From contig JACJNW010000034.1 in assembly GCA_014695195.1 (NCBI GenBank), forward strand, positions 1 through 64,000: DNA of 64,000 nucleotides, given 5' to 3'. A model generated the notes under the pieces. The model did not search any database, was not told the origin of the DNA, and saw nothing but the letters and a program-made list of their open reading frames with translations. Source of the stretch: Cyanobacteria bacterium FACHB-DQ100. Its GTDB lineage: Bacteria; Cyanobacteriota; Cyanobacteriia; Leptolyngbyales; Leptolyngbyaceae. A program made the position numbers and the translations under genes. The first letter of the stretch is position 1. Every line of letters starts with the position of its first letter. Positions 1 through 64,000 of this stretch are shown in pieces.

Positions 1-330
1 CAAATATGATTTTGCTTGCCTTTGCGTTTTCCATTCTTGCGAATATGAGTGGATTGGCATTCAGGGCACTGCATTGAGAGTCACCTTAATTCATCTCTCC
101 ATTAGGCAACGCCCAAAATTAATATCTACCAAAGTTAATATTCACCAAAGTCTATTATGCAGGGCATCTGTTAAGGGAAACCAACAGTTCCAGCCTGTGT
201 ATTTAATCTGCGTAATAATGGACAGGACAAATTTCTGATACAACTCGATACGTCCCAACCTCAGATTGAATTTCATCTCTTCCTAGCTTGATTCAACGAT
301 TCTAATTCCTCAATATATTCAAAAGTCAGA
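1..330. other. leading non-coding stretch
   Basis: I see no convincing coding region, RNA gene or strong hairpin here. A short repeated phrase (ACCAAAGTTAATAT / CACCAAAGT) lies near 128-153. The segment probably holds the promoter of the antiporter gene that follows, but no promoter elements could be assigned. Confidence 0.4.
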
Positions 331-1455
331 ATGGCAGATTCAGAGGTCAAAAGCATGACAACCGTGGCGAAAGACTCAAAGATGTCCAAGAAAGATTTGG
401 TATTACTTTCTTTCCTGGTATTTATCCCGATCGCGCTAATTGCAGAACGGCTGGAGCTAAATCCGGTACTGGTGTTTATTGCATCAGGATTGGCGATCGT
501 TCCACTAGCGGCGCGAATTGCTCATTCGACTGAGGGCATTGCTGAGGTGATTGGCCCAACCTTTGGGGGCTTGCTCAATTCCACCTTTGGAAATGCGACA
601 GAACTGATTGTGTCGATTGTGGCATTGCGGGCGGGGTTAGTCGACGTTGTTAAAGCCAGTATCACAGGAACGATCGTGGCAAACTTGCTCCTAGCACTGG
701 GACTTGCAACTCTGCTGGGTGGTCTTCGCTACAAAGAACAAAGCTTTCAGCCAACGGTAGCTCGGCTCAATGCGTCATCGCTGAATCTAGCGCTAGTTGT
801 CTTGTTAACCCCTGCGGCAATTCATCTTACTTCTACCGGCTTGCAGGAAAAGACGCTAAATGACTTTTCTCTGGTTCTTTCCGTTTTGCTACTGCTCTTT
901 TACGGATTGATGCTGTTGTTCTCGATGAAAACGCACAGTCATATCTATCAGATTGCAGATACTGAAATTGAGCACGTCTTTGAAAGCCAGGACAAATCGC
1001 AGCTATGGCGACAAGTGGGAGTGTTGTTAGGGTGTACGATCGCGCTGGTGTTTGTGTCTGAGGTGCTGGTTTCGAGTTTAGAGAAGGCAATCTCGACACT
1101 CGGATTTACCGATTTGTTTACAGGTGTCATCTTGATTCCCATCTTTGGGGGTGCAGTTGAGTACATTACAGCCGCAACGTTTGCTGTTAAGAACAAGATG
1201 GATTTATCTGTTGCCGTGGCAATGGGTTCGAGCTTACAGATTGCTATGTTCGCTGCGCCATTGTTAGTGATTATTGGGCGGTTTCTAGGACAGCCGATGA
1301 ACTTAGAATTCAATACCTTTGAAGTATTAGCGGTGGCGATCGCAGTGCTGTTAACAAATTCGATTAGCAGCGATGGTAAGTCCAACTGGCTCGAAGGTGC
1401 AATGCTACTTGTAACTTATGCAGCAGTGGGAGCAGCATTCTATTTTCATCCCTAA
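331..1455 (+). CDS. cax: calcium/proton antiporter, CAX family
   Basis: This is a 374-residue polytopic inner-membrane protein of the Ca2+:cation antiporter (CaCA) superfamily, which exports Ca2+ in exchange for protons. The two family repeats are visible: GNATELIVSIVAL around residue 88 in the first half and GGAVEYITAATFAVKNK around residue 273 in the second. Their acidic residues (E92, E276) are the expected ion-binding positions. The length fits bacterial CAX proteins. The first ATG is used, but in-frame ATGs at 355 and 382 would give a shorter hydrophilic N-terminus and cannot be excluded. It stands alone and no regulatory site was recognised. Confidence 0.9.
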   Translation: MADSEVKSMTTVAKDSKMSKKDLVLLSFLVFIPIALIAERLELNPVLVFIASGLAIVPLAARIAHSTEGIAEVIGPTFGGLLNSTFGNATELIVSIVALRAGLVDVVKASITGTIVANLLLALGLATLLGGLRYKEQSFQPTVARLNASSLNLALVVLLTPAAIHLTSTGLQEKTLNDFSLVLSVLLLLFYGLMLLFSMKTHSHIYQIADTEIEHVFESQDKSQLWRQVGVLLGCTIALVFVSEVLVSSLEKAISTLGFTDLFTGVILIPIFGGAVEYITAATFAVKNKMDLSVAVAMGSSLQIAMFAAPLLVIIGRFLGQPMNLEFNTFEVLAVAIAVLLTNSISSDGKSNWLEGAMLLVTYAAVGAAFYFHP

Positions 1456-1576
1456 ATTAAGATCTTAAGATCCATCGAAATCTGATGAGCGAGAAACCAT
1501 AGCTGTAATGCTCTAGAATGCTGATCTCTGCTTGAATGAAAGCTAGTGACTTGTACACCATTCATCCGGTGAAATT

Positions 1577-1771
1577 GTGAGCAGTATTATTGTTTGGATT
1601 ACTGAATTTGTTGTAGAAGTGATTGTAGCGACGATCGCACAGTTCTTCTCTGAATTTGTAGTTGGCTGGATTGCAGAAATGGCACAAACATACATTGCAG
1701 AATGGCTAACTACCTTGATGACAGAGATGACGCAATGGCTGGCTGAACTTTTTAGCGGCACACAACGATAA
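1577..1771 (+). CDS. small amphipathic hypothetical protein
   Basis: This 64-residue reading frame starts with GTG. The product is almost entirely hydrophobic and amphipathic, with evenly spaced Trp, Ala-Glu and Thr residues (WITEFVVEVIVATIAQFFSE and similar), and ends in a short polar tail. It could be a membrane-surface helix protein. I do not recognise a family. A 79-codon frame lies antisense to it, so coding on this strand is not certain. A perfect 6-bp hairpin follows the stop, which mildly favours this strand. Confidence 0.4.
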   Translation: MSSIIVWITEFVVEVIVATIAQFFSEFVVGWIAEMAQTYIAEWLTTLMTEMTQWLAELFSGTQR

Positions 1772-1777
1772 AGAGGA

Positions 1778-1792
1778 GCCACTGCAAGTGGC
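1778..1792 (+). terminator. possible weak terminator hairpin
   Basis: GCCACT and AGTGGC form a perfect 6-bp stem around a 3-nt loop, 6 bases after the stop of the small amphipathic gene. The following bases are only moderately T-rich, so this is a weak candidate. Confidence 0.35.
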
Positions 1793-1881
1793 TTCTAAGT
1801 CATGAGCAACAATGCTAAATCGCTAACAGTCTCGGCATTCGTTCAGAGCATGTTCACGCAGAAGCTTTCCTAGAAAAGAAA

Positions 1882-2100
1882 GTGGAAGTCGTGGAAGCTG
1901 TCTATTCTATGATCGCTGACTCCACTGAAATCGATCAAGCTGCTGTACTGACAACCTCGATCGCTGAACCTACTGCGGTTAGCATCAATAGCCATTCCAT
2001 CAATCCCACGGATCACGCTGAAAGTACCCATGATAAGGGTAGTTTCTCTGCTTCGCTTCCCTTGGGAATGATGAAACAACCTGAATTAGCAAAACGTTAG
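1882..2100 (+). CDS. doubtful small hypothetical protein
   Basis: This 72-codon frame begins at GTG and has no recognisable domain. The composition is polar (Ser, Thr, His, Ala), with no signal peptide or membrane segment. No clear ribosome binding site precedes it and another open frame runs antisense. It is listed only because nothing else explains the segment and could well be non-coding. Confidence 0.2.
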   Translation: MEVVEAVYSMIADSTEIDQAAVLTTSIAEPTAVSINSHSINPTDHAESTHDKGSFSASLPLGMMKQPELAKR

Positions 2101-2345
2101 GCGATTGTTTCTTTCAGCCGCAAATTTTCTCCTGCATGTATTCGATCTAACCCTAACCTCGCAACTTTAAGTGTGTAGAACGCAGGCAGTGCGATTGCTA
2201 AATATATCGATGATTTCAGGTTGAACGCCACAACCTGACCAAACGGTGCTAATATTTCCGAGAATTGTTTAACGAATTGTTCAGGATTCTGAACGTTTGT
2301 AATGATTTGTGTGGAAACTAATTTGCAAGGGTTAGAGTCACACAA
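2097..2345 (-). CDS. doubtful small hypothetical protein with a hydrophobic segment
   Basis: This 82-codon frame starts at TTG. A central hydrophobic run (SSIYLAIALPAFYTLKVA) could be one membrane-spanning helix, followed by a charged tail. No family was recognised and the rare start codon weakens the case. Its end overlaps the end of the doubtful frame on the other strand by four bases. Confidence 0.25.
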   Translation of the reverse strand: MCDSNPCKLVSTQIITNVQNPEQFVKQFSEILAPFGQVVAFNLKSSIYLAIALPAFYTLKVARLGLDRIHAGENLRLKETIA

Positions 2346-2460
2346 CTAGACAAAACCGATTCGATGCAACGATTGAATCAAGGCGATCGCAGTCGAATCG
2401 ACGGGACAGTAAACGCCTCAGATTTCAGTTGACGTATCGTTTTTGAACCCAGGAGCAAAC

Positions 2461-3240
2461 ATGAAATCATTGGTTCGTTGGAGTACAACTGCGGCACTGG
2501 TAGGCGGAACCCTGCTTGCCGGATTGCAAGCACTCGCCCTGACTCCAGAGCAGATTAAGCAAAAGCTACAGGTTGTCCCTGTGTTTACGATCGCCAATAA
2601 CCAAGGTGCGCCGCTGGTTGCTCAACCGCCAAACGGTCAGAAAGGAAATCCGGTGGCAGGTGTGTTTATCAGCCAAAGAGATGCCAACGCTTTTCTCGAA
2701 AACTTGAAGACAAGAAATCCAGCACTGGCAAAGGATGTCAGAGTTGTCCCTGTGTCGCTAGCAGAAGTGTATCAACTGAATCAAGGCAGCCAAGGCAAGC
2801 CCGACAAGCTTGATTTTGCCTATGTCCCGACCAAGCAACAGCTTGATTCTGCGGTAGCAATTCTCAAAGCGAGCGGTCAGAATGTGGCGCAGTTCAATGG
2901 AACGCCGCTGTTTGTTGCCCGCGCAGGTAAAGACAAAGGATTTCTGACGATTCAAGAAGGAAATCAGTCTGTAATCCCCATGTTCTTTAGCAAAGAAGAC
3001 TTACAGCCCCTTGTCGATCGCTTTAAGCAACAAAAGCCGGATCTCGCTAAAACGGTTGATATCCAGGTCTTTCCGCTCGAAGGCGTGATGCAAGCGATGC
3101 AGAAAGAAAAAGATCCGCAACTCGATAAGATTGTGCTGATTCCACCGAGAGAAACGCTGGAATTTGTGCAACGGCAACAACAACAAAGACCCCAACAACC
3201 GCAGCAAAGACCCGCACCGCAACCTGCGCCCAGACGATAG
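2461..3240 (+). CDS. Tic22-like family protein
   Basis: The product has a signal peptide (MKSLVRW, then a hydrophobic stretch ending near ALA) and about 190 residues resembling the Tic22 family. This includes the repeated pattern of a predicted value followed by a residue-by-residue protein lookup (PVFTIANNQGAPL, later PLFVARAGKDKGF). It ends in a Gln/Pro-rich tail. Cyanobacterial Tic22 proteins are periplasmic and linked to outer-membrane biogenesis; the chloroplast homologue serves protein import. I place the start at the ATG with AGGAG nine bases upstream, not at an earlier in-frame TTG. prmC follows 12 bases after the stop, so the two may be cotranscribed. Confidence 0.8.
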   Translation: MKSLVRWSTTAALVGGTLLAGLQALALTPEQIKQKLQVVPVFTIANNQGAPLVAQPPNGQKGNPVAGVFISQRDANAFLENLKTRNPALAKDVRVVPVSLAEVYQLNQGSQGKPDKLDFAYVPTKQQLDSAVAILKASGQNVAQFNGTPLFVARAGKDKGFLTIQEGNQSVIPMFFSKEDLQPLVDRFKQQKPDLAKTVDIQVFPLEGVMQAMQKEKDPQLDKIVLIPPRETLEFVQRQQQQRPQQPQQRPAPQPAPRR

Positions 3241-3252
3241 AAAGAACACTGG

Positions 3253-4128
3253 ATGAAAGATCACTTCTTGATTCCTGGGCTTCAGCTTTGGCGCTGGCGA
3301 TCGACTGCAAAAAATCAGTCGATCGCGCATGACATTTCCCCGAATGAAGTCGATTGGCTCTTGCAAGAACTGGCAGGAGTCGATCGGCTTTTTTTGCGCT
3401 TGCAGCCCGATCAGGCGATTCCGTCGAATGTGTCGTTCAGCGATCTCGATCGTGCATGGCAACAACGCATCGCGGAGCGCACTCCTGTTCAATATCTTGC
3501 AGGTATTGCCCCGTGGCGGAATTTTGAGTTAAAAGTTGCTCCCGGAGTGCTGATCCCGCGACCCGAAACAGAGCTACTCATTGATTTTGCGATCGCTCAA
3601 GATTCCAGGCTCAAAGCGGGTCAGTGGGTAGATTTGGGAACAGGGAGCGGTGCGATCGCAATCGGGCTGGCGTTATCACTGCCCAGTGCGACAGTTCATG
3701 CGGTCGATCGCAGTGGGGAAGCTTTAGCGATCGCACAATCAAACGCTGAATCGCTCAACGCAAAGATTCAGTTTTATCAAGGGAATTGGTTTGAGCCGAT
3801 CGCGCATCTAAAACATTCGCTCAGCGGCGTGGTTTCCAATCCGCCTTACATTCCCACCGAAACCGTTTCAACGCTCGAACCAGAAGTTAGACTGCATGAA
3901 CCTCATTTAGCTTTAGATGGGGGTACTGATGGCTTGGAAAGTATTCGGCACTTGATTCAAACGGCTCCAGATTACTTAATTTCTGGCGGCGTTTGGATGA
4001 TCGAGATGATGATGGGGCAAGCCGATACGATCGCAGCCCTGCTTTCAGCCCAAGGCAGCTACGATCGCATTACAATCCACAAAGACCTCGCTGGGATTGA
4101 ACGGTTCGTGATCGCTTACCGAAAGTAA
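3253..4128 (+). CDS. prmC: release factor glutamine methyltransferase
   Basis: PrmC (HemK) methylates the glutamine of the GGQ motif in peptide chain release factors, using S-adenosylmethionine in the cytoplasm. The 291 residues show an N-terminal helical domain, the RPETE motif (103-107), the SAM-binding loop DLGTGSG (127-133) and the catalytic NPPY motif (196-199). Length is normal. The extreme N-terminus (WRWRSTAK) differs from the usual but is followed by the standard domain. It lies just downstream of the Tic22-like gene. Confidence 0.92.
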   Translation: MKDHFLIPGLQLWRWRSTAKNQSIAHDISPNEVDWLLQELAGVDRLFLRLQPDQAIPSNVSFSDLDRAWQQRIAERTPVQYLAGIAPWRNFELKVAPGVLIPRPETELLIDFAIAQDSRLKAGQWVDLGTGSGAIAIGLALSLPSATVHAVDRSGEALAIAQSNAESLNAKIQFYQGNWFEPIAHLKHSLSGVVSNPPYIPTETVSTLEPEVRLHEPHLALDGGTDGLESIRHLIQTAPDYLISGGVWMIEMMMGQADTIAALLSAQGSYDRITIHKDLAGIERFVIAYRK

Positions 4129-4148
4129 ACCCTATGTAAATAATATCT

Positions 4149-4643
4149 ATGTGTCCTACTCCCATTCAGCCACAGCCCGGACAAGAATCGGTCTGGAATT
4201 ATCCCCGTCCGCCTCGCTTAGAGCCTGTGAACAAGCGAATTCAGATCGTTTTTAACGGTGTGACGATCGTAGACACAGAACGGGCAATGCGGGTTCTTGA
4301 AACCAGCCATCCACCGACCTACTACATTCCACCGGAGGACATTCAGCAAGAGTATCTGATTCCATCGAGTCGATCGACTTTCTGCGAATGGAAAGGACAA
4401 GGAAGCTATTACAGCGTCAAAGTTGAGGATAAAACAGCGATCGATGTTGCTTGGTACTACAGCACTCCGACTCCAAACTTCAGCGCCATCCAAAATTATG
4501 TCGCTTTTTACGCTGCTCCAATGGATGCGTGTTATGTCGATGGCGAGAAAGTGACACCGCAACCCGGACAGTTCTATGGTGGTTGGATTACGAGCGATGT
4601 GGTAGGCCCTTTCAAAGGCGAACCCGGATCTTGGGGTTGGTAA
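4149..4643 (+). CDS. DUF427 domain-containing protein
   Basis: This 164-residue soluble protein matches the DUF427 pattern: an FNGVTIVDTERAMRVLETSHPPTYYIPPEDI-type strand region, a CEWKG core and a YVAFYAAPMDACYVDGEKV ending, followed by PQPGQFYGGWIT. The biochemical role of DUF427 proteins is not established. The gene follows prmC by 20 bases, and the region after it contains the palindrome upstream of the APC permease. Confidence 0.85.
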   Translation: MCPTPIQPQPGQESVWNYPRPPRLEPVNKRIQIVFNGVTIVDTERAMRVLETSHPPTYYIPPEDIQQEYLIPSSRSTFCEWKGQGSYYSVKVEDKTAIDVAWYYSTPTPNFSAIQNYVAFYAAPMDACYVDGEKVTPQPGQFYGGWITSDVVGPFKGEPGSWGW

Positions 4644-4670
4644 ATCTCTCTAGAGGAGTCGATCGAACCC

Positions 4671-4693
4671 TCTATACTTACGGAAAGTATAGA
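4671..4693. promoter_or_regulatory. perfect palindrome upstream of the APC permease
   Basis: TCTATACTT and AAGTATAGA form a perfect 9-bp inverted repeat around ACGGA, ending 14 bases before the permease ATG. There is no T-run behind it, so it looks more like an operator for a dimeric regulator or a 5' leader hairpin than a terminator. The cognate regulator is unknown. Confidence 0.5.
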
Positions 4694-4707
4694 CAAGAGC
4701 AAAGCTT

Positions 4708-6021
4708 ATGGAACCCAATGCAGAAGCGGATTCACTCAAGCGTGTGTTTAGTTTACCCATGCTTGTTATTTACGGCGTGGGAGACATTCTAGGCGCTGGA
4801 ATTTATGCAGTCGTTGGCAGAATTGCAGGACTATCCGGTGCTTTAGTTTGGGCTTCGTTCGTTCTTGCAATGGTCGTTGCTGCATTTACCGCACTCAGCT
4901 ATGCCGAAATGGGTAGTCGATTTCCCAAAAGTGGTGGCGTTGCCTACTTTGTACATCGGGCATTTCGGACAAACTGGCTCTCAACTCTGGTGGGCTGGTT
5001 GATGTTTTGCACCTGCGTTATTTCGATGGCAACCATTTCTAGAGCGTTCGCCGGCTATGTAATTGCGATCGCGCCCGGATTGCCAGACTGGTTGATTATT
5101 CTAGCGCTGTTTGCTGGTCTGACCTTCGTGAACTTTCGAGGCATGAAAGAGTCTTCAGCCTTGAATGTAGTTTGTACAACGCTCGAAGTTTCGGGGCTGA
5201 TCATTGTCATCTTGGTCACATCCGCTTTTCTACTGGGAGGGAATTCGACGGCAGCAATTTCAGCAACCGCGCAACCGTCGATCGGTTGGTCAGCCGTAAT
5301 CCAGGGAGCCGCGCTCGCGTTCTATGCCTTTATCGGGTTTGAGGATTTGGTGAATGTTGCGGAAGAAGCCAAAAATCCTGAACGCGATGTGCCAAGGGCG
5401 ATCGTGATTGCGTTAAGCATTGCGGGTGTGGTTTACATTCTGGTTTCGTGGCTGTCGGTTCAGGTACTCGATCCAGCAGCGTTGGCTGCCTCGAAAGCGC
5501 CCTTGCTAGATGTAGTACGCCGCGCACAACCCAATTTCCCACCCGTTATTTTTACGGTGATTGCTGCGTTCGCAGTTCTGAATACAGCGCTATTAAATTT
5601 TGTGACCGCGTCGCGATTAATTTATGGAATGTCGCGTGAAGGTTTACTGCCCGCTTGGTTTAGCAGATTGCATCCAGAGCGATCGACCCCCTACCGTACA
5701 TTTCTAGTGATTGTTCCGATGGCGATCGCACTTGCTGTTTCAGGCACGATTCAACTCTTGGCGGGTGCGACTGCAACCTTAATCCTTGTGATGTTCTGTC
5801 TGGTCAATGTTTCGCTGCTTGTGATTAAACGACGCGATCCGCAGACTAGAGGATTTCGGGTTCCGATCGTCGTTCCGGTTCTAGCGCTGTTGCTCAATTT
5901 AGGTTTAATTGCCTTTGCCTCAAATGAAAGCCGCGGGTTGGGACTCGCATTTATGGCGGTTGGAGTGCTGCTGATTGTGCTGCGGGATGTGTTCATGAGA
6001 GGGACGCTCTCAGACTCTTGA
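4708..6021 (+). CDS. APC family amino acid/polyamine permease
   Basis: This 437-residue integral membrane protein has about twelve hydrophobic segments. The APC N-terminal signature is visible as VYGVGDILGAGIYAVVGR-like sequence at about residues 19-37, and GFEDLVNVAEEAKNPERDVP follows in the middle of the protein. Such permeases import amino acids or polyamines in symport with cations; the substrate cannot be read from sequence. The gene is alone on its transcript as far as spacing shows and is preceded by a strong palindrome that may regulate it. Confidence 0.88.
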   Translation: MEPNAEADSLKRVFSLPMLVIYGVGDILGAGIYAVVGRIAGLSGALVWASFVLAMVVAAFTALSYAEMGSRFPKSGGVAYFVHRAFRTNWLSTLVGWLMFCTCVISMATISRAFAGYVIAIAPGLPDWLIILALFAGLTFVNFRGMKESSALNVVCTTLEVSGLIIVILVTSAFLLGGNSTAAISATAQPSIGWSAVIQGAALAFYAFIGFEDLVNVAEEAKNPERDVPRAIVIALSIAGVVYILVSWLSVQVLDPAALAASKAPLLDVVRRAQPNFPPVIFTVIAAFAVLNTALLNFVTASRLIYGMSREGLLPAWFSRLHPERSTPYRTFLVIVPMAIALAVSGTIQLLAGATATLILVMFCLVNVSLLVIKRRDPQTRGFRVPIVVPVLALLLNLGLIAFASNESRGLGLAFMAVGVLLIVLRDVFMRGTLSDS

Positions 6022-6121
6022 GCGTCATTTATGCGGCGATCGTGATCAAATCGGTGCAGAAACCGAGTCTTACGATCGCGATCTCTTAGCATGGATAAGA
6101 AAGATATGCCCCATAAACCCT

Positions 6122-6511
6122 ATGCCGAAATGGACTTTATCCACTGAATTTACGTTTAATGCGGCTCACTGGATTCGCGATTACGACGGTCCTTGTGGAC
6201 GAATGCACGGTCACACCTACACCGTGAGAATTAGCGCGATCGCGGCTCAACTCCACGCCTCAGAATTTTGTCCGCATCCGGTAATGGTTGCAGACTTTAG
6301 AACATTGCGCTGGGCAAAAAAAGATGTCTTCAAAGGGGGACTCGATCACTGTGTTCTGAATGAAGTGCTGCCAGAAGGATACGACACCACCGCAGAAATG
6401 ATCGCAAAGTACATCTACGACAAAACGAAAAAAGAGCTTCCGACTGACATCAAGCTCAAAGTTGCGGTTTCTGAAACTCCGAATTCTTGGGCAGAGTACG
6501 AGGATGAATAG
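6122..6511 (+). CDS. queD: 6-carboxy-5,6,7,8-tetrahydropterin synthase QueD
   Basis: This is a 129-residue single-domain member of the PTPS/QueD family. Zinc ligands H16, H29 and H31 and the catalytic Cys25 lie in the PCGRMHGHTY motif. QueD converts dihydroneopterin triphosphate to carboxytetrahydropterin in the 7-deazaguanine (queuosine/PreQ0) pathway. It is separated by only two bases from queE, which takes the next step, and this favours QueD rather than biopterin PTPS. A larger two-domain relative lies at 55.7 kb. Confidence 0.9.
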   Translation: MPKWTLSTEFTFNAAHWIRDYDGPCGRMHGHTYTVRISAIAAQLHASEFCPHPVMVADFRTLRWAKKDVFKGGLDHCVLNEVLPEGYDTTAEMIAKYIYDKTKKELPTDIKLKVAVSETPNSWAEYEDE

Positions 6512-6513
6512 TC

Positions 6514-7125
6514 ATGGTGATGCAACTTAAGCAAACGCTCCCGATCGTTGAAACCTTCCATTCGGTTCAGGGTGAAGGCGCTTGGACAGGAACGAGCGCC
6601 TTTTTTATCCGGTTAGCGCTGTGTGATGTCGGCTGCTGGTTCTGCGATACCAAAGAATCCTGGAGCGCCAAACGCCACCCGCAACAGTCGATCGACGAAC
6701 TAGCCCAGAGCGCGATCGTGGCGAATCCGGCGATCGTCGTCATTACCGGAGGCGAACCGTTAATGCACGATCTAACTCAACTCACAAAAACGCTGCATCA
6801 AACTGGGTTACGGCTACATTTAGAAACATCGGGCGCACATCCATTTAGCGGCGAATTTGATTGGGTCACACTTTCCCCGAAACAATCTAAACCCCCGCAT
6901 GAAAGCGTTTATCCTCATGCCGATGAACTCAAAATCGTGATTTCTGAAGCTGCGGATTTCGACTGGGCAGAACAGCAATCGCAGAACGTCCGCGATCGGG
7001 TTCTACGATATTTACAGCCCGAATGGAGCCGCAAAGAAAGCTTGGATTTGATTTTCGAGTACGTCAGACAGCATCCGGAGTGGCGAATCAGTTTACAGAC
7101 TCACAAACTATTGGGCGTTCAATAA
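6514..7125 (+). CDS. queE: 7-carboxy-7-deazaguanine synthase QueE
   Basis: QueE is a radical-SAM enzyme that rearranges carboxytetrahydropterin to 7-carboxy-7-deazaguanine. The cluster-binding motif is C37-X3-C41-X2-C44 (CDVGCWFC), the radical-SAM spacing. The motif ETFHSVQGEGAWTG precedes it and VVITGGEPL follows. The 203-residue length fits the family. It starts two bases after the queD stop, so the two form an operon. Confidence 0.92.
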   Translation: MVMQLKQTLPIVETFHSVQGEGAWTGTSAFFIRLALCDVGCWFCDTKESWSAKRHPQQSIDELAQSAIVANPAIVVITGGEPLMHDLTQLTKTLHQTGLRLHLETSGAHPFSGEFDWVTLSPKQSKPPHESVYPHADELKIVISEAADFDWAEQQSQNVRDRVLRYLQPEWSRKESLDLIFEYVRQHPEWRISLQTHKLLGVQ

Positions 7126-7133
7126 GCTTGACA

Positions 7134-7168
7134 GACCACAGTTTAGACTCTTTGAACTCTCTGTGGTC
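7134..7168. terminator. inverted repeat between convergent genes
   Basis: GACCACAG (7134-7141) pairs with CTGTGGTC (7161-7168) across a 19-base loop, in the gap between queE and the convergent gene at 7178. The position suits a shared terminator, but there is no long T-run on either side. Confidence 0.4.
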
Positions 7169-7177
7169 TAGCGCTTC

Positions 7178-7495
7178 TCACTCTTCGCTTTCGGCTTTCG
7201 CCCGTCGGGTGCGTCGCCGCCGGGGGCGACCCGACTCCTTTTGGCTCAGCGCCAAATATCGCTTCAGCGTCGAAGGGCTAATTTCGATTCCGCGCTCTGC
7301 GAGCACATCCGCCAACTCTTCGTAGTCGTAGCCTTTATCGAGCGAACTCCGCAAATCGTCTTGTAGAAGTTCGATCGCTTGTCGGAGTGAAACCGTTGCT
7401 TCGGGCTTTTCAGGCAGGTCATCTAACAAGGACGCTGCTTGATCGAGCATCATTGTTTTTACTTTGACTGCTGCATTGGATTTTCTATTCACCAT
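7178..7495 (-). CDS. small DNA-binding-like hypothetical protein
   Basis: The product is about 105 residues. A helical middle ends in YEELADVLAERGIEISPSTL, a pattern like a helix-turn-helix, and a strongly basic tail (RPRRRRTRRAK) follows. Cyanobacteria have many such small proteins of unknown function; a role in nucleic-acid binding is inference. I prefer the ATG at 7495, preceded by GAGAA, over a GTG 33 bases upstream. It converges on queE. Confidence 0.6.
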   Translation of the reverse strand: MVNRKSNAAVKVKTMMLDQAASLLDDLPEKPEATVSLRQAIELLQDDLRSSLDKGYDYEELADVLAERGIEISPSTLKRYLALSQKESGRPRRRRTRRAKAESEE

Positions 7496-7667
7496 TTGCG
7501 TTCTCAGACTGTTAAGCGAATAATTCACTAATATTGTAAATGCTGAGTCTCTTTTTTATCGCCAAAAGGTAACAAGTTCTGTTAATTCTTGTACGTATGT
7601 CTGCATCATCAGTTTGTGTCGCTCTGTGCTTTTAAGCTTTATCTTCTGCCTCAAGACTGATGACAAC

Positions 7668-7705
7668 TAAAAGCTCCTGATACCGATCGGTATCAGGAGC
7701 TTTTA
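7668..7705. terminator. 38-bp perfect palindrome, bidirectional terminator
   Basis: The arms run from TAAAAGCTCCTGATACC to its exact complement around a central GATC, ending in TTTT on either strand. It lies 28 bases beyond the stop of the hli gene on the minus strand and is a strong intrinsic terminator. The perfect symmetry means it can act in both directions. Confidence 0.8.
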
Positions 7706-7733
7706 AACCGTCTTGCCTTACGTTTTTTTTAAC

Positions 7734-7940
7734 TTAGCGATAGCTAACCAAATGCAGGATGTCACGCACAACGCTGAATCCAGCCAAGTCCCAAACCAAA
7801 TAGGCCAAGAAGCCAATCATTGCAAGGCGACCATTCCAGAGTTCTGCTTGAGGATTCCAGCCGAAGAGAAAAGCGTTACGGTCTTTGCCGTTATATTCAG
7901 TTGCAACAGGAGGTAAATCGGTGCTGTTTCGAGATTGCAT
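7734..7940 (-). CDS. hli: high-light-inducible protein (one-helix chlorophyll-binding)
   Basis: This 68-residue protein has one transmembrane helix with the chlorophyll-binding signature ELWNGRLAMIGF (33-44), preceded by FGWNPQ. Hlips bind chlorophyll and carotenoid in thylakoid membranes, dissipate energy and protect photosystem assembly under stress. The ATG at 7940 has GGAG eight bases upstream; a longer in-frame extension is not needed. A palindromic terminator follows and two HLR1-like half-sites lie upstream. Confidence 0.9.
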   Translation of the reverse strand: MQSRNSTDLPPVATEYNGKDRNAFLFGWNPQAELWNGRLAMIGFLAYLVWDLAGFSVVRDILHLVSYR

Positions 7941-7963
7941 AGTTGTAGCTCCAAGAGAGGTGT

Positions 7964-7985
7964 TTTGTAAATCTTGTTTTGTAAC
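7964..7985 (-). promoter_or_regulatory. HLR1-like half-sites upstream of hli
   Basis: Read on the minus strand, GTTACAAA (7985-7978) and TTTACAAA (7971-7964) both match the half-site (G/T)TTACA(T/A)(T/A) known for the RpaB-bound HLR1 element. They are spaced by six bases instead of the usual two, so binding is uncertain. Confidence 0.3.
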
Positions 7986-8040
7986 GTTGTTTTGCAACGT
8001 GATTTCATCTTAGAAAGCACAGCCCAACTTTCCATATCTC

Positions 8041-8251
8041 TATGGTGTTAATCTAATGCTCTTGCTGTTGATAGACCTGATCTACTACGATCGCTGTCTT
8101 TTCACAGATGTCAGATGCGAATCGACTCTTAAAGCTCCTAGCTCATAGGGACTTTAGGAAGCACACATCAGAAAGCACACATCCGTCAGAATCGAAGCGC
8201 AAATCCCCTCGCGCCCATCTATAGCAGTCCTAAAAGCAGTCCTAAATCATT
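8041..8251. other. intergenic stretch with short direct repeats
   Basis: No gene seen. The sequence AGCACACATC occurs twice close together (about 8159-8182), and AGCAGTCCTAAA occurs twice (8223-8246). A large hairpin follows immediately. Confidence 0.4.
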
Positions 8252-8301
8252 GATGAGATTGGGGAGATAGGGAGAAGTGCCCCTATCTCCCCAATCTCAT
8301 C
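8252..8301. repeat. 21-bp perfect hairpin downstream of the M23 peptidase gene
   Basis: Positions 8252-8272 pair perfectly with 8281-8301 around an 8-base loop; the arm core is GATTGGGGAGATAGGG. It lies 21 bases beyond the stop of the peptidase gene on the minus strand. It could work as a transcript end, but there is no good T-run, and the G-rich arm with flanking short repeats looks like a dispersed palindromic repeat. Confidence 0.6.
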
Positions 8302-8322
8302 CAATCAACCAGGTTTTACAAA

Positions 8323-10071
8323 TCAAATAGGATTGCTATGGCTCCCCCGATTCGCTGAGGACTGTACTTCAATGCGCCGAGCCTGCACTAATCGAGCGCG
8401 TGCCGCCTCAAGCTGCCCTCCTGGATCAACGGCAACCCATCCAGAATTAGTCTTGCGACGCGCTTCATAATGCAAATGTGGGCCTGTCGAGAGTCCTGTA
8501 CTGCCAACCCGCCCGATAATCGCTCCCGGCTGAATCGTTTCCCCCGGACGCACGAAAATTTGGGACAGGTGGGCGTAAAGGGTATCTTGCGATCCATTGG
8601 ACTGCTGTAGCACGATCGCAAGTCCGTAGCCCCCCATACGATCGGCGATTTTCACTTTTCCGCCCCGCGATGCAATCACAGGGGTTCCCTGCCCTGCACC
8701 CAAATCCACGCCTGCATGAAAGCGTCGAACTCCGGTCACAGGATGCCGCCGCCAGCCAAATCGAGAAGTGACGGGAACAGGTTCAGGTAAGGGGTAAACA
8801 ATCTGACTCGTCGAATTTAACCGAGGTAAGTTGCGATTGAATGCTTGCAGGTTCTTTGGGTTAACCACTTGACCAGAGTATTCGCTAACTGCATCTGAGG
8901 CGATCGGAGCCGTTAAATCCGTTGCAGGAGGTCTTTGCTGAATGGGCAGGGAGCCGATTGCTCTTGGAACTTGAATGCTAATCGCTTGCTGAGGGCGCGG
9001 AACCCGGATCGGGATTCTCTGAGACACCGTAGAAGAGCTTCTCATCACCGCTGCGTTATTCCGTTTAGCGGCGGGTACTTTAATCGGCGTAACTCCGATC
9101 GCACGACTAGCAGATTCTAGGGAATTGATACTGCTTGAAATTTGTTCCCGTACCTCGGCTGGAATGGCTGGGTCTTGCAGCAGTTTTCTGGCTTGTTCAA
9201 ATCGTCGCTGAGTTGCATAGCTGTAAGCGCGAGCAACTAAAGTGTCACGCTGAGCCGCTTGTTTAACCGATCGATCTTTAGAGACGATATCTGCAAGGCG
9301 CTGTTCTAAAAGTTGTTTCTGCGCTTGGGTGGGAGACTGAGGAGCGGTCTGAGCAGCAGGTTTTGGAGTAGGAACTTCGATGCGATCGAGTGTCCCCGAT
9401 CGAGAGGCTTCTGGCGCAACTTGGTTTGCTGACTTTGGAACAGGAATCTCGATGCTGCTGGATGCTCTAGACCGAGGGGCTTCTGGCGCAACTTGGTTTG
9501 CTGGTTTGGGAACGGGAATCTCGATGCTGCTGGATACTCTAGACCGAGGGGCTTCTGGCTTAACTTGGTTTGCTGGCTTGGGAACGGGAATCTCGATGCT
9601 GCTGAATGTTCTTGGCTTGGCTTGTGCAGTCGGAGCAGGAGTTTCAACGGTAATAGAGGGTGAAGGAATGCTTGGAGCAGGCTTTTCCGTCGGTTTTACC
9701 GGAGCCGTTGAACTAACTTTTGGTGCAACAGGCTCATTTCTAGAAGCGGTCTGTGAATTCAGGGGTTGCGGGTTGGAGGGTGGGATAGATTGTGCAGTTG
9801 TGCGGGAGGTAAGGGCTTGAGGGACTTTTGGCAATGCAACCTTTGAGGTTACAGGCGTCGCTTGAGAAGCAGGCGTGGCAGTCGGAGATGGGGTGGGAGT
9901 GGCTACGACTGGAACGAAAACAGATTCCGGAATTGCGATCGGTGAATCTGGAGTTACAGCCGGGGTTGCAGATTGAGATTGAATCAGGGAACTAGGCTCG
10001 ATCGGTTGTGCCGGGATAGCTGTCTGCTTTAAAGGTTGTTGAGCAAGCAGCGTAGGGATGAGTTCTATCAT
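8323..10071 (-). CDS. M23 family (LytM-like) metallopeptidase with Pro/Ala repeats
   Basis: The C-terminal 140 residues form an M23 peptidase domain. FGWRRHP introduces it, HAGVD carries two zinc ligands and HLHYE supplies the others, so the active site looks intact. M23 enzymes cleave peptide cross-links of peptidoglycan. The long N-terminal part is Pro/Ala/Thr/Ser-rich, with about four copies of a 24-residue unit (SIEIPVPKPANQV...), presumably a wall-spanning linker. I see no classical signal peptide at the start (MIELIPTLLAQQPLKQ), which may mean the true start or export route differs. Confidence 0.85.
   Translation of the reverse strand: MIELIPTLLAQQPLKQTAIPAQPIEPSSLIQSQSATPAVTPDSPIAIPESVFVPVVATPTPSPTATPASQATPVTSKVALPKVPQALTSRTTAQSIPPSNPQPLNSQTASRNEPVAPKVSSTAPVKPTEKPAPSIPSPSITVETPAPTAQAKPRTFSSIEIPVPKPANQVKPEAPRSRVSSSIEIPVPKPANQVAPEAPRSRASSSIEIPVPKSANQVAPEASRSGTLDRIEVPTPKPAAQTAPQSPTQAQKQLLEQRLADIVSKDRSVKQAAQRDTLVARAYSYATQRRFEQARKLLQDPAIPAEVREQISSSINSLESASRAIGVTPIKVPAAKRNNAAVMRSSSTVSQRIPIRVPRPQQAISIQVPRAIGSLPIQQRPPATDLTAPIASDAVSEYSGQVVNPKNLQAFNRNLPRLNSTSQIVYPLPEPVPVTSRFGWRRHPVTGVRRFHAGVDLGAGQGTPVIASRGGKVKIADRMGGYGLAIVLQQSNGSQDTLYAHLSQIFVRPGETIQPGAIIGRVGSTGLSTGPHLHYEARRKTNSGWVAVDPGGQLEAARARLVQARRIEVQSSANRGSHSNPI
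9370..9610. repeat. 72-bp tandem repeats inside the M23 peptidase gene
   Basis: About three good and one degenerate copies of a 72-bp unit encode the Ser-Ile-Glu-Ile-Pro-Val-Pro-Lys module of the linker. The unit is a whole number of codons, so copy-number change would keep the frame. Confidence 0.75.
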
Positions 10072-10374
10072 GAAGAATTCAGCCGATGGAGGGACATCCA
10101 GCTAGTACACATTCCTCCGTAAGATTCAGGAAAAAACGAACAAGCTCGGTTAATCTCAGGGCTTTCTTCATCGGATCTTCATAAAATTGCCTAAAAGACC
10201 TAGTAATTTGACTGAAACTATAAAGCTGTTCTTCTATACCAAAGGTGTTCTTCTACCCCATTCACTCGCAAAAATCTATCCACGGTTGGATTAGATGGTA
10301 TCCCAGGAAACAGTATCCTATTGAGCTAAGCACTTGCTAGCATCCGTATCCGTTTGAGAAAAACGCCCTTGATC

Positions 10375-10764
10375 ATGCTGTTAAATAACCACCGAGTTCT
10401 AATTGTGGATGATGTAGCAGACAACCTAGTTCTGCTACAGACGATCCTAGAGGCGGAGGGCTACACTGTTGAAACTGCACTAAGCGGGAGGGCTGCCCTA
10501 GACAAAATCGAGCAAACTAATCCTGATCTGGTTCTACTCGACATTATGATGCCAGGTCTGAATGGGTACGATGTGACTCGCCAAGTTCGACAAAATGACC
10601 GGTTTGCATCGTTGCCGATCGTGCTATTGACTGCCCACGATGAATATTTTCAGAGACCTTACCGCGAAATCGGCGCGAATGACTTGATCCGCAAGCCGAT
10701 CGATTTTGACGAACTCCTCAACAAAGTCTCAATCTACACGAACTTTCACTCAACTGCGGCATAA
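10375..10764 (+). CDS. stand-alone response regulator receiver
   Basis: This 129-residue protein is a single receiver domain with no output domain. The acidic pair is D12/D13, the phosphoacceptor is D56 (VLLDIMMP), the conserved Thr lies in VLLTAHDEY and the Lys in IRKPID. It probably relays phosphate or acts by protein contact, like CheY-type regulators. The ATG at 10375 is preferred to a TTG 21 bases upstream. No kinase is adjacent. Its last 15 bases overlap the end of the convergent phosphatase gene. The roughly 300 bases upstream, shared with the divergent M23 gene, show no clear site. Confidence 0.85.
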   Translation: MLLNNHRVLIVDDVADNLVLLQTILEAEGYTVETALSGRAALDKIEQTNPDLVLLDIMMPGLNGYDVTRQVRQNDRFASLPIVLLTAHDEYFQRPYREIGANDLIRKPIDFDELLNKVSIYTNFHSTAA

Positions 10765-11637
10765 CTGAATGTCAGCGGGTTGCTCCGCGATCGCAGCCAC
10801 ATTGCCAAGCTGTGCGATCGTGCTTCCGCCCCAAGTCACTCCGATCGAACGAGGAGTGAGTTTTGTGTCTGCACTCGTATCTCCAATTACTAAAGCTGTT
10901 TCTGGCTCAATGTTTAACGCCTCACAAGCAAGTGCCAGTAGTTTTGGATTAGGTTTACTGATTCCCGTCTGAGCACCGACGATCGCGCTGAAGTAGGGCG
11001 ACAATTGATAGGTTTCTACAAAGTCTTGAATATTCGCCTCCGTGTCACTTGAGAGAATTCCAAGTTTCAGAGGACTCAGTGATTTCACTAGCTCGATTAC
11101 ACCTACAAAGAGAGGGGTTAGTGGGGCTTTGCGGGGGAGTTGTTGATCGGCAGCGAGAAAGGCAGCATGAACAAGCGATCGTGCTTGATTCAGGTTGTAT
11201 CCTGTTTCTGCAATTAGAGATGCAATCGCGATTTCATTTTCCTCGCGTGTTCCGACAGCTAATCGTCCAGCCGGATCGATCGAGGTTTGATTGCATCCGA
11301 ACGTTTCGAGAATTGCAGTTTTTAGGGCGAGGTCGATGGAATTGATTTGCTGCGTTTGTGAAGTCGGGTCGCCCCCTAAATCCCCCATAAATGGGGGACT
11401 TTGAACGAGAACAGGTTTGAAGTCCCCCGTTTTAGGGAATTTAGGGGGCACATTCCGTCCAGGCCGGAGCCAGAATTTTTCAAATGACGCAGTTTTTAGC
11501 GCCTGAACGATCGCATCTGCCCGTTTTTCTCCCAAATGCCACAAATATTGACGGGAATCTGCAAGTGTGCCGTCTTTATCGAAAATCACCGCTCTGATCG
11601 CATCAAAGCGAACGCCGTTACAAACAATGCTTGCCAT
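10750..11637 (-). CDS. HAD superfamily hydrolase with an in-frame repeat insertion
   Basis: All HAD motifs are present: FDKDGT (nucleophile D20), the Ser of GILSSDT, the Lys of GISKPNP and GDTSADT. This predicts a phosphatase of the phosphoglycolate phosphatase type. At about residues 57-96 a Pro/Gly-rich stretch (NVPPKFPKTGDF, PPFMGDLGGDP) is inserted in the cap region. It is encoded by a palindromic DNA repeat and is not expected in the family. The frame stays open through it, so the enzyme may still be made. The 3' end overlaps the receiver gene on the opposite strand. Confidence 0.8.
   Translation of the reverse strand: MASIVCNGVRFDAIRAVIFDKDGTLADSRQYLWHLGEKRADAIVQALKTASFEKFWLRPGRNVPPKFPKTGDFKPVLVQSPPFMGDLGGDPTSQTQQINSIDLALKTAILETFGCNQTSIDPAGRLAVGTREENEIAIASLIAETGYNLNQARSLVHAAFLAADQQLPRKAPLTPLFVGVIELVKSLSPLKLGILSSDTEANIQDFVETYQLSPYFSAIVGAQTGISKPNPKLLALACEALNIEPETALVIGDTSADTKLTPRSIGVTWGGSTIAQLGNVAAIAEQPADIQLCRS
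11371..11450. repeat. palindromic repeat inserted in the HAD gene
   Basis: Outer arms GCCCCCTAAAT and ATTTAGGGGGC face each other; inner arms ATGGGGGACT and AGTCCCCCGT nest inside. A stem with the same CCCCCTAAAT core occurs between genes at 32310-32354, pointing to one dispersed repeat family. Here it is read through in frame. Confidence 0.7.
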
Positions 11638-11662
11638 ATCTCGATAAAAGCCATATCTCCAT

Positions 11663-11686
11663 AAAAAAAGAGGGATTGCTCCCTCT
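11663..11686 (-). terminator. intrinsic terminator of rpsA
   Basis: On the minus strand, GAGGGA and TCCCTC pair around a 4-base loop and are followed by seven T residues. It lies about 25 bases beyond the rpsA stop. Confidence 0.8.
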
Positions 11687-11711
11687 CATTTAAGTTAATT
11701 GTGTAACTGAA

Positions 11712-12725
11712 TTATTCAGCTTCGATCGCTTCAGGAATTGCCTCGATCTCAACCTCAATCTCTTCCTCAGTTGCGGCTGGAGCATCAATTGCAACCGGAA
11801 TCTCGATCGCAGGGGCTGCACCGCCTTGCTGCTGCTTCATGTTCTCGCGGTACTTCGCTGCCATTTCCTCAGCTTTGTCGTAAACCACTTGCGGGTTCTT
11901 CACCATGTCGCCGGGTTCCGGTTCAAGCTGCTTGGTTGAAAGCGAAATCCGTCCCCGCTCTGCATCAAGATCGATGATCATGACTTTCACTTCATCATTC
12001 ACATTGAACACGCTATGCGGCGTATCGATGTGATCGTGGGAGATTTCGGAAATGTGCAATAGACCGCTGACTCCGCCGATATCGATAAACGCACCGTAAG
12101 GCTTGATGCCCCGTACCGTACCGATTACGACTTCGCCGACTTCCAAGCGGTTCATCTTGCGTTCAACCAGCGCACGACGATGGCTCAGAACCAAACGGTT
12201 GCGCTCTTCGTCCACTTCCAAAAACTTCAGCGGCAACTCTTCACCGACTAATTCTTCCTTCGGCTTCCGAGTGCTAATGTGAGAACCGGGAATAAATCCA
12301 CGTAAGCCCTCAATCCGTACCAGCGCACCGCCCCGGTTGGTCGCAAATACGAGCGATCGTACCGTAGCATCTTCGGCTTGAAGTTGGCGCACTCGTTCCC
12401 AAGCCCGCATATACTCAATGCGTCGAATAGAGAGGGTCAACTGACCATCTTCATTCTCATCAGCGAGGATGAAAAATTCGCGTGTTTCGTTCGACTGCAA
12501 CACTTCTTCCGGGGCATCAATGCGATTGATCGACATTTCCTGGATCGGAATATATGCCGCTGTTTTCGCACCGATGTCAATCAAAGCGCCTCTTGGCTCT
12601 AAGCTAAACACGGTTCCCGCGACGACATCTCCCGGACTGAAGTGATAGTCGTATTTATCCAGTAAAGCCGCGAAATCCTCGTGAGTGAAACCAACATCCA
12701 TCGCTACTGTGTTCTGATTGACCAT
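11712..12725 (-). CDS. rpsA: 30S ribosomal protein S1
   Basis: This 337-residue protein has three S1 RNA-binding domains, at about 29-100, 115-180 and 194-265; the last contains VIGTVRGIKPYGAFIDIGGVSG-like sequence. It ends in an acidic Ala/Glu tail. The three-domain form is typical of cyanobacterial and plastid S1, shorter than the six-domain enterobacterial protein. S1 helps mRNA bind the small ribosomal subunit. The gene has its own terminator and about 250 bases of upstream space. Confidence 0.92.
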   Translation of the reverse strand: MVNQNTVAMDVGFTHEDFAALLDKYDYHFSPGDVVAGTVFSLEPRGALIDIGAKTAAYIPIQEMSINRIDAPEEVLQSNETREFFILADENEDGQLTLSIRRIEYMRAWERVRQLQAEDATVRSLVFATNRGGALVRIEGLRGFIPGSHISTRKPKEELVGEELPLKFLEVDEERNRLVLSHRRALVERKMNRLEVGEVVIGTVRGIKPYGAFIDIGGVSGLLHISEISHDHIDTPHSVFNVNDEVKVMIIDLDAERGRISLSTKQLEPEPGDMVKNPQVVYDKAEEMAAKYRENMKQQQGGAAPAIEIPVAIDAPAATEEEIEVEIEAIPEAIEAE

Positions 12726-12977
12726 GCTAAACGTTTCCCAGTTGTCTCCGTTAAAATTTGCCTCCTATCGATGCAACGCACACAAGATGTGCAGCCGACA
12801 CCTTCGATCGCTGATGATTTTTTCAGCCGCGATCTATTTAGACGCATTAAGTATTCAGAAGCATCATCATAACCCAATTCGGGGTGAACCGGATCTTCTG
12901 TTTCTCAAGTTCTTTGATGATTTTATTAAGCGAAAATAATCACGATACGATCGACATCGCTTAGGATTTCTTCGCCC

Positions 12978-13841
12978 ATGTCTTCTTCTCATCTGTTCCA
13001 AAATCGAGTCGCAGTCCTCGCAACGATGCACCATAAAGAGGTTGCGATCGCGCCTGTTCTAGAACCCGAACTTGGCTTAAAAATTCATGTTCCAAAGAAT
13101 TTCAATACTGATCAGTTTGGCACATTTACGCGAGAAATTACACGATCGGGGGATCAATTAGAGGCTGCAAGAAGAAAAGCGCTGTCTGCACTCGAACAGA
13201 CGGGCATGGATTTAGCGATCGCCTCTGAGGGCAGTTTTGCCCCTTATCCTGCGTTGCCGATGCTGCCTTGCAATCGTGAAGTGATTGTGTTGATTGATCA
13301 GTTAAACGGTTTAGAAGTAATTGGAGAGGCGATCTCAACCGAAACAAATTTCAATCACCGTAGCATTTCTAGTTTTGAAGAAGCGTATGAATTTGCGATG
13401 AAGGCAGGTTTTCCAGACCATAAATTAGTTGTTATGGTTCGCAAGGATTCAATTGATCGAGCAGAAATTGTTAAAAGTATTGCAGAGTTTGATCAATTAC
13501 GAGAAGCAGTATCGATTGCGTTGGCACGATCGCAAACGGGAAGCATCCACATTGAGACAGATATGCGAGCGATGCATAATCCCACGCGCATGAAAGCGAT
13601 CGGGCAAGCGACCCGTGATCTCGTTGAAAAGCTCAAACAATGCTGTCCAAATTGCTCAATGCCCGGATTCACAGCATCGACAGTGAAGCGGGGCTTACCT
13701 TGTGATTGGTGCGGCAGTCCGACCGATTTAGTTTTAGCCAAGACTTATCAATGCCAGAAATGTGGATTTGAGCAAGATAAGCTTTATCCAGATGAAAAAC
13801 GAACTGCCGAACCAATGTACTGCTCCTACTGCAATCCGTAA
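12978..13841 (+). CDS. zinc-ribbon protein, DUF6671-like
   Basis: This 287-residue soluble protein has an N-terminal domain beginning NRVAVLATMHHKEVAIAP and containing LAIASEGSFAPYP. It ends with four Cys pairs (CCPNC, CDWC, CQKC, CSYC) that should bind two zinc ions. I recognise the architecture as DUF6671, whose function is not established. It stands alone, divergent from rpsA. Confidence 0.7.
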   Translation: MSSSHLFQNRVAVLATMHHKEVAIAPVLEPELGLKIHVPKNFNTDQFGTFTREITRSGDQLEAARRKALSALEQTGMDLAIASEGSFAPYPALPMLPCNREVIVLIDQLNGLEVIGEAISTETNFNHRSISSFEEAYEFAMKAGFPDHKLVVMVRKDSIDRAEIVKSIAEFDQLREAVSIALARSQTGSIHIETDMRAMHNPTRMKAIGQATRDLVEKLKQCCPNCSMPGFTASTVKRGLPCDWCGSPTDLVLAKTYQCQKCGFEQDKLYPDEKRTAEPMYCSYCNP

Positions 13842-13959
13842 CAACGATCTCCGTAGACAGATAGAGATCAATTCTGAGACAAACTTTCTTTTGAAAGATG
13901 TGAATAGAAATTGATCCCCCTAGGATGATTCCAGATTTAACAACTAGGAGTTATACATT

Positions 13960-14361
13960 ATGCCAACTGGAAGCGAACGGACTCAATCTAATCCCCAGAT
14001 TAGTGCCGAAGATATGCAGCTAGAAGCTGTTAATAGCGTTGACACCCCTGAAGAGCAAGCCAACTTAGCAACGCCGAAATCTACGCCCGATAAAATTGCG
14101 GCTCAGCGTGACGACGTTGACGAAGAAAATGAAAGCCTACCTGCTGAAGTGACTGATCAGCTCTTGGATGGTGCAGATCAAGTCTTTATGACCGCGTTTA
14201 AGAACTCTCAGCATGATGGGCTAAGCCGTGAAGCTGCAATGCAGGTGGCTTGGAGCAGCGTTAAACAAGGCTTCAATCGTAGCGAAGATGGAAGCTGGCA
14301 CCGTAAGAGCGAGCCTGGCGATCGCACCCTCGGTTCTGGGGTCGGTGGTAGCGCAAGCTAG
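13960..14361 (+). CDS. ChaB-domain protein
   Basis: The 133 residues begin with an acidic, low-complexity half and end in a ChaB-like domain: ESLPAEVTDQLLDGADQVF, then AFKNSQHDGLSREAAMQVAW and GSWHRK. ChaB is named from a link to cation transport in E. coli, but its biochemical role is unclear. AGGAG lies nine bases before the ATG. A strong terminator follows. Confidence 0.8.
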   Translation: MPTGSERTQSNPQISAEDMQLEAVNSVDTPEEQANLATPKSTPDKIAAQRDDVDEENESLPAEVTDQLLDGADQVFMTAFKNSQHDGLSREAAMQVAWSSVKQGFNRSEDGSWHRKSEPGDRTLGSGVGGSAS

Positions 14362-14380
14362 AGTCGATTGCGCCTCAATT

Positions 14381-14409
14381 AAACTCCGGCTGTCTAAGTC
14401 GGAGTTTTT
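14381..14409 (+). terminator. intrinsic terminator after the ChaB-domain gene
   Basis: AAACTCCG pairs with CGGAGTTT across an 11-base loop and runs into a T-run. It sits between the ChaB-domain gene and the convergent rnhA. Confidence 0.8.
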
Positions 14410-14415
14410 GCGTTT

Positions 14416-15228
14416 CTAATCCACCCGCTCTAGCTGCCAGAGAATCTGATTGCCTTCTCGTCGCACTCTTGAAACCACCCAATTGCGCCAAACCCAGTGA
14501 TCCCCGCGGCTGGTCACGGCATTCGCATTGATGTCCATCAAGTCTGCAAGCTCTGAGCTACTAATCAGATAGCCTTTACTAGCGATTTCATCTGCCATGT
14601 GCAGCGTATCAACCAAGTTGCGAAGCTGCTCGACTCGGACTTCGCGGGGAAGGTTGTCCGGTGAATCAATGGGCTGTGAGGCATCAGTCATAGGAGCTTC
14701 TAACGCTGGGGAAGTGGGGAGTGGGGAAGTGGGGAGTGGGGAAGTTGGAAGTGGGGTATCAGGGGTTTTAAGGGGGGGCTGTTTGCCCAGGGAAAACGAT
14801 CGAGCAATGACATCACAGCGCTCGTTACCCGGATCTCCCGAATGTCCGCGCACATAGCGCCACTCCACTTTAGGGGAGTCGAGTTCGTCGAGTTGTTCCC
14901 AAAGATCCTGATTCAACACAGGTTTTCCGGTCGAGGTCTTCCAACCTTTTTTCTTCCAGCCGGACAACCATTTAGTAATCCCGTTTTTCACATATTCGCT
15001 GTCAGTGTAGAGGGCGACAACTTGGGACTGTCCCGAAGCGCGGTAAAAGTCGAGTGCCGCGATCGCGGCTTGCATCTCCATGCGATTGTTAGTGGTTTCC
15101 GGCTCGTATCCCCCAAGTTCCTGCACGGCTCCATCGGTGAAGTAAACGACTGTGCCCCAACCGCCTGGCCCTGGATTTCCGGAACAAGCGCCATCGGTGT
15201 AGATTTTCTGAATTGTGCGAGAAGTCAT
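14416..15228 (-). CDS. rnhA: ribonuclease HI with C-terminal extension
   Basis: Residues 1-150 are RNase HI, which degrades RNA in RNA-DNA hybrids. The catalytic set is D12 ([16 protein letters not shown]), E51, D76 and D139, with H129 in RGHSG. A Pro-Leu-Pro-Thr-Ser linker encoded by a minisatellite leads to a second domain of about 75 residues ([20 protein letters not shown]), which looks like a helix-turn-helix or other nucleic-acid-binding fold. I use the ATG at 15228; an upstream TTG would add four residues. The C-terminal domain may target the nuclease, but this is inference. Confidence 0.88.
14708..14755. repeat. 15-bp minisatellite in the rnhA linker
   Basis: GGGGAAGTGGGGAGT is repeated about three times. 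The 15-bp unit encodes Pro-Leu-Pro-Thr-Ser on the gene strand and keeps the frame whatever the copy number. Confidence 0.8.
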
Positions 15229-15319
15229 GGTCAATTCCAAAGCTGATCTAGACTACCGTATTCGCGCTCAATGTATATTTCAGAGTAAAGTGTTTCAGTC
15301 GAGTTAAGGGAAGGGTAGC

Positions 15320-16048
15320 TTGCAGTCAGGCAATGAACGATTAGATCGATCTTCACGCTCCGGCGAATCTGAGCAGATGGCTCCCCTTGCTCGTCGGCAA
15401 TCTTTGCAGGTGCAAGCGTATCAAGCACTGCGATCGGCAATTCTATCCGGTGAGATCCCTTCTGGAACGCGATTGGTCGAGACTCAGCTTGCGAAGCAGC
15501 TCCAAGTTAGTCGTACCCCGATTCGAGAAGCGATTCGCCAACTTCAGCAAGAGAATTTAATCACGATCGACAGCGCCGGAACGCTCAGAGTTGCAACTTT
15601 ATCGATGCAAGATGCCGAGCAGCTTTACACTTGCCGCATTGCCTTGGAGCAGCTTGCGGTTGCTGGAGCTTGCAAAAATGCAAGTGATAAAGACATTGCA
15701 GCGCTGCACGAGTTAGTGGTTGCCGCAGAACAAGCACAGCGATCGCATTCGACGAATGCGGAGTTGCTGAATTTGGATTATCAATTTCATCGCTCGATCG
15801 CCCGCAGTTCCGGAAATCAGTGGCTGACTTCGCTACTTGATCAAGTGTTTGATCAAATGGCACTCTTGCGGATTCAAACACTACAGCACAATCCTCAAGT
15901 GTTAGAGATTCGGCAGGAACATCGAGAGATTTACAACGCGATCTCATCCCGTAACACCGGTCAGGCAGTGAATACGATCGTGTCGCATCTGTTAGCAAGC
16001 CGCGATCGTGTGATTCACGAAATCGAACGATTGAAGCAGGAAACTTAA
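15320..16048 (+). CDS. GntR family transcriptional regulator (FCD type)
   Basis: The N-terminal winged helix contains QAYQALRSAILSGEIPSGTR and VSRTPIREAIRQL, the GntR signature. The C-terminal all-helical FCD domain, at about residues 95-235, contains LDYQFHRSIARSSGN and HREIYNAI and normally binds a small carboxylate through a metal. The start is a TTG preceded by GGAAGGG; the next in-frame ATG would cut into the N-terminus. Two ABC-2 permease genes follow 45 bases downstream and may be its targets or operon partners. Confidence 0.85.
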   Translation: MQSGNERLDRSSRSGESEQMAPLARRQSLQVQAYQALRSAILSGEIPSGTRLVETQLAKQLQVSRTPIREAIRQLQQENLITIDSAGTLRVATLSMQDAEQLYTCRIALEQLAVAGACKNASDKDIAALHELVVAAEQAQRSHSTNAELLNLDYQFHRSIARSSGNQWLTSLLDQVFDQMALLRIQTLQHNPQVLEIRQEHREIYNAISSRNTGQAVNTIVSHLLASRDRVIHEIERLKQET

Positions 16049-16093
16049 AACTTTTCCAACTAGCATGAGTATCAGTCAAGAAGTTTAAAGGAC

Positions 16094-16882
16094 ATGAAGC
16101 GGCTTTTTCGGGTGATTAAAACTTTGCTGCTGGTATATTACGCCTACATGGTGGAATATCGAGCAGAACTACTCTTGTGGGTGCTTTCGGGATCGCTGCC
16201 GATTATTTTGATGGGAGTGTGGACGCAAGCGGCGGGCCAGAGTAATTTTGGATTATCTCCGACTGATTTTGCGCGGTACTTTTTAGCAGTTTTCTTGGTA
16301 CGGCAATTAACTGTAGTTTGGGTGATTTGGGAGTTTGAGCGCGAAGTCGTTGAAGGTAAATTATCGCTGCGGTTATTGCAGCCGATCGATCCGGTGTGGC
16401 ATCATGTCTTTTCTCATGTAGCAGAACGATTTGCCCGAATTCCCTTCGCACTTTTACTGATTGTTCTGTTTTTCTTCCTGTATCCGGCTGCGATTTGGGT
16501 TCCAAGCTTTCCAGCGGTGATTTTATTTGCGTTGTCGATCGCATTAGCATTCACGTTGAATTTTTTGATTCAATATACGTTAGCATTACTAGCGTTTTGG
16601 ACAGAGCGAGCAAGTTCGCTACAAGAATTTTGGTTTCTGTTTTATCTATTTCTCTCTGGTGTGATTGCACCATTGGAGGTGTTTCCGCCTGTGGTGAGAA
16701 CGATCGCATTATTTACGCCATTCCCGTATCTCGTTAATTTTCCTGCCAGTATTCTCGTAGGACTGCCGACGAATTTAGCGCAAGGATTTCTCGTCATGAT
16801 CGGTTGGAGTGCAGGATTCTTTGTGCTGAATCGTTGGCTATGGCGGCAAGGTTTGAAGCAATATTCGGGGATGGGGGCATGA
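16094..16882 (+). CDS. ABC-2 type transport permease, first subunit
   Basis: This 262-residue membrane protein has about six transmembrane segments and no ATP-binding motifs. It resembles the paired ABC-2 exporter permeases of COG4587 type, beginning MKRLFRVIKTLLLVYYAYMV, with AGQSNFGLS, FEREVVEGKLSLRLLQPIDP and FFPFVVRT-like regions. AAAGGA precedes the ATG. The stop overlaps the start of the next permease by four bases, so the two proteins are made together. No ATPase gene is adjacent. Confidence 0.82.
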   Translation: MKRLFRVIKTLLLVYYAYMVEYRAELLLWVLSGSLPIILMGVWTQAAGQSNFGLSPTDFARYFLAVFLVRQLTVVWVIWEFEREVVEGKLSLRLLQPIDPVWHHVFSHVAERFARIPFALLLIVLFFFLYPAAIWVPSFPAVILFALSIALAFTLNFLIQYTLALLAFWTERASSLQEFWFLFYLFLSGVIAPLEVFPPVVRTIALFTPFPYLVNFPASILVGLPTNLAQGFLVMIGWSAGFFVLNRWLWRQGLKQYSGMGA

Positions 16883-17661
16883 AACGGTATTTTCAGGTTT
16901 TGAAATTGTTTTGGCAGACTGCGATCGCGGCTGAATTGGAGTACCGAATTAACTTCGTCATCTCTGCATTTACCAGTTTCGGCGGGCTGGTTGGAAGCTT
17001 GTTCGGATTGTTCTTGTTTTATCAGACAGGCTATACGTTTGCAGGCTGGCAATGGGAAGAAGCCTTGATCGTGGTGGGAATTTTCACGCTATTAGAGGGC
17101 TTTTCTGGTACGTTTCTCGCGCCCAATCTGAATCGAATTGTCCGCCATGTGCAAGAAGGGACACTCGATTTTGTGTTGCTTAAACCAATTAGTTCTCAGT
17201 TTTGGTTATCGGGGCACACGATTTCGCCTTGGGGATTGCCGGACATTCTTTTTGGTGCGATCGTCATTTTCTATGCAGGTGGTAAACTTGGCATTCAACC
17301 CAGCGCTTACTTAATTAGTCTAATTCCATTGGTATTTGGATTAGCAATTTTGTATAGCTTGTGGTTCATGTTAGGTGCGACTAGCATTTGGTTTGTCAAA
17401 ATCTACAATGTAACTGAAGTATTGCGCGGATTAATCGAAGCAGGACGATATCCGATGGCAGCTTATCCGATCGCTTATCAATTCTTTTTCACGTTTATTG
17501 TTCCGGTTGCATTTCTTACCACGATTCCAGCCGAAGCAATGTTAGGACGCACCGAGTTTGGCTGGATCATCGGGGCGGGGATTTTAGCGATCGTGCTTTT
17601 ATTTGTGTCGCGCTTTTTCTGGCGATTTGCGCTCCGGTTCTACACCAGTGCATCAAGTTAG
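16879..17661 (+). CDS. ABC-2 type transport permease, second subunit
   Basis: This 260-residue membrane protein is of the COG3694 kind that pairs with the previous subunit: MKRYFQVLKLFWQTAIAAELEYR, then QEGTLDFVLLKPISSQFW and VPVAFLTTIPAEAMLGR. The ATG overlaps the upstream stop (ATGA). The pair should form the membrane channel of an exporter whose ATPase is encoded elsewhere. The substrate is unknown. Confidence 0.82.
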   Translation: MKRYFQVLKLFWQTAIAAELEYRINFVISAFTSFGGLVGSLFGLFLFYQTGYTFAGWQWEEALIVVGIFTLLEGFSGTFLAPNLNRIVRHVQEGTLDFVLLKPISSQFWLSGHTISPWGLPDILFGAIVIFYAGGKLGIQPSAYLISLIPLVFGLAILYSLWFMLGATSIWFVKIYNVTEVLRGLIEAGRYPMAAYPIAYQFFFTFIVPVAFLTTIPAEAMLGRTEFGWIIGAGILAIVLLFVSRFFWRFALRFYTSASS

Positions 17662-17739
17662 CAAAAGGTAGCGAATGTACTCGATCGAACGGCTTGAATC
17701 TCGTTAAGCTAGTGCCATCGATGCTCGTACCCTTAACCC

Positions 17740-18450
17740 ATGACTCGCACTCCGCTTATCGGAATTACCTGCCACAGCAGAAATACAGCAGGTGAAGTTG
17801 TCCTTCCTGGAACTTATGTTGATGCCGTTCGATCAGTCGGTGGAAATGCCATCCTACTACCGCCTACACAATCAGATCCTGACTCCTTGCTCGATGTGTT
17901 GGACGGATTAATTTTGTCTGGTGGTGGCGATATTCATCCGATTCACTACAACGGAGAAGATCACCCGACGATTTATGGAATTGATGACGATCGCGATACC
18001 TTCGAGATCACATTGGCGAAATTAGCGCTGATGCGACAAATTCCAGTTTTGGGAATTTGTCGAGGAATGCAAGTGCTAACTGTTGCAACAGGCGGAAATC
18101 TAATTCAGCACGTTCCTGAGGTGTTTGGAGACGCGATCGATCATCGATTAGATCAGCCACGCCGCCCGATTCCTCACGATGTCGAAATTCTGCCAGAAAG
18201 CCGCTTGTTTCAATGGCTCTCAGAATCCCGGTTAAATATTGTGTCTTGGCATCATCAAGCGATCGCTGAATTTAGTTCAGATTGGCAACTGGCAGCAAGA
18301 GCGAGTGATGGCGTGATTGAAGCGATCGAGCATTTATCTCACCCTTGGGCGATCGCACTGCAATGGCATCCAGAATTATCAATGGAAGACCCCGCCCATC
18401 AGCGATTTTTTCAAGCTTTCGTTTCAGCTTGTCAGCGTCACCCTGCTTGA
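17740..18450 (+). CDS. class I glutamine amidotransferase-like hydrolase, PuuD type
   Basis: This 236-residue protein resembles gamma-glutamyl-gamma-aminobutyrate hydrolases. The nucleophile is C107 in GICRGMQ, the catalytic His and Glu are in WHPE near the C-terminus, and the N-terminus reads PLIGITCHS. Such enzymes release glutamate from gamma-glutamyl compounds, in polyamine breakdown in E. coli. No other puu genes are nearby, so the substrate is open. Its last 13 bases overlap sufR on the opposite strand. Confidence 0.82.
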   Translation: MTRTPLIGITCHSRNTAGEVVLPGTYVDAVRSVGGNAILLPPTQSDPDSLLDVLDGLILSGGGDIHPIHYNGEDHPTIYGIDDDRDTFEITLAKLALMRQIPVLGICRGMQVLTVATGGNLIQHVPEVFGDAIDHRLDQPRRPIPHDVEILPESRLFQWLSESRLNIVSWHHQAIAEFSSDWQLAARASDGVIEAIEHLSHPWAIALQWHPELSMEDPAHQRFFQAFVSACQRHPA

Positions 18451-19070
18451 ATCAAGTATCCACAGCGATGCTCACCGTTAACCTGCCAGTGAGTCCGCTC
18501 CACTTTGCAATCCGGTAACGCGATCGCGAACATTTCCAACTCGTGTCCACACACACTGGGAAACGACTCTGCGATTTGCGCAATCGCACAATGATATTCC
18601 GTCAGCACGAATTGATTCGGCTCGATCCGATGACATTCTGCCATGTATCCTTCTGAAACCCGGAGCTTGACTAAATTCTCCACCCGTTCCGCCACTGAAC
18701 CCGTTCCGATGCGCTCCCGATATTCGATCGCTTTTCGCTGCCATTGTTTCTGCAAGATCGACTTCATTTGATCCTTGCTGACCGTTTCCGCTAAAGTTCC
18801 AAGCAGCGACACGGCAAAATCATCGTAGCGATCGGGAAACTGCGATCGACCTTCACGACTTAGTTCATACAGATAATTCGGGCGACCCATACCCACTTGA
18901 ATCGCTTTGTGAACGATCAAACCCTCGGTTTCTAAGTCTTTCAAGTGCCGCCGAATCGCTTGCGGACTGACCTGCAACCGTTCCGCCAACTCTTGCGCGG
19001 TCGATTCGCCCTGCCTCAGAAGGTGATGCAGAATATCCTGTTTCGTCGAAGGCTGCTGAGTCGTGGTCAT
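18438..19070 (-). CDS. sufR: iron-sulfur cluster repressor SufR
   Basis: The 210 residues start with a DeoR-like winged helix (10-65). They end in the Cys pattern C161-X12-C174-X13-C188-X14-C203, the [4Fe-4S] ligand spacing reported for cyanobacterial SufR. SufR represses the suf genes when cluster supply is adequate. The gene is divergent from the ftrC-sufBCDS cluster, and three CAAC-N6-GTTG boxes lie in the gap, so it probably controls both directions. Confidence 0.93.
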   Translation of the reverse strand: MTTTQQPSTKQDILHHLLRQGESTAQELAERLQVSPQAIRRHLKDLETEGLIVHKAIQVGMGRPNYLYELSREGRSQFPDRYDDFAVSLLGTLAETVSKDQMKSILQKQWQRKAIEYRERIGTGSVAERVENLVKLRVSEGYMAECHRIEPNQFVLTEYHCAIAQIAESFPSVCGHELEMFAIALPDCKVERTHWQVNGEHRCGYLIQAG

Positions 19071-19173
19071 GGTTGGGGTCTCACGTCAACGATTCGTAAC
19101 GTTAGCTTACTCGAATTTCTAGCGTTCTCTCGTCCGTCAAAAATAGAGAAACTGATAGAGAGATCCACTTTGA

Positions 19174-19187
19174 CAACCCTCATGTTG
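19174..19187. promoter_or_regulatory. SufR box 1
   Basis: CAAC-CCTCAT-GTTG matches the CAAC-N6-GTTG operator described for cyanobacterial SufR. It is the box nearest sufR. Confidence 0.65.
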
Positions 19188-19213
19188 CTAAAGTAATCTA
19201 CAATAGAAATAAG

Positions 19214-19227
19214 CAACAATAAAGTTG
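19214..19227. promoter_or_regulatory. SufR box 2
   Basis: CAAC-AATAAA-GTTG is a second perfect match, 40 bases from the first. The AT-rich surroundings could contain promoter elements for both directions. Confidence 0.7.
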
Positions 19228-19277
19228 TTTAAATTATAGCTTGCCGAGAGCAAGTCCAGGTTTTCTCGATCCTATCG

Positions 19278-19291
19278 CAACATCGGTGTTG
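19278..19291. promoter_or_regulatory. SufR box 3
   Basis: CAAC-ATCGGT-GTTG is a third perfect match, within a longer dyad (GCAAC/GTTGC). It lies 60 bases before ftrC. Confidence 0.6.
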
Positions 19292-19351
19292 CTTTAGTAA
19301 TAAGATCCATTAGATGTACAGCTTTTCAGTTCATTCCTACGGACACGACTT

Positions 19352-19693
19352 ATGCAAGCCTCAGATAAGCAACTCGAAGCCATGCGCCACTTCTCCGAGC
19401 AATATGCGAAGCGGACAGGCACCTACTTTTGTGTTGATCCCGGTGTCACTGCCGTCGTAATCGAAGGCTTGGCGAAGCACAAGGAAGATTTGGGATCGCC
19501 GCTCTGCCCTTGTCGGCACTACGAAGACAAAGAAGCCGAGGTCGCTGCTGCTTACTGGAATTGCCCTTGTGTGCCGATGCGTGAGCGCAAGGAATGTCAC
19601 TGTATGCTGTTCCTCACCCCCGACAATGACTTTGCAGGCGAAAGACAAGATATCACCTTCGACGAGATTCGCAAGCATACCAATCTTGGTTAA
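19352..19693 (+). CDS. ftrC: ferredoxin-thioredoxin reductase catalytic chain
   Basis: This 113-residue protein has the six invariant cysteines of the catalytic chain: C52/C54 (CPCRHYEDK), C71/C73 (NCPC) and C82/C84 (CHC). They hold a [4Fe-4S] cluster next to a redox-active disulfide that passes electrons from ferredoxin to thioredoxin. The gene leads the suf cluster, 51 bases before sufB, so an Fe-S client is made with the assembly machinery under likely SufR control. The variable chain gene is not in the window. Confidence 0.93.
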   Translation: MQASDKQLEAMRHFSEQYAKRTGTYFCVDPGVTAVVIEGLAKHKEDLGSPLCPCRHYEDKEAEVAAAYWNCPCVPMRERKECHCMLFLTPDNDFAGERQDITFDEIRKHTNLG

Positions 19694-19744
19694 GACCGAT
19701 TGATCGCTCCCTTCATCCTCTAACAGAGAACACTACATCTAGCC

Positions 19745-21181
19745 ATGACATCAACCTTCCAAACGCTCGTTAATCAGCCGTACAAGTATGGCTTCGTCAC
19801 GAATATCGAGTCCGAAACGATTCCGCGTGGACTCAGCGAGGATGTCATTCGTTTGATTTCTGCCAAGAAAGAAGAGCCGGAATGGTTGCTCGATTTCCGG
19901 TTAAAGGCGTATCGGCAGTGGTTGAAGATGACTGAGCCAAATTGGGCGAAGTTTGGCTACGCGCCGATCGATTATCAAAACATCATTTACTATTCGGCTC
20001 CCAAGGTCAGCGAGAAGAAAAAGAGCCTCGATGAAGTCGATCCCGAACTGCTCGAAACCTTCGAGAAGCTGGGGATTTCTTTGTCTGAGCAGAAGCGCTT
20101 GAGCAATGTTGCCGTAGATGCGATTTTTGATAGCGTGTCGATCGCGACGACATTTAAAGAGAAGCTGGCGAAAGACGGCGTGATCTTCTGTTCGTTCTCT
20201 GAGGCGGTGAAGGAGCATCCGGATCTGATTCAGAAGTATCTGGGTAGTGTGGTTCCGTCTGCCGATAACTATTTCGCCGCTTTGAACTCTGCGGTGTTTA
20301 GTGATGGGTCGTTTGTGTTCATTCCCAAAGGCGTAAAGTGCCCGATGGAACTCTCGACCTATTTCCGCATCAATAATGGCGAGTCGGGCCAGTTCGAGCG
20401 GACATTGATCGTGGCAGAAGAAGGTGCCCAAGTGAGCTATCTCGAAGGCTGTACTGCCCCGATGTACGACTCGAATCAGCTTCATGCTGCGGTTGTCGAG
20501 TTGGTAGCACTCGATAATGCTGACATCAAGTATTCGACCGTGCAGAACTGGTACGCAGGAGATGCAGAAGGCAAGGGCGGTATCTTTAATTTCGTTACCA
20601 AGCGCGGAATGTGCAAAGGTGTGAATTCTAAGATTTCCTGGACGCAGGTAGAAACCGGATCAGCGATCACTTGGAAGTATCCGAGTTGTGTCTTGGTTGG
20701 GGATAATTCCGTCGGTGAATTCTACTCGGTGGCGCTGACGAACAATCATCAAATGGCGGACACCGGAACCAAGATGATTCACGTCGGCAAGAATACTCGC
20801 AGCACAATTATCTCGAAAGGGATTTCGGCGGGTCAGTCGAGAAATAGCTATCGCGGCTTGGTGAAGATTTCTCCTCAAGCGAAGGGTGCGCGGAACTATT
20901 CGCAGTGCGACTCAATGCTGATTGGCGATCGTGCTCAAGCGAATACTTTCCCGTACATTCAGGTGCAGAACAATCAAGGCAAGGTGGAGCATGAAGCTTC
21001 GACCTCAAAGATCGGGGAAGACCAGTTGTTCTATTTTGCTCAACGCGGCATTTCTCCAGAAGATGCAATCTCGATGATGATTAGCGGTTTCTGTCAGGAT
21101 GTGTTTAATCAGTTGCCGATGGAGTTTGCAGTCGAAGCGGATAAGCTTCTCAGCCTGAAGCTCGAAGGTAGTGTGGGTTAA
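19745..21181 (+). CDS. sufB: Fe-S cluster scaffold protein SufB
   Basis: SufB is the scaffold on which SufC and SufD build clusters with sulfur from SufS. The 478-residue product has the usual length. It contains the SufBD signatures [40 protein letters not shown] and a C-terminal REGISP-like region ([19 protein letters not shown]). It is the second gene of the cluster; 150 bases separate it from sufC. Confidence 0.95.
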
Positions 21182-21331
21182 TTACTAGCGCGATCGACAT
21201 GGCAGTTCACCCGTAGGATTGGATGTGCTGATTTCCAATCCTTTTAACTATGAAATCTAAAAGTGAAATCTAAAAGTCTTGATCGCGCCAAGACAGTATT
21301 GAAGTAGGACACAGCAGTTAGGAGGGAGCGC

Positions 21332-22114
21332 ATGATTGTTGAAAATGGTGAAGTAATTCTGTCAGTTAAGAATCTAACTGCTGAGATTGATAGCACACCG
21401 ATTTTGAAGGGCATGAATCTCGAAATTAAAGCAGGTGAGATTCACGCGATTATGGGCCCGAATGGATCGGGAAAAAGTACCTTTTCTAAGATTCTGGCAG
21501 GGCATCCCGCTTACACGGTGACAGGCGGAGAGATTTTGTTTCATGGGCAGGATCTACTCGAACTCGAACCGCATGAGCGGGCGACTTCGGGTGTGTTTTT
21601 GGCATTCCAATATCCACTAGAAATTCCGGGCGTGACGAATGTAGATTTCTTGCGCGTGTCATATAACGCGAAACGCAAGCAGGAAGGCTTAGAAGAGTTG
21701 GATGCGTTTGATTTTGATGATGTGGTGCATTCCAAATTAGAGTTACTCAAGATGGATGCAGGCTTTCTTTCTCGTAGCGTGAACGAAGGCTTTTCGGGTG
21801 GCGAGAAGAAGCGGAATGAAATTCTGCAAATGGCATTGTTAGAGCCAAAATTAGGCATTTTGGATGAGATCGATTCTGGTTTAGATATCGATGCGTTGAA
21901 AGTCGTTGCAAATGGTGTGAACGCAATTACGACATCAGAAAATGCAACGCTTGTGATCACGCACTATCAGCGCTTATTGAATTACATTACGCCTGATTTT
22001 GTTCACGTCATGGCAGATGGACGAATTCTGCTGAGTGGCGGTAAGGAACTGGCGCTAGAGCTTGAAGCGAAAGGGTATGACTGGGTTGTTGAAGGTGAAA
22101 CGGTAGGTGCATGA
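21332..22114 (+). CDS. sufC: Fe-S assembly ATPase SufC
   Basis: This 260-residue ABC-type ATPase has no membrane domain. It shows Walker [10 protein letters not shown] (42-50), the signature [11 protein letters not shown] and Walker [17 protein letters not shown]. SufC drives conformational change of the SufBCD complex. GGAGGG precedes the ATG. The stop overlaps the sufD start. Upstream, TGAAATCTAAAAG is tandemly duplicated (21251-21276), with no assigned role. Confidence 0.95.
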
Positions 22115-23436
22115 TGGTAGAAGTTTCAGCCGTTTCTGAAATTGGAAATTCAGGCACGATCGCAACCATTGATCGCGCCGCTTACTTCAACCAATTACTG
22201 AATTTACGCTCTCCCCATTCCAAATTTCAAGACATTCGCGATCGCGCTGCGGCATCGGTTCACGATCAAGCCATTCCCTCAACTCGCGACGAAGAATGGC
22301 GTTTTACAGACGTTTCTGATTTGTTATCGCTGTCGCTGAAAATTGCTGAACCTGCGAGTTTAAGCTTTCCGCAGATTGAAGCTTTTCTGCTACCAGAAAC
22401 AGCGAATTCGCGATTAGTCTTTGTTGATGGCGTATTTGCGGCGGATTTGTCTGCGATCGACGATCTACCCGATGGCGTTGTTGTTAGCAATCTTGAAACA
22501 GTCCTGGAATTAATGCCAACTGTGAAAGACTACATTGCTAAACTTCCCGGAGAAGATGAAGTCTTCACCGCTTTGAACACCGCAAGCTTGACAGATAGCG
22601 CGATCGTCTTTGTGCCGAGAAACCAAGATGTTGAGGTTCCGATTCATTTGCTGTTTGTCTCAACTCAAGCGGAAGCGATCGTTCAACCACGTGTGTGTGT
22701 GATTGCGGAAACTGGAAGTCGAGTCACGCTAATCGAAGATTTTGTCAGCTTGACTGAGGGCGCATATTTCACCAATACCGTTACGGAGATTGCGATCGCA
22801 GAAAACGCAGAAGTTCGTCATACTAGAGTTCAGAGGGATAGCAATGCTGCCTTTCACATTGGTAGGACTGCTGTTTCGCAAGCGAGAGATTCTCGTTATT
22901 CCTGCACTGCTGTGAATTTCGGCGGCAGACTTTCTCGACACAATCTAGATGTCTATCAGACCGGAGAGCAGACCGAGACTACGCTAAACGGTTTGACCGT
23001 GATTGATGGCGATCGCATCGGCGATACACACAGTCTGCTATCGCTGAGTAAGCCGTATGGTGTGGGCAATCAAGTCCATAAGACCATTGCGAGCGATCGT
23101 GCCCATGCAATCTTTAATGGTAAGGTTTTCGTTCCTCAAGCCGCACAGCAAACCGACGCGAGACAGTTGAGCCGCAACTTATTGTTATCTCCGAAAGCGC
23201 GAGTTGATACCAAGCCTCAGTTAGAGATTGTTGCAGATAACGTCAAGTGTGCTCATGGTGCGACGGTTAGCCAGCTAGAAGACGACGAAGTGTTTTACCT
23301 CCAGAGTCGCGGTATTGATCAAGACTCAGCGCGTAAGCTCTTGACTTATGCTTTTGCGATCGAAATCATTGACCAGATTCCAGTTCCGACCTTGCGTGAT
23401 CGACTCTCTGCATTCATTCGTTCCCAACACACCTAA
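22111..23436 (+). CDS. sufD: Fe-S assembly protein SufD
   Basis: SufD is a SufB paralogue in the SufBCD complex. The 441 residues include [13 protein letters not shown] near residue 60 and the C-terminal SufBD core ([34 protein letters not shown]). The ATG at 22111 overlaps the sufC stop; an ATG one codon later is equally possible. sufS begins three bases after the stop. Confidence 0.94.
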
Positions 23437-23439
23437 GCC

Positions 23440-24702
23440 ATGACTTTCCTGCAAGAAAAAACCCTCGCTGCTCAAGTGCGATCGGACTTCCCGCTTCTGA
23501 ACGAGCGGATTCACGATAAGCCGCTAGTGTATCTCGACAATGCTGCGACTTCTCAGAAGCCGATCGCGGTTCTCGATGCTCTGCGCCACTATTATGAGCA
23601 TGACAACGCCAATGTGCATCGCGGCGCACATACCTTGAGTGCAAGAGCGACTGATGCGTATGAAGCAGCGCGGGATAAAGTTGCAGCGTTTGTAAATGCA
23701 GCATCGCGGCAGGAGATTGTTTACACCCGGAATGCGAGTGAAGCAATCAATATTGTTGCCTATGCTTGGGGGTTGAATAATTTGCAGGCAGGCGATGAGA
23801 TTGTTCTGTCTGTGATGGAGCATCATAGCAATCTGGTGCCGTGGCAGTTGATTGCAGCGCGAACGGGGGCTGTGATCAAGCACGTTCAGTTGAATGAATC
23901 GGAAGGTTTTGACTTTGAGCATTACAAGTCATTGCTCTCTGAAAAGACCAAACTGGTGTCGGTTGTCTATGTTTCCAATACTCTGGGCTGCATTAACCCG
24001 GTGCGTGAGATTTGCGCTGAAGCTCACAAGGTAGGAGCAAAAGTTCTGATCGATGCGTGTCAAGCGGTGCCGAATATGCCTGTAGATGTGCAAGCGATCA
24101 ATTGTGATTGGCTCGTCGCATCCGGTCATAAAATGTGCGCTCCGACCGGAATCGGGTTCTTGTACGGCAAGCTGGACGTTTTACGATCGATGCCTCCGTT
24201 TTTCGGTGGTGGTGAAATGATTGCCGATGTGTATTTAGACCATTCGACTTATGCTGATTTGCCGCATAAGTTTGAAGCGGGGACTCCGGCGATTGCAGAA
24301 GCGATCGCGCTCGGTGCTGCGGTTGACTATCTCACAAATATCGGCATGGACAAGATCCGAGCTTACGAAGAAGAGTTGACGGCATACCTATTCCAGCGAT
24401 TAGCAGAAGTTCCAAATCTGCGGATCTACGGACCCAAACCAGACGCGGCAGGCGGAGGACGAGCAGCCTTAGCTTCATTTACCGCCGGAGAATTGCATCC
24501 TCATGATCTTTCGACTTTGTTGGATCATGAAGGCATTGCGATCCGATCGGGACATCATTGCACTCAGCCGTTACACCGATTGTTAAATGCTCCGGGCACT
24601 GCTCGCGCTAGTTTGTATTTCTACAATACTCGCGAGGAGATCGATCGATTCATCGAAGCGCTGAAAGAGACGATCGATTTCTTTGGTGGGATTCTGGGCT
24701 AA
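23440..24702 (+). CDS. sufS: cysteine desulfurase SufS
   Basis: This 420-residue PLP enzyme takes sulfur from cysteine for cluster assembly. The PLP-binding Lys is at about residue 230 in [11 protein letters not shown], and the active-site Cys is near residue 373 in [11 protein letters not shown], the group II (SufS) form. It closes the suf operon and is followed by a terminator. No sufE is in the window. Confidence 0.95.
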
Positions 24703-24718
24703 ATTGATTTTTTGAATT

Positions 24719-24758
24719 AAAAGCGCGATCGTTCTTGACTTGCGGCGATCGCGTTTTT
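24719..24758. terminator. terminator after sufS
   Basis: CGCGATCG (24724-24731) pairs with CGATCGCG (24746-24753), flanked by an A-run and a T-run, so it can work in both directions. It contains HIP1-like sequence and touches the stop of the convergent Uma2 gene. Confidence 0.8.
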
Positions 24759-25341
24759 AGTAGAGAATTTTTTGTAAATCGAGCGTAAATCCAGGCAAAA
24801 TATCATCTGCCGAGATTGTTTTAGGAGCCTGCAATAGTTCTGTCGTTTTTCCAGGGCGGTAAACTTCAACGCATTGGTTTTGGCGATCGAGCAACCAACC
24901 TAACTTTGCTCCGTTTTCAATGTATTCGCGCATCTTCGCTTGCAGTTTTGGCAACGAGTCAGTTCTAGACCGCAATTCAATCACCACATCAGGACAAATG
25001 GGCGCAAATTTTTCCTGTTGTTCCGGCGTTAGGGCTTCCCATCGTTCTCGTCGAATCCAAGCTGCATCGGGAGCATAACTTGCGCCATTCGGAAGTGTAA
25101 ACCCGCTGGAGGAATCGAAAACTTCTCCGAGTTGGGTTTGCTCATTCCAATTGTCTATTTGCGTTGTAATTTTAGTGTTGCGTCGTCCTGACTCGCTTCC
25201 AGTCGGCGGCATAATGATGATTTCTCCCAATGCTGTGCGCTCAAACTGCAAATCCCGATTGTCTTGGCACAGTTGAAAAAACTGGTCGTCTGTTAACGCA
25301 AGAGTCAACTTTATCGAAGCTTCAGGCGTTGTGAAGGTCAT
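24757..25341 (-). CDS. Uma2 family protein (DUF820)
   Basis: This 194-residue protein belongs to the Uma2 family, abundant in cyanobacteria and related to PD-(D/E)XK nucleases. The family features are FCQDNRDLQFERTALGEIIIMPPTG, APDAAWIRRERWEAL, PDVVIELRSRTDSLPKLQAKMREYIENGAKLGWLLD-type core and the C-terminal GFTLDLQKI. The core Asp, Glu and distal acidic residues look intact. The cellular role of Uma2 proteins is unsettled. A second intact copy and a pseudogene lie elsewhere in the window. Confidence 0.85.
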   Translation of the reverse strand: MTFTTPEASIKLTLALTDDQFFQLCQDNRDLQFERTALGEIIIMPPTGSESGRRNTKITTQIDNWNEQTQLGEVFDSSSGFTLPNGASYAPDAAWIRRERWEALTPEQQEKFAPICPDVVIELRSRTDSLPKLQAKMREYIENGAKLGWLLDRQNQCVEVYRPGKTTELLQAPKTISADDILPGFTLDLQKILY

Positions 25342-25590
25342 GGCACTTGCTGAACGCTGCTAGATTAATCGTAAGTGATTCGATCGTGATTTTGCTTATA
25401 GAAATATAGGGCGCGCCCCCTTGAGAAGCAAGCACGCACCTAGTCTCTTATTTCTGCTTTTCGCTTGGCAGACTGCCTTTAAGCTTACTACATCTATTTA
25501 GCTGAGCAGGTTGTGATGTAGAGCTTTGACATGGGCAATCTTCAGCAATCTTGTTATCGCGAGAGGAATCTCTTTCGGGCTGGTTAATAA

Positions 25591-25830
25591 TTAGGTGTAC
25601 TTCTGATTGTTATTAATGATGGTAGAACTATTATCTGAAGTTGTTTCACTGTTGTTAGCTTTACTATTGTTATCTCTAGTGACGTTACTGGAGTAGTTTT
25701 CGGAGTTGTGAATATTTTTATTAATATTTGCCGTGAACGTAAAGGCACCGCAAGCCATAACTGATACCGACGCAGCTATGAAAATATTTTTCAATTTTCT
25801 TTTCATTGTGGTTCTCGATTTTTCTCTCAT
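25591..25830 (-). CDS. small secreted Asn/Ser-rich protein
   Basis: This 79-residue product has a basic N-terminus, a hydrophobic segment (IFIAASVSVMACGAFTF) and a tail very rich in Asn, Ser and Thr. VMAC resembles a lipobox weakly, so it may be a lipoprotein or a cleaved secreted peptide. The ATG at 25830 is preceded by AGGAG at good spacing. No family recognised. Base composition is AT-richer than the neighbours. Confidence 0.55.
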   Translation of the reverse strand: MREKSRTTMKRKLKNIFIAASVSVMACGAFTFTANINKNIHNSENYSSNVTRDNNSKANNSETTSDNSSTIINNNQKYT

Positions 25831-25988
25831 ATGGTCTAATCTCCTATTGTTTGGTGCTAACTTTGCAGTTCTCAACTTTCTTCTACAGTCTGATTCCGTA
25901 CTGTTTGATATAAAATTTTGCTCGCATTCGTTATTAAACATTTTTCTCCATAAAACCAATATTAAACAGAAGCAGCCCTCGAAAGACA

Positions 25989-26016
25989 AAGACCTGGCTT
26001 ATTCCAACCAGGTCTT
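25989..26016 (+). terminator. hairpin near the GroEL-tail remnants
   Basis: AAGACCTGG pairs with CCAGGTCTT around a 10-base loop and is followed by CTTCTTATTC on the plus strand. The orientation suits a plus-strand terminator, but no plus-strand gene is evident; it may simply be part of the insertion scar. Confidence 0.4.
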
Positions 26017-26035
26017 CTTCTTATTCAATTGAAAA

Positions 26036-26138
26036 ATCGACCTTTCTTTGGATCTAGAGCTAGATTAACCAGAATTTGCGGGATTGGGTTTGTAATTCGC
26101 AAATTAATTGCAAATTTATTTAGAAATCGAAATCAGCC
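26036..26138. repeat. GroEL-tail flank repeat, copy 1
   Basis: About 103 bases align without gaps to a second copy 169 bases away. Shared landmarks are TTTCTTTGGATCTAGAGC, AGATTAACC and CGCAAATTAATTGCAAA. The copy includes the end of a decayed groEL reading frame. Confidence 0.85.
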
Positions 26139-26206
26139 ATATCACTATCAGCGCCATCTTTCGGCTTATGTTTATCCACCACGCTACACCCGGTAAGCAG
26201 AACCAT
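26120..26206 (-). pseudogene. GroEL C-terminal remnant
   Basis: On the minus strand 28 codons read MVLLTGCSVVDK...KPKDGA...MADFDF and then stop. The intact GroEL one kilobase away ends [19 protein letters not shown]...MGDFDY, so this is the last part of another or older groEL, lacking the Gly/Ala-rich run. Nothing upstream of the MVL codons is kept. It lies on the far side of xisH-xisI from the intact gene. Confidence 0.8.
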
Positions 26207-26307
26207 CGATCTTTCTTTGGATCTAGAGCCAGATTAACCGAAATTTGCAGAATTAATTTCGTGATTCGCAAATTAATTGCAAAATTGTTTAGAGATCGAA
26301 GTCAGCA
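26205..26307. repeat. GroEL-tail flank repeat, copy 2
   Basis: This is the second copy of the 103-base repeat. On the minus strand, 26306-26289 still reads ADFDL-stop, so only the last few codons of the GroEL tail are present here. It begins 24 bases after the xisI stop. Confidence 0.85.
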
Positions 26308-26330
26308 GTCGAACATCAATCGTTCTGAGA

Positions 26331-26672
26331 TTACGCGATCGCAAAATCTGTATACTGCCGAACGTCTGGTGGTTGAAATCCAAGCACAATGTCTGTCGCC
26401 GGAATTCCTGCTGTAAGTAAATCGTCTACAACGCATAAATCTGTCCAATCTTCTTCAACCCAAACCTTATCGTTTTTGATTCGGATGTAAATTGTGATGT
26501 GTCGAACTCTTTTTTTGTTTTGCCAACCCGATCGAAACCAGAGATACTGATCACGCTCCTCATCGAATGCCAGTAAGCTTTCGACTTCATCATCGGGAGA
26601 ATGTGGAACTAGATTCTGATAACCAGTCAAAACTTGTTTAATAATCGTCCGGTACTGGATCAGTTTGTCCAT
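26331..26672 (-). CDS. xisI: XisI family protein
   Basis: This 113-residue protein is of the XisI family, named from fdxN-element excision in heterocystous cyanobacteria. Visible features are the start MDKLIQYRTIIKQVL, DEERDQYLWFRSGW and the ending GIPATDIVLGFQPPDVRQ. It overlaps the upstream xisH by 13 bases, and the pair is nearly always found together. In most genomes these pairs have no fdxN element, so excision control cannot be assumed. The module lies between groEL and GroEL-tail remnants. Confidence 0.9.
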   Translation of the reverse strand: MDKLIQYRTIIKQVLTGYQNLVPHSPDDEVESLLAFDEERDQYLWFRSGWQNKKRVRHITIYIRIKNDKVWVEEDWTDLCVVDDLLTAGIPATDIVLGFQPPDVRQYTDFAIA

Positions 26673-27076
26673 TGCACAATGACCTCGTTTGTAGTGTCGA
26701 TCACGATCAGGAAAATTTGGTTCTGCTCAATTATGGTTTGAATTGCTTTGAGCTGGAAGAAGCTGTTAAAAACTTCTTCACGAATTGCGAGATAGACTTG
26801 TCGATCAGGATCAGTAAGCGTGAGAAAACTACGATAGATAATGTACTGCCCCAGTGCAAGTTCTAAATCTCGAACTGGAGAAGGACTAATAAAGCTTTTA
26901 ACCTCTACTGCAATTTTCCTAGCATCCCGTTCAGCCGCAAATAGCTTTGTTGCTGCCATATCTGCATAAACCTGAATTTCTTCGTATTCAATCGTCAGCG
27001 GATCTTTTGTAATTATCCAACCATCCTTGCTCAAAGCATTTTTCATCGCATCGTGATACAAATCTTTGGCAGGCAT
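26660..27076 (-). CDS. xisH: XisH family protein
   Basis: This 138-residue partner of XisI reads MPAKDLYHDAMKNAL, then GWIITKDPLTI and KIAVEVKSF. D25 with E58-V-K60 looks like a PD-(D/E)XK nuclease-type core, and the family is thought to be related to these nucleases. It was identified as required for fdxN-element excision in Anabaena. Here it follows groEL by 100 bases, behind groEL's terminator. Confidence 0.9.
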   Translation of the reverse strand: MPAKDLYHDAMKNALSKDGWIITKDPLTIEYEEIQVYADMAATKLFAAERDARKIAVEVKSFISPSPVRDLELALGQYIIYRSFLTLTDPDRQVYLAIREEVFNSFFQLKAIQTIIEQNQIFLIVIDTTNEVIVQWTN

Positions 27077-27119
27077 GGTTTACAGGTTTTTCTTGGTTTG
27101 TAGAAAGTTTTTGATAGCA

Positions 27120-27159
27120 AAAAGCGCGATCGCTCCCTTTCAAGAACGATCGCGCTTTC
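27120..27159 (-). terminator. intrinsic terminator of groEL
   Basis: On the minus strand a 12-bp stem, AAAGCGCGATCG with its complement, encloses 14 bases and ends in five T residues, about 20 bases beyond the groEL stop. It separates groEL transcription from xisH. Confidence 0.8.
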
Positions 27160-27176
27160 AGTTTTAGAGACTCAAA

Positions 27177-28841
<1,665 letters not shown>

Positions 28842-28867
28842 TTACAGAAAAGAGAGAGTCAAGAAAA

Positions 28868-29179
28868 CTATGAAACGACTGCCAGAATGTCTTTTTCAGA
28901 CAGCAAAACGTAATCGTCGCCACCGAGTTTGATGTCGGTTCCGGCATACTTGGAGTACAGCACTTTATTACCGACTTGCACTTCCATGGGCTGACGTTCG
29001 CCCTTCTCGTTGAGCTTGCCATTACCAACCGCTACGATTTCGCCAACTTGGGGCTTTTCTTTAGCGTTGTCGGGCAAGATGATGCCGCCTGCGGTTTTTT
29101 CTTCAGCTTCGCTCACTTTCACGAATACGCGATCGCCCAACGGTGTTACGGTGGACACGCTAAGAGAGATGGCTGCCAT
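28868..29179 (-). CDS. groES: co-chaperonin GroES
   Basis: This 103-residue co-chaperonin includes [20 protein letters not shown], the mobile loop [14 protein letters not shown] and the C-terminal [20 protein letters not shown] lies six bases before the ATG. It is the first gene of groES-groEL. Confidence 0.96.
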
Positions 29180-29306
29180 ACAAATCCTCCAACAATCTAG
29201 ATGAGCAACAAACGATCAAATACTTGCGGCTGAATACATGATTCAACCGGGTCGCCTGTCGGTTTTTTTCAACGTTTACCAGTCTACAGGCTTTTGGAGT
29301 TTTGAG

Positions 29307-29333
29307 TTAGCACTCTCGCTCCCTGAGTGCTAA
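29307..29333. promoter_or_regulatory. CIRCE operator of groES-groEL
   Basis: TTAGCACTC, nine bases, GAGTGCTAA: a perfect match to the CIRCE inverted repeat bound by HrcA. It sits about 130 bases upstream of groES and implies heat-inducible repression. Confidence 0.93.
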
Positions 29334-29468
29334 TTTAGCGAAGCCAGCGATCGAATGCAACTTTAGAAAGAGTACGGCTTACCGAACGAAGGGGTTGCGG
29401 AAGGAACGATGACGATTATCGGGCTGCTCAAGGTATTCTGATTGAGAGATTGCTGTTTTAAGGGTGTT

Positions 29469-29969
29469 ATGCAAGTTCGAGCGGAAAGACTGGAAGATAT
29501 CGAAGCAGTCCGTCGAGTAAATATTGCTGCGTTTGGGCAATCGGGAGAGGCAGATTTAGTCGATCGATTGCGCCCCATTACCCCAACCCTTTCCCTTGTT
29601 GCAGTTGCATCCGATCAAATTGTTGGGCACATCTTCTTTAGTCCAGTTGCGATCGACAACACTGCTCTATTTATTTTCGGACTTGCACCGGTCGCAGTTC
29701 TACCCAATTATCAGCGACAAGGCATTGGAACATTGCTGATTCAACAGGGTTTAACGGAGTGCGATCGCTTAGGCTGCAAAGCGGTTGTCGTGCTAGGTCA
29801 TCCTGAATATTATTCGCGCTTTGGGTTTATTCCAGCTAAGCGTAAGGGATTGAGATGTGAGTACACAGTCCCAGATGAAGCGTTTATGGTGCTGGAGTTA
29901 GAAAGCGGTGTATTAGATAGCTGCGAGGGAATTGTGAGATATCGATCGGAGTTTAATGCTCTGGAATAA
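29469..29969 (+). CDS. GNAT family N-acetyltransferase
   Basis: The 166-residue product carries the acetyl-CoA-binding motif VLPNYQRQGIGTLLIQQGL and, further on, GHPEYYSRFGFIPA, typical of YhbS-like GNAT enzymes. The acceptor is unknown. The ATG at 29469 begins the conserved part (MQVRAERLEDIEAVRRV); nine extra upstream codons are open but unlikely. It is divergent from groES. Confidence 0.87.
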   Translation: MQVRAERLEDIEAVRRVNIAAFGQSGEADLVDRLRPITPTLSLVAVASDQIVGHIFFSPVAIDNTALFIFGLAPVAVLPNYQRQGIGTLLIQQGLTECDRLGCKAVVVLGHPEYYSRFGFIPAKRKGLRCEYTVPDEAFMVLELESGVLDSCEGIVRYRSEFNALE

Positions 29970-30079
29970 TGATCTCAATAGGATTCAGTCAGCTTCTCGA
30001 TAACTCACCATTGGGGTGATACATTCACGCTTGCAAGAATTTAAATTGGGTCAAAGTTCGTATCAGGAGCAATCTAATC

Positions 30080-30274
30080 ATGCTGAGTGGTAGTGATACT
30101 ATGCTTGACCAAGACTGGTTCGATCGTGGAAAAGAGGATGCCTGGGCGGGTCGATCGAAGAATCCCCCAGAGCATGACCCACAAGCCGCCAGTTTTTACG
30201 ATCTGGGCTACAGCGAAGGAGAAATCGAACGTCCGCCCGTCAGCCTATCGCCTGATGTCGAAAGCCAACCTTAG
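30080..30274 (+). CDS. small conserved-looking hypothetical protein
   Basis: This 64-residue soluble protein contains WFDRGKEDAWAGRSKNPPEH and ASFYDLGYSEGEIERPP, a pattern I associate with small cyanobacterial proteins of unknown function. AGGAG precedes the ATG by ten bases. Its stop overlaps the stop of the convergent kinase gene by four bases. Confidence 0.7.
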   Translation: MLSGSDTMLDQDWFDRGKEDAWAGRSKNPPEHDPQAASFYDLGYSEGEIERPPVSLSPDVESQP

Positions 30275-31203
30275 AGCGCTTTCGTTGCCTTGAGCATGTG
30301 ATACACAATCAACAATTGCGTCATGGCTAAGGGATAGCTCTGGATCATCTCGCCCGTGGTTCCCGATACCTTCCCGAGTTCAGTATCACCAGTCGGATTG
30401 CACACATTCGACAGTGCCGGAAGCTCATCGCAAATAAAGTGCTCTAGATCCACAACCTGATCTTTTGTTGCGTGTCCGTCAATCTCCAACACATCGACAG
30501 GTTTACTCATATCGCGATCGAGTCCCAATCGAATCGCTGATCGTGTGGGTGCGTCATCCCCAACCACTCGCGTCAGCTCCGGATGCGGAATCGTAGGACG
30601 TAGCACCAATTTCACATTTAAGTGACCATTCACATTCGGAGACGGCTCCGGTGGACAAAAGCTGACGACCATATCCGCCCAAGCCCGTTGCGGACGAATA
30701 TACTCGGCTGAATCCGGTTCGCGCTTGCGTAACTCTTCTAAAACTTGCTCTTCGGTGTAACCCCGTTTTTGCGTATCGCGTTTAATTTTCCATTGCGCTC
30801 TCAGGGATTCTGGCGGCGCAAGGTATACCTTCACGTCATAGCAATCGCGGGCTGTACGAGTCGAATACCCTAGCAAGCCTTCGATAATGATGAAGCGATT
30901 CGGCTTGATATAGGTGGGGGCTTCAAACGTTCCAGTCTTGTGGCTGTAATTTGGCTTGAGAATGGGCTGACCCGATCGCAACAGCGCTAAATGCTGCTGC
31001 ATAATGTCTAGATGATTACAGTCCGGGTGCAGGGCAGTGATGCCAATCTGAGCGCGTTGAGCGCGATCGTACTTGTGATAATCATCGGTGCAAATGATCG
31101 TTACGTTCTCTTCACCCAGCACTTGAGCAATTCCACGAGTTAGCGTCGTCTTCCCAGCCGCACTATCGCCAACGATACCAAGAATAATTGGGCGCTGTGA
31201 CAT
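30271..31203 (-). CDS. phosphoribulokinase/uridine kinase family protein
   Basis: The 310-residue product has Walker A GDSAAGKTT near the start and TDDYHKYDRAQRAQIGITAL, like phosphoribulokinase. It also has LKPNYSHKTGTFEAP and IIEGLLGYSTRTARDCYDV. The Calvin-cycle PRK of cyanobacteria usually reads DDYHSLDR and GLHPLYD, so this looks like the separate PRK-like paralogue. The substrate is therefore uncertain. The ATG at 31203 is preferred over a start 15 codons earlier. Confidence 0.75.
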   Translation of the reverse strand: MSQRPIILGIVGDSAAGKTTLTRGIAQVLGEENVTIICTDDYHKYDRAQRAQIGITALHPDCNHLDIMQQHLALLRSGQPILKPNYSHKTGTFEAPTYIKPNRFIIIEGLLGYSTRTARDCYDVKVYLAPPESLRAQWKIKRDTQKRGYTEEQVLEELRKREPDSAEYIRPQRAWADMVVSFCPPEPSPNVNGHLNVKLVLRPTIPHPELTRVVGDDAPTRSAIRLGLDRDMSKPVDVLEIDGHATKDQVVDLEHFICDELPALSNVCNPTGDTELGKVSGTTGEMIQSYPLAMTQLLIVYHMLKATKAL

Positions 31204-31493
31204 GATCGCTTCTACACCTTCGAGAATTAGGTTTGACTCTAGAAACATCCTAAGCGGTGAGGGAATCTAGTTTTGCTCAAGAATCATTACGACTCCTCGA
31301 AGCGCAAATGGAGCGAACGAAAGCAATGCTGCATATTATATTTCCAATAGCCACTTTGAGGTATCATTGAGTAGAATCTATAACAACCCCGCTAAGATAT
31401 ATTTCGTCTTCTGTCTTTGTATTTAGTATCCTGAAAGCGGCGACTCCTCTTCACCTGAAGTTTTCCTGCCGCAGTCACTACACTCTACACCCT

Positions 31494-32282
31494 ATGAAAT
31501 TTTCAGTATTCCACACGCCCGAACTCACACCTGGACAAAACGCTGCTGATTGTGCGATCGCGATTGATGTACTGCGAGCAACCAGCACGATCGCGACTGC
31601 TCTGTTTGCTGGAGCGGATGCAGTTCATGTCTTCAGCGATATGGAGAAGCTCGTCCAAGAAAGCGAGGCGCTACCCCCGGAGAAGCGTTTACGGGCAGGA
31701 GAACGAGGCGGAAGTAAGGTAGAAGGCTGCGATCTCGGTAACTCGCCGCTCGACTGTACGCCCGATTTGATGAGCGGAAAACAACTGTTTATTAGCACCA
31801 CAAACGGAACTCGCGCCCTCCAGAAAATTCAAGCTTGTCCGACTGTATTGGCAGCGGCATTGATTAATCGTCACGCTGTCGTGAAATATCTGGTCGAGCA
31901 TCAACCCGAAACGGTTTGGATCGTCGGGGCTGGCTGGGAAGGATCATTCGCGCTCGAAGATACCGTCTGTGCGGGTGCGATCGTGCAAAGCGTGGCGGAT
32001 CAACTGGGCTGCCCGCTCGAAGATTTGGTCGGTAATGATGAACTGGTTGGCGCGGTTTCGCTTTACCAACAGTGGCAAGATAACTTGCTGAGCTTGATGT
32101 ATCACGCAAGCCACGGTAAGCGATTGCTGCGGCTGAACTGCATGGAAGATCTGAAATATTGTTCAACGCTCGATTCGCTCGATGTTTTGCCGATTCAAGC
32201 TGAGATTGGAACCTTGGTAAAGCATCAAGCGTTGGTGCGTCCACTGCTTGACCGAACGCTCTCTAATGCTGCTTCGAGATAA
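31494..32282 (+). CDS. comB: ComB family 2-phosphosulfolactate phosphatase-like protein
   Basis: This 262-residue protein has the family pattern [43 protein letters not shown] and [14 protein letters not shown]. ComB in methanogens dephosphorylates phosphosulfolactate for coenzyme M. Cyanobacteria carry the gene without that pathway, so the physiological substrate is unknown. A hairpin repeat follows the gene. Confidence 0.85.
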
Positions 32283-32309
32283 CTCTTTCAAGCATCTCTA
32301 AACAACCAT

Positions 32310-32354
32310 TTAGCCCCCCTAAATTCCCGATTTTGCAGGATTTAGGGGGGCTAA
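32310..32354. repeat. palindromic repeat with CCCCCTAAAT core
   Basis: TTAGCCCCCCTAAAT (32310-32324) pairs perfectly with 32340-32354 across a 15-base loop. It lies between two convergent genes and may end both transcripts. The same core lies inside the HAD gene at 11371-11450. Confidence 0.75.
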
Positions 32355-32391
32355 TTCGTTCACGATCGCGGCAATTTTAAGGGTAAGGGTC

Positions 32392-33567
32392 TCAAGTTGC
32401 AACCTTGGTATCGACATTCAACAGTTCCGCGATCGCTTGATGTTCTGCGGCGGGATGTCTTGGCACTTCATGACGCGCATCGGTGATCAGCCAGTCGAGT
32501 GAAGCGGCTTGGACATCGATCGTTGCGCCTGTCTTGTCTACACAGAACCGCCCGAAGACCAGCTTATCGACCAATCGCACTCCTGGCCCTAAACGCGACC
32601 ATTCAAAAATGACACTGTTATCCACGGTCGCACCGCTACAAATCCAGCAGTTATGTCCAATCATTGCAGGGCCTACAATTTTCGCGCCGTCCTCGATACA
32701 AGTCATGCTGCCAATGTAAACCGGGCCTTGAATATCCACTTTGTCCCAATTGACTGACACATTTAGCCCCGTGTAAATTCCCGGAGCCACTTCACGTCCT
32801 GGGATCGGAACATTTTTGATTTCGCCTTTGAGAACGCCGCGAATGGCTTGCCAATAATCTGGAACTTTGCCGATATCGACCCATTCAAAATCCATCGGCA
32901 ATCCATAGAACGGTGCATTCATTTCCACTAGCTTCGGAAATAACTGGCTACCGATATCAAACTCAACACCGGATGGAATGTAGTCTAGAACTTCGGGTTC
33001 AAAAATGTAGATCCCGGTATTGATATTCGTGCTTAAGGCTTCTTCAACCGATGGTTTTTCCTGAAATGCCTTGATTCTGCCGTCTTCGTCGGTTACAACT
33101 ACACCGTAGCTTGGAACTTCTGATCGATCGACCGTTTTCATAATCACCGTCGCGATCGATCCTTTCTCCCGATGCCACTTCACTGCTGCTGTGAGATCCA
33201 AATCGATTAGAGCATCGCCACAAAGTACCACAAACGTATCGTCAAAGAAGGGGGAGAAGTCTTGAATGCGCTTCATCCCGCCTGCTGAGCCGACTGCCTC
33301 GCCCACAAGATCTCCGTCTACGATCCGACCCTCAAACGAATAGCCAATCTGGACACCGAAACGCTGCCCATCTTTGAAATAGCTTTCGATCTCATTCGCC
33401 AAATGGCTCACATTCACCATGATTTCGTCGAAGCCGTGTTGACGTAGCAACTCCAGCAAAAACTCCATCACTGGTTTTTGCAGGATCGGAATCATCGGCT
33501 TAGGAATCGTGTACGTAATTGGTCGAACCCGTGTGCCTTTCCCAGCCGCCAGAATCATGGCTTTCAT
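32392..33567 (-). CDS. sugar-phosphate nucleotidyltransferase
   Basis: This 391-residue enzyme opens with MKAMILAAGKGTRVRP, the NTP-binding signature of sugar nucleotidyltransferases. It has CGDALIDLDL and FQEKPS in the catalytic domain and left-handed beta-helix-like repeats from about residue 265. It is close to mannose-1-phosphate guanylyltransferase or glucose-1-phosphate thymidylyltransferase types; which nucleotide and sugar cannot be told. The product would feed exopolysaccharide or lipopolysaccharide synthesis. Confidence 0.83.
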   Translation of the reverse strand: MKAMILAAGKGTRVRPITYTIPKPMIPILQKPVMEFLLELLRQHGFDEIMVNVSHLANEIESYFKDGQRFGVQIGYSFEGRIVDGDLVGEAVGSAGGMKRIQDFSPFFDDTFVVLCGDALIDLDLTAAVKWHREKGSIATVIMKTVDRSEVPSYGVVVTDEDGRIKAFQEKPSVEEALSTNINTGIYIFEPEVLDYIPSGVEFDIGSQLFPKLVEMNAPFYGLPMDFEWVDIGKVPDYWQAIRGVLKGEIKNVPIPGREVAPGIYTGLNVSVNWDKVDIQGPVYIGSMTCIEDGAKIVGPAMIGHNCWICSGATVDNSVIFEWSRLGPGVRLVDKLVFGRFCVDKTGATIDVQAASLDWLITDARHEVPRHPAAEHQAIAELLNVDTKVAT

Positions 33568-34245
33568 AAATTGTTTGTCTCCAACCCTACGCCGTCAATG
33601 TTCATACGATCGCACACTATAACTGGACAATTTCGCGCCAAACTCGCTTCAATCACAAGCCCCTAGAGCGCGATCAAGCTCTAGAAGCCCAAAGATTATG
33701 TCAACCCTACCGTATCCCGTTTGATCTTGAATTCGTCTGAAAGTTCAGTTTTTCTCCAAGATGTTCTGAAAGCGCGATCGAGTTCAGAAAACTCTCTTGC
33801 ATTATCGCTGATCGCTCCAGCGTTCTAACAGTGCAAATGTTTTAGAGCTTTGGTTTTGCGATCGAGTCTGTCACTTTGTGAGCGATCAACTTCGCCTGGG
33901 TCAATTTGAAATTTGGCATAAGCGCAGACAGCATCGCCATTCTACAGATTATCTTTCGAGTGTTGGCATGTTCGTGTTTATACGGGGGAAAGTTCAAGAT
34001 CATGCAAAGTTAATACAAAGTTTCTGTAAAGCGCCAGGATTTCGTGAACGATTTGGCTGTTTCAGAAATCGAATCAATCAGCAGTGTAGGAATTACTAAG
34101 GCTTAGAATTCGCTCAGGGAAATGGCTCCAAAGACGGAGAAGAAACGCAAGATCTGACCGTGGACATATTCAGTTATGGCACTTGGGCAGTAAACATCAG
34201 CGGGGTAAGTCGGTAAGTTTAGTTCATAGACATGGTGAGGATGGT
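33568..34245. other. gene-poor stretch
   Basis: No convincing gene. A 73-codon open frame at 33878-34099 has no recognisable domain and starts at GTG. CTAGAGC and GCTCTAG (33663-33684) form a 7-bp hairpin near the start of the nucleotidyltransferase gene. The rest looks like ordinary regulatory or unused sequence. Confidence 0.4.
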
Positions 34246-35010
34246 ATGAACGGTCGGACTTTTTTAGATGGCAAGCAATCGAAACAACGAACTGTGAATG
34301 TGGGTCGTGCGAATGCGGTGAGTCGTCGCTCTCTGAAAGCCGATCGCTCATTGCCCAAAAAGTCCACCCGTTCGCAAACGGTCTGGCTTGATCCCGTTGC
34401 TCAGGATCGCTTACTGCGCCAGCAATCCCTGACGGATGCGAAACAAGGTCACTATCTCGAAGCGATCGCAGGTTTGACCATTTTGATCGATCGCAATCCT
34501 GAAAATGCAACCGACTACAATAATCGCGGGTTGGTGCATTTCCAGTGTGGGCATTTGGATGCAGCGATCGAAGACTATAACAAGGCAATTCGCCTCAATT
34601 CTAAACTTGCGAGTGCCTACAACAACCGCGCTAATTACTACGCCTCTCAGGGGCTTTTAATCGAAGCGATCACAGATTACGATCGAGCAATTGATCTAGA
34701 TCCGACCAATATTCGCGCTTGGCTGAATCAGGGAATTACGTTTCGCGATCTCGAACTGTATTCGCAGGCGATCGAGAATTTTGAACAGGCGCTGCAAATT
34801 ACGCAACTGCTTTCCTCGCCGCTGAATGATCACTCGGTGCTAGAGGCACATCTCTACGGAGCGCGGGGTCGGGCACATCATTTAGCAGGCGACTGGAATT
34901 TTGCGATCGCGGATTATTACCGCGCCCTAGAGCGCATCCCGGAAGCTGACATTGCGGAAAAGAGATTGCGGATGCAGGTCAATCGCTGGATGCAGGAATT
35001 GACGAATTAG
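34246..35010 (+). CDS. tetratricopeptide repeat protein
   Basis: After a basic N-terminus of about 50 residues come four or more TPR units, for example [40 protein letters not shown] and [20 protein letters not shown]. TPRs bind partner proteins; nothing tells which. The ATG at 34246 has GAGGA upstream; an earlier TTG would add 21 residues. It converges on the next gene with a 4-base stop overlap. Confidence 0.82.
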
Positions 35011-35690
35011 ATTCGACTGAATAGCGAAACCATAAATGCGAAGGCAATAAAGACGATCGCAGTTCCAATCAGGTCTGTTTTTCGCCCAGAATCGCGGAAG
35101 GCAGGCTGTAGCCAGAAATTCAACTGTTTTGTAATCTGCGGCATCACTGCCCAGGTGAGTAGCGAAGAAATGATGATATTGTTGACCAGCGTAACGACCG
35201 CAGGTGACCACGATTGCAGCGATTTTAACCAATCATAGGTCGAAAACAGTTTTATCTGGATCATCACCAGCGGGTAAAGTCCTAAGACAACTGCCAGCAC
35301 TTGTTTCCAGGGGGGCGCTCCTAAACTCGATCGCTCCTCACCTGCCTCGGTTGAGAACCATCCTTCTAATCCAGTGGTAAACGATTTGAACTTATAAGTT
35401 TCAAAGATCTGTTGCCCCGATTCGATCAAGTGTTCACGATTGTCAGAACTCAGCCAATCATTCAAGTGATGGGGCGTATCGAAATGAATGATTGAATACC
35501 ATTTCACCACACCATTTGCACATTGCAACGGCGGACACAGATCATGTCTGAGAAACCCTGAATGACGTTTAGCAGCCTGCTCCAGTGACCGAATCCATTT
35601 GCGAAACGCTGCTTTGTTACCGTTAGGAACGATGAATTCTAGAACAACTGTGGAGTAGAAAATGCGATCGTCGTGGTTAGGGCTGAGCAT
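35007..35690 (-). CDS. antibiotic-biosynthesis-monooxygenase-like domain fused to membrane segments
   Basis: The N-terminal 110 residues look like an ABM ferredoxin-like barrel ([28 protein letters not shown]). The C-terminal half has two or three hydrophobic helices ([45 protein letters not shown]). This ABM-plus-membrane form is known in bacteria as a hypothetical family; enzymatic activity is unproven. The ATG at 35690 is used in preference to a TTG five codons upstream. Neither has a good ribosome binding site. Confidence 0.7.
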
Positions 35691-35752
35691 GCGTTTAGTG
35701 TGCAAGATTTGAGTAGTTTTAAGATCGTTCTCAACGGACGGACATTCTGTCT

Positions 35753-35890
35753 ATGAATAATGGTGCAGAAGCAACTCAATCGCAGCGTGAAACGATGCAA
35801 GCTCAACCAGAAGTTAAAGCGTTCAGCTTAGAACAGCACCAGAAACAGCTACAAACGATCGAATTCCAAACCTACGCAAAATCTGTATAA
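35753..35890 (+). CDS. doubtful 45-residue open frame
   Basis: ATG to TAA encodes a polar, Gln-rich peptide (MNNGAEATQSQRETMQAQP, later LEQHQKQLQTIEF). It lies in a 500-base gap with no other candidate. No family and only a distant GGACGG before the start. The remaining gap to 36188 shows nothing clear. Confidence 0.25.
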   Translation: MNNGAEATQSQRETMQAQPEVKAFSLEQHQKQLQTIEFQTYAKSV

Positions 35891-36188
35891 GTGAGATTGC
35901 TAAAGCGATTGCTAACATCAACTTTAAAGTTATCAAGAACTTCATACGAAGCTGAATTATCGAGTGTTGAAATTAGTTCACGTCAATTTGCACGATAGTA
36001 CAAAGCTATGGCAATCTCTCTAAAGGTATATTTATTGTCTCAAATTTGCTCATAGCCTGATAAAGCCATTAGACTGATTTTCAGTCTGGTTCTATATTTC
36101 TAGATAAAAAACTAGGGTTATTTGCTGCGGAATGATATGAATTTTTATAATTCTATGATGTCGCCTTCAATTATGAGTGACGGTGTGC

Positions 36189-37277
36189 ATGAGTGATGCT
36201 GTTTCGATTCAAGCTTTCGATCATTTAGAACTTTATGTCGGCAATGCAAAACAAGCTGCGATGTTTTACGACCGCGCTTTTGGCTTTCAGTCGATCGCCT
36301 ATCGAGGACTCGACACTGGAACCCGTGATGTTGCCTCCTATGTCATGCAGCAAGGCGAAATTCGCTTAGTGTTGAGTTCTGCGCTTGATTCAGATCATCC
36401 GATCGCGCTTAAAACTGCTAAGCACGGCGATCATGTTGCGATTATTGCGTTGAGGGTGATGGATGTTGATCGAGCTGTTGCAACCAGCATGGCACGGGGC
36501 GCTCTGATAGCAGTGCCAGTGACCGAAGAATCAGACGAAATGGGAACTTATCGCTATGCTGCAATTTATGGATATGGCAATACGCTGATTAAATTTGTGC
36601 AACGCGATCGTTACCACGGCGTTTTTGCTCCAGAATTTGTTCCACGTCTAACTCAATCTCATACAGATGCTGGATTAATCAAGATTGACCACATTGTTGG
36701 GAACGTTGAGAAAGGACAAATGAATCGCTGGGTAAAGTTTTTTGAGAACGTTTTAGGATTAAGTCTATTAATACAGTTTGATGATAAAACGATTACAACC
36801 GAGTATTCTGCACTCACTTCCTCTGTAATGCAGAATGCCACAGGTACGATCAAACTTCCCATTAACGAACCTGCGATCGGCAAAGGAAAATCTCAAATTC
36901 AAGAATTTCTAGAATACAATCACGGCGCGGGAGTTCAGCATGTCGCTTATCTCACTCACAGCATTGTTGATACGGTGACGAAGCTGAAAAATCTAGGAAT
37001 TGAGTTTCTCAGCGTTCCCCGATCGTACTATGCAGATTTAGAAGCGCGAATTGGCAAGATTGATCAATCGATCGACCAATTAGCCGAACTGGGAATTTTA
37101 GTCGATCGCGATCGTGAAGGCTATTTGCTGCAAATTTTCACCCGCCCTGTGCAAGATCGCCCGACCTTATTTTTTGAAATCATCGAACGGCACGGAGCGC
37201 AAGGGTTCGGGGAAGGAAATTTCAAATCGTTGTTTGAAGCGATCGAGCGGGAACAAGCCTTACGCGGAAATCTTTAG
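36189..37277 (+). CDS. hppD: 4-hydroxyphenylpyruvate dioxygenase
   Basis: This 362-residue enzyme converts 4-hydroxyphenylpyruvate to homogentisate, the head-group precursor of tocopherol in cyanobacteria. The Fe(II) ligands are H168 (IDHIVG), H251 (VQHVAY) and E330 (FFEIIERHG). Both vicinal-oxygen-chelate halves are present. I start at the ATG at 36189; four codons upstream an in-frame GTG exists. Confidence 0.92.
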   Translation: MSDAVSIQAFDHLELYVGNAKQAAMFYDRAFGFQSIAYRGLDTGTRDVASYVMQQGEIRLVLSSALDSDHPIALKTAKHGDHVAIIALRVMDVDRAVATSMARGALIAVPVTEESDEMGTYRYAAIYGYGNTLIKFVQRDRYHGVFAPEFVPRLTQSHTDAGLIKIDHIVGNVEKGQMNRWVKFFENVLGLSLLIQFDDKTITTEYSALTSSVMQNATGTIKLPINEPAIGKGKSQIQEFLEYNHGAGVQHVAYLTHSIVDTVTKLKNLGIEFLSVPRSYYADLEARIGKIDQSIDQLAELGILVDRDREGYLLQIFTRPVQDRPTLFFEIIERHGAQGFGEGNFKSLFEAIEREQALRGNL

Positions 37278-37348
37278 AAACTGCGATCGGTGGGTGTTTC
37301 GTCGATTGTATTCTCTAAACTAGATCCCAGTGATTGAGAGCTACCAGC

Positions 37349-38527
37349 ATGACCGATACGACACTTTCCTACGACGTAGAACAAGCGGTAAGAGAGCGCT
37401 ATGCAGCAGGCGCACAGCAACCTCAAGCCTCGCTTTGCTGCCCAACGGATGGTTATGATCAGCGCTATTTGAAAATTTTGCCGCAAGAAATCATCGAGAA
37501 AGACTATGGCTGTGGCGATCCCACTCGCTACGTAACCCCCGGCGAAACGGTCGTTGATCTGGGTTCTGGAGCCGGAAAAAACTGCTACATTTTGGCACAA
37601 AAAGTCGGCGCCGCCGGGAAAATCATCGGTGTGGATATGAACGATGAAATGCTCAGCTTGTCACGCAAATATATTGCGCCAATAAGCGAGAAGCTAGGCT
37701 ATGAGAATGTCGCATTTGTGAAAGGCAAAATTCAAGACCTAGCGCTGAATCTAGACCTGGTACAACAGTGGTTAGAACAGCATCCCATCCATTCTGTAGA
37801 CCAGGTTGCGGCGTTTGAGACAGAGTGCGATCGCTTACGTCAAACTCAACCCTTAATTGCAACAGATAGCGTTGACGTTGTAATTTCCAATTGTGTTCTC
37901 AATCTTGTTCGTCCTCAAGATAAAAAACAATTGTTTCAAGAGATTTTTCGTGTTCTCAAGCGTGGTGGACGCGCTGTAATCTCAGATATTGTTTGTGATG
38001 AAGCTCCGACCGAGAAGATTTTGAACGATCCGGAACTGTGGAGCGGCTGTATTGCGGGTGCATTCTGTGAAAATGAGTTTCTCGAAATGTTTGAGCAGGC
38101 GGGATTTTATGGAATCGAAATTCTGGCGCGTCAGACTGAGCCGTGGCAGGTCATTGATGGCGTGGAGTTCCGATCGCTCACCGTTCAAGCGTTCAAGGGG
38201 AAACAAGGCGAATGTTGGGAGCGCAATCAAGCTGTAATTTATCGCGGCCCTTGGAAGTCGGTGCAAGATGACGACGGACACACCCTCTATCGGGGTGAAC
38301 GCATGGCAGTGTGCGATAAAACGTTTCAAATCTACACCAATTCCAAGGGTGCTTATCATTCTGATATCATTCCGATTCCGCCGCGTGATTCAGTTTCATT
38401 CGAGGTAGCAAAACCATTTGATTGCTCTAGCGATACCTTTCGTGATCCGCGTGTGACTAAAGGTGCAGATTATCGCGAAACGATCGACCAATCCAATGGC
38501 GACTGTAGCTCTTCAAGCTGCTGTTAA
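37349..38527 (+). CDS. arsM: ArsM-like arsenite methyltransferase
   Basis: This 392-residue SAM-dependent methyltransferase has SLCCP (C30, C31), the SAM loop DLGSGAGK (70-77) and SNCVLNL. The Cys-rich C-terminus ends CSSSSCC. These match the cyanobacterial ArsM type, which methylates arsenite through conserved cysteines. No ars regulator or transporter is nearby. It follows hppD by about 70 bases. Its stop overlaps the stop of the convergent permease by four bases. Confidence 0.8.
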   Translation: MTDTTLSYDVEQAVRERYAAGAQQPQASLCCPTDGYDQRYLKILPQEIIEKDYGCGDPTRYVTPGETVVDLGSGAGKNCYILAQKVGAAGKIIGVDMNDEMLSLSRKYIAPISEKLGYENVAFVKGKIQDLALNLDLVQQWLEQHPIHSVDQVAAFETECDRLRQTQPLIATDSVDVVISNCVLNLVRPQDKKQLFQEIFRVLKRGGRAVISDIVCDEAPTEKILNDPELWSGCIAGAFCENEFLEMFEQAGFYGIEILARQTEPWQVIDGVEFRSLTVQAFKGKQGECWERNQAVIYRGPWKSVQDDDGHTLYRGERMAVCDKTFQIYTNSKGAYHSDIIPIPPRDSVSFEVAKPFDCSSDTFRDPRVTKGADYRETIDQSNGDCSSSSCC

Positions 38528-39516
38528 TCTTGTTCAAATACCTTCCCCAACGCGGCAGGTGGCGTACTCCGAATCAGTTCTGAAGCCGTGTTGTCGATCG
38601 GGGAAGGTAATAGTTTTAGCAATCGCTCTAACCAATCGCTCGAAGTTAAAACCAACAATAGAATCATCAATAGAAATGGCGCAACGGTAAACACTTGAGT
38701 CGGAACATCTGGAATCGTACTTTGAGCCACGCCCGCCAGCGATTGCAAAATGCCAAATAAATAACAGCTAATTGCAACTCTGAGCGGATTCCAGCCGCCA
38801 AAAATGACGATCGCTAACGCAATCCATCCATATCCGGCTGTATGCAACTGACTCCATCCCGCCTTAAAATTTAGCGAGAATGCTGCCCCAGCCATTCCCA
38901 TCATTGCGCCCCCGATCAGCGTGTAAATATAGCGCATTAAAACGACATTCGTTCCTCTCGCAAATGCCGCATTCGGTTGTTCTCCGATCGCTCTTAACAT
39001 CAATCCAGCGCGAGTCCGGTAGAAATAAATCCAAACGAGCGCGATCGCCAAATAGCTGAGATAAACGAGCAAATCACTCTGAAAAAACAACTGCCCCATC
39101 AATGGGATATCCTGCAATAGCGGCAACCGAAAACTCGGAACCGTTGGCCCCGGAATTCGCACAAATGGATTTCCAAGAAACGACGACAAACTTGCACCCA
39201 ACAGCGTCAACACAAACCCGATCGCCACTTGAGACTGTTTCAGAGTCAGCGACCCAAATGCCACAATCAGCGCGATCGCCGCTCCGACCAATCCCGCTCC
39301 CACAAATCCGATAATTAAGCTTGGAACCGTTCCGGTCGCTTCGAGCGTTTTCGCGATCGCAAATCCCGTCATCGCACCCATCAAGATTGTGCCTTCTGCC
39401 GAGAGGTTAATTACTCCCGCTCGCTCTCCGATCGTTTCTCCGAGCGTAGCAAAGACTAAAGGCGTTGAAGTGGCGATCGCTGTTGCAAAAATCGGAATTA
39501 GTTGAGCCGCATCCAT
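38524..39516 (-). CDS. ABC transporter permease, nucleoside/BMP type
   Basis: This 330-residue membrane protein has 8-10 hydrophobic segments and the family start TPLVFATLGETIGERAGVINLSAEG, typical of permeases (YufQ/NupQ-like) that work with BMP-family lipoproteins to import nucleosides. The partner permease, ATPase and binding protein are not in the window. ATG at 39516 is used; a TTG two codons earlier is possible. Confidence 0.85.
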   Translation of the reverse strand: MDAAQLIPIFATAIATSTPLVFATLGETIGERAGVINLSAEGTILMGAMTGFAIAKTLEATGTVPSLIIGFVGAGLVGAAIALIVAFGSLTLKQSQVAIGFVLTLLGASLSSFLGNPFVRIPGPTVPSFRLPLLQDIPLMGQLFFQSDLLVYLSYLAIALVWIYFYRTRAGLMLRAIGEQPNAAFARGTNVVLMRYIYTLIGGAMMGMAGAAFSLNFKAGWSQLHTAGYGWIALAIVIFGGWNPLRVAISCYLFGILQSLAGVAQSTIPDVPTQVFTVAPFLLMILLLVLTSSDWLERLLKLLPSPIDNTASELIRSTPPAALGKVFEQD

Positions 39517-39605
39517 AATCAAAAAAGCTTTGAAACCGCGTAGATTTGCTTACTCTATCAAATGTCACCCGTCGGCAAGGTAAAAAATTTAGCTTCTTTT
39601 CAGAC

Positions 39606-40141
39606 TTAACTAAACTGCACTTTTTCGTAGATATCGGCAATTAACAATGTGGCTTCAACCGGTAGCTCCGCTCCCCGTAGGGTTCGCAGTTGAATTTCTG
39701 TATCTGATTCTGATCAATCAGAAGATACTTTTGAAGTGATGGAATCGATTGATACAGCTTGAATTTATCTTCTCGATCGAACTCTTCCGTCGAATCTGAG
39801 AGTACCTCAATAACGACTTGTGGATTGGACACAGTTGTTTTGTGATTGAGAGAATATTCAGGCTCTCCAGCAATCACCATAAGATCGGGATAGCGAAGCT
39901 TTTGGGAATTTGGAATCCAAACCTTCACATCTCAAATGAAAACTTCAAAGTTCTGTCCTTTCAATCCAATGGCCAGAGCAGTACACAAATTTCGGCAGAT
40001 TCTATTATGATTTGTCGTTCCGCCTGTCATTGTGGTAATCACTCCGTTATCGTATTCACTTCTAAATTCAGTAGTTGCTTCTAAATCTAAGTATTCTTCT
40101 GGTGTGTAGAGGCGCTGTTCTTGTGCAATAGCTCAATTCAT
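39606..40141 (-). pseudogene. Uma2 family pseudogene
   Basis: Read on the minus strand the frame gives AIAQEQRLYTPEEYLDLEA, then NHNRICRNLCTALAIGL, then DVKVWIPNSQKLRYPDLMV and a typical VVIEVLSDSTEEFDREDKF core. Two in-frame TGA codons interrupt it, after MN and between VFI and DVKVW. A frameshift near 39650 is needed to reach the normal end ADIYEKVQFS. The remaining open piece of 95 codons is not a full domain. The decay looks recent because the rest is easily recognised. Confidence 0.82.
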
Positions 40142-40171
40142 TAAAAATTCTCCCATTCATGCTTAAAGAGA

Positions 40172-40217
40172 ATGCCTGCCAAACAGCTTGAATTCCTTCA
40201 AACTATCGAGCAGGCAT
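40172..40217. terminator. possible petD terminator structure
   Basis: ATGCCTGC (40172-40179) pairs with GCAGGCAT (40210-40217), with TTGAA/TTCAA nested inside. It lies 22 bases beyond the petD stop. No strong T-run is present, so the function is tentative. Confidence 0.4.
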
Positions 40218-40238
40218 CAAATTTTGATTCAGATTGAT

Positions 40239-40721
40239 TTAGAACAATCCGAGGGTCAGACCTTGGCTTACCGGGAAGATTGCGCCAATTCCGAGCCACA
40301 TCGTTACGAAGGTTCCAAACAGAAATACCGCCATCGCAACCGGACGACGGAAGGGATTTTGGAACTTGTTCACGTTTTCGATAAACGGAACGGCGATCAA
40401 GCCTAGAGGTACAGAACCCATCAACACGACACCCAAGAGTTTGTTCGGCACCAGGCGCAGAATGTTGAATACGGGGTACAGATACCACTCAGGTAGAATT
40501 TCGAGCGGCGTTGCAAATGGATTTGCAGGCTCACCGTTCATAGCAGGGTCAAGCACTGCCAAACCGACGCAAAGCGCGATCGTGCCCAAAATCACGACCG
40601 GGAAAATATACAGCAAATCGTTGGGCCAAGCAGGTTCACCGTAGTAATTGTGACCCATACCTTTCGCCAACTTTGCACGCAATTGAGGATCGCTAAGATC
40701 CGGCTTTTTAATCGTTGCCAT
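40239..40721 (-). CDS. petD: cytochrome b6-f complex subunit IV
   Basis: This 160-residue thylakoid protein contains the PEWY motif ([18 protein letters not shown]) that helps form the quinol-oxidising site. It has three membrane helices and forms the cytochrome b6-f core together with cytochrome b6. It lies 105 bases downstream of petB on the same strand. Confidence 0.96.
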
Positions 40722-40826
40722 TTAACAAAGGTTCTCCTTAACTCTAGAGATCAGCTAAACACTTTTGAATTCGAGACTTTAAGCTTATCTTAAGCGCAAT
40801 TCTAAAGTCCCGAATCCAAAAATTCC

Positions 40827-41474
40827 TTACAACGGACCTGAAATTCCTTGCTTTCGGATCATCAGGAAGTGCGCCAACATAAAGACGGCGATCAACCAAG
40901 GTAAGACAAAAGTGTGAGCGCTGTAGTAGCGAGTTAAGGTCGATTGACCGACGCTTGCACCACCCCGCAGCAAATCTGCAATCAGGGTTCCAACAACGGG
41001 AATCGCTTCAGGCACACCCGACACGATTTTCACCGCCCAGTAGCCCACTTGATCCCAAGGCAGCGAGTAGCCAGTCACACCGAAAGAAACGGTAATGACG
41101 GCAAGAACGACACCCGTTACCCAGGTCAACTCACGCGGCTTTTTGAAGCCACCGGTGAGGTATACGCGGAACACGTGCAGAATCATCATCAACACCATCA
41201 TGCTGGCAGACCAGCGGTGAATGGAGCGAATCAGCCAGCCAAAGTTGACTTCGTTCATGATGTACTGAACGGAAGAAAATGCTTCGGCAACGGTTGGCTT
41301 GTAGTAGAAAGTCATTGCAAATCCAGTCGCAAACTGGATCAAAAAGCAAGTCAGCGTAATGCCGCCCAAGCAATAGAAGATGTTGACGTGGGGAGGCACG
41401 TACTTGCTGGTTACGTCTTCGGCAAGCGCTCCAATTTCGAGGCGCTCATCGAACCAGTCATACACATTTGCCAT
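40827..41474 (-). CDS. petB: cytochrome b6
   Basis: This 215-residue protein has four membrane helices. C35 is the attachment site of heme c(n); H85 and H99 and two further His in the SAHTF and [10 protein letters not shown] regions bind the b hemes. Start [14 protein letters not shown] is standard. It is divergent from ctpA and followed by petD. Confidence 0.97.
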
Positions 41475-41736
41475 AAAGCAAGCGTTCCTAAAGATGATTG
41501 CTGTTCATAAAAAATGTAACACATCCATAAGGCGGATTTCTTGGCACGAAGAGGCAATTTATCAGGGTTTTTGCCGATTTCGTAGGGGTTTGACCAGCGA
41601 TCGGTAAGCTTAAGCCTTTGTGAAGAATAATTTCGTTTCGCAAAACTTTTGTCGGATTTGGTCTTCTCTGGCAAAGTGAATCATACTGGGATTTTGCTCC
41701 TTCAAATTGCTGGATTTAGCGCTACTATCGATCGCT

Positions 41737-42981
41737 ATGGAAAAACGATTCATTTGGCTTCGCTCACTGACAATCATTGGATTGTCGATCGCGGCTGCGC
41801 TCTTGTTGATGGCAGCCCCTGCAACAGCGCTGACCGAGGAGCAGAAGTTAATTAACGAAGTGTGGCGAATTATTGATCGGGCGTATGTTGATCCGACGTT
41901 CAATCATAAGAATTGGTGGGCGCTACGAGAGAAGTCTCTGAAGCAATCGATGCCGAATCGAGAAGCAACGTATGGCGCGATTTCGCAGATGCTGGCGGTG
42001 CTGGATGACCCGTTTACCAGGCTATTAAAGCCGGATCAGTATCGCAGTCTGCAAACGAGTACGTCCGGTGAGTTGACGGGTGTCGGATTGCAGATTGCGC
42101 TGGATGTGGAAACGAAGCGACTGAAGGTGATTTCGCCGATCGTGGGCTCTCCTGCTGCAAAGTCCGGGATTCTTGCAGGGGACAAGATTCTAAAAATTGA
42201 TGATGTGACCACCGAAGGACTGAGCCTTGATGAAGCTGCCGAAAGAATGCGCGGTGTTGTGGGGAGTCATGTCACTTTGACGATCGCTCGCGAGAATGGA
42301 GGTGAGCGCGAGTTTGACTTGGTGCGCGATCGCATTGAGGTGAATCCAGTAATTGCAGAGTTGCGTCCACAAGCCGATGGATCAAAGATTGGGTATTTGC
42401 GATTGAGCCAGTTTAACGCGAATGCAACGATGGAAGTGGCTCATGCGATCGCAAAACTGGAGCGCGATGGAGTCGATCGCTATGTTCTCGATCTGCGAAA
42501 CAATCCGGGTGGACTGCTGAATGCGGGAATTGAAATTGCGCGATTGTGGCTGAATGAGGGCGAAATTGTTTATACCGTGAATCGCCAAGGAACGATCGGC
42601 AGCTTTGAGGCGACAGGCAAGGCATTAACTCAAGATCCGCTGGTCGTGCTCGTCAATCAAGGGACTGCCAGTGCGAGCGAGATTTTGGCGGGAGCGCTGC
42701 AAGATAACGGACGGGCGACGATTTTGGGTGAAAAGACCTTTGGGAAGGGCTTGATTCAATCGCTGTTTGATTTATCAGATGGTGCAGGGTTGGCGGTGAC
42801 GGTTGCGAAGTATGAGACACCCAATCATACGGATATTAACCGTTTAGGAATTCAGCCCGATCGCATTGTGCCTCTGGATCAGTCGATGACGATCGAGCAG
42901 ATTGGAACACCGTTGGATAAGCAGTATCAAGCGGCGATCGATATGTTGTCTGAGACTTCTCTTGTGGCAGGAGCGAAGTGA
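41737..42981 (+). CDS. ctpA: carboxyl-terminal processing protease CtpA
   Basis: The 414-residue product has a signal peptide (start MEKRFIWLRS, cut near ATA), a PDZ domain around residues 95-180 and an S41 protease domain. The catalytic Ser is in GTASASEILAGAL and the Lys in GEKTFGKG. Ctp proteases mature the D1 precursor in the lumen; which paralogue this is cannot be told. The divergence from petB is a known cyanobacterial arrangement for ctpA. I choose the ATG at 41737. Confidence 0.9.
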   Translation: MEKRFIWLRSLTIIGLSIAAALLLMAAPATALTEEQKLINEVWRIIDRAYVDPTFNHKNWWALREKSLKQSMPNREATYGAISQMLAVLDDPFTRLLKPDQYRSLQTSTSGELTGVGLQIALDVETKRLKVISPIVGSPAAKSGILAGDKILKIDDVTTEGLSLDEAAERMRGVVGSHVTLTIARENGGEREFDLVRDRIEVNPVIAELRPQADGSKIGYLRLSQFNANATMEVAHAIAKLERDGVDRYVLDLRNNPGGLLNAGIEIARLWLNEGEIVYTVNRQGTIGSFEATGKALTQDPLVVLVNQGTASASEILAGALQDNGRATILGEKTFGKGLIQSLFDLSDGAGLAVTVAKYETPNHTDINRLGIQPDRIVPLDQSMTIEQIGTPLDKQYQAAIDMLSETSLVAGAK

Positions 42982-44243
42982 GCTTTGAGCGCGTCTATCA
43001 TGATCCGCTGCATGGAGCGATCGCGCTGAACTGGAGCGATTCGACTGAGGCGCTTTTGATTCAATTGATTGATACTCCTGCGTTTCAGCGATTGCGGCGG
43101 ATTCGGCAGTTAGGCCCTGCCAGTTTGACGTTTCATGGGGCAGAAGGGTCAAGATTTACGCATTCATTGGGCGTGATGGCGGTGGCAAGACGGGCGTTTG
43201 ATCGCATGGCGCGGGATTATCCACAGCTTGCGCCGCATCGAACAGTGTTGCTGTGTGCAGCGTTGCTTCATGATATCGGGCATGGTGCGTTTAGCCATAC
43301 GGCTGAGGAAATTTTTGGCAGCGATCATGAGGTTTGGACGCGGCGGATTGTGCGGGAGTCGGAGCCGATTCGGGAATTGTTCGATCGTGTTTCGCCAGAT
43401 TTTATTGATCAAATTGAAGCAGTTTTACTGAAGAAATATCCGCTGCCGTTGATTTGGCAGTTAGTTTCGAGCCAGTTAGATTGCGATCGCATTGATTATC
43501 TAATGCGAGATAGTTACTTTACTGGGGCATCTTACGGGCGGATTGATCTCGATCGAATTTTGATGGCGTTGCGATACGATCCGGTGACGCAGCAATTAGT
43601 GGTTGCGCGTAAGGGAATGGCGGCGATCGAGCATTATTTGATCGTGCGTTATTTTATGTATGCTCAGGTGTATAACCATCGTAAAAATGTGGCGGCAACT
43701 TGGGTATTGTTGAAGGTGTTTGAGCAGGCAAGATCTCAATTCAAACTTGGTAACTTGAATGCGGATCAGAACGTAAAAGCTTGGCTAAATCAAGAGTGTA
43801 ATCAAATTGGGTTAGCGCAATATTTAGCTACAGATGATGGAACGTTTATCTATCATTTACAACAGTGGCAAACGCACGAGGATGCAATTTTGGCGGATTT
43901 GTCTCGACGTTTTCTTAACCGAGATTTGCTGAAGGCTTTGGATATTTCGCAGTTGGAGGAGAGCGATCGAGCGTTATTGCTAGAAAAGGCACAATATTGG
44001 ACAGATCAGGCGGGATTTGATTCGTCAGTCTATTGCGGTTTAAGAATTGCTGTGAAGCGGGGATATACGCTGTACGATCGTGGAATTAATATTCAAACAA
44101 CGGCTGGATTGCGAGAAATTGGAGAGCTTTCGGCACTGGTGCAAACGTTGACTCAGCCGATTCAAAACGTTTGGTTGATTTATCTGCGTGAGATTGATAC
44201 AAAAGTCAAAAACTTTGTAGAGAAAACGAGCTTGTCACTTTGA
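42978..44243 (+). CDS. HD domain phosphohydrolase
   Basis: This 421-residue protein has RFTHSLGV (H62), LLHDIGHGAFSHTAE (H98, D99) and a later LDCDRIDYLMRD, the metal-binding set of the dGTPase-like/SAMHD1-like HD family. The start is GTG overlapping the ctpA stop (GTGA), so translation is likely coupled. Such proteins hydrolyse dNTPs or other nucleotides; the substrate is unknown. Its 3' end overlaps the convergent DUF1802 gene by nine bases. Confidence 0.88.
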   Translation: MSFERVYHDPLHGAIALNWSDSTEALLIQLIDTPAFQRLRRIRQLGPASLTFHGAEGSRFTHSLGVMAVARRAFDRMARDYPQLAPHRTVLLCAALLHDIGHGAFSHTAEEIFGSDHEVWTRRIVRESEPIRELFDRVSPDFIDQIEAVLLKKYPLPLIWQLVSSQLDCDRIDYLMRDSYFTGASYGRIDLDRILMALRYDPVTQQLVVARKGMAAIEHYLIVRYFMYAQVYNHRKNVAATWVLLKVFEQARSQFKLGNLNADQNVKAWLNQECNQIGLAQYLATDDGTFIYHLQQWQTHEDAILADLSRRFLNRDLLKALDISQLEESDRALLLEKAQYWTDQAGFDSSVYCGLRIAVKRGYTLYDRGINIQTTAGLREIGELSALVQTLTQPIQNVWLIYLREIDTKVKNFVEKTSLSL

Positions 44244-44801
44244 GTAAGATATTGATCGCTCCACTATCGATCGAATCTTACTCACCCGCTCCTGATATTC
44301 CGTTTCACTCAGCACCGGGATTGTCTGATCAACCGCAACATCTTCAATTTCAATCCACGATCGACATCCACCATAAGCTTCTTGATATGCAATCTTTTGC
44401 GGTTGCGGCAAGCGAAACACTCGCAGCAACAGTAAATACAACGGCGATCGCGGCTTCCACTTCAATCGCTCTTCGACAAATCGATCGTTCCAAATGTGAA
44501 ACGGCAGCAACGATCGCACCACATCCGCATCACTCACTTGAAGCACATCAGTAATATCAGCGATCGAACTTATCTCAATCGTTTCGGGATGCCAACCGGA
44601 TTCGACTCGATCGACTAAATTCGGTTGCTTGAGTAAGGCAGGGTCTTGATGCTCGTAGGTTGGATATAGTAACACTCGACGAAATGGCACCTCAAATCGT
44701 CCCTTCTCCTCGCGAATCCCACCTTTGCGAAGCAGCAAAATTGTTTCTCCCTGCTCCAAAGCTTTAATTGCGATCGACCATTCCTTGAGTGCCTGCTGCA
44801 T
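44235..44801 (-). CDS. DUF1802 family protein
   Basis: This 188-residue soluble protein starts MQQALKEWSIAIKALEQGETILLLRKGGIREE and continues FRRVLLYPTYEHQ, the DUF1802 pattern. The function is unknown. It follows the small membrane gene by seven bases, so the two are probably one transcript. Confidence 0.8.
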   Translation of the reverse strand: MQQALKEWSIAIKALEQGETILLLRKGGIREEKGRFEVPFRRVLLYPTYEHQDPALLKQPNLVDRVESGWHPETIEISSIADITDVLQVSDADVVRSLLPFHIWNDRFVEERLKWKPRSPLYLLLLRVFRLPQPQKIAYQEAYGGCRSWIEIEDVAVDQTIPVLSETEYQERVSKIRSIVERSISYSK

Positions 44802-44808
44802 AACTGTT

Positions 44809-45156
44809 TTATCTCGGTAAATCTAGCGTTGAGAAAAACTCTAAGCACACCACGAAAAACGGAAACATGATTCCTGCAAGTCCAATCCAACCACCAAACT
44901 GCCCAATGAGCGAAGATAGCTTTTTTCTGGGTTGATCGCCTACCTGTGCCACAAACTGAGAACTCATACTCACTAACGCCGCCCCACCCAAGCCAAACGG
45001 GAGACTCAGCAAAAACCACGTTCTCAGTCTAGCGCCCGGATTAATCAATCCAAGCGTGGGAAATAGCACAAAACTGACCGCCTCTACCACAAGCCACAGC
45101 CCTAGAGCTGTCAGCAAATCTTTCTTTTGCAGGTCGTCAAAGGAAAAGTTACTCAT
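44809..45156 (-). CDS. small hypothetical membrane protein
   Basis: This 115-residue protein has about three hydrophobic segments (LLTALGLWLVVEAVSFVLF, TWFLLSLPFGLGGAALVSM, FGGWIGLAGIMFPFFVVCL). A charged hairpin (GDQPRKKLSS) lies between the second and third. No family recognised. It leads a likely two-gene operon with the DUF1802 gene. Confidence 0.7.
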   Translation of the reverse strand: MSNFSFDDLQKKDLLTALGLWLVVEAVSFVLFPTLGLINPGARLRTWFLLSLPFGLGGAALVSMSSQFVAQVGDQPRKKLSSLIGQFGGWIGLAGIMFPFFVVCLEFFSTLDLPR

Positions 45157-45252
45157 CGTCTAACCTTAAGGGTTTCTCAATCTTTGGGTAGTAAAACATC
45201 ACGATCGCATTTCTTAGAATAAAGATGACTCAAAAGTTCGGAGCGATGAGAA

Positions 45253-45348
45253 ATGACCCCTCACGATTTATTGATGCTGGTTGTGATGCTAATCCCTGGG
45301 ATCTTGCTTTCTGTGGCAATTATGGCAACGTTTGCGGCGGGTGGCTAA
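45253..45348 (+). CDS. 31-residue single-helix membrane protein
   Basis: ATG to TAA encodes a short N-terminus (MTPHDLLML) and one membrane helix (VVMLIPGILLSVAIMATF) with a Gly-rich end. Size and form recall small subunits of photosynthetic or NDH complexes, but I cannot match it to a named one. A weak GGAG-like sequence lies upstream. It ends one base before the convergent oxygenase gene. Confidence 0.5.
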   Translation: MTPHDLLMLVVMLIPGILLSVAIMATFAAGG

Positions 45349-45349
45349 T

Positions 45350-46267
45350 TTATTTCAGCCCGATTTCGGCAAGTCGCTGCTGTAGATATTTGCCTGCGGT
45401 GATTTTAGGGAATTTGATAGTGCCGCCTGTACGATCGATGCAGCCCTGAAGCGGCGTAAGATCGGTTTTGCTGGTGGGATGCACAAAAAATGGCATCGAA
45501 AATCGGCGAGATCGATCTCCCGGATTCACAACACGATGAGTTGTACTTTTGAGTAATCCATTGGTGAGTTGCTGCAACATATCACCGCTATCGACAATGA
45601 TTTGACCTTCAACATTCGGAATTGCTCTCCAAGTTCCGTCACGCTGTAAGAGTTCTAACCCGCTTTCGGTTGCTTCACACAGCAAGGTAATTAGATTGAT
45701 GTCCTCGTGAGGAGCCGATCGTAAGCTTGCAGGATCAGCATTCTGTGGAATAGGTGGATAGTGAATAATTCTCAGAATAGTATCAGCATTGATCGTCGTA
45801 TCGCTGAGAAACGATCGCGGCTCTTCCAGATATAAGGCACAAGCTTCGAGTAGTTTCACCGCACAGTGTTCGAGTTGGGCGTATAGCTGGTTCATGGTCG
45901 ATCGAAACTCAGGAACTTCGATCGGGTCAAGATTCAGGAGATGATTTTCGCGTCCAACGTGCCAAAATTCTTTGAGATCCGGGACAGGATAATCTTTCGC
46001 GTGTTCTTTGCCAAGTCGCGTAAATCCTCGCTGTCCATTCAGGCTCGGATCTTCGTAGCGTAATTTCACGTCTGCGGGTAGCTTGAAGAATGCTTCGGCG
46101 AGCTGATAGGCGCGTTGAATTAGGGTGCGATCGACCCCATGATTGATCAAGGCAAAAAAGCCAATGTCTTCTAAAGCCTTGCCGATCGTCAAAACGAAAT
46201 TCTGTTGCTGAGCTGGATCGTCGGATAGAAAGGATTGGAGATCAGCGATCGGAATGGGTTGTTTCAT
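45350..46267 (-). CDS. 2-oxoglutarate/Fe(II)-dependent oxygenase, isopenicillin-N-synthase-like
   Basis: The 305 residues contain the Fe ligands H187-x-D189 (PHEDIN) and H244 (THRVV). R255 in RRFSMPFF anchors 2-oxoglutarate. The N-terminal DIOX_N region reads IPIADLQSFL and GFFALINHGV. Members hydroxylate or desaturate small molecules; the substrate is unknown. It stands alone between proA and the small membrane gene. Confidence 0.87.
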   Translation of the reverse strand: MKQPIPIADLQSFLSDDPAQQQNFVLTIGKALEDIGFFALINHGVDRTLIQRAYQLAEAFFKLPADVKLRYEDPSLNGQRGFTRLGKEHAKDYPVPDLKEFWHVGRENHLLNLDPIEVPEFRSTMNQLYAQLEHCAVKLLEACALYLEEPRSFLSDTTINADTILRIIHYPPIPQNADPASLRSAPHEDINLITLLCEATESGLELLQRDGTWRAIPNVEGQIIVDSGDMLQQLTNGLLKSTTHRVVNPGDRSRRFSMPFFVHPTSKTDLTPLQGCIDRTGGTIKFPKITAGKYLQQRLAEIGLK

Positions 46268-46304
46268 CTTGTACTTTCTCCATTGAATCAGCGAATTGCA
46301 TGAC

Positions 46305-46565
46305 TTAATTTTGCATTTGCTGAATCAAGTTGAGAAATTCTGTGATCAAGATCAGAAATTCCGCATCAAGTTGAGAAATTCCGTGATCAAGATCAGAAAT
46401 TCCGCGATCGAGTTGAGCAATTGCATGACTTGATTCTGCATCTGCTGAATCGAGTTGAGCAATTGCGTGATTGAGTTGAGCAATTTGTTGTTGATTAAAT
46501 CGACAAATCTCGGTGCGTAAACGGTTTCGCATTTGCGCCCGAATAGGTTGCCGCAATTTGTCCAT
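46305..46565 (-). CDS. heptad-repeat open frame overlapping proA
   Basis: This 86-codon frame starts inside the last 71 bases of proA in another frame. Residues 30-70 are heptads of the type [21 protein letters not shown], which would form a coiled coil. One repeat lacks a base, so the reading shifts to [13 protein letters not shown] while the DNA repeat goes on. This suggests selection or drift at DNA level and makes a real protein doubtful. Confidence 0.3.
46318..46490. repeat. 21-bp-type minisatellite downstream of proA
   Basis: Imperfect copies of GAAATTCCGTGATCAAGATCA-like and GCAATTGCATGACTTGATTC-like units run in tandem, each about 21 bases (one copy is 20). They follow the proA stop directly. 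Confidence 0.7.
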
Positions 46566-47802
46566 CCCCGACTAATTGATATTTGTAAGTCACCAATCCT
46601 TCAAGCCCAACCGGGCCTCGCGGCGGCATTTTCTGTGTACTGATTCCAACTTCTGCTCCAAACCCATATCGAAAACCGTCGGCAAATCGCGTCGAACAGT
46701 TGTGATACACGCCTGCTGCATCAACTTGATTCATAAACAACTGTGCAGTTTTTACATCTTCAGTCACGATCGCATCGGTGTGTTTTGAGCCGTAAGTATT
46801 GATATGTGCGATCGCGTCTTCGGTTGAATCAACAATCTTAATCGCCAGAATTAAATCACTGTATTCTGTTGACCAATCTGCCTCGGTTGCTGCTGCAATG
46901 TTCAGAATTTCGCGAGTGCGTTCATCTCCGCGCAGTTCTACATTCTTGGCTTGAAATGCTGAAACCGCTTCGAGCAGAAATTCCGACGCGATCGCAGAAT
47001 GCACTAACAACGTTTCGATCGCATTGCAAGCCGCAGGATATTGCGTTTTAGAATCGACTGCAATGTTGATCGCTTTTCCAATATCGGCAGCACGATCGAC
47101 GTACAAATGGCAGATTCCATCAGCATGACCTAACACCGGAATCCGCGTATTATCCTGCACAAATTTCACGAACGAATTTGATCCGCGTGGAATAATCAGA
47201 TCCACATATTGATCGAGTTTCAATAACTCCAGTGTTTCCTCGCGTGTTGTCAGCAATTGCACAGCAGCCGGATCAATTCCCGCATTGGTCAATCCCTGAT
47301 GAATGGCTCTTACTAATGCTTCACACGATCGAATCGCTTCTTTCCCACCTTTGAGAATGACTCCATTCCCCGACTTAATCGCAAGGCTCGAAATCTGCAT
47401 CACCGCATCCGGTCGCGCCTCAAAGATCACGCCCAACACACCCAGCGGACAAGTCACCCGCTTGAGGATCAAACCTTCATCTAGTTCACGATGAATCTGA
47501 ACGGCTCCGATCGGATCGGCTAATTTACCAACATCGCGCACTCCCACGATCGCGCCCTTCAATTTCGCTTCATCCAACTTCAACCGCGCATACAGCGCCG
47601 AAGAAATTCCTTCTGCCTGTGCTGCCTCACAGTCCGCCGCATTTGCCGCCAAAATTTCTGCTGCATTTGCTTCGAGTGCATCGGCAATCTTCGCGATCGC
47701 CTCGTTTCGCTTCTCAGTTGGCTGCACCGCAAGTTGACGCGCTGCATTTTGGGTTTGCTGTGCGAGTGTGGTGAGTGAAACTGAAGCAGCAGAGGCAGTC
47801 AT
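46495..47802 (-). CDS. proA: glutamate-5-semialdehyde dehydrogenase (gamma-glutamyl phosphate reductase)
   Basis: This 435-residue aldehyde-dehydrogenase-family enzyme reduces gamma-glutamyl phosphate in proline synthesis. The catalytic Cys lies in [10 protein letters not shown] near residue 283. [16 protein letters not shown] and [15 protein letters not shown] are typical. The ATG begins MTASAASVS, and length is normal. proB is not adjacent. Confidence 0.93.
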
Positions 47803-47963
47803 GACAAAAATCCGATTCGTGACAGTTTCCAGCGTAATACATTCTTAGCGCAGCATCTTAGAGATGTTCTTCGTTCATCCAGCGAGATTTTTCAGCGTGC
47901 TAAGCTGAAAGCTGTAATCAAGATTAAGATTGGTTTACAAACGGTTGCATCCGGAAATCAAAC

Positions 47964-48794
47964 ATGATCAAGTTAGAGTCCGAATCTGGCTTTGCAGGTA
48001 GCGTTCCATTCAAAAACTTGCTGCCGCCCTATCGGTTTGTTCGTTCTGATGAAGCCGTGATTCATCACCATCATGCGGAAACCGCTCCACTTAACGAAAA
48101 AGCAGTTCGGGTGCTGAATTGGAACATTGCTAAGAATAATGACGATCGCGCATGGCAAACCGATTTTGATTGGATTCTCGATCGCTACCGTCCCGATCTG
48201 GTTTTTCTGCAAGAATTCAGTTTGTGCGCTCACTCCAAAAATTTTAAGCTGGCAGAATTAAGCTGGAGTTTCGCACCGAACTTTATCGACCAGTATCACA
48301 ACATTTATGCAGGGGTTTTAACTGGCTCCCAATCGACCAGTGTGACTCACCGAGCGTTAGTGACTGAGCATTTTGAACCTGTCTCAAATACCCCAAAGGT
48401 TTCTCTGGTTACAGAGCATCCGTTTGCTGCGGGAACCCTGCTGACGATTAACTCGCACCTAATTAATTTTGTCGATTTAGAAAAGTTCAAAGCACAACTG
48501 CACGAAATCGAAAGCGCGATCGCACATCATTCTGGAGCAGTCATCTTTTCGGGGGATTTTAATACTTGGAATCGATCCAGGTGGCAGATGCTTGATAAGA
48601 TGACGCGCAGACTCGGTTTAATCAGAGCAGAGTTTCCAGCAACCGATGCTCAAAAAATCAAGCGATTTTTGCTGTCTCCACCGCTCGATCATATTTTCTA
48701 TCGCGGATTGCGACAAAATTATTTAGCAGCGCGTGTTCTCGACCACATTCAATCGTCTGATCATAAACCGATGCTGGTTGAGTTTCATCTCTGA
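47964..48794 (+). CDS. endonuclease/exonuclease/phosphatase family protein
   Basis: This 276-residue protein has the EEP fold motifs in order: RVLNWNIAKN, LVFLQEF, TINSHLI, FSGDFNTWN, PLDHIFYRGL and SSDHKPM. The metal-binding Glu, Asp and His are present. Members act on nucleic acids, phospholipids or phosphoinositides. The PLD gene starts nine bases later, so a role in lipid turnover is possible. Confidence 0.85.
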   Translation: MIKLESESGFAGSVPFKNLLPPYRFVRSDEAVIHHHHAETAPLNEKAVRVLNWNIAKNNDDRAWQTDFDWILDRYRPDLVFLQEFSLCAHSKNFKLAELSWSFAPNFIDQYHNIYAGVLTGSQSTSVTHRALVTEHFEPVSNTPKVSLVTEHPFAAGTLLTINSHLINFVDLEKFKAQLHEIESAIAHHSGAVIFSGDFNTWNRSRWQMLDKMTRRLGLIRAEFPATDAQKIKRFLLSPPLDHIFYRGLRQNYLAARVLDHIQSSDHKPMLVEFHL

Positions 48795-48802
48795 GTCAGG
48801 CT

Positions 48803-50245
48803 ATGGTCGATGTCGGTGGTTCCGTTCGGATCTTTAGCATTGCCGCAATTGTTGTTCATGTTTTAGGAGTTATCAATGCGGGTCATGCCGTGATGACGGT
48901 GCGATCGTCGCGTGGGGCGGTGGCTTGGAGTATTTCACTCTTGACATTTCCGTGGTTAGCGATTCCAGCCTACTGGGTTTTGGGACGCAATCGATTCTAT
49001 GGCTATGCGGAAGCGCTTCATGCCGCTTATGTCGAACACAACACGCTGGCTCAACAGGTTTATCAAGAGGCTTTAGAATACAAAACGGAATTACCCAAAG
49101 AATTCGCTTCGCTGCAAAAGTTAGCAGATACGTTAACAACGATTCCATTCACAACGGGAAATCATTTTGAATTGTTGCTGAATGGAATGGAAACCTTTGC
49201 AGCAATGCTATCTGCAATTGGATCAGCAAAAGATTATATATTGCTGCAAACCTATACGTTAGATGATGATGAGATTGGGCATGAATTCTGCAAAGCTCTA
49301 ATTCAGAAAGCGTCTCAGGGTGTCCGAGTGTACTTGCTCTACGATGGAATTGGCACACGCGGACTGGCACGATCGTATCTCCGCTCTCTTCGTCAAGCAG
49401 GCGTGAAAGTTAGAGCCTTTAGAAGCACAAAAGGACGGGGAAATCGCTGGCAAATTAACTTTCGGAATCACCGCAAGATTCTGATTGTCGATGGCGCGAT
49501 CGGCTTTGTGGGGGGATTGAATATTGCGGATGAATATCTCGGCTACAAACCGCCCTTAAGCCCGTGGCGCGACACGCACATGAGAGTGCAAGGAACTGCG
49601 GTGAAATGTCTACAGGGAAGTTTTTTAGGCGACTGGTTTTGGGCAACGCGAAGCCTTCCGAAAGTGCAATGGAACATTGATCCGAAACCAGGGTTTAACC
49701 AAACAGCGCTCGTATTTCCGACGGGACCTGCGGATCATGTTCCCGCTTGTACGTTGTTTTTCCTGAATGTGATCAATCAAGCAACACAACGGTTGTGGAT
49801 TGCGAGTCCCTATCTTGTGCCGGATGAATCGATCGCAACTGCGCTCAAACTTGCTGCAATTCGTGGGGTCGATGTGCGGATTTTGCTTCCGAATCGTCCA
49901 GATCATTTCATGGTGTATTTCTGCGCGTTTTCGTATTACAACGAGATGCAAACCGCAGGCGTGAAGATTTACCGCTATCAGCCTGGATTTATGCACCAAA
50001 AAATCATTTTGGTGGATGATGCGATCGCCGGAGTTGGCACAGTCAATTTGGATAATCGATCGTTCCAACTGAATTTTGAAGTCACCGTGTTTGTGCTGAA
50101 TCAGGAGTTTGTGCGATCGGTTGAGAAAATGCTGCAAGACGATTTAGAACTCTGTCGCTTAGTTGAACCTGGAGACTATCAGAAACGTCCATTGTGGTTT
50201 CGGTTAGTGGCGCGGATTGCGCGATTATTTGCCCCGATCTTGTAA
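48803..50245 (+). CDS. cls: cardiolipin synthase-like phospholipase D protein
   Basis: The 480 residues begin with two membrane helices and a PLDc_N region (WSISLLTFPWLAIPAYWVLGR). Two HKD motifs follow: NHRKILIVDG with GFVGGLNIADEY, and MHQKIILVDD with GTVNLDNRSF. This is the bacterial cardiolipin synthase layout. It acts at the inner membrane, joining phosphatidylglycerol molecules. It is in a probable operon with the EEP gene. Confidence 0.88.
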   Translation: MVDVGGSVRIFSIAAIVVHVLGVINAGHAVMTVRSSRGAVAWSISLLTFPWLAIPAYWVLGRNRFYGYAEALHAAYVEHNTLAQQVYQEALEYKTELPKEFASLQKLADTLTTIPFTTGNHFELLLNGMETFAAMLSAIGSAKDYILLQTYTLDDDEIGHEFCKALIQKASQGVRVYLLYDGIGTRGLARSYLRSLRQAGVKVRAFRSTKGRGNRWQINFRNHRKILIVDGAIGFVGGLNIADEYLGYKPPLSPWRDTHMRVQGTAVKCLQGSFLGDWFWATRSLPKVQWNIDPKPGFNQTALVFPTGPADHVPACTLFFLNVINQATQRLWIASPYLVPDESIATALKLAAIRGVDVRILLPNRPDHFMVYFCAFSYYNEMQTAGVKIYRYQPGFMHQKIILVDDAIAGVGTVNLDNRSFQLNFEVTVFVLNQEFVRSVEKMLQDDLELCRLVEPGDYQKRPLWFRLVARIARLFAPIL

Positions 50246-50289
50246 TCGACCTGCTACGATCGCGATCTGCACTCTTGCTGATTGATGTG

Positions 50290-52803
50290 ATGAAAACTCC
50301 AGAACTGCTTGCACCTGCTGGAAATTGGGAATGCGCTAAGGCTGCGATCGAGAACGGCGCAGATGCAATCTACTTTGGGTTGGATCGGTTTAATGCCCGA
50401 ATGCGAGCAGAAAACTTTACAGAATCGGATCTGCCGGAGTTAATGGAGTTTTTACACTGGCGCGGCGTGAAGGGTTATGTCACGCTGAATACATTAATCT
50501 TTCAGAATGAATTAGCAGAAGTAGAACAATACTTACGATCGATTATCACTTCCGGTGTCGATGCGGTGATTGTGCAAGACATTGGAATTTGTCGTTTAAT
50601 TCGCCACTTATCTCCAGATTTTCCGATTCATGGCTCGACTCAAATGACGGTGACGAGTGCAGCAGGAGTCGAGTTTGCGAAGTCGCTCGGTTGTCAGTTG
50701 GTCGTATTAGCGCGGGAATGTTCGATCAAAGAGATTAACAAGATTCAAAAGCAATTAAACGACAACAACATCACGCTACCGCTTGAAGTGTTTGTGCATG
50801 GTGCATTGTGTGTGGCGTATTCAGGGCAGTGTTTGACCAGCGAAGCGTTAGGAGGTCGATCGGCGAATCGGGGAGAATGTGCTCAAGCTTGTCGAATGCC
50901 CTATGAATTAATTTCGGACGGACAAACCGTGAATTTAGGCGATCGACGGTATTTGCTCAGCCCTCAAGATTTAGCCGGATTAGATGTGCTGCCAGAACTG
51001 GTGCGATCCGGCGTGTCTTGTCTCAAAATCGAAGGACGGTTAAAAGCTCCTGAATATGTGGCGAATGTCACTAGAGTTTATAGAAATGCACTTGATCAAG
51101 CGATCGCTGATGTGAATGCTGAACGCTACAACTTAGAAATGGCATTTTCACGCGGCTTGCACACTGGATGGTTTAACGGAATTAACAATCAAGAACTCGT
51201 TCATGCAAGATTTGGCAAGAAGCGCGGCGTTTATCTCGGTGAAGTGATTGATATTCGACGAGAGCAGATTACGATCGCTGCAAAAGCCCCAGTAAAACCC
51301 GGCGATGGCGTTGTCTTCGATGCGGGACATCCAGAAGCTAAAGAAGAAGGCGGACGGATTTATGCCGTCGATCGACAAAACGGAAAAACAATTTTGACAT
51401 TTGGACGCGATCAGTTAAATTTGCGTCGCATCAGTACCGGCGATTTGATTTGGAAAACGAGCGATCCGGATCTCGATCGACAAATTCGCCAAACTTACGC
51501 AGGCGATCAACCAAAATTTCAGCGACCGATTGAGATTGAAATTCATGGTGAAATTGGGCAGGCTTTGATTGCGATCGCCAGAGATGCTGCGGGACATATT
51601 ACCCGCGTTGAATCTGAGATGCCCTTAGTTGAAGCACATTCAAAACCTTTAACGACGGAGCGATTACAAGAACAATTCGGACGACTTGGAAATACACCAT
51701 TCAAGTTAGGCAAACTCGACAATCATTTAACGGATGCTGCAATGATTCCGGTGAGTGAACTGAATCGAATGCGGCGGGAAATTGTCGATCGATTAGAACA
51801 ACTCCGAATTCAACCGAAACAATGGCAAATGGATGAGGCGCGATCAATGCAAGATTTATTGCCCTCATCCCCAACCCTTCTCCCTAGGGGAGAAGGGAGC
51901 CAGACCTCTTATTCCCTCTCCCCTAGGGAGAGGGCTAGGGTGAGGGCAACAACCGATCCAACCGTAGCGAACAATCCTGAATTAACTATTCTTGTTCGCA
52001 ATCTTAAACAATTAGAAACGGTTTTGAAATCAGGAATTCAAACCGTTTACTGCGAATTTGAAGATCCTCGCGCTTATCGTCAAGCCGTTGAGTTAACTCG
52101 CCAATCTTCAGATGCAGAAATTTGGGTGGCACCACCGAGAATTACAAAACCTGGTGAACAGTGGATCTTAGATCAAGTTCGCAAATCAAACGCAGATGGG
52201 TATTTGATCCGAAACTATGATCACTTGAAGTATTTCAAGGACGATCGCAAAATTGGTGACTTCTCGCTCAATGTCGCTAACGCTATTACTGCCGATTACT
52301 TCAAACAATTCGGTCTAGAACGTCTCAGCGCTTCGTATGACCTCAATATCGAACAACTGACGCACCTCATTAAAAGCTGTCCCTCCGATTGGCTTGAAAT
52401 CACCATTCATCAACACATTCCAATGTTTCACATGGAGCATTGTGTCTTCTGTGCATTTCTCTCAGAAGGCACGGACTTCACGAACTGCGGCAGACCTTGT
52501 GAACAGCATGAAGTGAAATTGCGCGATCGTACCGGAATCGAGCACGTTTTACACGCCGATGCAGGCTGCCGAAATACTGTATTCAACGGAACCGCACAAA
52601 CCGGAGCAGAATTCTTACATCACTTGCAACAATGCGGCGCACAACGCTTTAGAATCGAATTTCTCAACGAATCCAGTCATCAAATCACACAGACTATCGA
52701 TCGCTATCGTCAACTCCTGAACGGAGAAATCACAGGCGCACAACTTTGGCGGGATTTAAAACTGCAAAATCAGCTTGGAGTTACACGCGGCACATTGGGT
52801 TGA
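50290..52803 (+). CDS. U32 family protein (RlhA/YegQ-like) with in-frame repeat insertion
   Basis: The 837-residue product starts MKTPELLAPAGNWECAKAAI, the U32 signature. It has VFVHGALCVAYSGQCLTSE, then GGRSANRGECAQACRMPYEL with its Cys set, and further Cys-rich sequence at the end (HCVFCAFL, CGRPCEQHEV). U32 proteins were called peptidases; several are now known to hydroxylate RNA or ubiquinone precursors. At residues 524-553 the Pro-Arg-rich LLPRGEGSQTS/PRERARVRA segment is encoded by an inserted palindromic repeat, between the two halves. I start at the ATG that opens the conserved region. Confidence 0.85.
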   Translation: MKTPELLAPAGNWECAKAAIENGADAIYFGLDRFNARMRAENFTESDLPELMEFLHWRGVKGYVTLNTLIFQNELAEVEQYLRSIITSGVDAVIVQDIGICRLIRHLSPDFPIHGSTQMTVTSAAGVEFAKSLGCQLVVLARECSIKEINKIQKQLNDNNITLPLEVFVHGALCVAYSGQCLTSEALGGRSANRGECAQACRMPYELISDGQTVNLGDRRYLLSPQDLAGLDVLPELVRSGVSCLKIEGRLKAPEYVANVTRVYRNALDQAIADVNAERYNLEMAFSRGLHTGWFNGINNQELVHARFGKKRGVYLGEVIDIRREQITIAAKAPVKPGDGVVFDAGHPEAKEEGGRIYAVDRQNGKTILTFGRDQLNLRRISTGDLIWKTSDPDLDRQIRQTYAGDQPKFQRPIEIEIHGEIGQALIAIARDAAGHITRVESEMPLVEAHSKPLTTERLQEQFGRLGNTPFKLGKLDNHLTDAAMIPVSELNRMRREIVDRLEQLRIQPKQWQMDEARSMQDLLPSSPTLLPRGEGSQTSYSLSPRERARVRATTDPTVANNPELTILVRNLKQLETVLKSGIQTVYCEFEDPRAYRQAVELTRQSSDAEIWVAPPRITKPGEQWILDQVRKSNADGYLIRNYDHLKYFKDDRKIGDFSLNVANAITADYFKQFGLERLSASYDLNIEQLTHLIKSCPSDWLEITIHQHIPMFHMEHCVFCAFLSEGTDFTNCGRPCEQHEVKLRDRTGIEHVLHADAGCRNTVFNGTAQTGAEFLHHLQQCGAQRFRIEFLNESSHQITQTIDRYRQLLNGEITGAQLWRDLKLQNQLGVTRGTLG
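51861..51947. repeat. palindromic repeat inside the U32 gene
   Basis: GCCCTCATCCCC faces GGGTGAGGGC at the ends. Inner stems TTCTCCC/GGGGAGAA and CCCTCTCCC/GGGAGAGGG nest within. The element resembles the widespread CCCTCxCCC-type repeats and is read through in frame. Confidence 0.75.
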
Positions 52804-52930
52804 TGCAATTGATAAGTTTTCTCCAAGTCCTGAAATCTTCTGCTTCTGTCCTGTGGTAGACGGAGGATCGATCGTAAATTTCGTAAAATTGCCCCGAACG
52901 CAAATTGATTATTATGTTCGGAGGACTTAT

Positions 52931-53245
52931 ATGAAACGTTTAATGGCGCGTGTCTTTGCAGTGCTTGTTGTCGGTTTGATGGCATGGACAGGCTTCTTTA
53001 TGCCTGCTTATGCAAATGTGACACTTCAACCGCCCGGAAGTGAAGAAGTCATCAGCCCAGATGGACAAGAGTATTCCAGCCGCCAAGAAGCTTACGAAAA
53101 AGCGATGGAAGCTGCAAACGATCCGAAGGGCTTAGACAAAGAATATGAGAAAGATCTCAAGATCTTCAAGAAGGAAAATCCTGATCAAGCCAACATCATC
53201 GAAAAGGCAGAAGCGGCAGTTGAGAAGGTTGTTGGTGATAAGTAA
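52931..53245 (+). CDS. small exported hypothetical protein
   Basis: This 104-residue protein has a clear signal peptide (MKRLMARVFAVLVVGLMAW..., cut after AYA). A charged helical tail (QEAYEKAMEAANDPKGLDKE) follows. It should be periplasmic or lumenal. No family recognised. CGGAGGA precedes the ATG. Confidence 0.75.
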   Translation: MKRLMARVFAVLVVGLMAWTGFFMPAYANVTLQPPGSEEVISPDGQEYSSRQEAYEKAMEAANDPKGLDKEYEKDLKIFKKENPDQANIIEKAEAAVEKVVGDK

Positions 53246-53296
53246 TTAGATTCTGCATCAATTCTCATCGGCGATCGAGCTTTCAAACTCGATCGC

Positions 53297-53980
53297 TTAG
53301 CCTACTGCTTTCCACGATCGCAATCCTTCCAACACCTGATCGGTCGTCGCTGTCCATCCGACGATGCCACCTTGCGCCCGCATCATTTCTAAGGTCGCTT
53401 GCTTAAACTCAGCAAAATAGCTCTCGGTTGCATCTTCAACCAACAAACATTCATAACCACGATCGTTCGCCTCACGCATCGTCGTTTGAACACAAACTTC
53501 TGTTGTTACGCCTGCAATCAATAAATGCGTAACGTTGCGCGCAATCAAGTGCATCTCTAAATCAGTATTGTAGAACGCACCTTTTCCCGGTTTTGGAATC
53601 AAGACTTCTCCAGGCATCGGTGCAAGTTCTGGAATAATTTCATTTCCAGGTTCCCCTAAGACTAGAATTCTCCCCAATTTGCCAGAATCGCCGATCGTCA
53701 ACTCTCCCCGACCGCGCTTCAACTTCGATTTGGGACAATCAGATAAGTCAGGCTGGTGCCCTTCTTGGGTATGAAAAATCGGGACATTGAAAGCGCGACA
53801 GCCTTCGAGCAAGCGTTTCACAGTCGGAACGATCGCCGTTAATCGCCCGACGTCATTTCCTAACACTTCGCCAAATCCACCCGATTCAAGAAAATCGCGC
53901 TGCATATCAATCACAATCAACGCGATTTCCGAATCGATCGGTAGCTCATACTCGTAAGGCTGTGCGGCAATAAATGTCAT
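53297..53980 (-). CDS. isochorismatase-like cysteine hydrolase
   Basis: This 227-residue protein has the Asp-Lys-Cys triad: D25 in VIDMQRDF, K133 in [10 protein letters not shown] and C163 in [11 protein letters not shown]. Family members hydrolyse amides such as nicotinamide, biuret or ureidoacrylate. The sequence is nearer the biuret/RutB-like branch by eye, but the substrate is unproven. It follows the next gene by five bases on the same strand. Confidence 0.85.
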
Positions 53981-53985
53981 AGGTT

Positions 53986-54765
53986 CTAGAAGGGAATTCC
54001 TTGTCCCTTAGATGGTAAGGCTTTGAGATAGTGCAGAAACTCGATCAATTCATCCTCATCTAGCTCAGCACGAGTTTTTTTACCGTAAGTGTCTTGAAGA
54101 TACGTGCTTCCTTGTTTCTTTGTCCAGCCAATCCGCTCAATTTCTGTACCAATTTGCGCGATCGCATCGGATAGATCGATCGGTTCTGGTGCAGGCAGTT
54201 CTGGCTCATCGTCTTCAAAATCCGACGCGAAATCGATCGTCGGGTTCGCAGGCTCACGAGTGATTTCTGGCAGTGCAGATTTAATCTCTGGCATATCTAA
54301 GCCCGGAAATGACAGCAAATCAGGAACTGGAGCCACTTCATCGATTGGTTCTTCTTTTTTCTTGCGAACCGTTTTCTTGGGAATTTCAGGAACCAACGCT
54401 TCAACGGCAGGTAATGGAAGATCGGGAATTGCCGCTGTAAAACTCGGTTCGACTTCTTTAGGAGGTTCCATCGATCGCGCCGCCACATCAAATGTAGTTG
54501 CGCCTCCGGTTGGCGAAATTCCTAGCACCTCCATTGCTCGAACCCGCGCTCGATCTTCTGCAACTTCGATTTTTTCAGCCGCCGCCATTCCGGTAGCCAT
54601 CGTCGTGGTTCCAACCTGGACGATGGCTCTGACCACAAACTGTCCATCATGAATTTGAACCAGTTCCGAAATCAGCGCTCCTTGCGGAAAGCGGCTTCTG
54701 AGTTGGGCAAATAAGCTGTGCCCTTGAGAATATTGTGCGATCTGGTCGTCAGCAGAAGAAAACAT
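53986..54765 (-). CDS. hypothetical protein with Rad52-like look at both ends
   Basis: This 259-residue protein has an N-terminal region ([19 protein letters not shown], then [17 protein letters not shown]) resembling the start of some single-strand annealing proteins. A Pro/Glu-rich middle follows, and the tail reads [21 protein letters not shown]. The similarity is an impression only. An upstream ATG at 54798 is possible. It is transcribed ahead of the cysteine hydrolase gene. Confidence 0.6.
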
Positions 54766-54991
54766 AGCGGAATTTGTCGAAATAAGGTTCGCGATCATCT
54801 TTATTTTAGAAGGGAAACAATATAGGCGCTTTGATCGGGAAGTCTATAGGTTACAGGATGATCTGAAAATTCGATCGCTCTAAAATAAAAAAGAATTGAA
54901 ACGTTTTGTACAGCACCTGACATCTAAAAATTCTATTGTTATAGTGAAGCCTTCAGCTGACCGCTTTTCCCCAGATTTCTTTGACAATTCA

Positions 54992-55663
54992 ATGTTTTAC
55001 AAAAACGTGCCAGAGGGTCAAGAACCGATTCGGGTTCACTTCGAGCGCCAGATTAAACGCATCCAACGCGATGTATTGCGGATGGGAGCATTGGTCGAAC
55101 GATCGTGCTGTCTCGCTCGCGAAGCCCTATTCGATCGCAATCTCGCTGCCGCTGACCAAATTCGCAAACTCGATAAGAAAATCGATCGTCTCTACAAACA
55201 GATCGAACTCGATTGCGTCAATCTAATCGCGCTGCAATCCCCGGTGGCTCAAGATCTAAGGCTACTCAGCGCTTTGATGCAGCTTGTCCGCGACCTAGAG
55301 CGAATTGGCGACTATGCTCAGAATTTAGGCGATGTCGCAGTGCAGTTGTTTCCGTATCCTGAATCGCCGCACCTGGGTAAAATTCAGCAGATGTTCGATC
55401 GCTGTCGGGCAATGTTAGCCCTTAGTTTAGAGTCGCTGTCCGATCTCAACGCTGAATTGGGTTTAGATGTGCGTCAGCGTGATGATGTCGTGGATTCAGA
55501 CTACGAAACGCTTTATAACTTATTGGCGCGTCAGAAAGATGTAAAGGGCATGATCGAACCGATCGTGCTGCAAGTGCTGATCATTCGCCACTTAGAGCGC
55601 ATGGCAGATCATGCGGCAAATATCGGTAAGCGAGTGGCGTACATTGTCACGGGCAAACGCTAA
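54992..55663 (+). CDS. phoU: phosphate transport regulator PhoU
   Basis: This 223-residue all-helical protein has two PhoU repeats; the metal-binding-type pattern appears as RDLERIGDYAQNLGD near residue 95 and RHLERMADHAANIGK near residue 198. PhoU restrains phosphate uptake through the Pst transporter and its sensor kinase. The start at 54992 gives family length; upstream codons stay open but without support. No pst genes adjoin. Confidence 0.88.
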   Translation: MFYKNVPEGQEPIRVHFERQIKRIQRDVLRMGALVERSCCLAREALFDRNLAAADQIRKLDKKIDRLYKQIELDCVNLIALQSPVAQDLRLLSALMQLVRDLERIGDYAQNLGDVAVQLFPYPESPHLGKIQQMFDRCRAMLALSLESLSDLNAELGLDVRQRDDVVDSDYETLYNLLARQKDVKGMIEPIVLQVLIIRHLERMADHAANIGKRVAYIVTGKR

Positions 55664-55719
55664 TTTTTTCCGGGCGATTCTATCTAATCAAACAATCGCC
55701 CGATGCAAACAATCTGGTT

Positions 55720-56589
55720 TTACGCTTTTGCGAGTGCAGGTTCACGCATCAGGGGTGCAATTGCATCGATCGCAGTTGCACCATAGACTTCGCAAGAGTT
55801 ATTCGGACTCTCGATTAATTTCACTTTGTACAACTGTGCCCCGATTTGACAAATCGGCTCCTCAAGCAAGTCGCGAATGTGAACGGCGATGTTTTCTGCG
55901 GTGGGCACAACTTTCTCAAAATAAGGGATATCTTTGTTTAAGAAAGTGTGGTCGAAAGGTTCTACAACGTAATCATCAACCGCTTTCTGGAATGCGACTA
56001 AATCTGCAATCATTCCCGTTCGCTGATCCATTTCACCTTTGATTGTGACTTCAAGGTGATAATTGTGACCGTGACCATTGGGGCGGGCGCATTTGCCGTA
56101 GATTTCGCAGTTCTGCTCAAAACTCAGATCAGGACGAGCGAGACGGTGAGCAGCGCTAAAGTGAGTGCTGATGGTGAGGTAAGCTTCCATGTTGTTTCCT
56201 AGATAATCTGCCCAGAGTTCAGGATGTTCGTAAAGTCGGATTTTGACAATCGGCAAGTGCGGCGCGAGTCGATACCAGATCGATCGAGCAATATTTTCAG
56301 TTGTGGGAAGGGTTTGCTGGAACTCTGTCCACGCGTCATTTAGATAGGAAAAGTCAAGCTGACTGGTGACTTCGCGCTTGATCACATGCTTGACATCCGA
56401 CAGATTGAGTACCATGCCATATTCGTCTAGATCCCCCAGCATTGAGACGTACACGACATAGTTATGCCCATGTCCGGGAGCGCGCGTACAAGCCCCGAAT
56501 CGCTCGACGTTTTCCGCCTCGCTCAGTTCTGGCAGATAGTACCGATGGCTTGCCGAAAACTGGGCGCGGCGATCGATGATACATTTCAT
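55720..56589 (-). CDS. double-domain 6-pyruvoyl-tetrahydropterin synthase/QueD family protein
   Basis: The 289 residues consist of two full PTPS/QueD domains in tandem. The first has H15, C34, H40 and H42 (CTRAPGHGHNY). The second has H148, C167, H173 and H175 (CARPNGHGHNY). Both therefore keep zinc ligands and the catalytic Cys. A normal single-domain queD lies at 6.1 kb, so this one may serve another pterin route. It stands alone behind phoU. Confidence 0.85.
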   Translation of the reverse strand: MKCIIDRRAQFSASHRYYLPELSEAENVERFGACTRAPGHGHNYVVYVSMLGDLDEYGMVLNLSDVKHVIKREVTSQLDFSYLNDAWTEFQQTLPTTENIARSIWYRLAPHLPIVKIRLYEHPELWADYLGNNMEAYLTISTHFSAAHRLARPDLSFEQNCEIYGKCARPNGHGHNYHLEVTIKGEMDQRTGMIADLVAFQKAVDDYVVEPFDHTFLNKDIPYFEKVVPTAENIAVHIRDLLEEPICQIGAQLYKVKLIESPNNSCEVYGATAIDAIAPLMREPALAKA

Positions 56590-56655
56590 AGAAAGGTTGG
56601 GAGTTTAAAAAACTTCATACACCTTTAGGATAAGCTCTCCCGGTTGGGAATGCGT

Positions 56656-57240
56656 TTAAATTTGTGGGGCGTTTAGAATCTGATTCACGCTTTGATCAAA
56701 CATTGGGACGATCGACGATGGAACTTTCTCATCGCCTCTCAGCACTTGATCTTCGTATTGACCGTTTACCCAGGTACAGAGAGTAATTTGCTGTTCTTGC
56801 GGATCAATAATCCAATATTCGGGAATGCAGCGAGCGGCATACTCGGTGCGTTTGTGGCGATAATCCCGATCGCGATTCACTGTGCCGGGTGAGACGACTT
56901 CGATGACGATCGCGGGTGGCGGCATATCATGAGTGATGGTTGCTCGTGTTGCTTGGTTTAGTGCTGCTTTAGACTCCTCGGTATGAAGAATTAAATCAGG
57001 CAGTCGGCATCTGGCTTGTCTGCCGGACACTTCAATCTCAGTATCTTTGTAGGCAATCAGCCCGATCGGAAAATGCTTGAGAAGCTCAAAAAAGATGCGC
57101 TTAGCAACATCGTTATTTTGCTGTGATTCTGGCGGCATTTCGATTAGTTCTCCGTCCACAAGTTCGTATCGCGTATCTGTGCCGTCGTCGTAAGCCAGAT
57201 ACTCCTCAAAAGTGAGTTTTTTCGTTTGAGCCTGAGTCAT
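56656..57240 (-). CDS. Uma2 family protein (DUF820)
   Basis: This 194-residue protein contains [30 protein letters not shown], then [41 protein letters not shown]-like core and [10 protein letters not shown]. The acidic core residues appear intact. The cellular role is unknown. It follows the ArsA-like gene on the same strand; an ATG at 57240 begins the conserved part. Confidence 0.85.
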
Positions 57241-57274
57241 GGTGTTCAAGCGCGTCGATCGGAGTTGTTTCATT

Positions 57275-59092
57275 CTATCTCAGCAGTTCGGCGACTTTCT
57301 CCAGTTGAGCGAATGGCGGGAGTTCCGCAGAGATGTTAGGCAGTGTGACGATCGTTTTGTCTACACATGAATCGAGCCGATCAACCGCTCGATTGTGAAC
57401 GATGTAGCGCTGATAGACTTGCAACTGTTCGAGCGATTTGATCAGACGTTCGGTTTCGGCAAGGATGGTCGATCGGTTTTGCATAACGGCGATAAACTCT
57501 GTATGTTCAGGATTTTGCAGTTTTTTGTGGGTTTGCACAACTCGCTGACGCAAAGTTCTCAAACGGCTCATGAGTTCCGTATGTCCAGCAACATCTTGAT
57601 ATTTCAGCCAGAGTTTGAAAATCCAAGCTAACCAGTTTGACAAAACGGAAGGCATTTCGAGGAAGCGCAACAGGTGTCCCGTCGGAGCGGTATCCAGAAT
57701 AATCAGGTCTTGAGCTTGCGAGTCTAAAAGTTCCATCACCTCAATTAGAGAGAGCATTTCTTCGATTCCGGGGAGGGCTTGCGCCATGATTTTGCGCCAT
57801 GCCTCCGGAGTGTAGGCAATTTGCAGAGTTTCGTCTTGAGTTGTGCCGCTCATCATGTCGGCTAACTCCCACAGGTAGGTCGATCGAAACTCGTCGAGCA
57901 TTTCACGCGCATCTATTTCCTGAGCGCTGAGGTTGGATAAGATTTCGGTGGGTTGATGTCTGAGTTGAGTGCCGAAGGCATCGCCTAATGAATGTGCTGG
58001 ATCAATCGAAATCACCCGAATCTTTTTATCGGGATGCTGTTGCGCCAGATTGAGCGCGATCGCGGCTGCAACAGTTGTTTTTCCAACTCCGCCTTTACCG
58101 CCGACTAAAATCAGCTTGCGACCTTCTAGGATGAAATCTGCGAATTTAGTCGAAGGTTCAACGAAGTGAGAAGTTAAAAGTGAACCTGAAAGACCAATTT
58201 GCAAGATTAAGCGATCGATCGCGCTTGCTCCGATCGGTTCTTCGAGCTGTTGTGGAATTGTGATAATAGACCCAGGTTCAAAGCTGTATTGAAACTTCTC
58301 AATCAGCATTTCGCTCTCAGAATTAATTTGATTGAGAAACAGTGCCCCGAATGGAACCTGTAGCGTTTCCAGAGATTTTAGAAAGCGTTCTGATTCACAT
58401 AAACTCAACCATTCTGCGATCGCTACAATAAAGCAAGCAGCGCGCGATCGATCTTGCAGCAATTGCCGTCCGTCTGTTAAGTCACGCTGCATCGATTCGA
58501 GAAAACGATCGACCTCATCGGGAGTGTAGCGTCCGGTAAAGGTTTCGCTGATGGTGCGATGTTTTTGCTGAAAGAGTTCCAATGCAGATAGAAACTCTTG
58601 GAGAAAATCCATGAGATTAAACAGCGCTAAGGTGTGACCGCTCGGAGCCATATCTACCACAATGCGATCGACGATGCGATCGTTCAGAAGTCGCTGAATT
58701 TCGAGAATTCCCATCAGTTCATCGAGTCCCGACCAGCCCAGATCCCACACCGAAGACAAATCTCCTTTCTCCGCAAAGCTGCCCCGCTCGACTAACCGTT
58801 CCAGAATCTCACCATAGTTCGCCTTAAACTCCTTCAGCAGCAGTCCCGCATCTAATGCCCTGACGCTTAAATTGGGCAAATCCTCAACTGTTTGAGCCGT
58901 GTTGCTCACTTCTATTTGCAGCACATCGCCCAGTGAATGCGCTGGATCAGTTGAAAGGAGCAAAATTCGCTCCTTGGGAAACTGTTTTGCCCAGTGTCGT
59001 GCAAATCCACTAGAGAGCGTTGATTTTCCCACGCCTCCCTTCCCGCTAAACATTGCTAAATGTAGAGAATTAAAGGAGTTTAGAGTTTTCAT
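57275..59092 (-). CDS. double ArsA/Get3-like ATPase
   Basis: The 605 residues hold two ArsA/Get3-type P-loop domains. Walker A motifs are [10 protein letters not shown] (16-25) and [10 protein letters not shown] (331-340); each is followed by DPAHSLGD. Get3 hands tail-anchored membrane proteins to the membrane; ArsA drives an arsenite pump. I do not see the ArsA arsenite-binding Cys set, so a chaperone-type role is more likely. The gene is head to head with the Cdc48-like ATPase, 60 bases apart. Confidence 0.85.
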
Positions 59093-59152
59093 CGTTCAGA
59101 AGGGCGAGTTTGGGCACAATCACTCATAGTCTTCCCCAAAACCCGACCAATT

Positions 59153-60931
59153 ATGAGTGAGCTATTTAAAGGATTTGAGCAACTATTAGAACTTGCCAAA
59201 CTGCTCGAAGAAAAAGCAGAAAAAGGTGAAATCAAAGCCAATGTGCAAGTGAATCGGGCAGCTTTTAGCAGCATTCCTCGCAATACAGGAATTGGCGTGA
59301 GCCGCCCTCAACCCGCTCAGCCTTCTGCTCCAGAGGTGGTGATTACGCCCCCGCCTGCAAATCCTGTGTCGCTACAAAGCATCGGGGGATTGGGTGATGT
59401 CTTGAAAGAGTTGCGGGAATTGGTCGAACTGCCGCTGAAGCGACCAGAAGTTTTAGAAAAATTAGGGCTTGAGCCTCCCCGCGGAGTGCTGCTTACAGGT
59501 TCACCCGGAACCGGAAAAACCTTGACCGCCCGATCGCTCGCTAACGAATTGGGCGTGAACTACATTGCGATCGCCGCTCCCGAAGTCATGGGCAAATATT
59601 ATGGGGAAGCAGAAGCCCGACTTCGCAGCATTTTCGAGAAAGCGGCAGCTTCGGCTCCCTGCATTGTGTTTATCGATGAGATTGACAGCCTTGCGCCCGA
59701 TCGCGCCAAAGTCGAAGGCGAAGTCGAAAAGCGCGTTGTGGCTCAGTTGCTCACCTTAATGGATGGATTCGCGCAAACGAAAGGTGTGATTGTTCTCGCA
59801 GCAACGAATCGACCGGATCATCTCGATCCAGCCCTACGGCGACCGGGACGCTTTGATCGCGAAATCCAATTCCGAGTGCCCGATCGCAGCGGACGCTTAG
59901 AAATTCTCAAGATTCTGACGCGATCGATGCCGCTCAATTCTGTGGATCTTGATGCGATCGCAGATCTCACGGTCGGCATGGTCGGTGCAGATCTCAAAGC
60001 AGTTTGTCAAAAAGCAGCTTATACCGCCTTGCGACGACAAGTACCTTCATTAGAAGCAGTTCCGAATGAATTGATGATCGAACAGACGGATTTTCTGCAG
60101 GCACTCAAAGAAATTAAACCTTCGGTACTGCGATCGGTTGAAGTTGAATCTCCTAACGTTTCTTGGGAGCAGATCGGCGGACTCGAAGACATCAAACGCA
60201 CCTTACAAGAAGCCGTCGAAGGTGCAATGCTCTATCCTGAACTGTACCAGCGCACTGGAGCGAAAGCACCTCGCGGCATCTTACTGTGGGGACTGCCCGG
60301 AACAGGTAAAACTTTGTTAGCCAAAGCCGTTGCTTCTCAAGCCAGAGCAAACTTTATTACGGTGAATGGTGCAGAGTTGATGAGCCGCTGGGTCGGAGCC
60401 GCAGAACAAGAAGTTCGCGATTTATTCAACAAAGCGCGTCAAGCTTCGCCCTGTGTGGTGTTCATTGATGAAATTGATACGTTAGCCCCTATGCGCGGTA
60501 AGTTTAGCGGCGATTCGGGGGTGAGCGATCGCGTCGTCGGTCAACTCCTGACTGAACTCGATGGTCTACAAGACTGTGGCACAGTGCTATTGATCGGAGC
60601 AACGAATCGCCCTGATGAACTCGATCCAGCTTTACTTCGGGCTGGACGGTTAGATTTACAAATTCAAGTCTCTCTACCGGATCAATCCAGTCGTTTGGAA
60701 ATTCTCCGAGTGCATAATGCCGATCGACCTTTAGCCGAGGTTGATCTAGACGTGATCGCCCATTCAACCGAAGGCTGGAACGGTGCAGACTTGGCGCTTT
60801 TGAGTAATCAAGCCGCGCTGCAAGCTGTTCGACGCTATCGCGCTTTAGGCATGAGCGAACCGACTGACTTACAGATTACCGGAGAAGACTTCGCGATCGC
60901 CTATCAAGCCTTACTCAGTCAGCGACGTTAG
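59153..60931 (+). CDS. Cdc48/p97-like double AAA ATPase
   Basis: The 592 residues hold two AAA modules: D1 with GSPGTGKT (116-123), FIDEID and RRPGRFDRE; D2 with GLPGTGKT near residue 380, FIDEID and LRAGRLDL. The usual Cdc48 N-domain is missing. In its place is an amphipathic helix (LFKGFEQLLELAKLLEEKAE) and a Pro-rich linker. Such enzymes unfold or extract proteins. The amphipathic start is unusual and may tether the enzyme or bind a partner. Confidence 0.88.
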   Translation: MSELFKGFEQLLELAKLLEEKAEKGEIKANVQVNRAAFSSIPRNTGIGVSRPQPAQPSAPEVVITPPPANPVSLQSIGGLGDVLKELRELVELPLKRPEVLEKLGLEPPRGVLLTGSPGTGKTLTARSLANELGVNYIAIAAPEVMGKYYGEAEARLRSIFEKAAASAPCIVFIDEIDSLAPDRAKVEGEVEKRVVAQLLTLMDGFAQTKGVIVLAATNRPDHLDPALRRPGRFDREIQFRVPDRSGRLEILKILTRSMPLNSVDLDAIADLTVGMVGADLKAVCQKAAYTALRRQVPSLEAVPNELMIEQTDFLQALKEIKPSVLRSVEVESPNVSWEQIGGLEDIKRTLQEAVEGAMLYPELYQRTGAKAPRGILLWGLPGTGKTLLAKAVASQARANFITVNGAELMSRWVGAAEQEVRDLFNKARQASPCVVFIDEIDTLAPMRGKFSGDSGVSDRVVGQLLTELDGLQDCGTVLLIGATNRPDELDPALLRAGRLDLQIQVSLPDQSSRLEILRVHNADRPLAEVDLDVIAHSTEGWNGADLALLSNQAALQAVRRYRALGMSEPTDLQITGEDFAIAYQALLSQRR

Positions 60932-61034
60932 CGGAGTCTGTCTTCTGGTTTACCAAGTTATCTCGATCGGAAGAATCTTACAAAGGTCGATCGAGCTATC
61001 GTCTAAACCAGAAATGAATTCAGAGTAAACACCT

Positions 61035-61349
61035 ATGACAAATAATCCAGACTTATCCTCCCCTGAAACCGCTCAACCTGGAAGAGGTGCAGCAGGAAAC
61101 GATCATTGGGCTGTTCAAACCGCACAGCCGACTGATGTCAATGCTCCGGATGAACGCATTCCCTCTGGGGTCAATGTTGAAAAGAACATTCATCAGCTTG
61201 AAGAAGCAGTCGAAGCAGAATCTGACACAGATCTAAAGACAACCGATGGCTATGTAATCACTGAGTCTGGTCAGATCAACAATTTTGCAGTTGAACCCCC
61301 GATGTACTACGAAGATAACAACGGTAATCGCGTCGATTTACCAAGCTAG
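61035..61349 (+). CDS. small acidic hypothetical protein
   Basis: This 104-residue protein is acidic and polar, with TTDGYVITESGQINNFAVEP and PMYYEDNNGNRVDLPS at the end. No signal peptide or membrane helix. No family recognised. It follows the Cdc48-like gene by about 100 bases. Confidence 0.6.
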   Translation: MTNNPDLSSPETAQPGRGAAGNDHWAVQTAQPTDVNAPDERIPSGVNVEKNIHQLEEAVEAESDTDLKTTDGYVITESGQINNFAVEPPMYYEDNNGNRVDLPS

Positions 61350-61706
61350 TTGCTTCGTTTGAAGTGCAGTAACCAGAAGTGCAATAACTAATCGGCGGTG
61401 AGAGGCAGAATGAATCCAAGCCTTCGCCGCTTTCGGTTGGTCAATTTTCTACAGGCTGCAGTGTTGTAGAGCTAATTTGGCATCAATGTTAATACTCTAG
61501 GTTTATTCCTTAGAGCGACGAGTATCAATTAATGTCCAGTGTTGCTGAATTTAGAGCCTGCTTAAAATTACTGACTGTCTTCATAGAAACACAAGCAATT
61601 TAATATTTTTGCTGAAGCATTGTTTCTCTCCAGACTAGATGCGACACGACGGCTACCGCTGTTTGGGTTTGTCATTCTCAACGTTAAAAATTCCCCTAAT
61701 CTTCGT
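61350..61706. other. gene-free stretch before the epimerase
   Basis: No gene recognised. An upstream extension of the epimerase frame covers 61620-61706 but lacks the family's sequence. No clear terminator or operator was found. Confidence 0.4.
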
Positions 61707-62636
61707 ATGTATTCTCCTCAATCGTTTGATGGGCAAAAAGTTTTAGTAACTGGCGCAACGGGTTTCATAGGCTCTCATCTTTGCCAGCGCTTGATTCACT
61801 GTGATGCCACTGTATATGGCGTGTCTCGCTATAAGCAATTCTCTGAAGATGGTTCGATTCAATGGTTACAGGCAGATGTCAGAAACTTTGATGAAATGCA
61901 GCAGATTTTTACGAGCATTAAGCCCGATATTGTCTTTCACTTAGCGAGCTATGTTTCGGGTTCACGCAGTATCGATGCTGTGCGATCGACTCTCGAAAAC
62001 AATCTCCTCAGCACCGTGAATCTATTAACCCTAATGGCGGAAGCCGGCGGACGCAGAATCATTTTGGCAGGGTCACTGGAAGAACCAGATGTAGGCGATG
62101 CTCCGATTCCTTCATCACCCTATGCCGCAGCGAAATGGTCGAGTAGCGCTTATGCGCAAATGTTCTATCAGCTTTACCAAGTGCCGATCGTCAATGCGCG
62201 AATTTTCATGGTGTACGGCCCTGCTCAAAAAGACATCAAAAAGTTAATTCCCTATGTGACGCTTTCGATGCTGGAAGGAAAAGCACCCGAACTCAGCAGC
62301 GGTCAGCGACAAATCGACTGGATTTATGTCGAGGATCTCGTCGATGGCTTGATTGCAACCGCCCAAGCGCCCGGTGTCGAAGGCTGTACATTCGAGCTAG
62401 GGTCAAGCACCTTAACCCCAATTTCAACCCTTGTCGAGCAGATTAATCAATTAATTAATCCCAGCATTCGACCTCAATTTGGAGCATTACCCGATCGACC
62501 GATGGAACAAGTCCGGGCAGCAAAGATTGCACAATCAATATCAAAGCTAGGCTGGAAGCCAAAAACCTCTCTACAGCAAGGTTTGAGAAGAACTGTCGAA
62601 TGGTATACCGCCCATCGGGATCTATACGTCCTCTAA
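61707..62636 (+). CDS. NAD(P)-dependent epimerase/dehydratase
   Basis: This 309-residue extended SDR protein has GATGFIGSHL for NAD(P) binding, HLASYVSGSRS in the middle and YAAAK as the catalytic Tyr-Lys pair; the usual Ser may be in LAGSLEE. Substrates of such enzymes are mostly nucleotide sugars; the acceptor is unknown. I start at the ATG before the Rossmann motif. A HEAT-repeat gene follows. Confidence 0.85.
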   Translation: MYSPQSFDGQKVLVTGATGFIGSHLCQRLIHCDATVYGVSRYKQFSEDGSIQWLQADVRNFDEMQQIFTSIKPDIVFHLASYVSGSRSIDAVRSTLENNLLSTVNLLTLMAEAGGRRIILAGSLEEPDVGDAPIPSSPYAAAKWSSSAYAQMFYQLYQVPIVNARIFMVYGPAQKDIKKLIPYVTLSMLEGKAPELSSGQRQIDWIYVEDLVDGLIATAQAPGVEGCTFELGSSTLTPISTLVEQINQLINPSIRPQFGALPDRPMEQVRAAKIAQSISKLGWKPKTSLQQGLRRTVEWYTAHRDLYVL

Positions 62637-62687
62637 TCGTGTAATTCTGCCACAATGAGATCAGCACCTTGAAGATTTGTGAAAATT

Positions 62688-63362
62688 ATGAGTTTCAGCC
62701 TACAGCAGATTTCCCAACACCTCGAAAGCACCTCCAGTCGCGATCGCATGATTGCTTTAGCGAACCTGCGAGAAGTCCCTGCAGAAGATGCCGTACCGCT
62801 GATCAAAAAGGTGCTGAACGACGAGAGTTTACAAATTCGATCGATGGCAGTCTTTGCGCTGGGAATTAAGCAAACTGACGAATGCTTTCCAATCTTGCTT
62901 AATATTCTTGAAACCGAGAAAGATTATGGCATTCGCGCAGACGCCGCAGGTGCTTTAGGATATCTCGAAGATATCAGAGCCTTCGAGCCGTTAGTGCGTG
63001 CCTTTTATGAGGATACAGATTGGCTGGTGCGCTTTAGTGCGGCGGTGGCGCTGGGAAACCTGAAAGATTCACGAGCGCGGGAAGTGCTCTTGCAGGCATT
63101 AGACAGCGAAGAAGTAGTGGTACAACAAGCTGCGATCGCGGCGTTGGGAGAAATTAAAGCCGTCGATACCGTCGATGCGATCCTGCGATTCGCCCAGTCC
63201 GAAGATTGGCTTGTGCGGCAGCGGCTTGCAGAAGCATTAGGCAACCTGCCGAGCGAAAAGAGCCATTCTGCTCTGCGCTATTTGGAGAAAGACAATAATT
63301 CCAACGTGGCAGAATCGGCGCGGCTTGCCTTAAAGCGGTTGAGCGAGTCTGAAGCGGTTTAA
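62688..63362 (+). CDS. HEAT-repeat (PBS-lyase-like) protein
   Basis: This 224-residue protein is built of about six HEAT repeats (DDESLQIRSMAVFALG-type, YGIRADAAGALGYL, WLVRFSAAVALGNL, VVQQAAIAALGEI, WLVRQRLAEALGNL). In cyanobacteria such proteins include phycobilin lyases (CpcE/F) and NblB-like factors, but no specific one can be named. The ATG at 62688 is preferred over a GTG three codons earlier. Confidence 0.8.
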   Translation: MSFSLQQISQHLESTSSRDRMIALANLREVPAEDAVPLIKKVLNDESLQIRSMAVFALGIKQTDECFPILLNILETEKDYGIRADAAGALGYLEDIRAFEPLVRAFYEDTDWLVRFSAAVALGNLKDSRAREVLLQALDSEEVVVQQAAIAALGEIKAVDTVDAILRFAQSEDWLVRQRLAEALGNLPSEKSHSALRYLEKDNNSNVAESARLALKRLSESEAV

Positions 63363-63487
63363 CCGGATCAGGCAGGGGCTAGGGAGAAAAGATTGACAAG
63401 CTTCCCTTCAATTGTGTAAGTTGCATGACTTAGGGATGCCAGTCCGATCGAGTACATCTAATAACTGACCCTAACCCCATCTTCATC

Positions 63488-64000
63488 ATGAAATTGTCGC
63501 TTTGGACACGCCTTTCGAGCTTTTCTAAACGAATTGCTCCTCGATCGCACTGGAAACGATTCGCGCTTTTTGGTTTGTCCCTCGCTGCAACCGTGACGAT
63601 TGGGGCTTGCGCTGGAATGATTCCGACTCAAATGGCAACGATCGCGCCGCCAACCTTGATGGAGGTGATTGAAAAGCCACCAACGCTGAAATCGAGCCTT
63701 AACGTTGCGATCGCTCCAATTTGTACGCAAGGGGCGCAGATTGGCTATCAAGCTTCGACTTCGATTCCTCAAGATTTCAAGCCTGTCACGTTTAACGCTG
63801 AATCGAAGCAGTTCGCTGAAGCCTGGAAAGCCGAGTTTGCAGAAGCACCCTTTCCGCAAATTAATGTGCGGGCGCGATTGGCAAAGGTGCCGATCATGAT
63901 GTATCACGACATTGTGGCACAGAAAGAAGTGTTCTTTGATGTCACGCCCGAAGAGTTTGAGGCGCACTTAAAGCTGGTCCAGAAAAATAATCTCACTCCG
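63488..64000 (+). CDS. polysaccharide deacetylase family protein (truncated by window end)
   Basis: The 171 visible codons begin with a lipoprotein-like signal (FGLSLAATVTIGAC) and a spacer. VPIMMYHDIVAQKEVFFDVTPEEF follows, which opens a NodB-type deacetylase domain (YHDI is the first motif). The catalytic domain lies beyond the end of the window. It probably acts outside the cytoplasm on a polysaccharide. Confidence 0.8.
   Translation, partial: MKLSLWTRLSSFSKRIAPRSHWKRFALFGLSLAATVTIGACAGMIPTQMATIAPPTLMEVIEKPPTLKSSLNVAIAPICTQGAQIGYQASTSIPQDFKPVTFNAESKQFAEAWKAEFAEAPFPQINVRARLAKVPIMMYHDIVAQKEVFFDVTPEEFEAHLKLVQKNNLTP

Follow-up and report, generated by a model that had tools for sequence, protein, structure and literature searches.

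In Anabaena, xisH and xisI are required for excision of a large element, the fdxN element, by the recombinase XisF (PMC4853749 and PMC4874684, as excerpted), and in nonheterocystous strains their function has been described as still to be disclosed (PMC2674450, as excerpted). In the window analyzed here, a stretch of 64,000 nucleotides (nt) of cyanobacterial DNA, a gene pair of the same two protein families stands alone behind groEL, with no xisF seen next to it, whereas the fdxN element is excised with XisF. The pair lies between an intact groEL and remnants of a groEL 3' end, which raises the question of how it came to be there. The features of the locus are as follows.

28868 to 29179, minus strand: groES, an open reading frame (ORF) named from its translation alone
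27177 to 28817, minus strand: groEL, intact (PF00118, 5e-80)
27121 to 27158, minus strand: terminator-like hairpin 3' of groEL (inverted repeat I11)
26660 to 27076, minus strand: xisH, first gene of the probably inserted pair (PF08814, 1.3e-55; 187.7 bits, curated cutoff 25, full-length)
26331 to 26672, minus strand: xisI, second gene of the probably inserted pair (PF08869, 7.3e-42; 142.7 bits, curated cutoff 25, full-length)
26289 to 26303, minus strand: final codons of a decayed groEL tail (ADFDL-stop), directly 3' of xisI (repeat family D3)
26200 to 26306, no strand assigned: duplication unit nearer xisI, consisting of tail end and flank (84% over 107 nt)
26120 to 26206, minus strand: decayed groEL tail of 28 codons plus stop (DNA alignment; protein match with E = 0.0032)
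26031 to 26137, no strand assigned: the other duplication unit (84% over 107 nt)

The outer decayed tail translates as MVLLTGCSVVDKHKPKDGADSDMADFDF-stop on the minus strand (26206-26120). Its DNA aligned to the groEL 3' end with a score of 30, compared with 9.8 ± 1.7 and a maximum of 19 for 1,000 dinucleotide-preserving shuffles, and the groEL-like remnant proposed there by a sequence-only reading of the locus is thus real; a repeat search likewise matched 26149-26206 in the remnant to 27224-27281 in intact groEL (58 nt at 76%). The partial duplication 169 bp apart that the same reading had noted, with ADFDL-stop behind xisI, is present as two units of 107 nt each (26031-26137 and 26200-26306, 84% identical, spacing of 169 nt), and of the groEL tail, the unit nearer xisI retains just the final codons. 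With Pfam matches for XisH, XisI, and GroEL, the layout as first described, with xisH-xisI between intact groEL and groEL 3' remnants, stands. The ∼80 nt after each decayed tail differ from the hairpin sequence (27121-27158) that follows intact groEL. A whole extra groEL that decayed in place was ruled out, as the copies found are short tails, the remnant in the window being a tail of 87 nt.

Three further observations were made in the window. No module lies between the two copies of the 169-nt-spaced duplication, which may have arisen by simple tandem duplication or may mark a module since lost. A copy of the groEL hairpin (85% over 39 nt) is located at 24720-24758 in the opposite orientation, behind a sufS-like gene. 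Finally, a Uma2 gene (PF05685; 24757-25341) adjoins the decayed tails, and 79 Uma2 matches were counted in the genome to which the window belongs.

Across the genus, a partial copy of the groEL tail was found directly behind a module in five of eight genomes (G000, which is the genome of the window, G002, G004, G006, and G007), and this supports insertion at the groEL 3' end. The module before the tail copy is xisHI in G000, G004, and G007 and a pair encoding an AAA ATPase and a DUF3226 protein in G002 and G006, i.e., duplicated gene ends bracket modules, and different modules occur at the same groEL position. The ATPase matched PADLOC model PDC-M38A (5e-88; AbiLi and AriA more weakly), and the DUF3226 protein matched PDC-M38B (1e-71); DUF3226 is present in three of the eight genomes, in two of them at groEL. 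The least decayed case is G004, in which 179 nt at 87% identity flank the xisHI module on both sides, the duplicated stretch (∼180 bp) spanning groEL from about codon 510 through the terminator. The tail copies of G000, G002, G006, and G007 are shorter or decayed relative to it (44 nt at 84% in G007). At this site, the duplicated part generally comprises about the last 110 to 130 nt of groEL and the hairpin behind it, and the hairpin was copied along with the tail in G004 and G006. In the other three genomes, xisHI is followed by 69 nt at 80% that are mostly terminator, with no copy of the groEL tail (G003), xisHI is present at groEL without a repeat (G001), or a 59-nt xisH remnant lies at groEL without a repeat (G005). 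A 29-residue ORF beside the G005 remnant recalls the start of a transposase and gave no Pfam match. No module-free groEL site with a single tail was seen among the eight genomes. The xisH genes of G001 and G003 contain an internal stop, and the number of XisH matches per genome ranges from 2 to 13 in all eight genomes. In the xisI tree, G000, G001, G004, and G007 fall into one supported group (95/98), together with two copies from elsewhere; xisI of G003 lies outside this group on a long branch.

From these data, we consider it probable that a two-gene module entered at the groEL 3' end long ago and that its entry duplicated the end of the target gene. The earlier proposal that an xisHI element had entered at the groEL 3' end and displaced the tail is supported as to module entry and displaced tail, seen in five of eight genomes, and is not supported as to a special tie of groEL tails to xisHI, the module in G002 and G006 being another one. 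Relatives lacking xisHI and carrying the remnant, which that proposal had regarded as evidence against itself, were found in part: at groEL, xisHI is missing in G002 and represented only by xisI fragments in G006, and both genomes have the tail copy, each behind another module.

XisH is present in 135 of 242 genomes of the class. To survey flanking repeats, regions were taken from the genus (40) and from the class (80, which were among the best-scoring and not a random choice). An xisH-xisI pair was obtained at 122 of 128 loci, yielding 124 distinct modules (3 of the 127 module rows were duplicates); no pair was obtained at L250, L251, L321, and the groEL loci of G002, G005, and G006. The 400 nt upstream of each module were compared with the 400 nt downstream (E < 1e-5), and 318 ORFs from the same loci served as controls. 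Direct repeats bracket 16 of the 124 distinct xisHI modules, compared with 6 of the 318 control ORFs (p = 1e-5). Weak among the 16 are L329, with short tandem repeats, and L342 and L355, with repeats of 34 to 38 nt; minus these three rows, 13 of 124 modules carry direct repeats (p = 2e-4), and when the three positive groEL rows are also removed, 10 of 121 do (p = 0.003). At this sensitivity, 108 of the 124 modules showed no direct repeat, and inverted repeats at the same cutoff were found at none of the 127 module rows and at 1 of the 318 controls. Two bracketed cases were seen by other means and are not counted among the 16: L215, missed by the scan because its xisH is broken and the start misplaced, and the groEL locus of G004, missed because the upstream copy lies beyond the 400-nt window. 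L218 was dropped as a clean example, since its repeat is dispersed in several genomes; it is still counted within the 16. In viral contigs, nine stretches fit an XisH pattern, and none was a relative.

The bracketing repeats consist of local sequence: the hsdS 3' end (Methylase_S) at L214, the 3' part of a long ORF at L314, the end of a short ORF at L294 and L304, and the start of the downstream gene at L293. In 12 of the 16 repeat-bracketed modules, the downstream copy begins ≤50 nt from the xisI stop. At L293 (genome G213), the upstream repeat, located just before xisH, includes the region around the start codon of the downstream gene, and this region is in frame with xisH, which may therefore use a start borrowed from that gene. 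The six controls with repeats include a DUF4058 gene, a Uma2 gene, and a pair of duplicated neighboring genes. At control locus L219 (oriented coordinates 9160-9922), the DUF4058 gene is bracketed by 118 nt at 86% that represent the 3' end of the upstream gene, suggesting that other cargo may insert likewise; as such control genes (DUF4058, Uma2) are also bracketed, the signature is not exclusive to toxin-type pairs. As a separate observation, the HIP1-like word CGATCG was found ≤12 nt from 19 of 60 repeat edges at 15 xisHI loci (9 of 30 module-side edges and 10 of 30 outer edges), compared with a fraction of 0.081 of random windows, an excess that is possibly alignment bias, because alignment edges favor common words.

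If modules are inserted with a duplication of their target, relatives without the module would have the target in single copy. Apart from L218 with its dispersed repeat, filled and empty sites were compared at two loci. The region of L293 was searched in 39 genomes of its genus, and 21 were compared (G213 and 20 others). Four are filled, with the order repeat-xisHI-repeat (G213, G288, G281, and G261), and 13 have one copy and no xisHI there. Among these 13, both flanks meet in the single copy in G263, G283, and G279 (overlaps of 96, 96, and 90 nt), the upstream flank matches over just its last 26 nt in G274 and G278, and the upstream flank is different in the remaining eight. The last four genomes are mixed: in G290, xisHI is accompanied only by the downstream copy; in G260 and G270, xisHI is fragmentary and there is one copy; and G282 has one copy and a rearranged upstream flank. 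In 12 of these 13 genomes, the single copy resembles the downstream (native) copy more than the upstream one, the exception being G277; the comparison for G276 and G294 was made over part of the copy.

The second locus carries a PIN pair in G000 (C28:918158-920458, entered as L427 and L482), and the gene before it is one that we take to be ureF from its sequence. The 3' end of this gene is copied behind the PIN pair (106 nt; 94% over 97 nt). The site is filled in G004, with both copies present, and empty in G006, where one copy runs into the downstream flank and the matches overlap by 94 nt. G001 and G003 have the PIN pair, with no downstream copy seen in the match, and G002, G005, and G007 have one copy, no pair, and another downstream neighbor. 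Module-free relatives thus have single-copy sites at two loci other than groEL (L293 and ureF).

Direct repeats were detected at 6 of the 26 PIN loci of the genus that were scanned, out of 30 (L428, L429, L442, and L449 were left out, L449 being already known to have repeats). Minus a tandem pair, 4 of 24 PIN loci have direct repeats, compared with 8 of 301 controls in the same window size (p = 0.008). For Uma2 genes, 28 of 30 loci of the genus were entered, 2 were dropped for short flanks, and flanking direct repeats were seen at 0 of 26. Beyond groEL, the signature is thus present at a minority of xisHI pairs and at some toxin pairs with a PIN domain (VapC type).

Taken together, the repeats, the empty sites, and the stacking of modules fit insertion with long target duplication, a process that Nobusato et al. 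(2000) and Furuta et al. (2010) reportedly described for restriction-modification genes. We read the present cases as its extension to xisHI and PIN pairs and infer that the change is gain of a module, not loss. After insertion, one tail copy would complete groEL, and the other would be redundant and decay; in the window, the displaced tail would have decayed and part of it would have been copied once more. Host recombination or repair would presumably join the ends, one guided by homology and the other illegitimate, and a break made by XisH would perhaps help the joining. Homologous recombination with an illegitimate second joint and repair of a staggered break would give the same product. 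In the available excerpts of the published work on restriction-modification genes, the duplications are ∼100 bp (PMC3874152 and PMC3031569), and the likeness extends to a small gene complex without a known mobile element, long direct repeats of variable length around that size, and a single copy in genomes without the complex. The present cases differ in cargo (xisHI, a PIN toxin pair, or the ATPase-DUF3226 pair, rather than a restriction-modification system) and in host (cyanobacteria), and the process is known here from sequence rather than from observed movement.

The strongest competitor of insertion with target duplication is cassette exchange by homologous recombination, in which an incoming module between two gene-end copies recombines with either of them, so that modules swap and stack with no new duplication. 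Different modules between like tails in the genus would be expected from it, as would modules that stack, which is concluded from a further xisI behind the tail copy in G004 and xisI fragments there in G006. A series in G003 (C901) has the same look, with an xisI remnant, a repeat copy, a small gene without a family match together with a PIN gene (PF01850), and a second repeat copy. The repeat in this series is the sequence that brackets xisHI at L218 in G004, and we do not rely on the series because that sequence is dispersed. Moreover, sequence identity does not clearly place the displaced tails nearest to the groEL of their own genome and does not single out one of the two as the native copy, so later exchange between existing tails at groEL is likely. 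Such exchange accounts for later turnover, but not for the first duplication nor for single insertions at unrelated genes, and as an explanation of the locus itself we regard it as possible though somewhat doubtful.

The proteins bear on a bolder version of the insertion scheme. XisH was previously identified as a member of the PD-(D/E)XK family (PMC1189080, as excerpted), and in our alignment, D39 is conserved in 111 of 115 rows and E58 and K60 in 115 of 115, with Q77 and Y81 also conserved; XisH, a predicted nuclease, thereby shows the D and ExK active-site residues of the PD-(D/E)XK family. Relatives of the two families in the PDB are 2okf and 2inb and 2nwv, 2nvm, 2nlv, and 3d7q. It is conceivable, although we think it unlikely, that xisH-xisI is a self-mobilizing selfish pair, in which XisH would break gene ends and host repair would insert the pair between copies of the target. 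Together with PIN toxin pairs and ATPase-DUF3226 pairs, it would then belong to a class of minimal mobile units that use no transposase to spread through cyanobacteria and do no damage to the genes in which they settle. The favored insertion reading itself includes that the pairs would persist like addiction or defense modules. They resemble VapBC-like type II toxin-antitoxin systems in having two small adjacent genes and in the bracketing of 4 of 24 PIN loci by gene-end duplications, whereas toxin or antitoxin activity of XisH or XisI was not found in the excerpted literature. Bracketing gene-end repeats were not mentioned in the available portions of the xisH/xisI literature, and nothing on toxin-antitoxin pairs with target duplication appeared in titles and the beginnings of abstracts, neither of which proves absence from print.

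A further alternative is site-specific integration, with the groEL 3' end serving as attB, the integrase lost or acting in trans, and the elements carrying a copy of the groEL tail. Staphylococcal chromosomal islands set the precedent: in the excerpted account, their integration site is the 3' end of groEL, of which the last 18 bp overlap the att site, and the gene is not altered by the event (PMC8125051). They share with our locus the position and the intact gene and, to the extent of that account, show that the groEL 3' end can be entered harmlessly by another, integrase-driven route; they differ in that integrase, the 18-bp overlap, and the large size of the islands. The nearly identical groEL position at which the displaced tail starts in G002, G004, G006, and G007 is also in keeping with an attachment site. 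However, no integrase or recombinase was found among the window genes tested (21332-31248, leaving out groES and 30080-30274, with one ORF without a family) and no integrase among the module genes tested in G002, G003, G004, and G006; the repeats range from tens to ∼180 nt and differ between sites; and xisHI is found in many unrelated targets. Site-specific integration is therefore quite improbable.

Whether groEL tails are attachment sites for xisHI in particular, as the sequence-only reading had suggested, was addressed with the last 42 GroEL residues, which were searched in 42 family genomes, including the 8 from the genus. Extra groEL tails were recovered in the genus only (G000, G002, G004, and G006; the short G007 copy was missed by this protein search), and none was found in the 34 other genomes, which are more distant and have single tails. 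Outside the genus, matches up to E = 0.02 fall within long frames that resemble GroEL, and the few matches weaker than these (E of 0.1 to 0.8, 35 to 44% identity) look like chance. Nor was xisHI seen near groEL outside this genus among the groEL loci compared (three sets of up to 30, 80, and 30 loci, with flanking sequence of 1.5 to 7 kb). With no tail copies outside the genus in the family survey and other modules at the site, a dedicated groEL attachment site for xisHI was ruled out: the ATPase-DUF3226 pair is also there, and other xisHI pairs are bracketed by other gene ends. The groEL end is a hotspot of this genus. Coincidence, in which the groEL tail was tandemly duplicated otherwise and the module came between the copies by chance or by later insertion, can point to the module-free duplication of a tail unit in the window, but it is highly improbable given tail copies behind modules in five of eight genomes and bracketing that recurs at other genes in significant excess over controls.

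For the genus, insertion with target duplication means that an essential gene such as groEL can receive new genes at its end and remain unharmed, and the tail-duplicating signature suggests a way for such pairs to enter a gene and leave it whole. With the filled and empty sites identified here, the process can be put to the test. In the excerpted literature, xisH and xisI are described as helpers of fdxN excision, yet several XisH matches occur in every one of the eight genomes of the genus. The bracketing repeats show the places at which xisHI pairs arrive and the manner of their arrival, and they group these pairs in their behavior with restriction-modification and toxin-antitoxin pairs.
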